64,000 nucleotides of DNA from Citrus sinensis (Eukaryota > Streptophyta > Magnoliopsida > Sapindales > Rutaceae): contig NC_068561.1 of assembly GCF_022201045.2 (NCBI RefSeq), positions 20,958,501 through 21,022,500 of the forward strand, written 5' to 3'. A program made the translations under genes and the position numbers. Every line of letters starts with the position of its first letter. Within the stretch, counting starts at the first letter, position 1. Below, piece by piece: positions 1 to 64,000 of this stretch. The notes beneath the pieces are model-generated. The model was not told where the DNA came from and ran no database searches. It was given only the letters and a program-made list of their open reading frames with translations.

Positions 1-1
1 C

Positions 2-862
2 AACAAAAACCCCAACCACGCCATCGAGACTAACGACAAGAACCCAAATCAAGAACATCATCATCCTCATCACGATGCTGATGATCATCAGGAACCGGAG
101 ATTCCGCCTGACTTGCCGCCAGATTCCTTTTGGCTGTCGAAGGACGCGGAGTTTGACTGGTTTGACCGCAACGCATTCTACGAGCGTAAGGAGTCGCAAA
201 AGGGCCACTCCCACTCCAACCCGATTGGCCTGAACCCGAATCCGAGTTCGACTTCTCAGAGGTTTTCCACTCCGACGACGACGACTTTGAAGACCAAGAC
301 TTCGATCATTGGCCTGCCCAAGCCGCAGCAGAAGTTTGACCCCAAGTGTAAGAGACACTGTAAAACCAACACCAACTGGTTCCCCAAGCGATCCGGCTCG
401 GTTGGCAAATCGGATGGTCCCTTGTGCGAACCCTCTTCTCCCAAGGTTTCTTGTATCGGTCGGGTCAGATCCAAGAGGGATCGGCGGAGATTGAAGAAGC
501 GACAAGGTTCCGGTTCGGAGTCGGGGTCTTTGAGGAGTAAATCGGAGAGGAAACAAAAATCCGGTTTGTTTGCCAGTTTAAAGACCATTTTCCGGTTGAG
601 GAAAGGATCGGAGGGTAAGAGTCGTGAGCGTCGAAAGGAATCGTCGGATAGGAAGAGTGGGGTTATTACTACTCACGACATAAGGGACAGGCTGCCGCGC
701 GGTGAGGCGCACGCGCTGTCGAAGCGAGTGGAGTCTCCGCCGAGGAAGAGCATTGCAAGTGAACCGCGGAGGAGTGTGGATGGCGAACCGGTTGGTTTGG
801 GTGGGATGACGCGGTTCGCTTCTGGTAGAAGGTCGGATTCCTGGATCGGTGACGTGGCGTGA
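2..862 (+). CDS. Arg/Ser-rich plant-specific protein, 3' part (5' end outside the window)
   Basis: The frame is open from the window edge to TGA at 860-862, giving 286 residues with no start visible, so this is the C-terminal part of a longer protein. It begins with a His/Asp-rich stretch and then carries DSFWLSKDAEFDWFDRNA, near residues 37-55. A second motif, SCIGRVRSKRDRRR, lies near the middle. The rest is very rich in Arg, Lys and Ser with no membrane segment or known catalytic motif, which suggests a nuclear or membrane-peripheral basic protein. I recall this motif pair from a small uncharacterised plant family (At2g36220/At3g52710 type). The neighbouring alpha-carbonic anhydrase gene fits that, since At3g52720 is ACA1. 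Function is unknown. Coding is supported by GC-rich, biased codons compared with the AT-rich flank. Overlapping antisense frames are shadows. Confidence 0.8.
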   Translation, partial: NKNPNHAIETNDKNPNQEHHHPHHDADDHQEPEIPPDLPPDSFWLSKDAEFDWFDRNAFYERKESQKGHSHSNPIGLNPNPSSTSQRFSTPTTTTLKTKTSIIGLPKPQQKFDPKCKRHCKTNTNWFPKRSGSVGKSDGPLCEPSSPKVSCIGRVRSKRDRRRLKKRQGSGSESGSLRSKSERKQKSGLFASLKTIFRLRKGSEGKSRERRKESSDRKSGVITTHDIRDRLPRGEAHALSKRVESPPRKSIASEPRRSVDGEPVGLGGMTRFASGRRSDSWIGDVA

Positions 863-2289
863 TCTGGAGGCGCGCTGGACTGGGGAGATTTCGTGTGGGT
901 AGGACAAGACTCAAGAGTAAGTAGTGGAGGAGGGGCCCAGATAAAAATGGACTTTACTAGCCGGTCGTGATTGGGGGTCTGTGGTGGGGCCCGCTTTGAT
1001 TTTTTTAAATAGTCGTTGGGATAGATGATATAAATAACGGTTTCCCCCATCCGGTGAAAAAAAAAAGGTGACAACATTTTTCATATTTTGATTTTTTTTT
1101 TCTTTTTGGGGTAAAGGTTTGTAAATATTAGAGTGTTTTTTTTTTGGACTGATGGATTGTAAATTTTTTCTTGTAATAGTGGATTTAGTAATAAATTCTT
1201 GAAGAATATATATGGGTGTCTGTGATTGAAAAATTTGATTGTTTGGTAGAGCTGGCGAAGGTGAAATTTGAAAATATTGTTGGAGAAAAGTAAAAATTCA
1301 ATTTGAATAAAGGGTTAGTTAATATAAATAATGCATATTCAATTCACAGATTAGAATGTGATTTGTACGCGTAAATGAACAAATTAATGTTGAATTTGAC
1401 TTCAAACTAGAAATTACGTATTCTTCGTTAGTAATAAAAAAAAAAAAAAATTGTTTGAGGAATATGCAATGGGCTTTTAACGATCAATTGGTTAGCTAGG
1501 GATTGGTGTGTGTTGCAACTTGCAAGTAACTTAGGGCTTCAGTGATCGGTGAAGATAAATTAATTTCAAGAAACCTTTTCAGTATTTGGCGTTTGCATTA
1601 ATCTTTTTAATATTTGTAATCGTTAATACCAATTTAATTAGATATTAATCTCTCACCTTCAAAATTGTTTTGAGAATCGTTACGAATGAGAATGAACATG
1701 CATATTTACTATTGGTACTATGGTAAAAAATTGATGGTGTCAACACACATTTACGCTAATTACCATTGGCTATACCCCGACTATAAATAAAATTTTAATT
1801 AAAAAAATAAAATTTCTGCGGTTTTAAAACGTTAAATCAAAAACTTTTAAATTTATTAATTTTGTGTAACTTGTGTTATCGTGTGGTGGAACAATAGGAA
1901 TTAAGAAAATATGTACCCAAAAAAAAAATATTTTTTGATTAATAAATTAACTTGAATTATTTATAAAGTAATATCATAATTCATAACTATTAAATTCATA
2001 TTTTTATTTAGTATTAGAGCATAAACTGTGTGGGTTAGAGAATAAAAGTCATACCAACCCATTGAATAATGGCTAAAATCACGAGTCATTGGGCTTTCTT
2101 TCATTTCGTGGGGTTTGGTTCACAAGTTAGGAGTCCTTGTTAAGGACAATGGCAATAATATTATTGACTCTCGAGACGCCATAATTTTAGTTTAGAATTT
2201 TGACTATTTTGGCTTATCGCTAATCTCCATTTTCTCTGAAAATGACTTGCTTATTCATGTTAAATTATCAGTCAGCAAAGTAAGGTAAA
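863..2289. other. 3' flank and AT-rich intergenic DNA
   Basis: This holds the presumed 3' UTR of the upstream gene (to about 1200, including an AATAAA-like AGTAATAAATTC near 1187) and then AT-rich DNA with A- and T-runs. I see no open frame with coding character on either strand. Confidence 0.6.
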
Positions 2290-2890
2290 TCAAAATTCTT
2301 GATCTTTCATCACCTTTTAAGTATTTTTCATGAAGAATATTACTTGAAAGTTCGAGAGTTTCAAATGAGAGTGATACATCATGTTATGTGGTTTTTATTC
2401 GTGAAAAGCATACTTAAAAATTCAAAGTGATAGAAAAGTTTGAGAGTTTTAAATGAAATTGATACATATATGAGGTTTTGTTATAAAATGCATACTTAAA
2501 AAGCTTGAAATAATAAAAAAGTTCGAGAGTTTTAAATGATGTTGATATATCACGTTTCTAAGATTTTTTTTTTCACAAAAAGTATACTTAAAAATTCGAA
2601 ATGAGAGTCTTAAATGAAATTGATACAATTCTGATATGAGGTTTTGTCATAAAATACATACTTAAAAGTCTGAAATGATCATAAGAAAACTGGAGAGTTT
2701 TAAATGTAATAAATATATCACATTATGAGTTTTTTTTTTTTTTCATGAAAAGCATACTTAAAAATTCAAAATGAAATTGATACATCATGATATGAAGTTT
2801 TGTCATAAAATCCATACTCAAAAGTTTAAAATGATAGGAAAGTTCGAGAATTTTAAATGAGACAGATATATCACGTTATTTTTTCATATC
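2290..2890. repeat. Satellite-like tandem repeat, about 85 bp half-units in about 170 bp pairs
   Basis: A core of the form GTTCGAGAGTTTTAAATGA recurs near 2350, 2438, 2521, 2604, 2690 and 2842. Between the cores, CATACTTAAAAATTC-like segments alternate with two spacer types, one with GAGGTTTTGTCATAAAA and one with a T-run followed by CATGAAAAG. Every second unit matches best, so the array looks like a higher-order repeat of about 170 bp built from two 85 bp halves. Units differ at many sites, so the array is not recent. No ORF runs through it. Confidence 0.8.
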
Positions 2891-3524
2891 CAACCGTAAT
2901 ATTGATGTATCGGATTGTTACTAGTTAAAAGTCATTGCTAACCACGTTGATGAGACAAAACTTGTCTGAATTTGAAGTTTTGAGACAATAGGAGTGAAGT
3001 TTTTGACGGATAGTTTCAAAGGGACTATTGGGATCAATTTGAATACAATCGCCAAATTTGACTCCTAGGCAGAAGCGTGCGATTGTGAATGTGCGGTTAT
3101 TATCCAATTGTCGGGATCAATTTAGATAAATGACAAAATAATGGAGCAAATTTCTAGGGAGAGAGATTGAACTCTTTAACAATAAGTGCTAAGGTTATTA
3201 ATTAATATTATAACTCAAGATTACCCCTTACAGCAGGTAAGGTTATTAGCAGTCGGCCATGACATGACCAAAACAAACTGGAAATAGAGAAACACGCACA
3301 GTTAATTGTAATTTTCTTTTTCTTTTTTTAATAATGGATGGTGCCTTGTCATCATATTTAAAGTCGGAGATCGCTTGAAGCTGTAATTGACGACTACAAC
3401 TGGAGCAGCACTTCAGGACACCAGTGACAAAATATAAGGCACCACAACAAAAATACATTAATAATTTCTTTTCTTTTCTTTGTTTTTTTCATTCTCCTTT
3501 CTATTTTTTCCCGACAGCAACTTG
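2891..3524. other. Intergenic DNA and 3' flank of the carbonic anhydrase gene
   Basis: Nothing recognisable apart from the likely 3' UTR of the minus-strand carbonic anhydrase gene next to 3524. A 70-codon minus-strand frame at 3246-3458 resembles no family and lies in that 3' flank. Confidence 0.5.
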
Positions 3525-4060
3525 TCAGATTGACCCTGGGACGAATTTATTTTTGTAGGCTTCAACTCGTCCTTTCTTATGTACTTTGAATAATTCGACT
3601 TTCCTGTCGTTGAGGGGCTGCACTGGCCTCGAGTTGAATTTACAATCCTTGCACAATGGTGCTCTCAGAGCCGTTACTTGCTCCTCTGAAATTGATCTCA
3701 CCTACAAACCCCAAAAAAAGAAAAAAAAAATACTATTATTGTTTTTTTTTTCTTTTCTATCATCACATATTTAAATAAAATTTAATTTAATTGTTGCTGG
3801 TCGTGTTTGAGCTTAAAAATAAAAAATAAAAATACCCGAGCGAGGACGGTCCAGACGACGTTTTCGGAGCATGGAGGAGTAGTCAAAGAACCATGATATC
3901 TGTAGTATCCCTGAAGAGGTTGCCTGGAGTAGTCGCGGTCCATCATACCAACATCAACATCGGAAGTCTTGGGGTTGCTCGTGCAGCTCTCACGGGTCAG
4001 CTGGGGCAAGTATGGCATTAACTGCATGCATGCAATTATACAGCGTGATTATTTAACAAG

Positions 4061-4110
<50 letters not shown>

Positions 4111-5399
4111 CAACTGTGAACAAGTTTTGTAATTAGTTACCTTGGTGACGACAGGATTTGGGTCGCCGTATTTGTAGAGGATTGCCACTACTGCGACGTC
4201 CTTCTCTTCTGTCTGATGGACAAGATGGAGCTCAGCAGCAAATCTGTTGATATTAGTTAATAGCTTAATTAATTAAGTATGATCGAATTAACTTGCAAAT
4301 CAAATTCAATTATCACTTTTCACAAACAGTGAAAAATAACGAGACCATGACATCTAAGGTTTTGTTTGGTGTTGAGGCGCTGTAACTTAAGTATTACAGT
4401 TGTGCAAAAAAAGAAAAAATTGTAACTGTAAAATAAAAACTTAATTATTTATTGTAAACATGTTTGTTAAATAATAGTTTTGACAACAATAGTAAAAATA
4501 TTATAGATTTTTCATCGTAAAAATAGTGGATTAAATCAACTTAATTTTAAAGCAACTATAATTAATATTTACTAAATATTTTAGTGTTGTAGCATCAAAT
4601 CTCAATAACAAATTCAGCCTAAATCTATCTATGTAATGTTTATGTTTTGGTGGGATTGGGCCAAGTTGTATTGGGCATCATCTCAAGAGAGAGTACACAC
4701 CGCTCTCCGTTAATCGTGTGCTCGGAAGGAGTGTGCCAATGCATTTGTTTATAGACATACTTCTTCCCATTTATGTTCAATTCTCCAGCTTTTCCCTCAT
4801 AATGTACCTGCATTTGCAATCACAAAATTTGATCAGATCGAACATACAAATTACAACTGTACAAGAAACAGAGGAAACCAACAGCATCACATTGTTTTAA
4901 ATTCAGATAGCTAGGCACGAACCCCAATGGAGTAGCCGGAATTCATCAGAGTTGCATTTACAGAATAGTACTCCTTGGACAAGGGTCCCAATTCCTGTCT
5001 CTGAGCGGTTTTGTTCTGCATAATGTCCACCGGAGACTGATGTTTTCCTGTTGAACATGTATTGAAATTTGGACTTAACTTTCCCCAGTTCTCAGGGCCG
5101 TTATCTGCCACGTAGCTAAACCTCACTTCAGCAATCCCTGCTCCGAATTTAAAAAATAAAAGATATTATCATATAAACATCTGCATTTTATATAATTCAG
5201 ATTAATTTTCTGCCATGGTAACATTACATTAATAAAAAAACATAAAATTTTCCTGGAGTTTTATGTGAGCGGGATTTGAATCTCAGATTTTCGAATAACG
5301 AAAGAGAGAAAGAAGAAAGATAATACCCTGCTCGACCATCGCCGAAGCAGCATTGAAAAGCAGTGAAAGGGCAACGACGATGGCAACTCGGAGGACCAT
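3525..5399 (-). CDS. Alpha-type carbonic anhydrase (secretory/plastid), complete
   Basis: Six exons: 5327-5399, 4923-5137, 4701-4807, 4141-4243, 3836-4021 and 3525-3701. All junctions are GT-AG and phases close to a 286-residue protein. It catalyses reversible hydration of CO2 to bicarbonate with a zinc ion. Residues 1-20 form a hydrophobic signal peptide (VAIVVALSLLFNAASA), so it enters the secretory route; some plant alpha-CAs go on to the chloroplast. Family motifs are present: GKHQSPVDI, the zinc ligands in QMHWHTPSEH plus the third His in AAELHLVH, and GSLTTPPCSENVVW. The two Cys of the usual disulfide (FNTCSTG and PPCSEN) are kept. Length is normal for the family. TATAAG at 5489-5494, read on the minus strand, lies about 90 bp upstream of the ATG and could be the TATA box. 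Intron 3 carries a MITE. The closest Arabidopsis type is ACA1-like, but I cannot assign the member. Confidence 0.95.
4063..4106. repeat. (ATT)n microsatellite in a carbonic anhydrase intron
   Basis: Uninterrupted ATT triplets, about 14 copies, lie in the intron between exons 4 and 5 of the carbonic anhydrase gene. A likely polymorphic marker. Confidence 0.95.
4355..4620. mobile_element. MITE copy A, in intron 3 of the carbonic anhydrase gene
   Basis: The left end reads AGGTTTTGTTTGGTGTTGAGG followed by CTGTAACTTAA. The right end, read in reverse complement, is AGGCTGAATTTGTTATTGAG. These are the degraded terminal inverted repeats of the same family as the clear copy at 28335-28692. The interior is AT-rich and non-coding. 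No target-site duplication can be read with confidence. It sits between exons 3 and 4 and leaves the splice sites untouched. Confidence 0.6.
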
Positions 5400-7385
5400 G
5401 ATTAATTGAGTCCTTTTTTTTTAATTAAAAAAAAAAAAGAAAAAAGAAAGGACTATGGAAATGTTCGTTAAAGCTCTGTTATAAAGGGCTTATAATTTGG
5501 GGGGTTAATGCTGCTATACTTGGACAATACAGCTATTGGCTCTTAGGAAGCTTTGAAATTGCCTTTGGCTTCGGATCCCTTGTGACTAGCACTATTTATA
5601 CACGTAGGTTTTTTTTTTTTTTTTTTTGGGCGTTTGCTACAGCTAATTTAGTGGGGTCATTTTTGTCCAATAATTAATTTTTCCACTATACCCCCCCCAC
5701 CCCCCCCCCCCAAAAAAAAACCAAGAAATATTAGGTCTTAATTGGAGATCTGCCGTCCTATGAGTTAATAGTATTGCATGGAAGCATGATATTGTGTGGT
5801 TTTGGTTTTTAAATATGAAAAAAAAAAAACACGATCATTCTAGACCGTCAAAATTGTAAATTCGGATGATTATGTATAATTGTGGGTCATTTTATAATCT
5901 CAGGATTTTCATAATTCTGAATTTCTGATCGATTTTCATAATGCACACGTGTTGTTGTTTCAACGAGTTATTATTACTATATTATGTGTATACATTCTTA
6001 AGAAATCAATCATAATAAAGAAAAATTTCAGTGTCGCATTTACATGTTTTAGAATACAAAATTGAGATTACATAATGATCTTTAATTACAGTTTAATATT
6101 TAAAACTTTTATTTTAAAATGTACGTATGTCTCTCCAAAAAAAAACTTTATGATAAAATTTATATACAAGTTAAGAGGTCGCTGCATATGACGGAAAACG
6201 AATCTACACAAAATTAATATTTGTTGTCAAATAGGTACATTACATTTCATAGGAAGAGTTTTAATTATTATAAGCAAACTTGCTCTCGTGCGTATTATTG
6301 ATTTTGCTGAGCACCTAGTGCAAGCTTACAACAAGCCTCCAATAATTCACTTCCTACTCTTAACTTAAAAAGGGCCAAGGCAGAGGAAAGCCAGCTGATA
6401 ACTCTCTATATTAAAAAAAATAAATTAATTAATTAACGTGGTGAGAAGGCATTGAATTCAATCCATAAAAAAAAATGAGTTTTTTTTTTTTTCTCTCTCT
6501 CTCAAAGGAGTGAGGGTAAATTTCTTCCTAAGGAACTGCGAATTGTTAGATATCACAACTTAAAATTAATCCACTATAAAATGTCTAACAAAAGTCCTCG
6601 TATATAAGTTTTGAATTGAAATTCTTATAGACATCTCTTCTGTTCTTTGAACGAGAGTAAAATTTATTTGAATTTGAAACAAAATTCAAAATACTAAATA
6701 TCGCATTACTTATTGATACGAGTAATCCTTTTTTTTTTTTTCCCTCCAAAAGCAATCCAATATGAATAAGTTGCGGGCCAAAATTAAAGAGGTGTATTGT
6801 CGAATCATCTTCAGCTTTAATATTTCAAGGACGAAATTCGACCTCCCCCTGCTCTGCTCTGCTCTCACACATGGATGGTTTACTTCACTGCAGAAGAAGA
6901 GACCGACCCACAAATCTTTAGCCAGTGGTCTCCGCTCCACACAATATTTTGTGCCAAATATATGTGGAAATAAGCAAATGCTAGTGCTTTCCGTCCTCTC
7001 AGTTCTCAGTACCACTCAGGTCTCGGGCCCTCAACATGAAAGAGAACCAAGTATATATCTACATCTCTACTAGATCGTAGTCTTTTGGTTCCATAAGCAA
7101 CAGCATTTAACATTACATCATTTGACCGTTGACCTTCTAACGTATGTTATGTGAGCCAACGTTAGTATTAAAATAAAAGTCTAACCGTAGGAAGAATAAT
7201 GGATTTAAGAAATATATAAAACATATAACAGTTAGGCGGCTTGTGGCTTTACGAAACACTTGCATGTCTCTGTGTCGACCATCCATGTGCGGATGTGCAT
7301 AATCAAACAGAACACAAAAGTCAGTATCCACCTGACACTAGAGGAAGGCAACGGCAAACAATTATAAATACACGAGTGCACTGAT
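5400..7385. other. Intergenic DNA with homopolymer tracts
   Basis: The first 150 bp are the probable promoter of the minus-strand carbonic anhydrase gene. Beyond that lie a T-run (about 5610-5627), a C-run directly followed by an A-run (5690-5720), and a T-run with CT repeats (6480-6503). Two overlapping frames on opposite strands at 6710-7073 resemble no family. I see no gene. Confidence 0.5.
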
Positions 7386-7662
7386 TTGATATTGAGGGTG
7401 GAGGTTGGATAGCCGTAGGTTAAGAATTACAGTATTAAAGTGTTTGTTAAACATTAGATAGATATAGTGGCTCGAAAAATAAGTTTATTTAATTTCACAT
7501 TTTTATTATAATAGCTAATAAAATATATTTATTGTTTTTTTGTCAAAATTCTTATTTAAAAATTAAATTTACCGTATACTAACAATTTTTATTTTATGGA
7601 TAATTTTTTTATAACAGCTATGACTTAAAAGGTACGAACCACACCTCAATACAAAATAAAGC
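7386..7662. mobile_element. MITE copy B, diverged
   Basis: The left side carries ATTGAGGGTGGAGG and then AGAATTACAGTATTAAAGTG, which matches the subterminal region of the clear copy at 28335. The right side carries ACACCTCAATACAAAATAAA, the complement of TTTTGTATTGAGGTGT. The interior is AT-rich. The ends are eroded, so limits are approximate. Confidence 0.5.
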
Positions 7663-9176
7663 CGAAGTTTGGTGCCATTAACGATGTGCAAGCTTTGTAG
7701 TGGGGGAATCAGATGCCTTATCCCATCCACCACTAAATTGCACAAAGAGGCTGGTGATTAAAATTGAGAGAATGTAGTAAAATGAATCTAGCTGCCACAC
7801 AAAAAGTCCAAAGCAGAAGCTGCCAGTAGACAACTCTTTAGTTTTGAACTTCATATCAGAGATAAAGAGATTCTGCAAAATGGGTGACGAGTGAAGAGGT
7901 CAACTTGTGGATATTCTTCTCAGCCCCCACAATGTGAGAGTCATAGGCCACACTTCATCAGTTCCTCCCGCGCATTATTCTTCAAAAGCAAACAGTTTTC
8001 CAAATTTATCATCATTTGATATTATAAGAATGCATCTGGGGATGTGGAAACTGGGGATGCATTTGTCGGTTACTGATACAAGATAGAGGCGATTGCTTGT
8101 TCTATATGTCACGTCGCTATTGGATGAGATACGATCTAATCCTTTTATCGTGCAGGAGCAAGCAAGGGAGAGCACTCACTGAAGCCGCAGATTTGAGTCC
8201 GTGATAACCTCAGTGCACAGGGAAGCCTCTGCATCACTAACAGTGCCTCCGCTTGTCAGTACCATTTTACCGGCTTGGCGTGGAATGGTGGTCCATATAG
8301 GACACGGAAATCTAGTCCTACTTTCATGGCACATAATACGTGTTAGATGCTTACAATCAACTCAAAAAATTAGGTGATGGTGCTGGTTTTTGTACCATTT
8401 ATGACAGGTTGGATACTTATCATTACCTAAAAAGTCTAGTATAAATAGGGATACGTTTAAGCACATGATAAATTAAAGGTTTCTATTATGTTTGAAGTAA
8501 GACAGTGCGATTGAGCCTAGAGTTATCCTCCACGATGCAGATCCCTCATGGATTCTATTCCACAGGAAATTATAAATACTCTGTTAGGAAATTGAAATTC
8601 TTCATACTGAAATTTAAATCCTTTCATCACGCAGAAGCTAAACATCAGTAAGTAGATACAAGAAATTTTGAGCACTAATAACAACATTAACTTTGCTTTC
8701 TTGTTTTATCCAAGTATAAAATTCAACAAAGTAGTTCCCATTATTTGAATTGAGTTTAACAAAACTGAAGATAAGTAACATAGACTCTTGGAGTATTTTG
8801 TAGACCGCTTTAGTTAACACTTTACAGCTACTTCTTAAACTAAAACACCCCGCCAAGTCCCTTCCATTAGATTATTCTGTTCCGCAAAAGGGGAAATGCC
8901 GTAAGTGTTCACAATAAGTACTCCAATCATCTGAAAGTACAGAAGCTATTCTCGCACATAATAAATAAAAGAATAAACATCATGTCACAAAACTAACTTA
9001 TTAAGAAGACTCACTCAGTTGAGGAACTAATTTTATTACAAAGAAGAAATCAGAAACATCGACACATCCCCTTTGAGTATTAATATATATATATATGATT
9101 TTGTTGGTCAAAAGGCAAAGGTACTTGTACCCAAGAGGATTAAGAAAACCTAAAAAGCCCTCGAAAGCTTCACCTA
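7663..9176. other. Intergenic DNA downstream of the GRX/GST-N-like gene
   Basis: The part next to 9177 is the likely 3' UTR of the minus-strand gene. A more GC-rich patch at 8176-8358 has a minus-strand open frame of about 50 codons ending in a TGA (see findings); I cannot tie it to any protein. No other gene signal is seen. Confidence 0.45.
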
Positions 9177-12100
9177 TCATTGCGCATAAGTTGCTCTTAA
9201 ATATTCCACAATGTCTGCACTTTCAAACATTTGCACTCCTGTATTTGGATCTTCTAAGTAAGGTACCTGTGAACAATTGTGGTCAATCGTTATTATCTGT
9301 GTCATTTGAGACATGTCAAGCCGCTGTTTCACTTTTATTTTTCAGATTTTAAAAAACTCACCATAGATGGTTTAAACCTAAATAAATTACCTGAAAATGT
9401 TTAGCTTTTTCAATCAGAATCTGTCGTTTTGGGCTGCCGCGAGCACAACTGAGAAAAGAAAAAAGAAGCATCATTCAGAAAAGGTCTGGTAAGTAGTAAT
9501 GATATAAATCCATGGGAATTTGTATTTACAGAGACCAAAACACTAGAATGTACAATAATCAATGATCTATCCACAAACCAGATGGAAGTATCTACGATAA
9601 TAGGGAGTGAACTCTCACATTTGTACATGGATAAAGACATCTAATATACAACATTAAAAAAAAAAAAGAGTGGAAAAATAACTTGCGAAGGAGGGAATAG
9701 ATTACTAAACTCAATGCCGTATTGTTCATGATATACATAATAATCCATGCAGAAGGGTTTTGGAACTCCACAATAAGCCGTGAAATAATATCTGTCTTTT
9801 TTTCAATTTCAGTAAGAAGTATCATACATGTCATGAAGCTTTTAATTTTTTTTTCCTTTTTGGGGTAAGACAGGAGTTGCATATGTAAAGCTAAAAAATC
9901 TCCAACTACTAGTTCAACAGTGATATAAATTGCATGCACTTGGTGGCTATATGCAGTCGTATATTGTGTAATTAATAAATCATGTTTTACAATACAACTA
10001 AAAGGAGAAAGGACAGATCAGATGACCACACAAGGACTTTACCTCCGCTGCAAGTGTGGTAACTCTAATTCTACAAGCACTTCACGTACAACTTTGCAGA
10101 ATGGGGAACCCTGATAAGGCGAATAAAACCACAGGAAACCAAAGGGATACTGAATCACATTCTTCTAAATAAAATAAGGAGATCATGGAAGTCCCAAATT
10201 TTGGATGAGGAATGTCAAAAAATATTACTCCTTGTACTTTAAACATTAAAGACTGGCTAATACTCCACCAACCTCGTATGCCCATACTTCAAGTGGCTTG
10301 GGTGGCAATTTAGCAGGAGTGTAAGATTGTCCCTGCAAAAAAATGACACACAGGGTTCAGCAAAACTCTACACCCAATTCTAGTTTAGTATATAGTGACC
10401 TCTTGATGATTAAGACTATGCTGAATAAACTGTATATACAGAAAGATGCAGAATGGTATCCTACAATTTATCTAAGGGATTCTTGGTAATATTTATTTTA
10501 GAAAGGCTTTTATTTTGTTATTTTTTTGTATTTGTGTTAATTAGGTTATTCATTTGATGTAGATTTATTGTTTCATATTTGGTTATGATTTTGTCAGTAT
10601 AAACAGGACCTTTTTCTCATCCACTACAAATAATGTTAAGGTTTAATTGTTTTCTCCCTAATCTTAATTCTTAAATTCTTCCTTCTATTTCTGATTCCCA
10701 TCTCATATTATATTCTGTAGTTTTCTTTCTCTTTTATAACTCTTCTCTATCTATCTATTTCTTTCTTCATCCTTCATCAATCAGTATCAAAGCTTTCTTC
10801 TCCCACATCACAAAATGTTACATAAATAAACCAGTGGATCAATTAGATAGATAACAAATGAAAGCTTAAACTATTAGGTGGTAAGCCCCAATGGTATGAA
10901 GCTCTGTCAAATTCAAGATCTAACAAATGTGGGATCAGCTAACATGCACCTCGTATGTGATTTAGGATAGCAACACATGCCTATACTTTTGTATAGAACA
11001 TTAGACTGTTAGTGGAAAACCTAGTAGGTATATGATGTCACATTTAACATTTGATTTAGTCGATACAGATTTCCTGGCACGGCTATAGCAAACAATGCAT
11101 ATCAGATTTCTCCATCCCAAACATTATGGAACAAAATTCACGTTACCTTTCCTAAACGACCAATCATAGCAAAGCCTTCAGTCAAAGTCTGCAATAAATC
11201 CACAATCACACATTATATGATTTTGAATTTTCATTTTACAAATGGGCAAGAATTACTAACAAAAGAGTTAAATGCTAATAACTAACTGTTAGTAAACCAA
11301 GTGAGAGCATGAAAGGAACGCTTCCATCACCTAAACAAAGAAATAAAGCTGAGTAAAGACAAAGAAAGCATAAGAAACAACATAAAACAGGTGAATGTAA
11401 CCATACACACCATATTTGCCAACCAAGTACTTTATTATATTGTCTGATTCGTACATTGAAACTCCTGTGTTTGGGTCAACCTGCAACCACAAACGAAGGT
11501 ATAATCATAGATTGAACAGAAAATTGAAACCAGTCCCTACTCATATATAAAGTTGGAGTAGAAATAACCAAGAGTGCACACTAATGATTCAGAAAAGAAA
11601 AGGAAGAACATCAGACCATGTAAGGGAACTGCTTTTTACCACCCATCTGCAAAACCTTTGGACGAAAATTGGGACCATTTCTTGGACAAGGATAATATAG
11701 AACATCAAGATCCAACACCGCAACAATTTCTCTAACCTGTTTATAGATATGATACGATGTAATGAACCCATTGAATAATTTCAAAAACTTGCCACATTGC
11801 AGAAGACATATCATACATACAATGCCCCTGGAAACCAGATATGAACCATAGGTGTCGAATTGAACATCTATAGCAATAATCCTTTAGAAGCGCAATTTCA
11901 GTTCTGATGATATCTAAATGCAGTACACCATTATCATATGAATATTATAACTGCAATATTTAGTATCAATCGCTATAGATGGACTGGTGAATTTATCCGG
12001 ACATTCTATCATTTGAGACATGACCATTCAACCAGATTTGAGGGTAGCACCTCCACCAAGAGTTACAGTGTGCTGGAAATGTCCAGACCAGTGATACAGA

Positions 12101-13648
12101 ATTACGACATGTAGTGTGCAACTATTTCAGCAACATTTGATTCATTATATACATCTTCACAATTTCATTGCTCAATTACGAGCATATTATACTATCTAGT
12201 ACATGCAAAATGGATGATACTCTGGAGTAATGTTACCTTTCGACAAAAAGGACAGCTGAAGTTTGCACATGGTCCACGGTAATCCATATGTGGAGAAAAC
12301 AACACAAGCAGTCAGTCTTTTCTTTACCATGAATGACATAGGGAAATGTATACGATGGCCAAAAACAAGAATACAGAAGGCAAAACACCAAAGGTAAAAA
12401 TTCCAACTATAGAGTACCTTTCATACTCATATATCTCAATAGGCTTCTCTGGACGAGGGCCTAATTTTGAGGTCTCCTTCACCTTAAAACCTGTTAAAGT
12501 CAGCTGGCTCAGCTAAAAGGTCAAATGATATGAATTGAATTCAATGTCTTTAAGGATGCATGAGGATGCATGCCAATTTCAGAAGTCTTGATACAGAAGT
12601 AATATAAGGAATTTGACCACTACCAGCTATTTCCAGAGTATACTGATCAGGTGGAATCTCATCCTTGGAGACAAAAGACGCACTATATCTGCCACATTAC
12701 AAAGTAAATGCCGTATGATTAAGGTGAAAGAAAGTGTCCAGGGCTAAATTAATAAATGATAGATGATGTGATGCATTCAGCAGGGCCACTTGTGCTTGAT
12801 TTTGTAATATTCAAGGACAATAAGGATGGATTACTCAGTAGGACTTCTCTTATTACCTATAGATTTATTGTCTATCACAAATGATAACTGATGAGCCCTA
12901 CCCCTATTTACTTCATGATTTGCACCTATATATTTGTAGATCCCAGCCTAAACCATGATAAAACCTACTTAATTCCTTTCCTTCTGTGGTAAGATATCCC
13001 GTATTCCTCTGACATAGTACTACATTACTTTCCTTTTAGTCCAAGGTTAGCTACTAGGCTAGCATATTAGCAATGTAAATATGTAATGAATTCAAGATAT
13101 CACGTGCTCCAATTAATATCTTCTTCTTTTCTTTTCAATTCGACATACTCTTGCTTGAATTCAGTATAATCTATTTAAACTATCCAAGAACAAGCACTTG
13201 ACACACTAACAACTACAAAAAAGGGTTTAATTCAACCATTAAACGAACAAAATTAAATCATTAAACAAATAAGTAATAGCTATCAAATCTTAACACAGAT
13301 TAGTTACAACAATTGAAAAAAAAAAGGAAAAAAATACAAATACCCTGAAACAAAAACACCAGTTCCAAATCGAAAGAACAGAGCAAGGGCGGCGCCCAAT
13401 ATGTCCAAAGCCTTGTCAGGTCTAACGGCGAATCGCTTCGGCTCAGGTGGCTTGAAATTTGGCGGGGCAGCAAATGGCGTTGGTTCTAGTTTTTCCTGGG
13501 TGCTTGTGGTTGACGAAGAAGATGGAGTTTGTGGGGTTTTTGAAGATTCTGAGGTTGCTCTAATGGAAAATGAGGTTCTGGGTATTTGACGGCTGCCGGA
13601 AAGTGGCCGGAAAAGCGAAGGTTGCGAGAAGTTCAGCACTCCGGCCAT
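9177..13648 (-). CDS. Plastid protein with two glutaredoxin/GST-N-like domains (At5g03880 type)
   Basis: Twelve exons: 13344-13648, 12624-12688, 12418-12490, 12237-12255, 11617-11736, 11411-11480, 11287-11330, 11147-11188, 10273-10332, 10043-10110, 9391-9448 and 9177-9266. All are GT-AG and phases close to 337 residues. Residues 1 to about 60 are Ser/Thr-rich with few acidic residues, a plastid transit peptide. The conserved stretch PNFKPPEPKRFAVRPDKALD follows, then a hydrophobic segment (LGAALALFFRFGTGVFVSG). Domain 1 has SCPFCRK, FPYMVDPNTG and YESDNIIKYL. Domain 2 repeats the plan with SPFCKVVRE, VPYLEDPNTG and FESADIVEYL. CPFC is a glutaredoxin-like site; domain 2 keeps only the second Cys. 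This fold binds glutathione in relatives. The substrate is unknown. The fourth exon is only 19 nt and carries most of the CPFC codons. Confidence 0.93.
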
Positions 13649-14811
13649 TGGCTTTCTCGCTGGGAGAGTTTTTAAACTGAGAGTTAAGTGTATCTTCGTT
13701 TGAGTGGCTCCTTGTGTAGAACTAGAAGTGGTGGTTAGTAAATTTAGTTTAGGTGGACACCGGAGAGACAGGTAATACAGTTATTTGATTTTTGTTTTTC
13801 CAACCAAAAAAAAAAGTTTAAAAGGATCTAGTAATAAGAATACTCTTAGAATTTCTTTTTTAAGTTAAAAAAAACTATTTTTAAAAGAAGATATTTTTAG
13901 ATATATTCGGAGAAATTATTACTGTTGTTATCTGATAATATTTGTGAAGAAAGGGTTCAACGGGGTTCATTTTGGAATGAAGATGGGCGAGAATAATAAC
14001 ATCGATGAATGTTGTGATTGGGGATTGGACTGGACCTTGCATGCGAGTCCATTAAAATTAGAACCCAACACGGCCCATATCTGTTAAAATATTTTGAATA
14101 AAGCAAATTATATTAGAAGAATTAATTTCAGCAAATCTTTGTAAAATTTGCTAGTTTTAGTTGCATATCTCACCCGAGATAAGGCATCTCTTCGTTTACT
14201 TGGTTACCTTCAGGTCACAAGGCTTTCAAAATTGAAATTTATGACGTAAATAAGCAGTTACATAAACCATTAAGCAGCTACGTATTCAAACGAGCCTCAT
14301 CTCATGTGTGGAATAGATTTGATTGTAAAGTTATGATCTTAATTTATTTTTTTTCTTTTGGTGAGTGCTAATAAGCTATGAAGACACTTGCTATAAACAT
14401 AATCCTACAATCTAATTTTAAAGGCATGTTTTATTTATTTATTTATTTATTTTGATACATTGATATATTACGATAAGAATCATAATCATGCTAATATTTA
14501 TAATAATAAAAAATTATTGAGATTATCTTTAACGAGACTATCTTTAATAAGTGTAGTAATATATCTCAAAATTTTATCCTCACATAATATTAAAGGGATG
14601 TTTGTTCGATCCATATTAATGGGAGAAAAAATATACTCTTACCCATTTCCCCCACCTTCTATTTTAAGTTGGTGTTTGCTAATAATGAGGTATGAAGAGA
14701 CTTATCGTCAGCATTAATTGAGAGATATAGTTGTATCATAAGTGCTTGATGATTTACAACCATTAATTAATATTCCAATCAAGTTATAATTAACCAACGG
14801 GGGATTGTTCT
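13649..14811. other. Promoter side of the GRX/GST-N-like gene and AT-rich spacer
   Basis: The 150 bp next to 13649 are the presumed 5' UTR and promoter of the minus-strand gene. The rest is AT-rich with a TTTA-repeat near 14435-14450. No gene is seen; an 85-codon frame at 14460-14717 has no family features. Confidence 0.5.
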
Positions 14812-15248
14812 TCATGGCGGTGCCGCCCAGCCATTGAGAGGCAAGTGTCGTTATCTTGTGTGCCATGTCAGCCTGAACCGGCCAATTCCACATATCAAGC
14901 TACAAAACAACAGCAAAAAAACAAAAGGGAATTTTGGAGGAAATTATCAAAACTTTCTTTTTGGGTTTGTGTGCGAAAGAGAAGAAAACGAAAATCTATA
15001 ACTTGAGCTGCTTTCAAAATGTTGTTGAGTGGTTGAACTTTTCAAGGCCGATCATTACTGCAAAATCAAATTGAATAATCACTTCGATAAAGGAGGTAGA
15101 ATGCATATGACCCATTATATATCTCTTTACAACTACCCAACCTAGTGTTAATTATCCGTACCACATTCAAAGGATTAGATATATTCTACAACCAATAGAG
15201 ATAATCCAGCACATATAGTAACATTCAATCCAAAGTAAGAGGACTTAT

Positions 15249-15479
15249 GGTGCGTTTGAAATTGAGGTACTGTAACTTAAAAAATACAGTTATTGTAGAA
15301 AAAAATTATAATTATGAAATAAAAATTAGTAATATATAGTAAATGTAAAATTTAAATAAGAATTTTGATAAAATTATTAAAAATATAATAGATTTTCTAT
15401 TATACAAGTGAAAAAAGTTACAGCAACTAGTGTTTATCAAACACTTTAATATTGTCCAACCTCACTCTCAAACACACTA
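15249..15479. mobile_element. MITE copy C
   Basis: The left end reads GGTGCGTTTGAAATTGAGGT. The right end in reverse complement is AGTGTGTTTGAGAGTGAGGT. These are imperfect terminal inverted repeats of the same family as 28335-28692, with CTGTAACTTA just inside. The interior is AT-rich and non-coding, about 230 bp in all. It lies within duplication unit 1 and has no counterpart that I can see in unit 2, so it probably arrived after the duplication. Confidence 0.7.
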
Positions 15480-18400
15480 TAACATTCTCTCTAGGTGTAA
15501 GATCACACTCACACACACTCACGCACACTCACGCATATAGCCTAACAACACCCATCCCTAAAAGCTTAATTGATAATTAAAGATATTAAATAATAGCATT
15601 AAGCTCTAACGTTCTCTCTAGGCGTAAGATCCATACTAATTAGGTGTAGGCTTGTTATGTGGACTTACCTTGATTAATCCATTGTTAGAAAAGTCTAATT
15701 AATTTTAAAAAAATACTTGAAATCATATTAGATGAACCGCTTCACCCAATAGAACAGTAAGGATTTTCCCCTTTTTTTTTTTAAGATAAATTTTACTGAA
15801 GTGACAAAAAGAAGAATTTTCATCATGGCGAGATAGATAAGGAACACTACCGTAATCCATCCGTTATAAAGTAAATAACCCAAAAATAAAATATAAGAAT
15901 TAAGCCAATAAATTGTTTGATTAATGATTCATGCCAAAGTAACCGACTCGCTTGTAATAAGTCTTCTATTAAAATAATTTTCAACTAAAGGGAAATGATG
16001 AAATAATTCTAGAAACCCCAGAGTGACTCATTGCCACTATATCACAAAACCTAAATGTTTAGTTTTAAGATGATATGTATAAAAATCTTGTAATTTTTGT
16101 AGGTTAATTAATAGCTAGCCCTTCTGTTAGTATCTTCCGTTGAATTTCTAAAAGAGATCGTTGCTGCCAATTTTTCAACATCCACTTCCTTCTTGGAATA
16201 ACCACAACCATATAATTACTATTAGCAAGCATGCGTGTTGAAAAAACATTCATCTTGATCTCAACAATTGTAAATTACCATTTATATTTATTTTGATCTA
16301 GCAAATGGTGTGACATCGTCTGATAAGTTCAAATTGTACATAATTAATTACTAAATCTTAACATTTTTATTTAAATAATAAATTTATGTTAGTGTCACGT
16401 TAATTATGACATTTATCAGTGTATTATCTACTCTTTTTCAATAATTGTATACAGGAATATTGGGTGGTTTTTGGTTGTAACATATGAAGTGCACTTATTC
16501 TGAACTTTCTTTGAAAATGGCCTCAATTTTGCCCAAGAGTATTACATGCACAAATCTGCCATTTCACTTGAAACTCTTGAACTGCAAGCAAGCTGCAAAT
16601 TGAAGATGGCGAGTCCGCACTCATTGCTGGCTGTGGGATGATGTCATTTATACACAGAGACGTAACTGGCTTAATTAATTTTCATCAGTTAGATAACCAC
16701 AACGGGTTTTTTTGGATGGGGATTGATGGCACTGAATCACTTTCCATGAATTTACAATTTAGCTAAAGTGCAAATTTCTCAATTAGGGATTGAAAATGCT
16801 CAATATATCTACATGACTTTTGTCGAAAGTCATGCAATCTTATATGATACGTATCATTTTTTTGAAATTTAAAGTTAGAATCCTATCGTATTGAGAAAGA
16901 TAGTCATCTTAAACAAGAATTTTGTTCAATTTGTGTTTGTATATGGTAATTAAAGAAATTCATTCGCAATACGAAATTATGAAATGGTGGGACTATTTAA
17001 GCTCATGATTTTTCTCTTTAAACTCAAATTCTGAAGAAACCCAGGATTAAAATTTAAAATTTTAATTTTTACTGTATACACCTCCTATAATCTCAAAAAT
17101 AATCTAAATTAAATTATATATCCTCTTTTCATTTTGTCCTTTTTTTTCCATCATTGTAACTTATTTTTTATGCACCCACAATCACTAATCTCCTCTATTT
17201 AAGTTAGGTTCATGGATAAGAAGGAAATATAATTTCAAAAGCATCAATTTCTAATTTTTAAATTCACACTTGTTGAGATTCTTTTCATGTACATTAACTT
17301 TTGCGTGGCGTGTGTGTGTGTAAGTATCTGACTGTGGCGAACTCGTTTCTCGTGAAAAATTAAGTTTTGTCAAGAACTTGAACATAGACGAATTAGAGTT
17401 CATGTTAGATGAGTGCAAAATTTAGTGGGTGCAATTTGCAGAGATGAAATATTATTTTATTGAATTAAGAAAATAAAGAATTATTATCTTATTATTCATT
17501 GTTTTATTTTGTCTTCAATAGTAATTTCCTTCAAGCCTGTTGTAGTAAGATAACTTTTATGTGTTCAAAATACCATTATAAAATTCACCATCAACATTCT
17601 TATTGTCTTCTAATTTTAAATAAATTAATAAAGTGATGTAGTATTTACAAATCAACAGCCAAATCACTTAGAATTCAAATTCTGGGACAAATTCCTGAAA
17701 TACTTGATTATTTAACCTTTGTTTTTACTTCACTCAAATTTAAATCAAAATTCCTTACAAATTCTGATACGAATACATTTGTATTTCGGAATTTGTTGTA
17801 TGTCACCAATTACCTGACACTACAACGAACTTTAATACTTTAATACACATGTGAGCTCATACATACATTTTCTTCTTACTTACTAGAAAACATGTTAATA
17901 ATTTGATGTTTAATTATTGATAGAAATTTATGAATCTAATTTATACTCAGAAGTTTTAACTCAAGAATTGAAAGTTGCCTCAAATTTATATTCTTAATCT
18001 AGATTCTGTCTCAACAAATGCGGAACATTCTCCTCAAATACTTGTGGTCATGAGTAGATTGATCTTTTTACCTGGTTTGTACATAAATTTAGTTCTAATA
18101 CCGTATAGAAAAACATTGGTAAAAGCTAAAGAGCAAATAGTAAACGTTGTACACGTAGAAATAACTAGAGTCAACCAACGTGGTTAATCACTTACAAGTT
18201 ACGGTCCCTACTCGACTGGACCTATTGATCAATCACTTACAAGTAACAATCGCTCGCCAATGTAATCTGGTCACATTCCACTTGTTTCGATGATCCACCA
18301 GCTTGAAACTCATTGATTGTGACTCCTTTGCAGTGATTAAGAGACAAGAATACCAACATTTGCTGCATTAATAGATCTTCTTTAGCCCGCACACAAAAGA

Positions 18401-18772
18401 CTTAACTAGTTGACCCTAGTTTAATTGATGTATTATTCGTCAATTTACCACGAAATTAAAGTATTTTAGGGATTTTACTAATTACCGCATTTAACTCAAA
18501 TTCACTTAGTGCGTCAATCTTTGATTTGCAAAATTTCTAAATGGTTAAGTTACCATCAATGATGAAGTCGTGAATTAAAAGCAAAAGTCTAAAGAATTGG
18601 GGTCCCGTTTCAAATAAGGGATTTCCGTAAATAATTGTAAATTATGAGGGCAACTTCATAACTAAAATTCTATTAATACAACACATCCTAATCCTATGCT
18701 CCTCTAACTCTTAATTAGAAATAGAAATCTAACTCTCAGAAAAAGTGTAATAAAGCACCAAAAGCAGAAGAC
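15480..18772. other. Upstream region of the first PADRE gene
   Basis: AT-rich DNA without an open frame of coding character. It contains islands conserved with the region upstream of the second PADRE gene (16130-16250, 16560-16710, 18110-18190, 18588-18664), which are candidates for retained regulatory DNA. A 70-codon frame at 17975-18187 is not conserved as protein in the second unit and is rejected. Confidence 0.55.
18671..18678 (+). promoter_or_regulatory. Probable TATA element of the first PADRE gene
   Basis: TATTAATA lies about 100 bp upstream of the ATG at 18773. It aligns with TATAAATA at 24777-24784 of the paralogue, just after the conserved block ending CAACTTCATAAC. Confidence 0.5.
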
Positions 18773-19270
18773 ATGGGGAATTGCTTAATGCTTGAAGAAA
18801 AATTGATTAAGGTGATGAAAACAGATGGCAAAATACTTGAATATAAAGCCCCCGTCAAAGTTCAGGACGTGCTCGCAGAATTTGCAGGCCATGCTATTTC
18901 TGATTCATTTCCTGAAATCAGGCATCTCATGCCAGACTTTAAACTCCTTGGTGGGAACTTATACTTTCTTGTTCCTGTTCCATTGCCGTCCCGCAAAGTC
19001 GAGAAAAAGAAGGTGAGGTTTTCGGAGGAAGAAGCCAGAGACGGAGCCAAAGAAACAAGCAGTGTTGTGAGGATGAAGGTGGTGATCAGGAAGCAAGAGC
19101 TGCAGGATTTGCTGCTGCTGCAGAAAGGAGGAGTAGTTTCAGTTCAAGATGTGGGTTCTTGGCTTCAGGGTAAACAAAGCACCAATTCTCAGGCCGTTGG
19201 TTTCCAGGATGGCGGTAATAACAACGAAGGGTGGAAGCCTGAGTTGGAAAGCATACCTGAAGTTGACTAG
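18773..19270 (+). CDS. PADRE (DUF4228) family protein, paralogue 1
   Basis: Single exon, 165 residues. The start MGNC is the family's usual N-terminus, with a Gly-2 myristoylation signal and a neighbouring Cys that could be palmitoylated, so the protein may sit at the plasma membrane. The PADRE domain covers about residues 1-100: VMKTDGKILEY, VQDVLAEFAGHAISDS, LGGNLYFLVPVPLP, then the basic EKKKVRFSEEEA. The tail ends in WKPELESIPEVD. The family is plant-specific, often induced by pathogens and stress; its biochemical role is unknown. The paralogue at 24839 is about 70-75% identical by eye, the N-terminal half being the more conserved. The tandem arrangement and shared upstream blocks show both came from one duplicated unit. 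I recall a PADRE gene (At5g03890) between At5g03880 and At5g03900 in Arabidopsis, which would fit this position. Confidence 0.93.
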   Translation: MGNCLMLEEKLIKVMKTDGKILEYKAPVKVQDVLAEFAGHAISDSFPEIRHLMPDFKLLGGNLYFLVPVPLPSRKVEKKKVRFSEEEARDGAKETSSVVRMKVVIRKQELQDLLLLQKGGVVSVQDVGSWLQGKQSTNSQAVGFQDGGNNNEGWKPELESIPEVD

Positions 19271-20204
19271 CAAATCATGCAAATATTATGTATACTTGTT
19301 AATCTCTTTTGATAATATCTTCTTTAGTTTAACATTAAAAACATAGAGATAGTGAAACTATGACAGAACTTCAGTATCTATCCTTTTGTTGCTCGTTACT
19401 CTTGCAAAATTTAGGTTGCATTAATATGATATTGAAACGTAATACTACACTAGAAACAATAAAATTAGATTCCCGACCAAAATTATTAATCAATAAACAC
19501 TAAATATCGGCATAAGAAAACGAAAAAGGCACATATAATAATTTGGCATGATATATATATATATATATATTTAGAGGATCGATCTTAATTAATAGCAATC
19601 GAAAAGAATCAAAACAAAGATGAAAAGAAAAACAAATCAATGTAAGAATATTATTGTTTAAATCATTGTTAATCAATCATTCAATCAATTGAGGTTTTTA
19701 TTTTTATTTTTTGGGCCTATTAAAAATCAATAAGAGTGTTAACTATTTTCAAGCATATTTATAAGAGTGATAACTATTTTCAAACATATTTATGAGGTTT
19801 ATTATTATATGAGCAGTGCATTACATCTCAAAATTTAATTTTAAAATTTTATCCTAAACCATGTGCCATGCTACTTGTAAATGACACATCACAAGATACA
19901 TTATTTAGGATTAAATTTAAAATATCTAACATTATTCTTATTATTATATATGATGTAAAAAAATGAATGCTACCCTTATCAAAAGTAAAATTATGAAGAC
20001 TATCCAAAATTCAACCTCAAGCTAACAGGTAGGGGTTTAATTACTTGTGGTGTTTAAAGTTACAACGAATACAATGACCACATAATACGAGCAGTTAAAA
20101 AGTCGATGGCTGTTAATTACAAGCTAAATATAATTATTAGAGGTTGACGAATTCATCTTAAAGCTGCATCCGAGACATAATTGAACAACAGCGAAATTCT
20201 AAAA
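19271..20204. other. Spacer between the two duplication units
   Basis: 3' flank of the first PADRE gene and AT-rich DNA. It holds a TA dinucleotide run near 19551-19570 and a two-copy 31 bp direct repeat at 19731-19792 (core ACTATTTTCAA.CATATTTAT). No gene is seen. Confidence 0.6.
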
Positions 20205-20510
20205 GGCGGTGCCGCCCAACCATAGAGAGACAAGTGTCGCGGTCCCGAGTGCCATGTCAGCCGGCCAAGCACCCCTTTCTGCCAAGTCTAGAAGCGACAA
20301 AACGACAAAAAAAAAAAAAAAAGAGAGCGGGAATGTCTTGAGGAGGGAAAATCAAAGTTTCTTTTGGAAAGTGCGTGTAAAAACAGAGAAGAAAATCTAG
20401 GAGTTGGAAAATGGAAAACGAATATTTGTCTGTGTTGAAAGTTTCAGTTGCTTTCCCAGTTCAATTAAGTGGTTCAAGGCCTATCATTTACTGCAAAATC
20501 AAATTGGAAT

Positions 20511-23500
20511 CCAGTGTATGTACTTCGACAAATGGAGTAGCTAGATCCAAAGAGCCATCGACCAAGATAACTAAACTACTAGCTAGCATAAAGAAGAAGA
20601 ATAAGAGAAATGATCAACGGCAAAATAAATGTAAAGGAAAAAAAAAAGAAGGAATAAGGATGAATGAATAATTCAAAGTTAATTTATACTGCAACTGATC
20701 TGATCATCGACTTCGTCGCACCGTATCAGTTGTTATATTAGTGTAGATACAAGTTTTTATGTCCCATTTTCATTAAGTTTGAGTGTAATAATCACGTAAA
20801 AATCTTTCTCAATAAAGATATATAAGTGCACATATAGTAAAAATCAAGATTATAATCGCATGCACATATGAAAACAATGAATTTCATTGTATGACAAGAG
20901 TCATAATCATATCATGCGTATAAATATGATAAATGAATACCAAATTATGATAATTGATTATTTTTCTTTATTACAATTTGATCTAAATTTATGCGTGCTT
21001 AACACCGATCTAAAATTAATAAGATTGAAGGTTTGTATGTTTAACATACAAATAGCTGCATGGCGCATGCTACAATAACTGCAAACCAAAAAAAAAAAAA
21101 ATTAAATTATTTTTTCATAAATAAAATAATATTAATTATTCATAATCATTATACAACTGTGATATCATACCACAATTGTTTTAGTCATTAGATTTAATTA
21201 TGGTGAGAGATCCAATGACTGGGTGCAATTGTGGTACCATAACTAAGTCCTACAAATAAACTATTGAAGAATAACATCATGGGGGCCGAATATATATTTA
21301 TCCCAATTCTTCCTTTCAACAACGATAACAATGTTAGAAAGCTTTCAGGAAAGTGCATGTAGCACGCCACACTTGATGTCTAGAGCTAAAGCTCATCGAC
21401 GAAGATTGAAACAGCAAATTAAAGAGTGCCATGGATCATGGATTGTGGAACTTTTGCATAGACAATGACATGCATCATAAAAAGAAAATTAAATAAAATC
21501 TCATTCAGGACCTAAAGAATTTTGCTGAAGTTAGGCTTTAAGGAGAAAGTGAAATAGAGAAAAAGGAAAAAGTACATCGCTAAAGTTAGGCCACTTGTAT
21601 CTCGAAATCCCAATAGAATATATTTTTTTTTTTAAAAAAAATACAATACGAGCCATTTTCATCATGCTGACATAATTGCACCACTGTAATCTATTTTAAA
21701 GGGGGAAAAATTCCAAAAAGAAAATTAATAAAGAACTATTTATGATAATAAATGCTCAAAGCACTTGGCTAAAGAAAGATTTTTTTTATATCTCTTTATG
21801 GTTTCTTTTCCGCCAAAGAAATCTTCATTCATGATTCATGCACTGATTTCAAGTAAGCAGCTTGGATTAATTATGATCTTTCATTAATTAAAATAATTAT
21901 CAACTGCCCAGAAATGATTATGAAATTAGAAATATAAATATAATCACCATCATAGTTGTTATACAAAACCGATTAATGTGACACTGCCACTATCCATTAT
22001 ATATTTAAAACCTAGATATTTATTTAGCATAAGTTGTATGTATGGATGTATTAGAGATGGCCAACGGGCCGTGCCATGCCGGCCCAGGCCCATCATAGGA
22101 AGCTCACGCGTTCTCGTACTCGTGCTGTACCATACTCATTGTGCGTTTCGTGCCGTGTCGTGCTGTGTCTAATTTGTTTTGCTTAGACCCGAACCGGCAC
22201 ATGTGTTGTGCCAACTCGTGCCGTGCACACACATGCGGTGCTGTGCCTAGAAAAAAAATGCCACTAAGTTTTTTTTTCCTTTTTTATTTTTTCAAGAGCG
22301 CATGCCAAGTTGTTTTCTTATTTTTTTCAAGCCTTTATAGTTTTTTGGATCCATGTGCCTTTATTCAAATTTAATAAAATCAAAAATTCAAAACTTAAGT
22401 TCATATTCAATAATAATAGGAGAATGTTATATTAGTTATTAAGTTTGACTCTATGGTATGAGAATTCTTTTTTAGTACTTAACGACAACAATAATAATAA
22501 ATTTTTTAAGCGTTAATTTAATTGTTAACTTGGAATTACGTAGAGTCATATATCATAATTTATAATAATATTAATACATATTTATAAAATCATGATATTT
22601 ATAATTTTATTTATTAAAATCATGATATCAATTATTTATTTAATAAATTATAAATATAAATCAAATATAATTTTTTAGAAACTAAGAATTTAATAAATTA
22701 AAAAATTTGAGCTAATAAAATATATTAAAAGATTCAATTTCAAGTTATTTATAAAATCATACAAATTTAAGTTCACTTTCATTAAAAAATGAAACGAGCT
22801 TTTTCGCGTGCCGTACTTTGACCCATCTCTAATCGTGTCGTGCTTTTAAGGTCAACGTGTCTAAAATTCTGAATTCGGCCCAACTCACATGTGTGCCGTA
22901 TACATCAAAATAAATTTTTAATAAAAAATATATAAACTTGTTGATATATGTCTACAGTAATGTACCAAGGCCAACATCGCTTGCATCATCCATCTCACAT
23001 AATGTAATCTAATTAATTCATAACTTCAGCTTGATTAATTAATCAATTTAATGAAGCGTTACAAAGTTTCTCCATGTGGGTAGTTGTTGCTCACTAGATC
23101 AATTATATACGTACGTTTGTATACAACAGTATTAATTAGTCCTAATTAAAAGAATTACTCTTAATTAGTCAAAACGGAAAAGTTATTTCGCTATCATCAG
23201 TCTACCATGGTGGCGAGGTAGGCAGGCAGGCTAGATACGATAGCTAAGTGCTCTTTTTGGTAAGTTACTATCCAGCTTCTCTCTCTTTTTTCTTTGATTA
23301 GTTTGTTTCCGCTAAATTTCCAAAAGAGATCGAGCTAGGCTCTTGATTTTTCTACCTCCACTAACTTAAAAGAAGAATCACAGCCATATAATATTTAGCA
23401 CGCATGCGTGTTGAAAACAGCAGTTGTAAATTAACACAACACCACTCGTTTCTTTATAATATTCTCCAATCTCCATTATTCATGCACTTTTTCTCTAGTC

Positions 23501-24776
23501 AATTGTCTTCATTGTAGATTAAATAAGTAAATTTAGGTTTTGCCTGTACAAGGGGTAATCAGCTGAATAATAACTGGTCTACATTTTTCTCCCCTCAGGT
23601 TTTGGGCTCGTGTTTTATGGGAACATCGTCTCTTTTGATTGTGAGTAAATTTCATCGGCTAGCCTAGAAATCTGGGTTGCACAGTCATTAAAATTAATCC
23701 GGGATTACAATAGATAAATGTAAACATTTGAGCACTTTAATAGTATGGCATGCATGGTTGTGTGAATGACTGACGTGGTATACCTCAGACCTCATGATAT
23801 TTGCCCAAAGTTACAAATCTGCCGTTAATTTCAGTTGAAGCTTGGACTGCAAGCAAGCTGCTACTTGGAGAAGGCTAGCTAGCTAGCCCGCACTCACTGC
23901 TAGGCGCTAGCTGTGAGATGCTGACATGAAGAGTGGAGATCCGACTAGCTTAATCAGTTTTGTATCAGTTAGATAACCACAAAGGGCATTTGATCGTGAT
24001 AAGTTAGCTAAATAAAGTATAATCGTATTAGGGATGATCAAATACATACTAAGCTCATATATATAAATTTATTCAACTGGGAAAATGTGTTAATAATTAA
24101 TTTGGCGTTTAACCAAGGCGGAAACAAATGGAGGCAAAATGCAGAGGAAATATATACATATAAAGAGTTATTATCTGGTTAATGTGTAGGAAACTTACTG
24201 AAAAAATTATAATATATAAATTAATAAATATATTTAATTCATAGTTAGCCGACCACGAACGGTAAAGGACTAAAGGGGAGTCTTTTCACGCATGTTGTTG
24301 AAGGTTACTGCTAAAGACAAAGCAAGACAGCAAATAGTCAATGTTGCGCACACACAAAAATAGCTTTGAGTCAACCACAAAGTCGCTGTCCCCTAGTCCA
24401 TATTGTCCATTGGATGTATTCATCAAATGCCAGAGCAGCTGGTAACCAGCCGATCTTACTGTAGCAATGGGGTCTGGTCACATTCCACTTGTATTCCAAA
24501 TGCAACCAACTCTGTTTTTGATGTATCCAGTTTCATTCGCATGCGATTAATCCACTATACCGATTCTATTTTATCTACCCATTTTGCGTTTACTCAAAAA
24601 ACTTCACTTGGTGAGTCAATTCGTGAGTTGGAAAGTGAATGCGTTACCAGCAGTGATGGAATCCTTAGTTCACACCAGCACGAAAAGTCTAAAGAATTGG
24701 GGTCCAATTACGGACAAGATAGGGATATTTCTGTGAATAATTGCAAATCATGAGGGCAACTTCATAACCATATTCC
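20511..24776. other. Upstream region of the second PADRE gene
   Basis: AT-rich and non-coding. It contains the hAT-like element (22050-22833) and the islands conserved with unit 1 (21880-22040, 23290-23420, 23830-23985, 24305-24385, 24688-24769). An open frame at 24403-24753 overlaps conserved promoter islands and has no family features. Confidence 0.5.
22050..22833. mobile_element. hAT-like non-autonomous DNA transposon
   Basis: The left end reads ATTAGAGATGGCCAA and continues into CGGGCCGTGCC. The right end in reverse complement reads ATTAGAGATGGGTCAA and continues into TACGGCACGC. Ends of the TAGAGATGG type followed by GC-rich GGGCCGTGCC repeats are typical of a widespread plant hAT group. 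Subterminal GTGCCGTG-like motifs are dense from 22060 to 22250. The middle is AT-rich and has no transposase. I cannot find a clean 8-bp target duplication. More motifs of the same kind follow the right end up to about 22905, so the true right end may lie further out or the element may be rearranged. The paralogous unit lacks the whole segment. Confidence 0.6.
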
Positions 24777-24784
24777 TATAAATA
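24777..24784 (+). promoter_or_regulatory. TATA box of the second PADRE gene
   Basis: TATAAATA lies 55-62 bp upstream of the ATG at 24839. Just upstream is a block conserved with paralogue 1 (AAAGTCTAAAGAATTGGGG through CAACTTCATAAC). Confidence 0.65.
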
Positions 24785-24838
24785 CAATACGTCGATAGTA
24801 TATGCTCTTATGATAATGAAAAGGCACAAACAGAAGCC

Positions 24839-25312
24839 ATGGGGAATTGCTTAGTCCTTGAAGAAAAAGTGATTAAGGTGATGAAAACAGATGGCAAGAT
24901 ACTTGAATATAATCAACCCATCAGAGTTCAGGATGTGTTAGCAGAATTTTCTGGCCATGCAATTTCTGACTCGCTTCCCGAAATCAGGCATCTCAGGCCA
25001 GACTTTAAACTGGTTGGTGGGAACTTGTACTTTCTTGTACCTGTTCCATTGCCATCCCAGAAAGTTCAGAAAAAGAAGGTCAGGTTTTCGGATGAAGAGG
25101 CCGGAGCCGGGGCGAAAGAAAGAGGCGGTGTTGTGAGGATTAAGTTGGTTATCAGTAAGCAAGAGCTGGAGGAGTTACTGCAGAAACAAGGAGTTTCAGT
25201 TAAAGATATGGTTTCTCGGATTCAGAGTAAACAAAGTGCTGATGATTTCCAAAGTGGTGATAAGACTAAAGCGTGGAAGCCTGAGCTGGAAAGCATACCT
25301 GAAATAGACTAG
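24839..25312 (+). CDS. PADRE (DUF4228) family protein, paralogue 2
   Basis: Single exon, 157 residues, with MGNC at the N-terminus for lipidation. The domain keeps VMKTDGKILEY, VQDVLAEFSGHAISDS, GGNLYFLVPVPLP and QKKKVRFSDEEA, and the tail ends WKPELESIPEID. Relative to paralogue 1 it lacks several residues in the Leu-rich segment (residues about 110-120) and in the linker before the C-terminal motif, so divergence is concentrated in the C-terminal half. The frame is intact, which argues that both copies remain under selection. Function of the family is unknown beyond links to stress and pathogen response. A TATA box and the conserved upstream block are present. Confidence 0.93.
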   Translation: MGNCLVLEEKVIKVMKTDGKILEYNQPIRVQDVLAEFSGHAISDSLPEIRHLRPDFKLVGGNLYFLVPVPLPSQKVQKKKVRFSDEEAGAGAKERGGVVRIKLVISKQELEELLQKQGVSVKDMVSRIQSKQSADDFQSGDKTKAWKPELESIPEID

Positions 25313-26994
25313 CAAAACATACACCATGTAATCTCCTTTAGTTTCTATGAACTTTCGTTAGTTTAACATAGAAAGATAGACAGTGAAATTAACTATATAT
25401 ATGATACATATAGCAAAAAGCTCAGCTTAATTAGCTTGTATTTTCATCACAAGGGTTTACCATCTTATAAAAATTAGCAACAAAGAAAGCAGCTAAGTCT
25501 TGGCTTGTTCTTGCTTGTTTCCCTGATAAAATCTGGTATTCCTAGTAAACATCCCATGCAATGTCGCTGAGACCTCGGAAACATGTTAACTTTTAGCCAT
25601 GTGATGCCGTTGCCAATTAAAGACATTTTTTTTTCTTCTCCCCCCCACATAAATCAATGAAAGCAATCAGTTCGTTCAAGGAGCAGTACCCAAAATCACT
25701 AATTAAACTTATTCCCCAAAATCTAATATTAGATTAAAACAACAATAACATAAATGTTTGAATATGTTTCTGAAAAATATGATATGGAAAGTAGTAGGCA
25801 ATTTCTCCAGTCTTTGTAATTCAAACCTCAATTTGTGGAAATTTTGATGTTACAAAAGTAATTTTATAAACTAATACGAAAGAACCCAAAATCAAACATA
25901 AATATGATGCAGTGTGAGTAGAGTATGATTTGGAAATGTTTAAGAAGAGACTGATGGCCCGCCATCGCGCACGAGCCACATGTCACCTGATTATTGGCTG
26001 GCGTCCCACAACCCGGCCAATGATCAGGTGACCACAATAATGTGTGGTGCGACGACTAGCATTTCCTCGCACATCTGAGGAGATTTAACGGACATCTCTT
26101 TAGACCCACCAGCTCAGTCAGAAGAAAAAGAGAAAATGGAAGAAAGCAATGTAAGCACCTATTACAGCTTAACTTCCAGTAAATCCTCTTATTAATCATA
26201 TTTAAGAAGACAGATAAACATGAGTAATAACAATTCATCTTTTACATCATTGTTTACTTGATGGCGGTTCTGCTAGTGCTGCCCCCATTTGGCAGTTCTG
26301 GTTGGGGTTCATAATTATGCTAGGCACTAAATATTTGAAGTGCTGGGACAAGTCAACTTCCTCCAGTAAAAACGCGCATATATGAATATGTGAAATGGAT
26401 GAATATATTAAGCTTGTTTATTACCATCTAAAATAGAAATAAAGTATGATACGTTTCTTAGTTTTGTTCCTGTTCCAATGCTACAACAAACTCTCAACTT
26501 TTTTTTTTTTAATTTTTTAATATTAGGACAACAACTTGGATCTCAACTCTATGAATTTTCAAAGAAAGTATGTCAAGAAAAACTATTTATCATATGCAGG
26601 AATTTGACATAATCACGTGTTCAACAACTTAGGCTCTAGTTGGCAGTATAGTGAGAATATTTTAACTTAAAAGATACGGTATTAGAATACTTAGTTATTA
26701 AACACCTAATATTATGATTTGAAAGTTATGTTAATTTGATTTAACACGTATATGATGTAAAATTTTATAATATTTTAACTTTTATTTTATAGTTATAATT
26801 TTTTTTTCTAGAGCAGTTGTGATTTTAATAAAAAAAGATCTTAATTTTATTAAATCAAATTCTAGCATAATAACCTGAAAAGGAAAAAAAAAGAAAAAGA
26901 AAAGAAAAGAGAGAGTAGAAATAAGATGTAAAATGAGGAAAAAAAGCACATATATATGGTAAAAAGGAAGATGGATCACTTCAAATCTAACTAA
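25313..26994. other. Intergenic DNA downstream of the second PADRE gene
   Basis: 3' flank, then AT-rich DNA. It holds the 51 bp hairpin at 25982-26032. A weakly MITE-like stretch at 26635-26820 (TTTAACTTAAAAGATACGG near its left side) is too degraded to call. A purine-rich tract lies at 26878-26915. No gene is seen. Confidence 0.5.
25982..26032. repeat. 20 bp inverted repeat with 11-nt loop
   Basis: The arms are 25982-26001 (GTCACCTGATTATTGGCTGG) and 26013-26032 (CCGGCCAATGATCAGGTGAC); 18 of 20 positions pair. It lies in a GC-richer patch (25955-26060) within AT-rich DNA. It could be the remains of a DNA transposon end pair, a small-RNA hairpin, or a cruciform. Nothing else nearby decides between these. 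Confidence 0.7.
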
Positions 26995-27007
26995 AATGTT
27001 GTAGGAA

Positions 27008-27490
27008 TCTTCAGGGCGCAGGTGTTGGTGGGCTTATTCGAGACACTGTCGGACACTGGATTTCTGGATATTGTATGAATATTGGAGAAAGTTCGGTGCT
27101 TATGGCTGAGCTTTGGGGTTTATTTCAAGGATTACGCCTAGCTTGGGATGCTGGCATAAAACGTCTTTTGGTAGAAGTGAATAGCCTTTGTGTTACTCAA
27201 ATGATTTTGAAGCAGGTGATTGTGCCTAACGAATTCTATGCATTAGTTGCTGCTATCCAGGAATTAGTTAGCAGAAACTGACAGATTTTCATCACCCATA
27301 TTTATCGGGAAGCAAATTCGGCGGCGGATTTTATGGCAAATATAGCCCATTCACTCTCCCATGGGGTACATTTATTTTCTAACCCGCCTGTGGGTATCTA
27401 TTCAATTATTGTACAAGACTTGTTTGGGGTTACTCATCCTCGCCTTATTCCTGTTTAGCTCGCTTGTTTGAGCCCCATCTAATAAAAAAA
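27008..27490 (+). mobile_element. 5'-truncated LINE (L1-type) 3' end with RNase H domain
   Basis: From 27018 the frame reads an RNase H-like (RVT_3) domain: AGVGGLIRD, MAELWGLFQGLRLAWDAGI, and after one in-frame TGA at 27279-27281 HIYREANSAADFMANIAH. The plant L1 group carries this domain at the end of its second ORF. The sequence ends with a stop (TAG near 27458), a short 3' UTR and a poly(A) tail at about 27484-27493. Flanking AAATGTTGTAGGAA (26995-27008) and AAATGTTGGAGCAA (27491-27504) form an imperfect target-site duplication, 11 of 13 matching over its first 13 bases. It is a classic dead, 5'-truncated insertion, not young. Confidence 0.85.
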
Positions 27491-27504
27491 AAATGTTGGA
27501 GCAA

Positions 27505-28334
27505 AAGAACAAAACAAGAAAAACATATTCTGGATTCGACAGAGCACCCACGTGTCTACAGTAATGTTACCTTATTTGCATCATGCTAAAAAACATTCTA
27601 AATACACGAATAAGTCAACTGTACTCATTGGTTGTACCCTTTAGACACATTAGGTCTACTGTACTCTGTACTCATTGGTTGTACCCTTTAGACGCATTAG
27701 ATCAACTGTTCAAGCTTGTGAAAGGCCACTTAATCAAGTTGATGCACAATAGTTACTGAATAGTCTAAATGCTTAGCACAATCTTCAAATTATACCAATA
27801 GCTGAGAGCAATATGACATTCCATGACAAAGAATTAAAGCTCTCATATGATATAACAACCAGAGAGATCAACTGCTCATGGATTAGTTACCATGGTTAGT
27901 GGGGTGCCCCACTGAAGTATGTCACTAATCGCATGGCATCCCATGGTTGGCTGACAGGAAACTTTTCTATTTGTCTCCCATCATCTGCCCACAGCACAGA
28001 CTGGGATGTTCATAATTCAGGGGATAAATATAAAATGCCAATTGCCAAGATTAGAGGAAAAGAGCAAACAAATATTCCAAAAAACCTAATCAAACTAGCA
28101 AGTGAGATTGACAGTATAGGTTAACATGTTTCATGTGAATAACATTGGCAAAACAAGGCAAGGAATAATTAGGAGGCTAAAAAGAGCCCTATGACCTCAG
28201 TGGGATGGTCACATCTACGAGACCGACCGCGAGTGACTTGCCCACTATCAGCCTTAGTGGTTGACTGGATTTGAGATTATCTTCTCCCAACTATAGAGGT
28301 TTTCACATTCTATTCGATGCAGCTTCCTTCATTA
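27505..28334. other. Intergenic DNA with a short direct repeat
   Basis: A 47 bp tandem direct repeat lies at about 27621-27714 (GTACTCATTGGTTGTACCCT in each copy). The rest, including the somewhat GC-richer stretch 27880-28260, shows no recognisable gene. Confidence 0.5.
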
Positions 28335-28692
28335 GGGTGCGTTTGGGATTGAGGTTAAGTAGCTGTAACTTTTAAATTACAGCATTAAAGTGTTTGGTAA
28401 ACATTAACTGATGTAACTTGAAAGTTATATTAATATAATTTTTTACTTGTATAATAGAAAATCTATTATATCTTTAATAATTTTATCACTAACTGATGTA
28501 GCTTGAAAGTTATATTAATATAATTTTTTACTTGTATAATAAAAAATCTATTATATCTTTAATAATCTTGTCAAAATTATTAATTAAAATTTATATTTAC
28601 TACATTTTATTAATTTTTTTTTCAAAATCACAATTTTTTTTTCACATCAGCTGTAACTTAAAAATTACAACACCTCAATCCCAAACGCACCC
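28335..28692. mobile_element. MITE copy D, best preserved member of the family
   Basis: The terminal inverted repeats are perfect over 21 bp, beginning GGGTGCGTTTGGGATTGAGG at 28335 and its complement ending at 28692. CTGTAACTT and its complement lie just inside. The element is 358 bp and AT-rich with no coding capacity. An 85 bp segment is duplicated in tandem inside (28405-28489 and 28490-28574), so without it the element would be about 270 bp, close to copies A and B. The flanks TTA and TAC do not give a clean target duplication, so the superfamily is unsettled. Confidence 0.85.
28405..28574. repeat. 85 bp tandem duplication inside MITE copy D
   Basis: Both copies begin TAACTGATGTA and differ at only a few positions, so the duplication is recent compared with the divergence among family members. 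Confidence 0.9.
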
Positions 28693-29649
28693 TACATCAG
28701 GTGCGATGTCATGCTTAATGCAAGTAATGATCTCTTATCACTTTTCATATTATTTTAACATCCAATATGTTAACTCAATTGGGTTCTTTGACAACTGGAA
28801 GCCGTGGACATTCTTGCCGTTCATTGGCTTTTGGGTACATTCCGGAACGTGATTTTCACTCTCACTCTAAGCAAAAACTGTTTTGTCACTCTTCAATTAT
28901 CCAACTCTGTTCTTTTATAGGTTTATTATTAGTATTATAAACCATGCTTGCATCAAATGGCTACCTCTGTTTAACTATGCTTGCTTCACAGGGGAAAACC
29001 TGTAACTTGTTCTAGTTATTTTTATTTTAAGGTACAGTTAAATATCAGTAGAAATCAGCTAAGCATTTGAAATAAATACTAGAAAAACATTCAGCTTCAA
29101 AAAGCAACCTTTTTCCTTAGCATGCTTGTATAACATTACTTTTAGAAGGCGATCTATCTTCCTCTTCAAGCATATATGAACAAATGAAAAACTTAGGATG
29201 AACTAAGCAGAGCGACAGCTAAAATATTAGACACTCCAATAGAGTAATAGATATAACTTCAAGTTCTGAAAGTATTGACCAATTTTTTACCTTTCCTCTT
29301 TCAATTTTCTACTAGCAATATATGGCGTTTTCTTGGTATTGTGGGAGATAAGAATGTTCTGACACGTGGTAAGAATTCAGTTACATCAGATCCCAATTAA
29401 ACATTACAACAGATAATCCATCAAATAAGAACTACTGAAATTATCACCACTGAATACAAGCTATGATGCATATTCAGTTGCAAAATGAGTGCTTTAAAGA
29501 TTTACAAGTCACTTCACAGATTTTGTTTGTATAAACATATGCATTATGAAACTTGGATTGCAGATATACACAAGATGTTTTATCTTTCTTAGCAGAGTGT
29601 AAATTTACTATACAGTATGCCTCAAGCTTCCACAACCACTTGTAAAGTG
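28693..29649. other. Intergenic DNA and 3' flank of the SOUL gene
   Basis: The part next to 29650 is the likely 3' UTR of the minus-strand gene. I see nothing else. Confidence 0.5.
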
Positions 29650-31993
29650 CTATTCTTCCTTTCTTTCTACTTCCAGAGCAATCTCATTACGACGTGTGAA
29701 TGGAAGTGTAAATGGTGGATTATACTGCATTCACATTTAAAAACATCCAAAGACAAATAAAAAGACAGTCTATAAATGGAGTATCTAGAATCTAAATTAA
29801 TCACAGACTTATGCAACTTGGGATACCTGTGCAACTTCAACCGAAGCACCTTCTTTGACTCGAAACTGTCTGTCACCTTTCAGAGCATCCCGTAATTTCA
29901 ACTCCCGTCGTTTTACATCTTCATCAGTAACAAAACCTGATTCCAAGTAAAGAAGAAAGGGATTACTAACCACGTAGTGTTCCACAGTAGAGACCTCAAC
30001 AATTGTAATTATCCACTCTTCAGATTGTGCTCCTTTAAATTTTGAATGCTCTCTGCAAAAAGCTTTCTCTAATTTACTCTAGTGCTACATTTCTCTGTCG
30101 ACGCTATTTCCACATAATGGTGAAAATATTAAATGATGGCTATACTTTCTTGCCGCAGATATTTTAAATTACATAATAGTAAATGGTTAACAGCACTACT
30201 ACACAAGTTGAAGGAAAAAATGATTATGAGACGACGCATACATCCAGTTTCATCAAAACAATAACAACCAAATAAACTGCTTTATTTTATTTTTCTGATT
30301 TTCTTGTTAACAATTAGATCACGTACACCTTTAAGCAAACATAAAACATACAAACCTGAGAAGGCAACTACAGCAACAACTTTCTTTGGAACCTCTTTGA
30401 TCCTCACAGAAGGATCTTTCGGCAAAGGCAAGTTGGCTCCATACTTCGAGGGCATGACAAAAGACATCTGCCACTTATCTTGATCTTCCAGCTGTAAATA
30501 TTTTATACACTTAGACAATCACGTGTGTGTGTGTATAAGAACACTTCTGGAGAGAAGATGGATGAATAAATCTAATCATTGAAGTGTCAAACATTCTGCT
30601 TATCCAATATCAATGCAAGGGCCTGGTTATCAAGCAAAGGGAGCAAAAAGGGTTGACTCAATGGCTGATTGTGGGTGCGGGCATTAAGTCAATTGTATAT
30701 CCAAAAATCTAACATATGAAAACTGAGACTTCCCCGCAGTAATGTTCATGAAACCTAAAGAACATATTTTTGAAAAAAAAAAAATTAGCAGCGTGACACT
30801 AAGTCACTAGTGCTATCATTGTGAAGTTAAAACAAAATTAGAAAACTATTATATACATCCCAAACCTAAGCATATTTGATAAAATTATTTCTCATCAACA
30901 ACATCCTGTAACAGAAATCAGAAAGAAAAGACACAATTATATACCATGTATTCACATGGATATATATATATAATTCAAAAATAAAAAATTTCATGATACT
31001 GGAAATAATAAACATTATTAGTTTAGATTAACCTTCTTGGATATCACAGGTGTTGTCATTTCCATTTTCTCCCCATCAGATTGAGTCTTACGTGTAATAA
31101 CAGGAGTGGTCATTTCCATTGTCTCCCTTTTTGTATTCTGAAAATAGTGCAATAGGCAAGATTCACAATAAGCAAACCAAGAGAGACACTTACACATCAA
31201 ATGCACGGAATCAATGATGAAAACAATCCTATCTACCTTACCAAACAGGTACTCAGCCAACACATTGAAAGATCGAGACGCACCATTAAAATCGAAACCA
31301 GTTCTCCCAGGCATCATTGTTTCTGCAATGAAGTAAGACTACACAAACCAGCCCCAATAAAAACACAATGCACAAATGAAGTTACCAGATAAACATAGAG
31401 ATTATAAACAATTATATTTATTTACCTCAACTTCTCTTATCTCATATTGACCTCTCCTACTCAAAACCTTGAATTTCACCGTCTCAAGATCTGGAACTAC
31501 ACAACCCAATAAATAAATCGCTAAATTCATAAGTATACCATAAACAAAAAACTTGAACTCCACATAAATAGACTATAAAATTTCAATCAAATCCAACCCC
31601 AAAAAAAATCTACCTGCCATCAGGGCTTCCTCCAAATTCTGGCTCTCGAACCTTTTTGGGAACACGTATTTGGCAGTTTCAGTTGCTAAGTCCATTAAAA
31701 CTGCAAAAAAATAAAATTAGTTAAAATTAGAAACAAAGAGTCGCAGAAATAAATGATTTATTAAAAATGGAATTATGATAACACTTACGTCGCTGAGAGA
31801 GGGATGAAGTTTGGGATGCGAGAGCGAAGACGAGAGAGACCCTAGCTTCAAAAGCTGATATGGGTTTTCTTTCATTATTGGTGGTGATAGAATTGATGAT
31901 TGTTAAGGATGGTTTCTTGGTGGGTTTTAGGGTTAGGGTTTTGGGGAGAGTGCAGGGACTGATCAGTGACAGTGAAGGCTTGCAGAGAAGCAT
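29650..31993 (-). CDS. Plastid SOUL heme-binding family protein
   Basis: Eight exons: 31789-31993, 31614-31700, 31426-31496, 31237-31338, 31033-31137, 30356-30491, 29827-29936 and 29650-29724. All are GT-AG and phases close to 296 residues. Residues 1 to about 65 are Ser/Thr/Lys-rich and act as a plastid transit peptide. The SOUL/HBP domain follows: [50 protein letters not shown], then the twin motifs [11 protein letters not shown] and [31 protein letters not shown] and [10 protein letters not shown]. The C-terminal part reads [15 protein letters not shown]. Family members bind heme or other tetrapyrroles and are linked to plastid heme handling; the exact role of this member (At3g10130 type) is not settled. 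It lies 518 bp downstream of HISN3 on the same strand. Confidence 0.93.
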
Positions 31994-32510
31994 TTTCTTT
32001 TTGAATTTCTGTTGGAGAGGTTCTGTGATTTTTGTCTATCAAAGCGGGTGGTTATAGTTTTCCCGGGAAATATTATTTTCATATTAATCATTTAACCCGC
32101 AATATTTACTAACCGCCTTTTACTCGATTCTGATCAACATTTTGTGGTTTTGCACTTTAGTCCTTTAATGAATCTTTCCCGTCTGATTTCTCCTCCAGTA
32201 CGATCCCTTCAAATTTACTTCGATTCTTACAATATTTTAAATATATATTAAATACTGCATAAATGAAAACCAAACACCTTCTTAGTACTAAAATTAAAAA
32301 TTCGAACTTCAAATCTTTTGTAAGTTTTCATAAAATTATTTTTCCATTTATTAGAAAATTGTTTGTTTTGGGAAAAATATCCTCCCAGTACACCGAGACA
32401 ACAAAATGTTCAACAAGGGTATTTCAAAATAAATTAAATCTATAGTCCATTCATGCTAAATTAACATCTCTGTAACACATTAGAAAGCCAGATACTACAG
32501 CAAACTGAAA
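31994..32510. other. Spacer between HISN3 and the SOUL gene
   Basis: It must contain the 3' UTR of HISN3 and the promoter of the SOUL gene, both on the minus strand. It is AT-rich. TCCCGGGAAA near 32060 is a small palindrome. No gene is seen. Confidence 0.5.
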
Positions 32511-35500
32511 TCACTGAACTGTCAAGGCTTCCTGCTGGGCATGCCAAGCAACAACATCTTTGTATGCCAAGTTGCCACCAAAAATGTCCAGAGCACTGCC
32601 AACTGTAACGTCCACACGTCCTATTCCTGCCACCTTGATCTTCTCTAGATCAGCCATTGTTGTGACACCACCAGCATAAGTCACAGGAATCTGACACTCA
32701 AAAACAACACATTAACAATATACATGAATTAGATTGCATCATTGATTCACAGGATCACTGTGAAATGAAGCCTAGAGTCGAATGAGTTTAGCTCCCAGTT
32801 TGCCATCAGCTAGGGCTCGAGATTGTTGTATTGGTGATGATGGAGGATAAATAGGATAATGCAGGGCATTGATTATAAGAACCAATCTATAGCATTTTTC
32901 GTAAGAAAATATATGTAAAGAGATGAGGAAATCACAAGACCTTCTGCATTACAATTAAAAGAATACGAATACAATTACAAAAGCAATCATATGTTACCCA
33001 CCGGTGAGTACTTGCCAAGCAATGCCACAAGCTCGTCGTCAATTCCCAGCCTGCAATAAACAAAGAGTTAGAAATTCCAAATTAATTATTCCAGAAGTTT
33101 TGGGTCTGATGTAAATGAATAATTATCAAACGAAGTCATAATCCTTTTCCTTGTACTATTTTAATTCCAAATAGCAACTTCCTTAAACTATAAGAGTAAA
33201 GGGCTGATCGATCTTAAATCAGTCGGGATGATGGAATTCCAATTAAATCTTTTATGGTCATTAAGACTTACTTTTTCCCTTCAACATCGACACCATGAAC
33301 CAGAAACTCATCTGCATAACTGGCAAGAAAATCTAAAACTCTCTCATCAAGATATACGTCACTAAACTTCTGCCATCTATCAGTGACAATTGCATATTTA
33401 CCATCCTGCACATCAAAATAAGCACATATGGGGTAAAGCTCCTTCAACAGAATTGACTTGATAATATTTACCTTCAAAACTTGCGTTCTTTTCAATACCC
33501 TGATTCGCATGGAAGCATAAGGACTAGTTTACTTAAGCGACTAACAAAACTAAAAATTCAGATTTCCGGTACTCCAGTCATGGAGGATGTCAGATATTGA
33601 CCTTTTGCCTAAGAGAATATGTTAGATGTTAATGCACAAACTTGTAGCATTCAATCTATGCAAAATGGAAAATCATATATTACCGTACCTTCTTTCTGCA
33701 GCTAAGATCCAAGACAAGTCTTTGCTTTCCAACAACACGAACAAGATCTTTTAACCGTTCAAGGTCCATTTGACCATTGTTAAATACATACTGCGCCGTC
33801 CAAGAAGAATATAAATATTGAGGAATTCTATGATAATAAAACCAAAAACCCCTCCACAAAGAATAACCTAAAATCGATAATAATGATCAAGTAAAATTGT
33901 TGCAGAAGAATATAAAAAGTGAAAATTATTTCTTCCCCATTCTTTAGAATATGAAGCAAAATAATTTCTTCCCAATTTTTATGGCACAGCCAATGTGATA
34001 TCCTCATTGTATCAAACTCCAAGCAAAAGATCATAAAATGGTTCAAAGTGGCAGTTTCCCTATAAAATTTAAGAACGAAGAGTGCAAACTTCAATAGCAC
34101 ACATTCGTCTTTCATTTGGATGAGGGTGGGGGAGTCAGTGTTAAGCAACAGTGACATGGGAGCAGAAACATGCATATCAATTCGACAAAAGTTGTATTGA
34201 TTGAGAAACATGATTTGGACTAAGAGATGCAAGATAATTGCAGGAAAAGTCAACATACTGAAGTGACAATGACATGGGTGGCTCCTTCTTCAATGTAACT
34301 CAAAGAATTATCAGAATTGATCCCACCTCCAACTTGCAAACCTCCTACAGTTATCCAGTCCTCGCAGTAATTTCAGCAGAGGAAAAATCTGTAAGTTTTA
34401 AACATATCATCAAACATATATATCTAAAAAGAAGCAGGTTGCTCACAAGAAATCTCAACACGTTGAATCTCTGTGAGCCAAAGTAGAAAATCTTTTCTTC
34501 CAAGAAACCAACATGCAGTTCTGTCCATGCTCCATTGGTTGAAGATAGTCCAAAACATTTCATACATGTATATATTTAAATTTTGCAGCAACCAAGATTT
34601 CAATTTACATTCCTGCTCGAGGATAAATATTCTGTTCGGTATAAGTGACATCTCTAAACTTATAACCCCAACTAGGCGTAATAAAAATAAGAACAAGAAA
34701 TACTAACTAAAATAATCTCAAACTTAAACGAATCCAAATTGTCCTAGGAAATTAAAACCAGGCAATTTTTACTTCACTTCACTTTGTAGATGCAAGCCTG
34801 TCCAGCTATATGCTCTTGATCACCAAGTAGCAGATGATCCAGTTTCTTTTAAATGGTTATGATAATAAGCCCAATGATTACAACTTCTGTAATTATAAAG
34901 CACTAAAATCCACCAAAATCATTGATAAAATTAATTAATATTTCTTAACATGTAAGGATCAAAGAAAACACAACAAAATAATACTAAACTCTCATGAGAA
35001 TACAATCCCTAACATGTAAGAATCAAAGAAAACACAACAAAATAATACTGAACTCTCATGATAATACAATCCCTATTAAAAGTGAAGGAAACACAGGGTT
35101 TACCAGGATAGGCATGCAATGCTTCAATGGCTGCAGCTTTGCTTAAAGGGTCTGCTCCAAGCATTATAGCATGACCACCTGTAAGTCCATCTTCTTTGTA
35201 TAAATTTGCAAACTCTGCTGCCGACTTATCTGATTCAAAATTCGTTACAAGCTTCGTCCCATCATCCTTTGAGTCCCGAAGAGTGGACCCAACAATTTGT
35301 TTCACTTTTCCCTGATAAGAAAATTACTTTAATTCATAAAAATCAAGCAATTAATAAGTTCAGCCTCACACACACCCCAGTAAAAATAAAAGATGAAACA
35401 AATTTTGCTTCTACTCCACCACCTACATAATTAAATCATGTGGGACAAATCCTCAGAATCATCCTTTCAAATTCTAATCCATTCTTTTAATATGTTAAAT

Positions 35501-35983
35501 ATCAAAGAAAAATATGAAGGCTTAAATTTAAATGAAAACCAAATAAGTTACCGAGCAAATATTTCAAAAGAGTTTGCTATAACCGAAATGCTTAATTAAA
35601 AATCGAACTTCTAAAACCATTTAATGACAAGAGAAAAAAATCCAACAATGAAGTAAGTCGTTGACATAAAAGGATAAATGAATAACTGAAACAGGATTGG
35701 TCGTAATATACCTTGTGTATGTCAATGCAAGGGCGGAAACGAACTGCACAACGGACAGATAGACGCGAAGGTCCTGTAAAGAAAATGAATGGTTAAACAA
35801 GTGAGTTCGAAAACGTACAAATCGTAGGGAGATTGAGAAGAAAGTGCACGTACTGGAGAGTGATGATGAAGGCGCGTAAAACGAAGAGTTGTTATTCTTG
35901 TGAAGCCAAAACAGGTCCGAGACTGAAGTTGGCTGGAGGCTACGAGTTCTCGCCGGCGATATTAATCCTTGTACGGATGCCAT
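32511..35983 (-). CDS. HISN3: ProFAR isomerase (BBM-II isomerase), histidine biosynthesis, plastid
   Basis: Eight exons: 35854-35983, 35712-35773, 35104-35311, 34259-34344, 33689-33790, 33272-33405, 33002-33050 and 32511-32690. All are GT-AG and phases close to 316 residues. The enzyme is the 1-(5-phosphoribosyl)-5-[(5-phosphoribosylamino)methylideneamino]imidazole-4-carboxamide isomerase of histidine synthesis, a TIM barrel. Residues 1 to about 50 are a plastid transit peptide. The catalytic Asp of strand 1 is in [20 protein letters not shown]. The phosphate-binding loops are [10 protein letters not shown] and VTYAGGV. Other landmarks are [13 protein letters not shown] and [17 protein letters not shown]. 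The first Met of the frame is at 35981-35983; there is no earlier ATG in frame. The gene is divergently arranged with the PPR gene, as in Arabidopsis At2g36230/At2g36240 as I recall. Minus-strand frames at 33828-34696 lie in introns. Confidence 0.96.
34946..35073. repeat. 64 bp tandem direct repeat in a HISN3 intron
   Basis: Two copies (34946-35009 and 35010-35073), each beginning TAACATGTAAG, differ at only a few positions. Located in the intron after exon 3, close to the donor side. Confidence 0.9.
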
Positions 35984-36843
35984 CAAATTGTTTCAGGAGA
36001 AATCGAAAGAATCGGCGGCCAGAGGAGCGGGCAGGACTACTAGTGTATTATGTTTAATTTTAGCTTTTCATCATTTAGGTCCCCATATCGCTATCATAAT
36101 TTGTGATTATAACATATGGATCCCTGCGTTTTAGCACAAAAAATTACGTTAAGGTCATTTTTAATCCTTTTTACTTTTTCAAGTCCCAACGTGATTCAAT
36201 GTAACGATGGGTCATCATCAACTTTGGCTAAGTCTCACATGAAAGATCGGAAATTAATTAAGTGCAAGTTTATAGGAATCCTTCTTTTATAAACCAAATT
36301 TTCAAGTGTGATTATTTCAACATAGATTAGTACAAATTATGTCTTTTAATAGTGATATCTTAAAAATTCACATGGATAAATTTGATTAAATTTTTGTGTT
36401 GATATAAAAGTTATCTGACATGTCATTTGAATATTTCTTTAATCATGTGCAATGTATAATTTTTATTTATACTAACTAAATTTTTTTAGTTAATATCAAA
36501 TATAAATATTTATGTCAGTGTAATAATTATACAATATGTCAATTGGACTTTTATCCTAACACAAAAGTCTTATAACTTATCAGTTGTAATATTAGAAATT
36601 AATGACATGTTGGTTGCACCTTTAATTTTGATATCTCTAAAAATTGAGAAGCCAACGTTATTAGTTATCCCTTATTAGTACACACCAATGATATTTTAAG
36701 AACAATGGGGACAGAAAAGATAAAATGCTGTTTAATTTGGGCTGGGCTGAGTTCGGTACAAAAAAAATCCAAATTCGAGTTTAACTATCAAACCTGCTGG
36801 TGGCGCCGTCGGTTTGCCGCTGAAACTGATACTCTCCTTCGGA
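35984..36843. promoter_or_regulatory. Divergent promoter region between HISN3 and the PPR gene
   Basis: 860 bp separate the two ATGs. The edges are the two 5' UTRs; the middle (36060-36660) is AT-rich and non-coding. No clear TATA box can be singled out for either gene, which is common for housekeeping genes. A plus-strand frame starting at 36705 runs into the PPR gene in another frame and is a shadow. Confidence 0.55.
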
Positions 36844-38319
36844 ATGGCAGGCTTGAAGAAGAAACTGCCACCGATTTTAATACACAACAAATCGCCGCCG
36901 CCGCCGCCGGCACCATCGATTCCACTCCCGAGCCGACCGGAAACTCCACCAGTCACACTCCCCTCCGTCACTCTAACCCCCACTGCTCACCACACTCACC
37001 TCCTTCGCTTCCTGAAAACCCACTTACTAACTCCCACCAACAACCAAATCACACCCTCATCACTCCTCCACTTCCTCAAATCCAAACTCCACCACCACCC
37101 CCAATTCACCCACTACGACTTCCACATCTTCGCTTGGGCCTCCACTATCGACTCCTTCCGCCATGATCACACGACGTTCCTCTTCATCGTCCGCTCGCTC
37201 GCCTCCTCTTACCGTTTCTCTGAGCTTCATTCCGTTCTCAATTTCATCTCAGCTAACCCCTGCCCGTGTTCGAACGATGGTATTTTCTCTTGCCCTGAAA
37301 TGGAGCGTATATTTCATTTTGCAGTTAATGCTTTTGTCAAAGCTAACAGAATGAATGATGGGTTGTTGGCTTTTGAAGCTATGAGGAAGTTGATTGATGG
37401 GAGGCCGAGTGTGAGTATTTATAATGTTTTGATTAATGGGTTCGTGAAATGCAGGGAGTTTGATAAAGCTTTGGGGTTTTACGATAGGATGGTGAGGGAT
37501 AGAGTTAAGCCTGATGTTGTTACATTTAATATTTTGATTAGTGGTTTTTGTAGGAATAAAAAATTTGATTTGGCTTTGGGGTTGTTTAGAGAGATGAGAG
37601 AAAAGGGGTGTAATCCCAATGTGGTTAGTTTCAATACTTTGATTAGAGGGTTTTTTGGGGAGAGGAAGTTTGATGAAGGGGTGAACATGGCTTATGAAAT
37701 GATTGAACTTGGGTGTGAGTTTTCGAGTGTGACTTGTGAGATTTTGGTTGATGGGTTGTGTAATGAAGGGAGGGTTTTGAAGGCGTGTGAATTGGTGATT
37801 GATTTTTCAAGGAGAGGGGTTTTGCCCAAGGATTTTGATTATTTTGGTCTAGTGGAAAAGCTTTGTGGGGAAGGAAATGCAGGTATAGCTTTAGAGGTGG
37901 TGGATGAGTTGTGGAAGAAAGGAAATTTGCCTAGTGTGATTGCTTGTACTACATTAATTGAAGGTTTGAGGAGGCTGAGGAAAGGAGTGGAGGCCTCAGG
38001 TTTGATGGAAAAGATGCTGAAAGAGGGTATTCTACCAGATAGTGTAACTTTTAATTGTCTTCTCGAAGATCTTTGTGATGTGGGAAGAACGGTGGATGCT
38101 GATAGATTGAGATTGTTGGCTTCGACCAAGGGTTTGGACCCAGATGGGATGACGTATCATATTCTGGTATCAGGGTATACCAGGGAAAACAGAAGGAAAG
38201 AGGGAGAGAATCTAGTGAATGAGATGTTAGATGAGGGATTTATACCTGATCTTGCTACATATAATAGTTATATGGATAGGCTTTCCAATGCCAGGAAATC
38301 TGTTAGACAAACGCGTTAA
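36844..38319 (+). CDS. P-class pentatricopeptide repeat protein (organelle RNA binding)
   Basis: Intronless, 491 residues, as most PPR genes are. The first ATG in frame is at 36844; the frame is open slightly upstream but without an ATG. The N-terminus is basic and Pro-rich (AGLKKKLPPILIHNKSPPPP), which fits an organelle presequence, mitochondrial more likely than plastid. Eight full 35-residue PPR motifs run from about residue 188 to 468, for example SIYNVLINGFVKCREFDKAL and VTFNILISGFCRNKKFDLAL, followed by a partial ninth ending near the stop. No E, DYW or SMR domain follows. P-class proteins bind single-stranded organelle transcripts in a sequence-specific way and affect their stability, splicing or translation. 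The target cannot be read from here by eye. It is divergent from HISN3. Confidence 0.95.
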   Translation: MAGLKKKLPPILIHNKSPPPPPAPSIPLPSRPETPPVTLPSVTLTPTAHHTHLLRFLKTHLLTPTNNQITPSSLLHFLKSKLHHHPQFTHYDFHIFAWASTIDSFRHDHTTFLFIVRSLASSYRFSELHSVLNFISANPCPCSNDGIFSCPEMERIFHFAVNAFVKANRMNDGLLAFEAMRKLIDGRPSVSIYNVLINGFVKCREFDKALGFYDRMVRDRVKPDVVTFNILISGFCRNKKFDLALGLFREMREKGCNPNVVSFNTLIRGFFGERKFDEGVNMAYEMIELGCEFSSVTCEILVDGLCNEGRVLKACELVIDFSRRGVLPKDFDYFGLVEKLCGEGNAGIALEVVDELWKKGNLPSVIACTTLIEGLRRLRKGVEASGLMEKMLKEGILPDSVTFNCLLEDLCDVGRTVDADRLRLLASTKGLDPDGMTYHILVSGYTRENRRKEGENLVNEMLDEGFIPDLATYNSYMDRLSNARKSVRQTR

Positions 38320-39494
38320 TGTTGTTCTATGGATTAGATATCCACATTTTTAGTTTTGGATTTTGGCACAGCAGTTAGTCTGGACTAATATGAATCTGTT
38401 GACAAAGAGAAAACAAGTTTGTCTTTGATGATGTTATTGTCCCGTGATCGATGTGATGTTCTGGGAAGTCTTTTGAAAGAAAAGAAGAACACATTTGGGT
38501 GCAGCAGGTCATAGAAGGTATGTCAATTGATCACACAGTCAATAGCAAAATGGAGGATACCCGTCTTATCATACATTATTATGGACATGTAAATCTTCTA
38601 CTTATAATTCTGCTTTTGACATTTTGTTTTTGTATATTGGCAGTCATATATAGCATTAGCAATGAATGAAGTGCCAAGGCAGAATTGTAATGTCACAATG
38701 TTTTGAGGTGGCTAGTAATATCACCTAGTAAGTTCACACTCACATCTTCCAGACAAGGCCCATCATAGCTTTGAGGTGGCTACCAGCTTATCGATTAAGA
38801 TGTCATGCAGAGTTGGGAGATAAAAAATTCGTGCTGTCGCTCTCTCGTCTCAGGCTGTGCACACTGCCACACTCTAAGCAGCGAACATCTATGGTTTGAT
38901 CATTGAATCAAGTGGGTGATATTGCGCCCCACTTTTCACTCCTTGTAGGTTTCTAGTGGAGGAGACTATGACAGAAATATTGAGATGAGCAGCTCAGTGG
39001 TTTCAGATGATTTATCTTGGAATGTGTTTTTATTTTTAATTGTTGTATCTCAAAAATTGATGTATACTGTATTATTAGTATCCAACCTTCTGGATCGCAG
39101 CCATAAATTTGGGATATAAACTAATTACCTGAATTAAGCAAACGTAGCATTATTCTTTTCTTTCTTGTCTTTTTTTTTTTCCTTGATGAGGAATTATTCT
39201 ATTGTCGAAACAATTGGGAATGATTGTTTTGGATTTTATTTGGGGAGAGACTTGAGAGGAGAGGAGATCCTCGTGGCAGGCCCGTGTTGCTACGAGGGCA
39301 AAATGGTGAATTCGCTATCGTCATCCTATCCACACTAGTATTTGGCCAACTAAGCTTTGAAATCTTTTGCACCATGAAAAATCTTCAAAAACCAAAAGCC
39401 AGTCAGTTATTAACCATTCACCAAACAGATAGATACCTATTAAGTTATTATGCTATAAAAACTTCAAAATTCATATTTCACAACGAAGCTCAAA
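38320..39494. other. 3' flank of the PPR gene and promoter of the next gene
   Basis: The first part is the PPR 3' UTR; the 250 bp before 39495 are the presumed promoter and 5' UTR of the next plus-strand gene. A frame at 39224-39571 overlaps the true start in another phase and is a shadow. Nothing else is seen. Confidence 0.5.
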
Positions 39495-42400
39495 ATGACT
39501 TCAATTTCCACATGCTTCACTACAACTCCAAAATCTCGCTTCTTCTTCACTCCCTTGCGACCATCAATTAACCTAAAACCTCCCGATTCTTTCCCGAGAA
39601 TCCAACCACTCCCTTTCCCGAGAATCTCCGGGAAAATTCCCGGTTCTAGGGTTTTGGTTCCGGTTGCCAAAGCGAGTACGGACGTCGCTGTTGGAGTCGG
39701 ACCTGGAAGGATTGTGGAGAGCGATAAATTGCCGGCCGATGTGAGGAACCGAGCGATGGACGCCGTTGATGCGTGTAATCGGAGAGTCACTATTGGTGAC
39801 GTGGCGGGTAAAGCTGGACTTAAGTTGAATGAAGCTCAGAAGGCTCTCCAGGCTCTTGCTGCTGATACTGATGGATTTTTGGAGGTATTAATTTGTAATG
39901 TCAGTTTTTACATTACTATTTTAAGCAAAACTGCTTTTTGCAGAAGTGCTTTTTGGTGAAGCATCTATCTATTGCTTCTTAGAAAAGTGCTTCAAGTGGT
40001 TTTCCTTTTTTTTTCCCCTTTTTCTCTCTTAAGAAGAACTTTTATATAACTGAACTAAACACTAGAAAATAAGCACTTTTGGTAATTTGCAATTGCTTTT
40101 TAGTGGTGCTAAAAGTAGTGCTAGACACAATATAAACCTTTAGTGTAAATTCACTAGATAGTTGCTTCAAATGAAAAAAGATTAGAGATATTATAACTGT
40201 TACTTAACTTGAATTAGGGAATGTGTGTAAAAGATTTGAGTGTAAAATAGCTCAGAAATGAAAAAGAATACAGAAGCATGTTGGTTGAAATGATAGCCAT
40301 ATTTTAATTTCTTGTATGTTGAATTGAAATGATTTATTAATTACTGAATTATTTTGCTTCATGTGTGAGGAAGCCTTTTGCTGCGATAGCTTTTGAAACA
40401 GAACTTGTTTAGTTGCTTGTTAGATTTGGCTTTAAGTGCTTTGATGTTCTTGATTCATGAATGCAATTGTTTTCAAGATGGTTTTAACAGGTCTCGGATG
40501 AAGGTGATGTCCTGTATGTTTTTCCGAACAATTATCGTGCGAAGCTTGCTGCCAAATCATTTAGGTTAAAAGTAGAACCTGTGATCGACAAGGCAAAGGT
40601 ATCAACTGCAATACTATTCTGTGTCAAAATTTTGTTCTTGGAAAAAGAGTTTATGCTACCTAATTTGTAAAGGGACCATAAGGTGATGCATCCTTTGCAT
40701 TGCAGGCTGCTGCTGAGTATTCAATTAGGGTTCTTTTTGGAACAGCTCTCATAGCTTCAATTGTCATTGTTTTTACTGCAATTATTGCCATCCTTTCAAG
40801 TAAGAGGTATATTTTGAAATTGACACTAAAATCATAGCAAATGTTTATTATTATTGTTGGATCCTTTATAGAAGAAAGGTATTCACCATCTGATTCCTAA
40901 AAGCAGTGATGATGATGATCGTGGGAGACGACGCAGGTCGTTTGATTCAGGATTCAATATTTTTATCTCTCCATCTGATCTGTTCTGGTAAATATTTTCT
41001 AGTCTCAGACCTCAGTAATATTTCCAATATTTTAACAGTTCAAAATTAATTATATGAAAGCCACTAATTAAGAAGTATAAAATTGATCTGGGATAACTTT
41101 CCAATTTTCATCTAGCCGCAAAATTTTATTCTAATAAACTTCATGTAACTGTGTTCCCTTCTTAAATCATGTAAGGTACTGGGATCCATATTATTATAGA
41201 AGGCGACGAGTGCAGACAGATGATGATGATAAGAAAATGAATTTTATCAAATCTGTAAGTAAAGGTTCTAGATTATGTTTGATATTTCACTCAATCCTTC
41301 CTAAAGTAGGAAATCAATTTTTGACTTTTGATATTTCGTTGATATTTTAGGTTTTCTCATTTGTGTTCGGAGAAGGTGATCCAAATCAAGGAATTGAAGA
41401 AAAAAGGTGGAAGTTGGTAATACTTCAGCATTGAATTCAGTGGTCCGTTGCTTGCATTGTTTGTTATAAATCATTGGTTAAAATCTGTCAAACTTCTCTT
41501 GATTTCTGCAGGCCTTCTGCCACCTTTCTATTCCTTCCCAGTTTACCTATTTGTAGAAACTCTTCATCCTTTTGAACCATTTGTCAAAGATCCAAAAGGA
41601 CTGCTATTGCTAACTGCATCTTTATTTATTCTATTAGGCAAAAATGTTACAGTAACCTAGTTTCCTCGATTTTGTCAAAGAAATTACTAAAATTGTGTAT
41701 ATGAATATAAATTACCCAATGAAGTTTACGATCTTGAACAGGTTTAGGAATGGCTTTTGGTTTGTGCACTTGCACGCATGCTCTTCTGATTAGGAACTGA
41801 AGGTGGTAGTTCTTTTAAGATGTTGACCAGGTTCTATTTATCTATTTACTGGTCTTAACATAGATAGAAGACTTGAGTGATAGATGGACAAGAAGCAGTT
41901 GAAATTTACCTTGTCTTCTGAGGACATTTCTTGGTTGGGATTAGCAATTGCTAATAAAAAGTAAATAAATAACTAGAGATAAAAAATAAAAACTGAAATT
42001 GAGTTGCCTTGGTGCTTTTCAAAGATGTTGTGTTAGAAAGAATATCTAATACCTTACTCAAATTTCTTAAATTTTATGTGCAGATTGGGGAGTACATAGC
42101 ATCTAATGGTGGTGTTGTCACAGCTGAAGAACTTGCTCCGTATCTTGATATAGACCGGACTATGGTATGATCATGTTTTATGTAGTTTAGCCTGCAATTA
42201 TAATGTAGGTGGCTTGTATTTGTTTTCCTTTGGACCTGTTTGTTAGTTCTTGAATTTGGAATGGTCACATGTTCTTGGGGCTTGAGGGCTATTTCTCCGG
42301 AGGGAAGGGGCTGAGACAAGGAGATCCGCTTTCCCCCTATCCGTTTGTTCAATAGTCTTTCTATGTTTGACTTTTAAGAATTGATTTTGAGTGAGAAATA

Positions 42401-43901
42401 GAATTTGTTTAAGGGTGTTGTTTTTTCTTTGACCACTGGTAGTGCTCATTTTTTGTTTTTCTCTCAAGTTTAGTCTTAAATTCCTTGAATTGCAACCAGA
42501 AGTTATTGTTTCTCTGCTGTCTGTAATGTCATACATTTTATGTACAAGAGAACAAGTAATTTTTATTAGTATAACAAGTAATTTTTATTAGTATAACAAG
42601 TAATTTTTATTAGTAGTCAATTAACTTCAAACTTGCTAGTTGAGATCATTTTGTTTTTACATAGCATTCTGTAATTTGACCTTGTTTCTTGTTGATTTTA
42701 GAGTGACGAATCGTACGTCTTACCCGTTCTTCTACGGTTTGATGGTCAGCCCGAGATAGATGAAGAGGTTTGTACAAAGTTTTTCCCCCTTGCATCTTTG
42801 TGGTAGTGAGAAAATTCCTGATCAATAATTCTCATCTTCAATTACCCATCTTTTTAACTTTGTGAAGTAAGACATTTGAAAATCAGAGATTTTTGTGTAG
42901 GGAAATATTTTGTATCGCTTCCCATCCTTTCAGCGCACTGCTGCTTCTCAAAGAATTGGAAGGAAGGAATATGTGGGGAGAAGATGGGCTGATGCAATCG
43001 GAGGAGTTGAGAAGATTTTCAGGGAGAAGAAATGGGAATTCAGGTTCTTCATTTTGTGTTTTGGCCATTTGTTTGTTGAAGTTGTTCCTAATTGAGTTCT
43101 ATAACCTGGGCTCTTTTTGCTATGTAGCAAAACTAACATGTCGGAGAGAGGCATGGCCATTGGTCTGGGTGGGCTGAATTTATTTGGAGTTATTATTCTT
43201 GGAGCCATGTTACAGTATGGTCCTTGACACAATAATATCACTCTATGATTTCTTCTCCCTTTTGCTTCTGACTAATGGGCCCTTTTTTTAATTTTATATG
43301 AAGGGAAATGGCTGTTACACCGAATGGCTTTCTAAAATTTGTTGCTTACATATTTCCTCTACTTCAGGTGTGATACAAGTTTTGACTTTAGCGTAATGAG
43401 GCTTTTTCCTGTCTCTTCCCCACAAACTTGATTTCAGTTACAGTTGTAACAATAACTTTGCAGATCTATGCTGGATCTTTCTTTGCAATTCCTGCGGTCC
43501 GATGGTTCCTCAACCTCCAGAGGAATGCTGATATAGAAAAGAGAAACCGAACAAGGGAAAAGTATGCTCGAGCACTCAAATCACCAGATATTTCCTTGAG
43601 GCGCAAGGTAGCCATTTTTGTGCTTATTTTATCCTAAGTTCTCTTTAAGGTTGTTTCTGGGTATTTGCTGAAGCCAAAACTGATTAATATTTAATAGAAT
43701 TTCTTCGGCGTGATCTGGCTCCCTCTATTAGAAATGACTTGTTTCCTTTTATGTAATCTTGCTCAGCTCCTGAGTGCTCGAGATATGGCCCAGAAAACTT
43801 TCATTGGACAAGATCGCATTGTCTATAGTTCTGACAGGGACTTGATTGAGCAAGACTATGAGGCACGAGAATGGGAGAAGAGATTCCGAGAGATTGAGTA
43901 G
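39495..43901 (+). CDS. Plastid membrane protein of unknown function, At5g03900 type
   Basis: Thirteen exons: 39495-39884, 40491-40598, 40706-40806, 40907-40987, 41176-41254, 41351-41416, 42084-42164, 42702-42767, 42901-43043, 43128-43214, 43304-43367, 43464-43607 and 43767-43901. All are GT-AG and phases close to 514 residues. Residues 1 to about 60 are a transit peptide. A membrane segment at about 181-200 (LFGTALIASIVIVFTAIIAI) is followed by an Asp/Arg-rich loop and the aromatic SDLFWYWDPYYYRRRR. Further hydrophobic segments include GLGGLNLFGVIILGAML and FVAYIFPLLQIYAGSFFAIP. An N-terminal module ending GDVLYVFPNN recurs after the first membrane segment, ending GNILYRFPSF; both look like winged-helix folds. 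Databases sometimes label the Arabidopsis relative an iron-sulfur cluster biosynthesis family protein, but no Cys cluster is visible. After the stop, GTAAGT at about 43928 and a TTTCAG near 44367 suggest an intron in the 3' UTR. Confidence 0.93.
42270..42355 (+). mobile_element. Short LINE reverse-transcriptase fragment in an intron
   Basis: One frame reads GYFSGGKGLRQGDPLSPYPF before a stop. GLRQGDPLSPYLF is a signature block of the reverse-transcriptase domain of plant LINEs. Only this block can be read; the flanks do not continue the domain in any frame, so it is a small, degraded relic inside intron 7 of the At5g03900-type gene. Confidence 0.8.
42551..42614. repeat. Three exact tandem copies of a 22 bp unit
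   Basis: The unit AACAAGTAATTTTTATTAGT plus AT repeats at 42551, 42573 and 42595 without a mismatch, the third copy lacking the final two bases. It lies in intron 7, close to the LINE fragment. Exactness points to recent expansion. Confidence 0.95.
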
Positions 43902-45699
43902 TCAGATTGAGAAGAGGCTATAGTTGGTAAGTTTGACAGCTATTCCCCCCGAGAGATTTAACAGAGAGCTGAATCAATGGCAGGGAACTAATTGTAGTTA
44001 AAATCTGAGTCCCTTTATATCTCTTCTTTTGCCTCTTTGTCACTAATAATTTAATGGAGAAAATTAATGGCAGGGATGTATTCAATAAAACATGAAAGCC
44101 TAGGAACCTAAAGTATAAAACCTAAAACCTAAAATATAGTTGCTGTTAATTTTCTATATTCACCTCTGCCCACTTTCTCACAACAATGCTTTATAAGGGG
44201 TTACCTCAAATATTTTAGAAACTATGAAAATAACTTGGGGAAAAAAAAAATAGATCTAAAAATTGCAAAAATTATGTGGCTGATGAGTCTTTTATCAAAG
44301 ATTTGGGTGCACAATGGTGCTTAATCACGTAGATTAATTTATTTTTGCCGCCGTATTTCTGTTTCAGGGACTTCATTCAAGCCTTGTCCTTTTTCTGAGA
44401 ATACCAGACATCATTGCTTTCACTCCTTATCAGAGACTGAATGACTGGCTTTCGGTGTTGAACTGACAATAAGAAAAGAGCCTGTGGCCGTGCATTATGG
44501 GGACGCGGCAGAGATAAGCAATGGCGACTTGTAATATAATTCTGGTCAGATGCTATTTCAAAATTCTTTTAACCTTTGAAATAGTTCCAAGTATCATATA
44601 ATCCAAATGTGCCCAGGCAACTTCCTGAATATCGCTGATCATTGAATGTACATGGATTTGTTTTTCGGCGGGATTGATCCCAATCTCCCTGCCCCTCGCT
44701 ACACAGATCATTATTGGTTACCTATGAGATTTTCAAGATCATCATTTCTCCCTTAAAATTTATTACATAATTCATAAGGCTGTGTAAAATTGATGTAAAC
44801 CTCCCTTCCATTGGAGGCTTCTTTCTAATTTTCAAATCTTTGAAAAAATGATCTGCATAAAGCTACCTCGAAAATGAAAAAAGAAAAAAAAAAAAAAACT
44901 CATCATACAAGCCTAAGCTGAATAGCATACAGGTATTGCATAAGCACAAGACATTGATACGTTCGTAATTCTTACTTCTTACATCTCTCAGTAAAAATTG
45001 CCGAGTAATCTAAAATAACTGGCTGTCGCAAGCCTTTTTATTTATTATTATTATTATTTTATTTTATTTTACCTGCAAAGAACTTCGATCAACACCCCTT
45101 AGTGTGTACAAATACAAAAACCACTTCCTTCCAGCTAAAACTGCTTAAGACTTGACCCTTGGTTGCTTCTGATCACTGTACGAGCATGACCGCATATTCA
45201 ATCCAATCCCATATAGCAATGCTTGCATTGGATTTGATTCATTAACCAATATTGGATTTAGGTTGCAGCTTTTTCCCTAAGATCAAACGGAGACAAAAAC
45301 AACCGTACAAGTAGATTATGTACAAGTAATTTTTATAGATTAAATCTTCCATGAAATTTCTTGGGGAAAAGAATCATGGAGGCATATAGTGAGCCGTTGA
45401 CACTTCAATAATGTGTCAGTGTTAGCTCCATTGCTTTCAAAGCAGTATCTGAACTTGTACTGCAACATTAACACAAAACCATTAGCAATAATCCCAGGAT
45501 ATGAAGCTGCAACAGAATGAAGCGAACAAACTTGCGGAAGACTCAAATTATGCAATTTTCAGTAGATGGCAACAAGCATTTTCTAGCACATTGCTTAGCT
45601 GACCCATCGAACATCTTTTAAACCTTCCTGACCTGACCACTCGTAAAACTTCACCATGATGTTCCAGTAGATTGCCAAATTAAATGTCGATGACCATTT
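43902..45699. other. Convergent intergenic region
   Basis: It contains the 3' UTR of the plus-strand gene (possibly with an intron to about 44367) and the 3' UTR of the minus-strand syntaxin-like gene next to 45700. An A-run at about 44880-44899 and a TTA-rich tract at 45043-45070 are present. I see no gene between. Confidence 0.5.
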
Positions 45700-48230
45700 T
45701 CAAGCAATTCGGTGGACCAGGATACCTGCATGAACAGCAGAGCAACCATCAATTTTATTTCTGACATGGATTCTAACTTAAAAAAAAAAAAGGAGAGAGA
45801 GAGATTTATTTGGGGTGGGGGTGACAGCCATTCTTATTATTTTAAGGCTTGTTCAATAAGCAGAAACTCATAAAAAGAAGTGCTCACCCAAAACTGCAAG
45901 TGCAAATATTACTGCCAACATCAGTTTTACAAATTGTTGATTGACTGGAACATGAAATCTTTGGCATAATGCCCTACGACCCCGAAGTCTCAGACAGAAG
46001 CTCATAGTGTTTGCCAAAAAACCAAAGAAGAATCCTTGCACACCTATTCTCATATGCTGACCCTGTAAAAGAGAGGAGGAAAAAAAGAAAGAACATTATG
46101 CATCCATAGCAATAACAAGATAAACCCATTTAATGAAGCCTGAACTTTAATAAGTTAAATATTTCTCTTTTGGCAGGGTTGACAAGGAAGCATCAAACAA
46201 TATCATCTAGCATATTGATGAAAAAGGAACATTATTCAGTTTGAGTTTCAGGACAACCATTTTATATTTGACAAGAGAAAGTAAATAAACTTGCAAACAT
46301 ATGCCAATAAGGATGCTGAATATACATGATACAATAAACTTACTATTTTAGAGACTAGTTTGTAATGGAATCTCAGTATCAGCAAGGTTCAGAAAGGATT
46401 ACCTGTCCAGCATGAGAAACATCGATGTGTGATGGGGAATTCCTTTCTTCTTCTCCATCTTTCAACCGTTTTGTATAGTTCCTAGCAATTCTAGTCTCAT
46501 ATGCAGACCGCAGATTATTCAAGTAACTGAAGATGTTCAGTCCACTATAATTTCCTGTCAATGAATTATTATGGAAAAAGCTTTTATTTTTGGTTTCATT
46601 AGCTTCCAGATCCCAATTATGATCTTCATTATGTCTGCGACAAGAGGTTTCTTGGAGAGAATCTTGTGTGTCTAAACCCAGCCCTGGAGAACAATGAGAA
46701 CCCACCTTCCTCAAGTTACTCTGCTTCTCTGAACCATAATACTGATCAACATGCGCAAACCCATTCATCTTCATGCTATCTTTTTCTCGGCTTTCATGCT
46801 CAATGATCCCATCATCTTGTGAACTAGATGGCGTGGTTGGATCAAGGAATCTTCTCAAAATATTGCTATCTTCCACATCATGATGAGTGACATGCTGAGG
46901 GGGGTTTCTACCAGAAAGAAATAATGCCAACCCATCTCTGTCTTGCTTATTTAAGTTGACCCACTCAGAGTTTCTAATGGATTTCCCCACGAGGGAGTCC
47001 TCCAAGCTTTTCTCCACTTGATTTATTTGCTCTCTAATGGCTCCAATAAACTGAGTATGTCGAACAATCACATCCTCTGTAGTTTGAGATTTGTTCATAA
47101 CAGCCGACAAACTAACCGCTTTTTCAAAATCTTCCAACTGAATATAGAAAACAGCCTAGATAAGATAACAAAAGCAACAAACTGAAAGTTTGACAATAAC
47201 TAATACCTGCCATTTTGTGGTTTCAAGTATTGTCGCAAGATCACGCCTATGATAATTTACTGATGTTGGCAACCTTGAGTCTGGATGTTCAGCATGAACA
47301 AGGCCTTGCTCATGCAAAAGAAGGCGGTATACGGACTCCATCCTAAATATAATTGTAGTTCAAGAACATACACTTCTTATAAAATTCAAAATGAACAACA
47401 TATCAGAAAATTATCAACCAGATTAATATTCCCAGAACCATTAAATTACCCCCCGTGAAGTTACTAATCACTCTCAAAAGAAGAAAGTTGAACAAACTTT
47501 AATGGCTTCCCAAAATAAGAAAGCTAAACAAACTACAATTTTGCATTGACTTTGAATAAGACAAATCCAAATGCAACCTCTTTTACTTTTCAGCTCAAAG
47601 CTTGAATGTATTTTCATTTTTTTCCCAAAAAAAGGAAAAAAAAAAATTCTAGCTTGCATTATACAATGACACAACAAGCAAAGTACTATAACTATAACCT
47701 CAGTAAATATAGTTTGAGAAATAAAGCACAAAATCGAATATGGATTTAGATAGAAAAGTGACTCATGCTTCACTAGCTATAACCATTACAAAAATATAAA
47801 GATTAACCCAAACACGTAAAAGGTTTATTTCCTAAACCCATTACTTTTGCATGAAAGCTAACAAACAGATATGAAATCCATCATTAGGGAATTTTTAAAA
47901 ATCAAAGAAAAATAATGTTTCCCAAAAAGTAGGAATAAAAATTGCGCCAAAGAAAAAAAAAAAAGCAACTAAGCCAGTTCTTAACAACCATTCTCCATTA
48001 TCTCCAAATATAAACAGACATACATATTCTACGAAACCCAGAAATCAATTCATCAAAAGGATTTGAAAAGCACTTTAAAAGCTAAATTCGAGAGTTTTTG
48101 CTCCCAAAAAGCAACAAAAAATACTTTCAAAAGGCTTTTTGAAAAAAAAAAAAACTGACCTGTCGGCGGAGTCTTGAACAACTTCGGCTGCTGAAAAGAG
48201 CGGGTCGGATTCCCATTTGTGCAAACTCAT
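45700..48230 (-). CDS. Syntaxin-6 N-terminal domain (t-SNARE-like) membrane protein
   Basis: Five exons: 48160-48230, 47207-47342, 46403-47137, 45888-46062 and 45700-45725. All are GT-AG and phases close to 380 residues. The N-terminal 120 residues resemble the syntaxin-6/SYP6 three-helix domain: KWESDPLFSAAEVVQDSADR, MESVYRLLLHEQG, RRDLATILETTKWQLEDFEK, and RHTQFIGAIREQINQVEKSL. A long polar, low-complexity stretch follows. The end is a single hydrophobic anchor (KLMLAVIFALAVLGILVH). I see no clear Q-SNARE motif before the anchor, so this is probably a SNARE-related protein of the At4g30240 type, not a working t-SNARE. A role in Golgi/endosome membrane trafficking is inferred from the N-domain only. 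The gene is convergent with the preceding one. Confidence 0.88.
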
Positions 48231-48962
48231 TTCGTTATGACTGGAAATCGCAATATGTGCGATTTGATATTGGTGTCCGCTTCAAATATTTACATATTTG
48301 AAAAAAGAAATGTTAATTTTGGGCTTCAAAAACTTTTTTTTTTTGGCTTACTTTTGCTATAATACTGCAGTAGGATGAAAATTTCTCTTTTCTATTTGTC
48401 TTAAAATTTTCTTAGGGTTTTACAGAACTTGAAATTGGTGCAGAACGAAGGACGAAGAACAATGAAGTTCGTTGAGGCCCTTTTGGTCTTTTCATTTGTG
48501 ATGGCATTGATACAGTTTGAAGTCAACCAATTGGCGTCTGCCACGTACCACCTTGAGTAGCTTTTTATTTTATTTCCTTTTATTCTTTTATATTTTTTCT
48601 CTCCCCTGCTATTTTGGATTTTTTTTCTTTTAAGATTAATACAGTAATAACAATGGATTTATTGTTAGATTTGGCATGATTAAATCAACTTAAAATATTT
48701 ATTAATTCATCATATCATTCAATGGATCAATTTGGTTGAGATATGGGAAAGTGTAATACTATTAAAAGCTTTCTCCATACAAAATTACCATAATTATTAC
48801 TTCATTAATTTTAATTATTATTATTATTATTATTGTTGTTGTTGTTGTTGTTGTTGGTTTTGCCCTTCTACTGATGGAATGACCTTTAAGATTTGGTGTA
48901 ATAATTTGAATGCTTAGACTACCTAAAAAGCTAATCAATCTTATTGACTTACAGATCAAAGA
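48231..48962. other. Upstream region of the syntaxin-like gene
   Basis: Promoter and 5' UTR side of the minus-strand gene. A TTA/TTG triplet microsatellite lies at about 48813-48857. The Mutator-like element begins just after this stretch. No gene is seen. Confidence 0.5.
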
Positions 48963-48971
48963 ATCTATAAT

Positions 48972-49126
48972 GGGAAATTTTCTCATTTCATCATTTTCCA
49001 ACTTTTAATATCAAAAAATACCTTATTTTAATTTTTCTTAAAATAGCATCTACTTACAAAGTTCTAATACTAAATTACCCTTAAATTCTCGAAATAAAAC
49101 ACATAAATATTTCGCCCCATATTATC
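48972..49126 (+). repeat. Left terminal inverted repeat of the MULE
   Basis: It begins GGGAAATTTTC and pairs with 51556-51710 read in reverse complement. Shared blocks include ACTTACAAAGTTCT and AATTTTTCTTA.AATAGCA. Confidence 0.85.
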
Positions 49127-49496
49127 AAACTCCCAAGCAACAACCGAACATCTACACCCACCACCAAAACACTCCTCATTTCACCTCTCCCATATTATTC
49201 AACTATCACTCAACCTCCCTTTTATCTATCTTACATTCATCAAATTAATATATTTATTCAAGTATTAAAGACAAATTCAAGCAACAAACTAAAGAATAAT
49301 AAGAAGTTAAGGTTAGTATTTCTTCAATCTTTATCTCTTATTTTTTGATTAGGTTTATACAACTGATCAGTTGCTCATTTTGTTACAATGTGAGTACATT
49401 AAATGATTAATACGAGGTCATAAATTTTTAAATTAGTAAAATTTCGGCAAAATCCAACGAAAATGAGTTTTGAACGATGTTGAAGACGAAACCCAG

Positions 49497-49670
49497 AATC
49501 CAAGCGACAAGTACCTGTCGCCCTAGTGACAAAACTATCGCTCATGCTTAGAATGACTTGTCACTCAGGCGACAGGTACATGTCGCCTGGATTTTAGTAT
49601 TCGTCACTCGGGCGATGTATTAATATACAATACTGTCATCTGGGCAATAGTGTTGTCACCCGGATCATCC
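49497..49670. repeat. Left subterminal array of GTCGCC/GGCGAC motifs in the MULE
   Basis: At least six GCGAC/GTCGC-type cores or one-base variants occur. A near-perfect palindrome, GGCGACAGGTACATGTCGCC, lies at 49568-49587. The same motif type recurs on the other side of the ORF pair at 50825-51110. Confidence 0.75.
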
Positions 49671-49786
49671 GAATTTGTTAATAATTAGTTATTTATTTAA
49701 TATAGTAATGTTATTATTTGCAGTGTTTTTAATATAAAGTAGTGTTATTATTTTACATCAGGTTAATAGAGTCGGTAGTTCTTAAG

Positions 49787-50155
49787 ATGTATTTTGATGG
49801 AGCGTGGAAGACTTTGGAAGATGGTCGTATGGAGTATGAGCATGAAAAAGCTACTGCATTTTGTTTCCAAAAGGATGCAACATTTGAACAATTTAGTGCA
49901 AGGTTATATGGAATTCTGAAGAAAAGTCCAGATGAGTATTCCCTCACAGTAAAGACAAATGTGAAATCAACTCATCCGACGCAACCCATTAATCCACTGC
50001 CTATAGACATAGTGGATGATGAAATTATGAGAGTGATTATGCGTATGAACTTTGATCCAATTAATTATGGGTGTACTCCTATTTATGTGACGACAGCTCC
50101 TAAAGTTCCCATAGAACTTCCTTTGATGCCATCAATTCAAACTTCAGCCTTTTAA
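49787..50155 (+). CDS. MULE transposase N-terminal-like fragment
   Basis: 122 residues starting at the first ATG, MYFDGAWKTLEDGRMEYEHE. The layout (opening MYFDGAW, FCFQKDATFEQFSARLYGIL, then DEYSLTVKTNV and PLPIDIVDDEIMRVIMRMN) is that of the PB1-like region at the start of many plant MULE transposases. The zinc finger, DDE catalytic core and SWIM domain that should follow are absent; the frame ends where the opposing DUF1985 ORF ends. It is probably not functional as a transposase. An upstream intron acceptor (ATCAG at about 49756-49760) could feed this exon. Confidence 0.6.
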   Translation: MYFDGAWKTLEDGRMEYEHEKATAFCFQKDATFEQFSARLYGILKKSPDEYSLTVKTNVKSTHPTQPINPLPIDIVDDEIMRVIMRMNFDPINYGCTPIYVTTAPKVPIELPLMPSIQTSAF

Positions 50156-50755
50156 CACTACTCCCCATTCCGCCCCCATAATGATCCTATTGATGACAAT
50201 ATTATCAATACAAATACAAATAATATGCATGCAGAAACATATAACATTGAGTCGAAAATAGAATAAGGCAATCCTCAACGCGTCTATGTCATCCATGTTA
50301 GCGAAATAAAAATCATCAAACTTGTATTCTAATTCATTAAGCTTAAAGTATTGTGCTCCACCAAAATATTGATCACGCATTCGCCAACCAAAGTGTTTTT
50401 TCTGCAAACTTTCCACATTGCCACATTTTAATCCTGTCACCAAGCACCATTCTTGAAGAGAGAAACGTAACATCTCATTGTCAATCCTAAACCACATTTG
50501 GTACTCATCATCAACTTGTTTTACGACTAATCTAAGCAACAAATAGTGTACAAGATTGCCGTTAAATCTAGGATCCCCCATGACCAGAAAATGACCAAAA
50601 ATTGACTTTTTGAATAGCCCAAATTGACTATCAGTTAACTTATTTTGTATATGCGTAGTGGCAAAAGTAAATCTCGTTAAATTTGAAACACAACTTGCGA
50701 AATTATCATCGATTGGTATCTTCAGTGACCAGGGATGCATCTGCTTGTCGGACAT
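50144..50755 (-). CDS. DUF1985 domain ORF carried by the MULE
   Basis: 203 residues opening with ATG at 50753-50755. The DUF1985 pattern is visible: LTDSQFGLFKKSIFGHFLVM, GNLVHYLLLRLV, MWFRIDNEMLRFSLQEWCLV followed by TGLKCG, and DIDALRIALFYF. DUF1985 is normally joined to an Ulp1-type cysteine protease domain in plant MULE-associated genes; here no protease follows, and after about residue 165 the sequence turns hydrophobic and loses similarity. It lies antiparallel to the transposase-like ORF and overlaps its 3' end by 12 bp. Likely a captured and truncated gene. Confidence 0.7.
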   Translation of the reverse strand: MSDKQMHPWSLKIPIDDNFASCVSNLTRFTFATTHIQNKLTDSQFGLFKKSIFGHFLVMGDPRFNGNLVHYLLLRLVVKQVDDEYQMWFRIDNEMLRFSLQEWCLVTGLKCGNVESLQKKHFGWRMRDQYFGGAQYFKLNELEYKFDDFYFANMDDIDALRIALFYFRLNVICFCMHIICICIDNIVINRIIMGAEWGVVLKG

Positions 50756-50824
50756 ATTTAAACAATAAATTACGACAGCATTAGCATAAATATTTTAAAG
50801 AAAAAAATTGAAACAATCAGAAAA

Positions 50825-51110
50825 CTTGGGCGACAACATGTTCGGTTGCTGTCGCCCATGTACCTACGTTGCCCGATACATGGGCGACACAATTTTGTTG
50901 CCTAGATTCAATTGATGTCGCCCAAAAAGCAGGTGACGCAGGTACATGGGCAACATCATATATCGCCCAACCAAATCATGATGTCACCTATTTACATGAT
51001 TGGGCGACGCAAGCGTGTCGCCCGCGTTGCTTAGCCTCCTACGCCATGCATGACCATTTGGTTGGGTGATGGGGAGAAGCCGCCCGCCTTGCCCAAGCTT
51101 GACATGGCCA
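50825..51110. repeat. Right subterminal array of GGGCGAC/GTCGCCC motifs in the MULE
   Basis: GGGCGAC, GTCGCCC and close variants occur about ten times, in both orientations, often beside TACATGGG or CCCATGTA. With the left array they bracket the ORF pair. Confidence 0.75.
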
Positions 51111-51555
51111 AATTTTAGGTAACACGGGCAACCATCCACGTTCTTGATTGGCCAACACACTAATCTTTTCTTTAACCTCAAAATAATTTTAAGTTTAAAT
51201 CAATAATTTCTTAGAGGCATTTAAACAAACACTAGGTATGCCATTTATTAAATATCTTAATCTTAAAAAAACTCTCATATTTTCATATCCACTACACATC
51301 CTAGTGATTAACTATGATCAATGATGAACCAAGCAGGCAATTTTAACAAAAAAATTATTTGATTCATGAAAAAGATCAAGAAAGTACCTAAGCCACGGAA
51401 ACCGTATGTAAAGAATCTTGTTGGAAGCAAAATAACTCACACACGCCACTGGAAGTGAAGGAAATCGCCGTTGGAAGTGAAGGAACTCGGCAAAACTCAA
51501 GAAACATCGGAAGTGAAAGAACTTCGTGTGGACATATTTCGAGCGATGTTTTTAG

Positions 51556-51710
51556 GTGAATATTGGGTGAAATATTTGTGTGTTTTGTTATGAAAATTTA
51601 GGGATAATTTAGTCCCAGAACTTTGTAAGTGGTTGCTATTGTAAGAAAAATTGAAGTGAGGTCTTTTTTTTATATTAAAAATTGGAAAGTGGTCAATGGG
51701 AACATTTCCC
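51556..51710 (-). repeat. Right terminal inverted repeat of the MULE
   Basis: Complement of the left repeat (48972-49126), ending CATTTCCC next to the second ATCTATAAT copy. Confidence 0.85.
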
Positions 51711-51719
51711 ATCTATAAT

Positions 51720-52375
51720 AATGATAAAACAAGATTGTCTTTCTCCTTGTTTGAGGGCTCCTAAACAAAAGTATCATTATGAGCATAGAGTTTCTGAAAT
51801 TTCAAAAGCAAACATTACAATTTTAACTAGTCATAGATCATGTTACAAGATAAATGCTAAAAATTAATCTATTTCAGAATCTATATTGTTTCGGTGAGCC
51901 CACAACATAAACAAATTTACAGGTCAATTCACTGACAGATTGTAAGGTACCGGCTGATGTGAATCTTTCCTAGACTTTCAAGCTAAGGGAAGAAAATCAA
52001 AAGAAAAAGCCATGCAGCAACTTGAGTCCTAAGGAGACAAACAGTTACCTTCGCCGATTCTGCCAGAAACTCCACAGGCAATGTGGTTTAGAGATTAAGA
52101 CCGTCATTTGTCAACTAAAAATCAACCAAAAAAAAGAAAAAAAAAAACTTTGCATGGATACTAAAACTGGAAGAGAGTCCATAATTTGAGAAGAAATGCC
52201 AATGAGCTTATGAGCTAATGAGATCATAAGAAATTTGTGCTATTGGAGGTGAGTTCAGAGTTGGAAACTCAGCATTCCAATTAGAAAAATTCTGCAGAAC
52301 AATCTATCACTTAAGTAAGAAATTTGCACAGTTGGTGTTGTAAGTGAAAATGATAGCATCAATGACAAATGTTTC
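51720..52375. other. 3' flank of GNA1
   Basis: Contains the 3' UTR of the minus-strand GNA1 gene. An A-run lies at about 52129-52148. No gene is seen. Confidence 0.5.
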
Positions 52376-52849
52376 TCAAACGAAGTACGTTGTCATGTGA
52401 ATCCCTTTCTGCTTCAAACCACATTTTTCATAGAACGCTTTGTTGCCGAGACTGCAATCAAGAATTACCTTATAACATCCCACAGCATGAGCATGGTCGG
52501 TAAGGAATTTGATAATCTTTTTACCTAATTGCATTCCTCGAGCACTTGCATCAACCACAACATCTTCTATGTGCCCAACCTTTCCACAGTTCCTCAGAAA
52601 CTTCTTTTCGATGAATATACTCCCAGTTGCAATAATCTTCCCAGAACGATCATCTTCAATCACACAAACAATATGGTCATCACCATAGGAGTTCAGCTCT
52701 AGAAATCGTTCTTCGAATTGCTTGTTAGATACAGAATCACAAACACTGAGTTGTTGCAGTAGCTCTATGAAACCCTTGCTTTTGTCAGTAATCTCTAATT
52801 TTCGGACTTGAAACCTGTTTTTTCCACCGGATACATCAGCACTCTGCAT
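52376..52849 (-). CDS. GNA1: Glucosamine-6-phosphate N-acetyltransferase
   Basis: Single coding exon, 157 residues. GNA1 transfers acetyl from acetyl-CoA to glucosamine 6-phosphate in the UDP-GlcNAc pathway, needed for protein N-glycosylation and GPI anchors; in plants it is linked to the ER. The GNAT fold is clear: VRKLEITDKSKGFIELLQQL at the N-terminus, HIEDVVVDASARGMQLGKKI with the acetyl-CoA pyrophosphate loop (RGMQLGK), and the substrate and thiolate region YKVILDCSLGNKAFYEKCGL, then the family-typical end. Length is normal. The 5' UTR appears split: a GTGAGT donor at 53530-53535 and a GCAG acceptor at 52874-52877 define a 662-nt leader intron just before the ATG, as in many plant housekeeping genes. 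Confidence 0.95.
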   Translation of the reverse strand: MQSADVSGGKNRFQVRKLEITDKSKGFIELLQQLSVCDSVSNKQFEERFLELNSYGDDHIVCVIEDDRSGKIIATGSIFIEKKFLRNCGKVGHIEDVVVDASARGMQLGKKIIKFLTDHAHAVGCYKVILDCSLGNKAFYEKCGLKQKGIHMTTYFV

Positions 52850-52873
52850 CCTTTTCAGTGAGAACTTAATTGT

Positions 52874-53535
52874 CTGCTTAATTTCCTAGCAGATGAAAAC
52901 ATAATCAACAAGAATAGAGCATTTGATCTGTTCAAAGGAAAATGCTTTTTTTTTTTTTTGAAACACAGAGAAAAAGACATACAAATGATGAAAATAAATA
53001 AATATGATATAATACTATAATCTTTCTTAACTTCCTTTAACCGTGACATATGGAATTGAACTAGCACGCTAGGAAATCTTAGTGTCAAAATTCAAATCAA
53101 CGCACCCTAATCATAATCTACTACTACCAAAACCCACAACAAATAAAGCTTATCATGTAATCTAATAAATCAAGAAAGGTACTACAATCAAAGGTTAAGC
53201 TTCTGTATAACCCTAATAAAGTAAGCTCTTTCTACGAAATGCTACAGCAACTGAGTTATGTCTCCGTCATCTGTAATTTCATTGCCTAATAAGCTTGATA
53301 GAACTTACAAATTATAAGGGTTTATGCAAAAGGAAAAAGCAAGTTGGTTGAAAAAAAAAAATTAGAAAAAGGGTAGCAGCATGACAAAAGCAAGATCAGT
53401 TAAACAACAGAAAAGCATGAGCATGGAAATTGATATCAGGACAATTGAATCGATCAGATCAGATCAGAACTGAAGCATTTTGAACAGGCAAATAATCAAA
53501 ATCAACGGAAATGCAGGTGAAGTGAAATGACTCAC
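52874..53535 (-). other. Probable 5' UTR intron of GNA1
   Basis: The donor reads ACG/GTGAGT and the acceptor AAGCAG/ACAATT on the minus strand, with the coding ATG 24 nt after the acceptor. The upstream exon (53536 to about 53640) is GC-richer than the intron. Inferred from splice-site quality only. Confidence 0.55.
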
Positions 53536-53639
53536 CGTACCCTTGGATCCGCGATCGACTGTTCGATGAAATGACTATTGGAGAAGCAGACGAAGCGTTC
53601 CTATTAAGCCAGATATAGAGGCCATCGGCAATTTGGCAC

Positions 53640-54374
53640 AACTCACAAGCACTTACTCCCTTCTGTTCAGTTAATTATCAATAAAGTCACCATGTTTGAT
53701 AAAATTACGCATGAACCCACAGCAATAGAATATTTAGGATCACTTGTAATTACATATCAAGCTAAGATCAGTGACAGCTTTAAGTAATTAATAAAACTTA
53801 AATTAAAAATTACAAAATGAAATTTGAGAAAAAAATGAAAATAAAAATTAACTGTTATTAAATATTTATTAACTTGGCTCTCGTTTCTTTTTCTTTTTTT
53901 TTTACTTCATTCTTATTGGTGCGCTACACAAGTTCTACAATTCATCTCCATCGCTTTAGCTCTTAATTTTAATTCGTGCATATCACTTCAGTTCAGTGTA
54001 TCTCTTCTGCTATTATATTCAGCTACTTTGTTCTACTCAGCCAGTGGTAAATAAAAATGGGCGCCGATTTCAAGACGATAAATCAACTAGCATTATTTGT
54101 AAACCATATACACTATTTATTTGAATAAAGCATAACAAAGGCTTATTTACTCTCTAGCTTCACTTGGATTCTTTCATTTTAATCTTTGAAGATTTCATTA
54201 TTTACAAAATCAAAATTAGAATGCTTCCCACATAGAGGTCCATAACTTTTATGTAGGTCACATGAACGGCATCTCGTCTAATAATGAAACGATAAATGAT
54301 GTGCTATCTACAACTTATCTGTAAATTAAATAGGGAAGCAAAGTTGGTAGTGTTTTTCTTTCTTTTTTCTTTTT
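53640..54374. other. Promoter side of GNA1 and AT-rich spacer
   Basis: Upstream region of the minus-strand GNA1 gene; AT-rich, with no coding signal that I can see. Confidence 0.5.
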
Positions 54375-56400
54375 TGTAAAGTGCAAGCTTTAAAAAGAAA
54401 AAAACAAACAAAACAACCCTTCAAGATAAATGGACTATCTTTGGTTTTATTTTGCTTTAGCTAATGGTCGTTCAATTTTTTTAATTTTAGTTTTATAAAT
54501 GAACTCTTTATCCATATATATAAATATTATGAGAAAAATAAATATTTCAAATAAAATGTATCACATATAACACATACATTTTTTAGATTATTGGACCAAA
54601 TTTAGAATGAGCCTAACGAAAGGGCAAGATATCATATTCCTATATAAATACCAAAGTACATGTATATTCAACATAGTATATACTCGTACTTAAGCATGAT
54701 TTTCAAATTAAAGTTATTTTTTCCTTAGTTTTACCCAAATATACGAATAACTTATTTTTAGTGTTGGAAGAAAACAAATATGTAAAAAATATACGAATAA
54801 TTTAAATAACTTATTATTATATTTAATTGTTAAAAAACAAACAATCTCTTCCTTTTATGAAAATCATGTAAAATTCAACTTAATAGATAATGTGTTGTTG
54901 TCCAGTAAAATAAGAAGACGTCTTGTCATCCAAACATAAATAACGTAAACGACGAATTGTTTTTCTCAAAATAGAAACGACATGTCACAGTTAGTATACG
55001 CTAACGTATTGTATATGCTTGTCGTTCATGTAAATGACACGCATGCCACATCGTTTACTTGTAAAACCAAATAATGTCATGTCATTCTTAGATAAAACGA
55101 AAACTGACAGGTCATCTTTAAAATTTAAAATATTGGGTGTAATGTCATTGAGGAATAGACAGCTTGCCATGTCTAAAATGAAATTTTACGATAGTTAATT
55201 TTTTAAAAAAGAAAAAAAGAGCAGAGTTTCTTCATTAACATATATCAATATTATGAGAAAAATAAATATTTCAAATAAAATATATCACATATAACACATA
55301 CAATATTTAGATTATTAGAACAAATTTATAAAAGATCTAATGAGAGGGTAAGAGATGATTTTCCTATAAAAATCCTAAAGTACATGTATATTCAACATAG
55401 TATATATTCATACTTAGGCATGATTTTCAAACTAAAGTATTTTTTTTCCTTAGTTTTCCCCAAGTATACGAATAACTTATTTCCAGTGTTGGAGAAAAAA
55501 CAAACATGTAAGTATATGAATAATTAAAATACTTTATTATTCTATTTAATTGTTAAAAGACATACGATCTGTTGTTTTCATTAGTATCACGTGGACTTCA
55601 TTTTAATAGATGAAGATGTCTTGCTGTTTACGCGATAAAGTAAACGCGGGTTGTGTTACTCAAAATTCAAACGATGGATCATAAATAGTATGTGTGCCGA
55701 CACATACTATTTGTGCTTCACGTATATACAAATGCCATGAATGTCATGTCATTTATGTTTATTTCAATAGAACGTCTTGTCATCTTCATATGAAATGAAA
55801 AATGACGAGTCATCTAACACATACTTGTGAATTAAAATTGAAAATATTATGTGTAATGTCATTGAAAAATGAATGGGTTCTCATGTCTAAAGTAAAGTTT
55901 TACAATGGTTGATTTTTCAAAAAAGAAAAATGGAGATGCATAGTTAGTCGTTCTTTTTTCCCCATTTTTTTTTTGCAAAGTACATGCTTTAGGAAAAAAA
56001 AAGAAAAAGGCATTTGCACAAATGGGCTACCTTTGATTTTATTTTGGCATGGTTAAAGGTCTTTTTATTTTTTAATTTTAATTTTGTAAATGGTCTTTCT
56101 TTCTACATATATTAATAATTTGATGCAAATAAATACTTTAAATAAAATATATCACATATAATATGTAAAATTTTTATATTATTGGACTAAATTTTGAATG
56201 AGCCTAATGACAAGTAAGAAATCATTTTTCTGTATAAAGCCCAAAGTGTGTGTATTCATACTTAAGTATAATTTTTAAATTACTAGTTTTTTTTCTAAAT
56301 TTTACACAAATATACAAATAACTTATTTTCAGATTTCTAGAAAATAAACATGTAAATAAATATATGAATAATTGAAATAGTTTATTATTCTGTGGAATAA
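54375..56400. repeat. Large diverged tandem repeat, about three units of 0.7-0.9 kb
   Basis: The segment around AAAATAAATATTTCAAATAAAA with a following ATCACATATAACACATACA recurs near 54532, 55255 and, in a more diverged form, 56127. ACATGTATATTCAACATAGTATAT recurs in 54658 and 55381, with a weaker match near 56240. The unit's other end (TTTTACGATAGTTAATTTTT-like) recurs at 55184 and 55899. Spacing is about 720 and 860 bp. The middle parts carry short ATGTCAT/GTCATGT motifs in variable number. No protein is encoded. The order of matches fits tandem duplication, but a degraded transposon with internal repeats is not excluded. Confidence 0.75.
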
Positions 56401-56624
56401 TTTAATATTAGAAGAACAATAAGGGGTGATATGAAAAATTGACAAAAATAAGTTGATGTGGATGTGCAAGATTGCTTGGCAGGCACAAGCCTTTCCAAAC
56501 TTGCTGTTGAAATTTCATCCCCATGTCGAAGAAGCAGCCAGAGAGAAACCGAAATAGAACGGAACTATTAAAAACCGACCGTTGGATGATTCTCTGAAGA
56601 GAAACACAGCAACAAACGAACGAC

Positions 56625-58478
56625 ATGTCGAGATCGCTGATTCAACGCCTTGCCCCATACTTTGCTGCTCGACTACGACAAAACCATAGGCTTCTCAGCT
56701 CATCTCCTTCTTCTGCTGCTGCCGCTCTTAACGAAGCTTCTTCTTCTCCTTCATCTTCTGAGTCTCCTTCCCCTTCTTTAGATTCCATTCACATGACTGA
56801 TAATTTCATCAAAGTACGCTTTTTTTTCCTTTATTTATTGTAATTTCATGAATATTTGTTGTGGATGAATTATTATTAAAATTTTTAATTTGTCTTAGGT
56901 ATCTGGGCATTTCATGTTATGACCCTGATTATGTTCGTTTTTACAAACAATTGGGCGCTGATATTTTCATTTTTTTTCGTTCTTAAAATAGTTATATTGG
57001 CTTATTTCACACAATTAATCAATTCGCATTTCATGTTATGAACCTGATTATGTTCTTTTTTACAAACAATTGGGTGCTGATATTGGCTTATTTCATACAA
57101 TTAATCAATTCTAGAGCTTTAATTATGTACATTTGTACTCTATATTTACTTCGATTATTTGTGTGGGTGCCTATCATAGATTGTGATGTACAAAAATCCT
57201 GTTTTTGTTTTCTGATTATTTGTGCATCTGATCTTCATGATGCATATGTTTGCTGTTATTTGTGTCATATAATATTTGTTAACTTTAGGAATCCCTTGCA
57301 GAGAATGAAAGAACTCCAAGCCAGTGAAACATCAGACAATAAAGCTATGCTTCGGTTGGGTGTGGAAACTGGTGGATGTTCTGGTTTCCAATATGCTTTT
57401 GATTTGGACTATAAAATCAACCCTGATGACAGGTCTTTCCCACCAATTTAATTAAAAGATTCCACTTCAAAATTATTGTTGATCAGCTTCTAGTTAGTTA
57501 TGCTTCTTACTCATATTTGGTAATGACCTGCAGGATTTTTGAGAAGGATGGAGTTAAATTGGTGGTTGATAATATTTCATATGATTTTGTAAAGGGGGCA
57601 ACTGTTGATTATGTTGAGGAGCTGATCCGCTCTGCATTCGTGGTAAGGCATTTTCTCCTGTTGTCTGTGTTTAGATTTGTTATTTTTAGCAGTTCTCTTT
57701 AGTACCTAAGAACCTTGATTGAAATTCTTTTAGTTGGTAAGCTATCTTGTACAATAGGTAAGAATTCCATCTGAGGATTGCATTTCCCAGAGGTATCTCC
57801 ATTGCTTGTGGGATACCTACTAACATAGTTATATGCAAATCCCTGACAAGAAGCCTTGGTGGTGTACCACTTGATTTTTCCCCCTCTTTAACCCATCAAA
57901 TTGCATATGAACAAGACCATACTGTACAGTTTACTTTGCAAAGTACTATTTGGTATTATTTTGAAAGTGAATATCAGTGATACATACGAACACTATACTT
58001 GATTTTTTTTATCATCTACGATATTTCTTCCAAACCTTCAACTTGTATCAAACATGCTTTGAACACCAACACTGCCTTAGAAAAACAAGGCAAAAACACT
58101 TGCAGGAAAACATAAGAATGATGATATTATGCATTTTGATGATTAACTGGTGAGATGAATATAATTTTAATTGTTAAAGAGGAAATAAACTTATGTCGTA
58201 TACAGACACATATCTACAGCACCTCCATACAAAACAGAGTCACAAGTAAGCCCTACCTTTCTTGTATTATGCACTTGTATAAACTTATGATGTTACCTAC
58301 CAGCTATGTCGTAAGACTGCTTTCTGTGATCAAATTTATGTTTTACTTCTTGCCAGTTTTTCGAGGGGTCAAAGTCTTATCTTTAAAATGTCTTACTTGT
58401 GCTTTTGTCCAGGTGAGTACAAATCCTAGTGCAGTGGGCGGATGCAGTTGTAAAAGCTCCTTTATGGTGAAACAGTAG
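56625..58478 (+). CDS. ISCA2: Mitochondrial iron-sulfur assembly protein IscA-like 2
   Basis: Four exons: 56625-56813, 57302-57432, 57534-57642 and 58413-58478. All are GT-AG and phases close to 164 residues. The N-terminal 45 residues are Arg/Ser/Ala-rich without acids up to Glu-37, a mitochondrial presequence. The A-type carrier domain follows: [36 protein letters not shown], and the C-terminal GGCSCKSSF. The three Cys (GGCSG and CSC) that bind the cluster are all present. IscA-like proteins help mature [4Fe-4S] proteins in mitochondria. Length is normal. Intron 1 contains a 119 bp tandem duplication. The matching Arabidopsis gene, At5g03905 as I recall, neighbours At5g03900, whose homologue lies 13 kb upstream here. 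Confidence 0.95.
56907..57116. repeat. 119 bp-spaced direct repeat in intron 1 of ISCA2
   Basis: GCATTTCATGTTATGA.CCTG at 56907 and again at 57026, continuing through ACAAACAATTGGG and GGCTTATTTCA.ACAATTAA in both copies. Copy 1 has a small extra T-rich insertion. Confidence 0.9.
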
Positions 58479-59304
58479 TTTTTCCCATTCCATGAACCAT
58501 GATACCATACTTTTAATTTGGCTGAGAGACTATCTAAGTTTTGCTATAATGGATCTTTGAATCAACTTTTCTACTTCAATTTTTTCCATTACAATTCATT
58601 TGAATCAGATCCATCTCTGTAATTTTTTCCCCTTTTTCTGCGACATATGTATCTCTACTATATCATTTGGTGTCTGAAGCATGTGCCGCTTATCTATCAA
58701 CAAGGAATGTCATGTTCAGACACGTGCCATCTTCATACTACATCACATTTGCGGATCGAGAATTGAATTTATATTGTACTATTTCTCCTTAGCCGTTTGT
58801 AGGCAACCATGATCTGCTGCCGCCATGCTGGCAAATAATAGCAGGAACTGCAAGATTGGTTTCGATGAGATACCAGTCCAAAAACAGTGTAATGATTTTC
58901 TAGTGGCTAACATAGTGGAATTTTGAAGTACATCTTCATTGTAAATGGTGCACTTTATATATACATATACTGTTGAAAAATAATAAGCATCAACAATGTG
59001 CCTTATAGAGATAACATCTCAATTTTATCAGATCTTATGATCCCACAAATTGGCACAAAATTTTTTCCATGAGTTAATTCTGGAATTTCAAGCAATAATT
59101 TGTCTGCGACAAAATCATATAAAAGGGCATTATAAAAGAAGGAAGTGTATGAAATGGACAAATTTGAAAAAAAAAAATTCTGAAATGTGGTCCCGGTTCA
59201 GCAACAAAAGAATCGACTATGAGAACAAAATCGAAAGCCAATTGAAAAGAATGTCCTACATCTAGTTCAAAATTGTTTTCATGTTCCTGAGAAGCCAGTG
59301 ATCT
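58479..59304. other. Convergent 3' region between ISCA2 and the L10a gene
   Basis: Two 3' UTRs facing each other; no other gene is seen. A 71-codon frame at 59050-59265 has no family features. Confidence 0.5.
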
Positions 59305-61511
59305 TTAGTATATGCGTTGTGGTCTTCCCATGGTACTCTTCAGGTGCAAACATCTTACCTGTTGTCACGTAAACCAAGCACACAAAAATAAGAAACCTAT
59401 GATTTCATATGTGATAATTGTCAAAGCTCAAGCATTGTAGATGCAATACATCATTTTCGCAAGTCAAATGATTTAAAATTGACACGGGGATTAATGAAAT
59501 TACATTTTGCCAACTTTTCTTCAGTAATGAAACAAGGAAATTAACACTGAGCTGCACATTCTGGAAAACCTGCTTCTCCTCCATACTGCAATTACCCACA
59601 GCAACACCCATACAGAGAACTTTCTTAAGTTGAAACTTCACCACGGCTTTTGTTTCATTAACTTTTGCTTCCAGGGACTCTTGATGAGTCACCAGTGTTG
59701 GGAACTTCCCTGCATCCACAGTCACAGATGTAAATATGAAGCCAGAAACAAATATAACAACCAGACGGATGTTTAGACCATCCAACATTTCATTACTAAT
59801 CAGAATAATACATTCACCAAAACAATGCCAAAATTTTAAGTTCAGAACCTAGACCTCACAAATATAAATAGCAAATATATCTGGGCAAAACAGTTCAAGA
59901 ACAACCAAAGACATTCCTCTCATTGAACAAAAATAATAAATGAAACAGAAACTCATTTCTACAACTCAATAAAGTAGAAATTCACAGCTTGATTTATGCA
60001 GATAATGTAAAGCAAATGATTACTAGCTTATGGATCAATTTTGCAAGGAAAAAGTTTTCTGGAGCTACTTGTAAGAATTAACTAGATCTCTACCCACCAA
60101 AACCTTATTTGATTTCTAGCTCTTGATCCACAGAAGACTAAGTGTCGAAGTTAAATTTCATTTAGGATGATCAACAATCAAAGTTATCACAAATATAACT
60201 ACTTGCCTGCCTTGTTGAGACCAGGCCCCAAAAGACGAGGAATCTGCTTGATGACAGCTTCAGATGCTAAGAAGGCATGATATTTCTTGGCCAGCTTCTT
60301 AACAAGTTTTTTGTTCTTGTTAAGCTTCTTGAGTGCTTCCACATCCATGTAGTCCATACCGATTTTCTCAGCCTATGGCAAAAAAAGACAAGCATTACAC
60401 AAAACAGAAATTCCGCGTAATGATTGGTCGCTGATCCGGTCCCAAGAAAGTGACTAGTGCAAGCACATAACAATCTAGCTGCAAACTACATACCGAAACT
60501 TTTCTTTAACTATATCAGCATGGCAAAATGCAACACTTTGCTACTTAAGGGTACATAACACTGCAGTTTTTGGAAAAGAAAACAATAATCATAAATAGAA
60601 AATCGAGCATATTTCACTAACTTCTCTGACAGTATGAGCTAATTACAAGCTTTGCATGATTGAAATACCCTAAATATATGAACTATTTTTTACACCAAGC
60701 AGAGAGCACATAATTACCCCAAGCTACACTTGCCATAAAGAATAGAAGTCCACATATATAAATGTTAGGGGCTAACAATTAGCGAATACGTGCATTTGAA
60801 AATCCCATAAAACATTTCCTATTAGGATATAATAGGCTCCATATATAAATAGAATCACATATTGGCAAGAACGCAAACTATGATGGATTTGGAATTTATA
60901 CAGGGGCATCGCTATAAGTATAAGACTTTTGCAATTTGAAACGTAAAACTTGCAACATCCAAGGTTACAAACGTAAGTTACAAATTTAACGTTTCAGTTT
61001 GCAAAAATTACTATAACAGTAAGAATATCCTGGCATAGTGGCTAAATCCAAATATCATAGAGCAAATTTACCATAGTCAAAGCAACGATAGAAAATGTTA
61101 GTTCAAGACAATAGAATCCATTGGCATTGAGCTCTTTCATGACTTTATTCACCATTAACATGGATAGACTTAATAAATCACCAAGAAATTTACCTGTTCA
61201 ACATGCTGGGCGTCACCAAGCATGCACACTTTCATCTTAGGACGGGGGATGTGGGGAAGTTTAACAGACCCGCTGAAGCGCTTGTCCTTTTGAGGATCAT
61301 AATTCTTCAACCCAATTTGAAGCTCAATGGTTTCAACAAAGTTGCGGTTTTTTTTCTTTTGCGTCCCCACAGATAGTGGAGACCGCCTCTCTCAGCACCT
61401 CACTCGATAGTTTACTACTGCTAATTCAAACTACATTTATCACGCATAATCACAAATAAAATTGTAAATATAAAAATAAAAATGCAGTGCAAAAAGGAAT
61501 GGGCACCTCAT
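59305..61511 (-). CDS. RPL10A: Large-subunit ribosomal protein uL1 (L10a), with one apparent frameshift
   Basis: Five exons: 61507-61511 (ATG plus two bases), 61194-61417, 60207-60372, 59504-59709 and 59305-59358. The protein would be 217 residues, the family's length. Landmarks: [88 protein letters not shown] and the C-terminal [12 protein letters not shown]. uL1 forms the L1 stalk of the cytosolic ribosome and binds 28S rRNA near the exit-site tRNA. Oddity 1: exon 2 has one base too many in an A8 run at about 61348-61355 (coding strand), which shifts the frame after GDAKEKK; all other exons are intact and exon 2 is 224 nt where 223 would keep phase. Oddity 2: the intron after exon 3 starts GC (G/GCAAGT), a GC-AG intron. 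A homopolymer sequencing error is the likeliest explanation of the first; a recently silenced copy is the alternative. Confidence 0.9.
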
Positions 61512-62339
61512 GGTCGCTGCTACTTAATTAGAATCTGCAGTTGCTGTAAAATATAAAATACAATAAAAAGGATATTAAATGCAATGAGAATGAAATAGTT
61601 TTTCAAAGGTCACGGCTCACGAGCAAGCGGAAGAAAGAGTGAACCTGCAACGGGGAGTTACGAAGAAGGCAGCCGAGGGAGAGCGGGCAAACTTAACCAC
61701 CAAGGGATAAAACGGGAAGCTTGAACAAAACCCTAGTCACGTGCTATAAGCTTTCGCACGTGCTGTTTTACACCCCTCGTGTCGTGTCTGTTCGGTTCTG
61801 TTTTCAGAAACGGTTTTTCATTCTCGAAAATAAAAAAGTGTCTTGAAATAATTGACAACATGTGTTGCTTTTAGCACCCTTTAATATTTTGATAAGACTG
61901 ATCTACTAATGTAATTATATTTAAAGTTTAATTAAACTATCTATATTTTCCTATTCAAATTCTATAGTTTTATTTTTCTGTAAATTCTACAGTCATCAAC
62001 AATGCAATTTTTTTTTTAAATCAACAGTCAATTTAATTGAGTTGCACAAACTTATAATATTCTATTTTCCTTCCTCCTTGCAAATTAAATTATTATAACA
62101 TATGAAGACTTATTAATTATTGGCAATTCAAATCTTAGAAGTAATAATATGAATAGAGAAGAAAAGATTGTACAATTAGACTTAATTTATTTTTAAATGT
62201 AATTTAAGAGGAAAAGTGCTTTCATCAGGACTCACTTCTCAATCTCACTCGTCTTTTGTATTTTCCCCGACCCAATTAAAACGTGTAGTAGTTCCTTTCT
62301 TGAGTTTCTTCCGCTGAAACAATAGGGGTCGTCTACTTG
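61512..62339. other. Upstream region of the L10a gene and spacer
   Basis: The 250 bp after 61512 are 5' UTR and promoter, including AACCCTAG-like TELO-box sequence at about 61726-61735 (on the minus strand CTAGGGTTTTG), typical of plant ribosomal-protein promoters. Beyond that the DNA is AT-rich with nothing recognisable. Confidence 0.55.
61724..61735 (-). promoter_or_regulatory. Telo-box of the L10a promoter
   Basis: AAAACCCTAG on the plus strand is the complement of CTAGGGTTTT, containing the AAACCCTA telo-box that is common in promoters of plant ribosomal protein and other translation genes. It is about 215 bp upstream of the ATG at 61511. Confidence 0.6.
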
Positions 62340-62880
62340 TTTCTCTTTCTCTTCTCCGAAGCATGGAATCAGCAATTGAGGAGGAGAGAGTGGTTCACTC
62401 AACTGCTCAGACTGCTATGCAAATTCTTGGAGGCTACAAGTTGGAAGATTAATGACGCCATTCTGCTGTTCTTTGTGGTTAATTATGAAGCTGACGCAAC
62501 TGCCCCGCCTTCATCATATGCTCCACCTGCAAAAATTGCTAATTCAAGCCTGACAAGAATTTAGTAACCAACCCAGGCTCTGCAGCTCACAAGATGTTCT
62601 TGCAATGGCTCATTTGAAAAGGTGAAGACAAATGGCTCCTAGTGAACTTGCAATCTATAAATGAGTTTAGTTCTCTTATGTGCCGGTACTGTTGGTATCG
62701 ACTCTATCATACTGAGTGAGAACGAGGACAGGAAAGTCTGCAGCTTTTATAACTTGGATTCTATTCCTGTAGTGTTTGTTATTGATCCAATCACAGTTAA
62801 AAAAAAATTATTCTTGATGTGGAATGGTTCATCCAGAGCTTTTGCTCGAGATACTAGGACTACTGAGAATGAATCATACA
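62340..62880 (+). pseudogene. UBX-domain protein (PUX7-like) retrocopy, decayed
   Basis: Pieces of a plant UBX-domain protein appear in the right order but in different frames. First is a UBA-like part (FLEATSWKINDAILLFF near 62430-62485, preceded in another frame by ACTGCTCAGACTGCTATGCA for TAQTAMQ). Then come FEKVK and DKWLLVNLQSINEFSSLM (62625-62680), then KVCSFYNLDSIPVVFVIDPI (62731-62790) and, in another frame, MVHPELLLEILG (62824-62860). The UAS domain of PUX7 has these last blocks. Large internal parts are missing, several frame changes occur, and no introns separate the blocks, so this looks like a processed pseudogene. PUX proteins are adaptors of the CDC48 segregase; this copy cannot make one. 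A 5' UTR-like stretch precedes it from about 62230. Confidence 0.8.
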
Positions 62881-64000
62881 ATTTTTTTTTTTTTTTGGGG
62901 TTTTTCCCAATTAACCTTAGAGAACTACTGAGAAAACTCCTTGTAACGTTCTTTATGTTCAATTTCTATCTCCATAGATCCTTTTCAAATCGTCACAGGC
63001 AGCCTTTTCCTCACTTAGGTTGTAGGATGCACAGTATCAGTCTACTCTTTCCAGCCATTGGCTATTCTATTTTCAACTATCTTAACAGCGCATCGATTAA
63101 TTGTTGAATAGCAAGTTAAAAAAAAGGGTAGAAAAACAAAATGGGATACAATTCAAATTAATGTTCTATAAACTGAACAAGTGCAAGAACACGTTCTCGG
63201 ACAAATAGTCGAAGCAATACGCAATTCACATCAATTCAATAGCTCCAAAACCTATTTGATTGAAACCAAGCTTGAAAAACACGTCTGATGCACTCAAGCA
63301 TACAAAAAATTTATTGCAACATAAAACAGCTATCCATTACATTGGACGCCCCTTCCAAATTTTTTATATAAAACTTCAGAATGAACAGGAGAGGTACTAC
63401 TCTTCTGATTGCCTTTGCCCCAAAACTGGAATGTCTTCATATCGTTTCTACAGTACCAGAACATCAAAGTCGAGTCAGTGAAGGCACTACAAACTGCTGT
63501 TTTAAGGTCACAAAATCCAGCAACCTCCAGGTGATTAAAAAAAAAAAAATCAAAGTGATCTTTATGGACAATCACCCACATGCAATTGACATGGCTCAAT
63601 CTTTCCATACAGGATTATTAAAACTTTTAACAGACTAAACATTCAGCTCATGTCATGCCCATTATTAGGCTTGATTACCTCAATGACAAATTTTTATCAT
63701 TTGTTCTTACCATGAAAATTTTCCACCAACATATTTTACATATCAATTGAAATGGAAAATAGCCATCAACATAGATATATGCACAGGAGTAACAAGCATC
63801 TTATAAACTAAAGATAATAATAAGAATTCACTTAAAAAAAAGGCGGGTCACATTTGAACCTAGTACAAAATTTAAGGGCAAGAATCTATATTCTCTTTAG
63901 CTAAATCTATGCAATGTAAATAGAAGCATATGAAAGGTCACTCTTACTAAATAAACTGACAATGAACAAAAGAGTGAAGAGCCTCCGAAACAAACGACTC
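62881..64000. other. No gene recognised at the window end
   Basis: A T-run at 62881-62896, then AT-rich DNA. Overlapping frames at 63260-63640 on both strands resemble no family I know. It could include the 3' UTR of a minus-strand gene starting beyond the window. Confidence 0.4.

Follow-up and report, generated by a model that had tools for sequence, protein, structure and literature searches.

The Mutator-like element (MULE) at positions 48972-51710 of the window, the 64,000-nucleotide stretch of Citrus sinensis DNA analysed as a whole, is 2,739 bp long and is, with high confidence, a non-autonomous derivative that arose by internal deletion from a convergent two-gene MULE with terminal inverted repeats (TIR-MULE). 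In the parent, a MULE transposase gene on the left (+) faced a VANC/Kaonashi-type DUF1985-Ulp1 gene on the right (-). Missing from the window copy are the DDE, zinc-finger and Ulp1 parts. One joint is enough to account for the truncation of both genes, so that neither capture nor rearrangement is needed. What looked like a puzzling antiparallel pair of truncated genes thus arises from one deletion, and such pairs are a warning against annotation as captured genes.

Termini and family of the element

The genome searched was the 299.7-Mb Citrus sinensis assembly of 11 contigs, with the window on contig C6 (26,176,707 bp). The ends of the element are defined by the following features.

48963..48971, no strand: left target site duplication (TSD), ATCTATAAT, an exact 9-bp match to the right one
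48972..49123, + strand: left terminal inverted repeat (TIR), 152 bp, starting GGGAAAT, 82% identical to the right one, with homologous termini in other copies
51559..51710, - strand: right TIR, 152 bp, starting GGGAAAT, 82% identical to the left one, with homologous termini in other copies
51711..51719, no strand: right TSD, ATCTATAAT, an exact 9-bp match to the left one

The original prediction of a complete Mutator-like element flanked by a perfect 9-bp duplication, of the length typical of MULEs, was borne out by a control. Scored as the best 9-mer pair with shifts of up to 2 bp, an element's own flanks agreed at 8 or more of 9 positions for 12 of the 19 elements whose two ends were placed (18 family members and the relative L072), against 11 of 342 pairs of left and right flanks taken from different copies, and the duplication is therefore beyond chance. 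L072 was among the seven misses in that count, where its right end was set at 8518, whereas direct reading places it at 8514 and yields an element (L072:32-8514) with the exact 9-bp duplication AAAAGTTAG. The TIRs, predicted at about 155 bp, aligned over 152 bp and make the element a TIR-MULE. The two window TIRs differ by 18%. Ends lying elsewhere in relatives had been named as evidence against these boundaries; the 17 other family copies with both ends finish at homologous termini.

The whole-element search gave at least 121 matching pieces, with 40 of 109 candidates scored. Thirty-three regions were fetched by place, two of which (L036 and L041) overlap, leaving 32 distinct places, and 18 elements including the window copy were complete with both ends. 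Among the matches listed, the nearest copies are L009 and L012, 90-91% identical over 1-1.3 kb. The left flank of the element has no second match in the same assembly, and the sole second match of the right flank there is 63 bp long.

Neither a MULE/DDE transposase domain (Pfam profiles and comparison with the L072 proteins) nor an Ulp1 domain (Pfam profiles and comparison with relatives' proteins) was found in the window element. Since the MULE domain is present in its relatives (E 2e-19 in L072, E 3e-8 in L030), the element is a non-autonomous member by descent. It is not a Pack-MULE, in which a host-gene fragment replaces the transposase: both of its fragments are pieces of the two genes native to the element family. 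Taken as a transposon copy, it is unremarkable, a further case of an already known kind of element and not a new kind.

Convergent two-gene layout of the parent elements

Two relatives display the parent layout. In L018 (7,768 bp, exact 9-bp TSD ATAAAACTT), one strand carries transposase homology to aa 3-886 and the opposite strand holds the Ulp1, middle and DUF1985 segments, in convergent order and with many stops. The 888-aa transposase frame of L072 is open and contains DBD_Tnp_Mut, MULE and SWIM domains; frames on the opposite strand have DUF1985 (E 4e-20) and Peptidase_C48 (E 8e-20). From its predicted frames L072 is apparently an intact relative in which a MULE transposase faces a DUF1985-Ulp1 gene. 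The Ulp1 gene thus runs in reverse to the transposase gene in both, as in Kaonashi/Ulp1-MULEs, and its Ulp1 part is deleted in the window copy, in keeping with the original observation that the usual Ulp1 partner of DUF1985 is absent here.

The same arrangement prevails genome-wide. When 149 matches to the transposase N-terminus were compared with 150 DUF1985 matches, among the matches listed and with a neighbour limit of 10 kb, 99 of the former had a DUF1985 neighbour and 50 had none; the 99 pairs draw on 95 of the 150 DUF1985 matches. Ninety-four of these listed pairs were convergent, three divergent and two on the same strand, the 94 being made up of 93 found by script and the overlapping pair of the window, which the script had filed as divergent. 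The gap was 4,422-5,402 bp in 70 of the 93 (again among the matches listed). From this count and the layout of L018 and L072, the antiparallel pair is the usual architecture of the parent elements. DUF1985 had been regarded as a passenger; the gene is instead the element's own second gene, of the VANC/Kaonashi-Ulp1 kind, and was not taken up by the window copy.

A search for full-length and autonomous relatives, proposed with the original prediction, yielded L018 and L072 but, among the matches scored, no intact transposase of the window element's own subfamily. When the DDE stretch of L030 was searched, L018 (70%) gave the sole match of the same subfamily among at least 150 scored, and the transposase genes of L018 and L030 both contain stops; none of the other scored DDE matches exceeds 60% identity, and many lie in frames of 880-918 aa that run uninterrupted. 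Judged from these scored matches, the window copy is therefore probably immobile now, unless the transposase of a related subfamily acts on its ends.

One internal deletion and two truncated reading frames

The coding remnants and the joint between them are as follows.

49733..50155, + strand: ORF+, 140 aa, transposase N-terminal remnant with a premature stop, by homology to relatives' transposases
49751..50259, + strand: transposase-gene (mudrA-type) remnant up to the junction, by protein homology to aa 11-181 of the 888 of L072
50144..50794, - strand: ORF-, 216 aa, DUF1985 remnant (E 2e-13), the last 37-39 codons being antisense transposase DNA
50256..50259, no strand: deletion junction, with AAAT common to both sides, by base-level alignment with L018
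50256..50755, - strand: true DUF1985-gene sequence between the probable start codon and the junction, by the DUF1985 match and relatives

Aligned with L018, the window element consists of two collinear blocks, 1-1297 and 6309-7767 of L018, between which 5,011 bp are missing. L018 is decayed and 74-80% identical to the window element, and serves as a proxy for the true parent.

Both predicted frames were recovered, a MULE N-terminal-like ORF and an opposite-strand DUF1985 ORF whose stop-to-stop frames converge and overlap by 12 bp, with both stops inside the overlap. ORF+ gave no Pfam match over the curated cut-off; it shares 42-49% identity with the N-terminal part of 884-918-aa frames that lie uninterrupted at other places in the genome, and its region is 44% identical to aa 11-181 of the L072 MULE transposase. 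The plus frame stops at 50153 and the transposase homology goes on to the junction, so that the stop is premature. ORF-, with a truncated DUF1985 domain in the Pfam search, crosses the junction, and its last 37-39 codons are read from the antisense strand of transposase DNA. Both stops are thus accidental and meet by chance, which rules out a genuine gene-gene overlap.

That the truncated DUF1985 ORF is a selected product, acting as an adaptor or a dominant negative, is highly improbable. The 216 codons are open, and a database protein from a 4,441-bp ENA contig (P0001), 92% identical to the ORF- product, still has the chimeric protein open; against this, the tail is antisense transposase DNA, and 10 of 12 other family fragments contain at least one stop, which makes decay the rule. 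An AlphaFold2 model of DUF1985 had a mean pLDDT of 41. P0001 has the window's chimeric tail in 38 of 39 residues, and the deletion is therefore older than the split of the two copies; P0001 may represent this very insertion, carried by a related plant.

Other copies have other joints. In L018 positions these are 1581/6392 in the four C4 loci L014, L015, L016 and L019, 1557/6392 in L017 beside them, and 1309/6460, 1522/6629, 1251/6350, 950/6660, 743/7048 and 554/7001 in further members; several copies carry two or more deletions. Internal deletion is a habit of the family. The window's own joint was seen in none of the 32 loci aligned to L018, some of which are partial and could not show it, and movement after the deletion is accordingly not seen in this genome. 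The deletion may have formed by microhomology joining, through interrupted gap repair or the joining of a double-strand break, and the deleted form would then have moved, with transposase supplied in trans, or have been inherited.

The capture and rearrangement history first suggested, Pack-MULE-like in that a MULE would have captured a piece of a DUF1985 gene and brought it into a tail-to-tail position against a truncated transposase gene, is less probable still: genes of this sort are indeed found in plant MULEs, and passages of PMC13317346 and PMC2528002 treat the Ulp1 domains of MULEs as host sequence acquired by transduplication, but the convergent layout is the rule (94 of the 99 pairs listed), the tail-to-tail pair being what the parents already had, and collinearity with L018, where a single joint accounts for both truncations, refutes capture for the window copy. 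Any capture would have been an event in the far older parent family.

Palindromic GGCGACA arrays in the noncoding DNA

Besides its ends and gene remnants, the deletion derivative retains two repeat-rich noncoding stretches.

49485..49660, no strand: noncoding array upstream of the transposase remnant, including the palindrome GGCGACAGGTACATGTCGCC; fold z -10.1
49485-49605, no strand: inverted repeat with 48-bp arms inside the left array
50829..51075, no strand: noncoding array upstream of the DUF1985 remnant, with six GTCGCC sites; fold z -8.3 and -3.5
50847-50958 and 50962-51070, no strand: two inverted repeats in the DUF1985-side array

GGCGAC and GCGACA are among the strongest hexamer excesses of the element, with 9 observed each for 0.25 and 0.49 expected, respectively. 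All 8 TGTCGCC of the window lie within the element, and the remainder of the window holds 12 GCGACA in 61.3 kb. The window arrays fold strongly (z -10.1 and -8.3, with a third stretch at -3.5); across the family, 19 left and 13 right arrays gave z from -8.4 to -0.9 (40 shuffles each).

Over the 18 complete copies, 160 of 162 non-TIR sites of the GGCGACA type fell outside the coding-labelled parts (32.1 kb) and 2 inside (20.7 kb, a label that includes the nested insertion of L012), and the TIRs held none in 5,098 bp. Every copy retains at least four sites, and several have a further array between the two genes, far from the parent's ends. With aligned coding sequence only (15.7 kb), the counts outside and inside were 137 and 1 for GCGACA and 133 and 1 for GGCGAC, which ranked 4th and 5th by noncoding/coding ratio of 391 hexamers with at least 30 noncoding hits; G+C is equal in the two parts. 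The higher-ranked hexamers were GGGCGA and CGCCCA, both overlapping this motif, and GGGCAA, which differs from GGGCGA by one letter.

At 19 DUF1985 loci of other subfamilies GCGACA reached 4.84 per kb on the upstream side against 0.33 per kb on the downstream side and was commoner upstream in 17, in a test that is only partly independent, the hexamer having been picked after the window element and L072 were viewed. The exceptions were L058, with 8 sites downstream and 5 upstream, and L059, which lacks them both upstream and downstream; L071 has a single site in each direction, and L054, L062, L065, L069 and L070 have two or three upstream sites without an evident array. No array is evident in L059, L062, L065 and L071. 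Large arrays elsewhere have other flanking letters, GTGCGACA in L063-L064 and GCGCGACA in L053 and L056, and the word of the left array of L072 is GTGAGACAGG.

The strict palindrome GGCGACAN{2,10}TGTCGCC was found at 17 distinct sites in the genome and its reversed-pattern control at one. Eight of the sites are in known family copies and one in a further family derivative (L073); one lies within 100 bp of another subfamily's transposase match, four (L074-L077) have no MULE homology save a 29-bp match in L077, and three fall outside this reading. That the palindrome is exclusive to the window element's family was rejected, at least 4 of the 17 sites lying outside clear MULE sequence and at least 9 in the family.

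Possible function of the arrays

In Arabidopsis VANDAL elements, VANC proteins, of which DUF1985 is marked as a domain (PMC5735166, Fig. 5 legend), bind short repeated motifs in the noncoding DNA of their own family, which leads to loss of DNA methylation (PMC5735166, PMC10398659). The target repeats are located upstream of VANA and within introns, and related families have different ones (PMC5735166); VANC genes with an Ulp1 domain are termed KIU genes in a 2026 review (PMC13317346).

By analogy, the parent would have encoded a KIU-like anti-silencing protein besides its transposase; its DUF1985 protein, like VANC, would have recognised the arrays and kept the family copies unmethylated, and deletion derivatives such as the window copy would retain their termini together with some or all of the arrays. 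We therefore put forward, tentatively and at a probability well below one half, that the TIR-MULEs of Citrus possess an anti-silencing system of the VANC type, directed at palindromic arrays with a GCGACA core, kept by the derivatives, with flanks that vary by subfamily (GGCGACA, GTGCGACA, GCGCGACA). The arrays may then be landing sites for the anti-silencing protein.

In other DNA transposons, the transposase binds to subterminal repeats. A serious competing reading, which we hold to be somewhat short of evenly probable, is that the arrays are such transposase-binding subterminal sites, or bystander satellite repeats, and not targets of the DUF1985 protein, as GCGACA-rich stretches in loci without clear MULE homology (L074-L077) would suggest. 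The array between the two genes of several copies, the lack of sites in the TIRs and the difference of the word by subfamily, as seen for Arabidopsis VANC targets (PMC5735166), argue against it.

We consider it unlikely that the arrays silence the family by forming RNA hairpins as a source of small RNAs. The fold potential in the window is very strong and recurs in many copies, but its strength is uneven over the family arrays scored. Silencing of this type would be Mu-killer-like.

If the arrays are targets of the DUF1985 protein, the co-evolving anti-silencing of Arabidopsis VANDALs extends to the TIR-MULEs of a crop tree. Deletion derivatives would then be protected riders on the anti-silencing protein and the transposase of the parent, and natural tests of which arrays are needed. 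The arrays are in our judgement the most interesting part of the element, of moderate interest overall and worth an experiment. In the literature, covered mostly at the level of title and abstract, no report of DUF1985 MULE arrays in Citrus was found, and we make no firm claim to novelty for the array reading. The nearest work is that of Sasaki et al. (2022, EMBO J), which reportedly deals with anti-silencing systems of Mu-like transposons in eudicots.

Comparison with known systems

The two-gene layout of Kaonashi elements (KI-MULEs) and Ulp1-MULEs of Arabidopsis, melon, rice and grapevine is matched by L072 and L018; the window copy differs in that the catalytic parts of both genes are lost. 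The Ulp1-carrying MULE of melon is known as CUMULE. KI-MULEs are described as combining a mudrA-type transposase with an Ulp1-domain gene in reverse orientation (PMC2528002). Those of Arabidopsis are non-TIR elements, whereas the citrus family has TIRs of about 150 bp, and melon also has TIR-MULEs with an Ulp1 domain, according to passages of the same paper (PMC2528002).

With the VANDALs the element shares the DUF1985/VANC domain, truncated here, and motif repeats that are concentrated in noncoding DNA and vary between families (PMC5735166). The TIRs of VANDALs are absent or degenerate, and those of the citrus element are 152 bp long. VANC21 motifs (YAGTATTAY) stand in one orientation and at high density, and the VANC6 motifs are AGTTGTCC and AGTTGTAC (PMC5735166); the citrus word GGCGACA occurs instead in inverted palindromic pairs and mixed orientation.

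CitMule of clementine is likewise a Citrus MULE with 9-bp TSDs but has a FAR1-type transposase and degenerate TIRs, and the main text of that paper names neither DUF1985 nor Ulp1 (PMC4334395). Among sweet orange accessions, three hyperactive MULEs made up 31 of 40 spontaneous structural variants in one study (PMC9832951).

The citrus copies keep noncoding arrays besides their ends, in contrast to maize Ds and dMu. These are internally deleted non-autonomous DNA transposons in which the ends are kept, the middle is lost and the joints vary by copy.

Genomic copies of the element family

Several relatives of the window element, a non-autonomous Mutator-like element (MULE), were considered at the following positions:

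C4:4.23-4.53 Mb, five family copies (L014, L015, L016, L017 and L019)
C7:25311000-25319100, family copy L012
C8:22932800-22935200, family copy L027
L072:7241-8061, upstream array of L072, an apparently intact relative

The five C4 copies lie within about 300 kb, and four of them share the joint 1581|6392 (coordinates of the two-gene relative L018), which suggests that one deleted copy was spread by segmental duplication rather than that five transpositions took place. L012 retains both the N- and the C-terminal parts of the transposase, and its middle is occupied by retrotransposon-type reverse transcriptase/RNase H frames (copia-like, as judged by eye), which are a nested insertion within the MULE copy. 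L027 carries a second, partial right terminal repeat at its positions 2150-2223, about 320 bp past its own right end. The L072 array is extremely rich in GC, contains nested palindromes of the words CGCGCGAG and GTGCGACAGG, and is probably hard to assemble.

GCGACA was also dense (5.6 to 7.7 per kb) in L074, L075 and L076 on C1 and C3, in which MULE homology was not detectable; one of the three adjoins frames resembling, by eye, a retroelement remnant. These loci are possible hitch-hikers on this putative recognition word of the MULE family. They would thereby resemble Arabidopsis AT9TSD1, which hitch-hikes on VANC6 (PMC5735166).

Other genes in the window

18725-19270 and 24782-25312, same strand, two PADRE-domain frames
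52376-52885, minus strand, GNAT acetyltransferase frame

The PADRE-domain frames are alike, lie about 6 kb apart and probably represent a tandem duplication. The GNAT frame ends about 0.67 kb from the right end of the window element and is read from the minus strand, so that the element lies near the 3' end of the GNAT gene.
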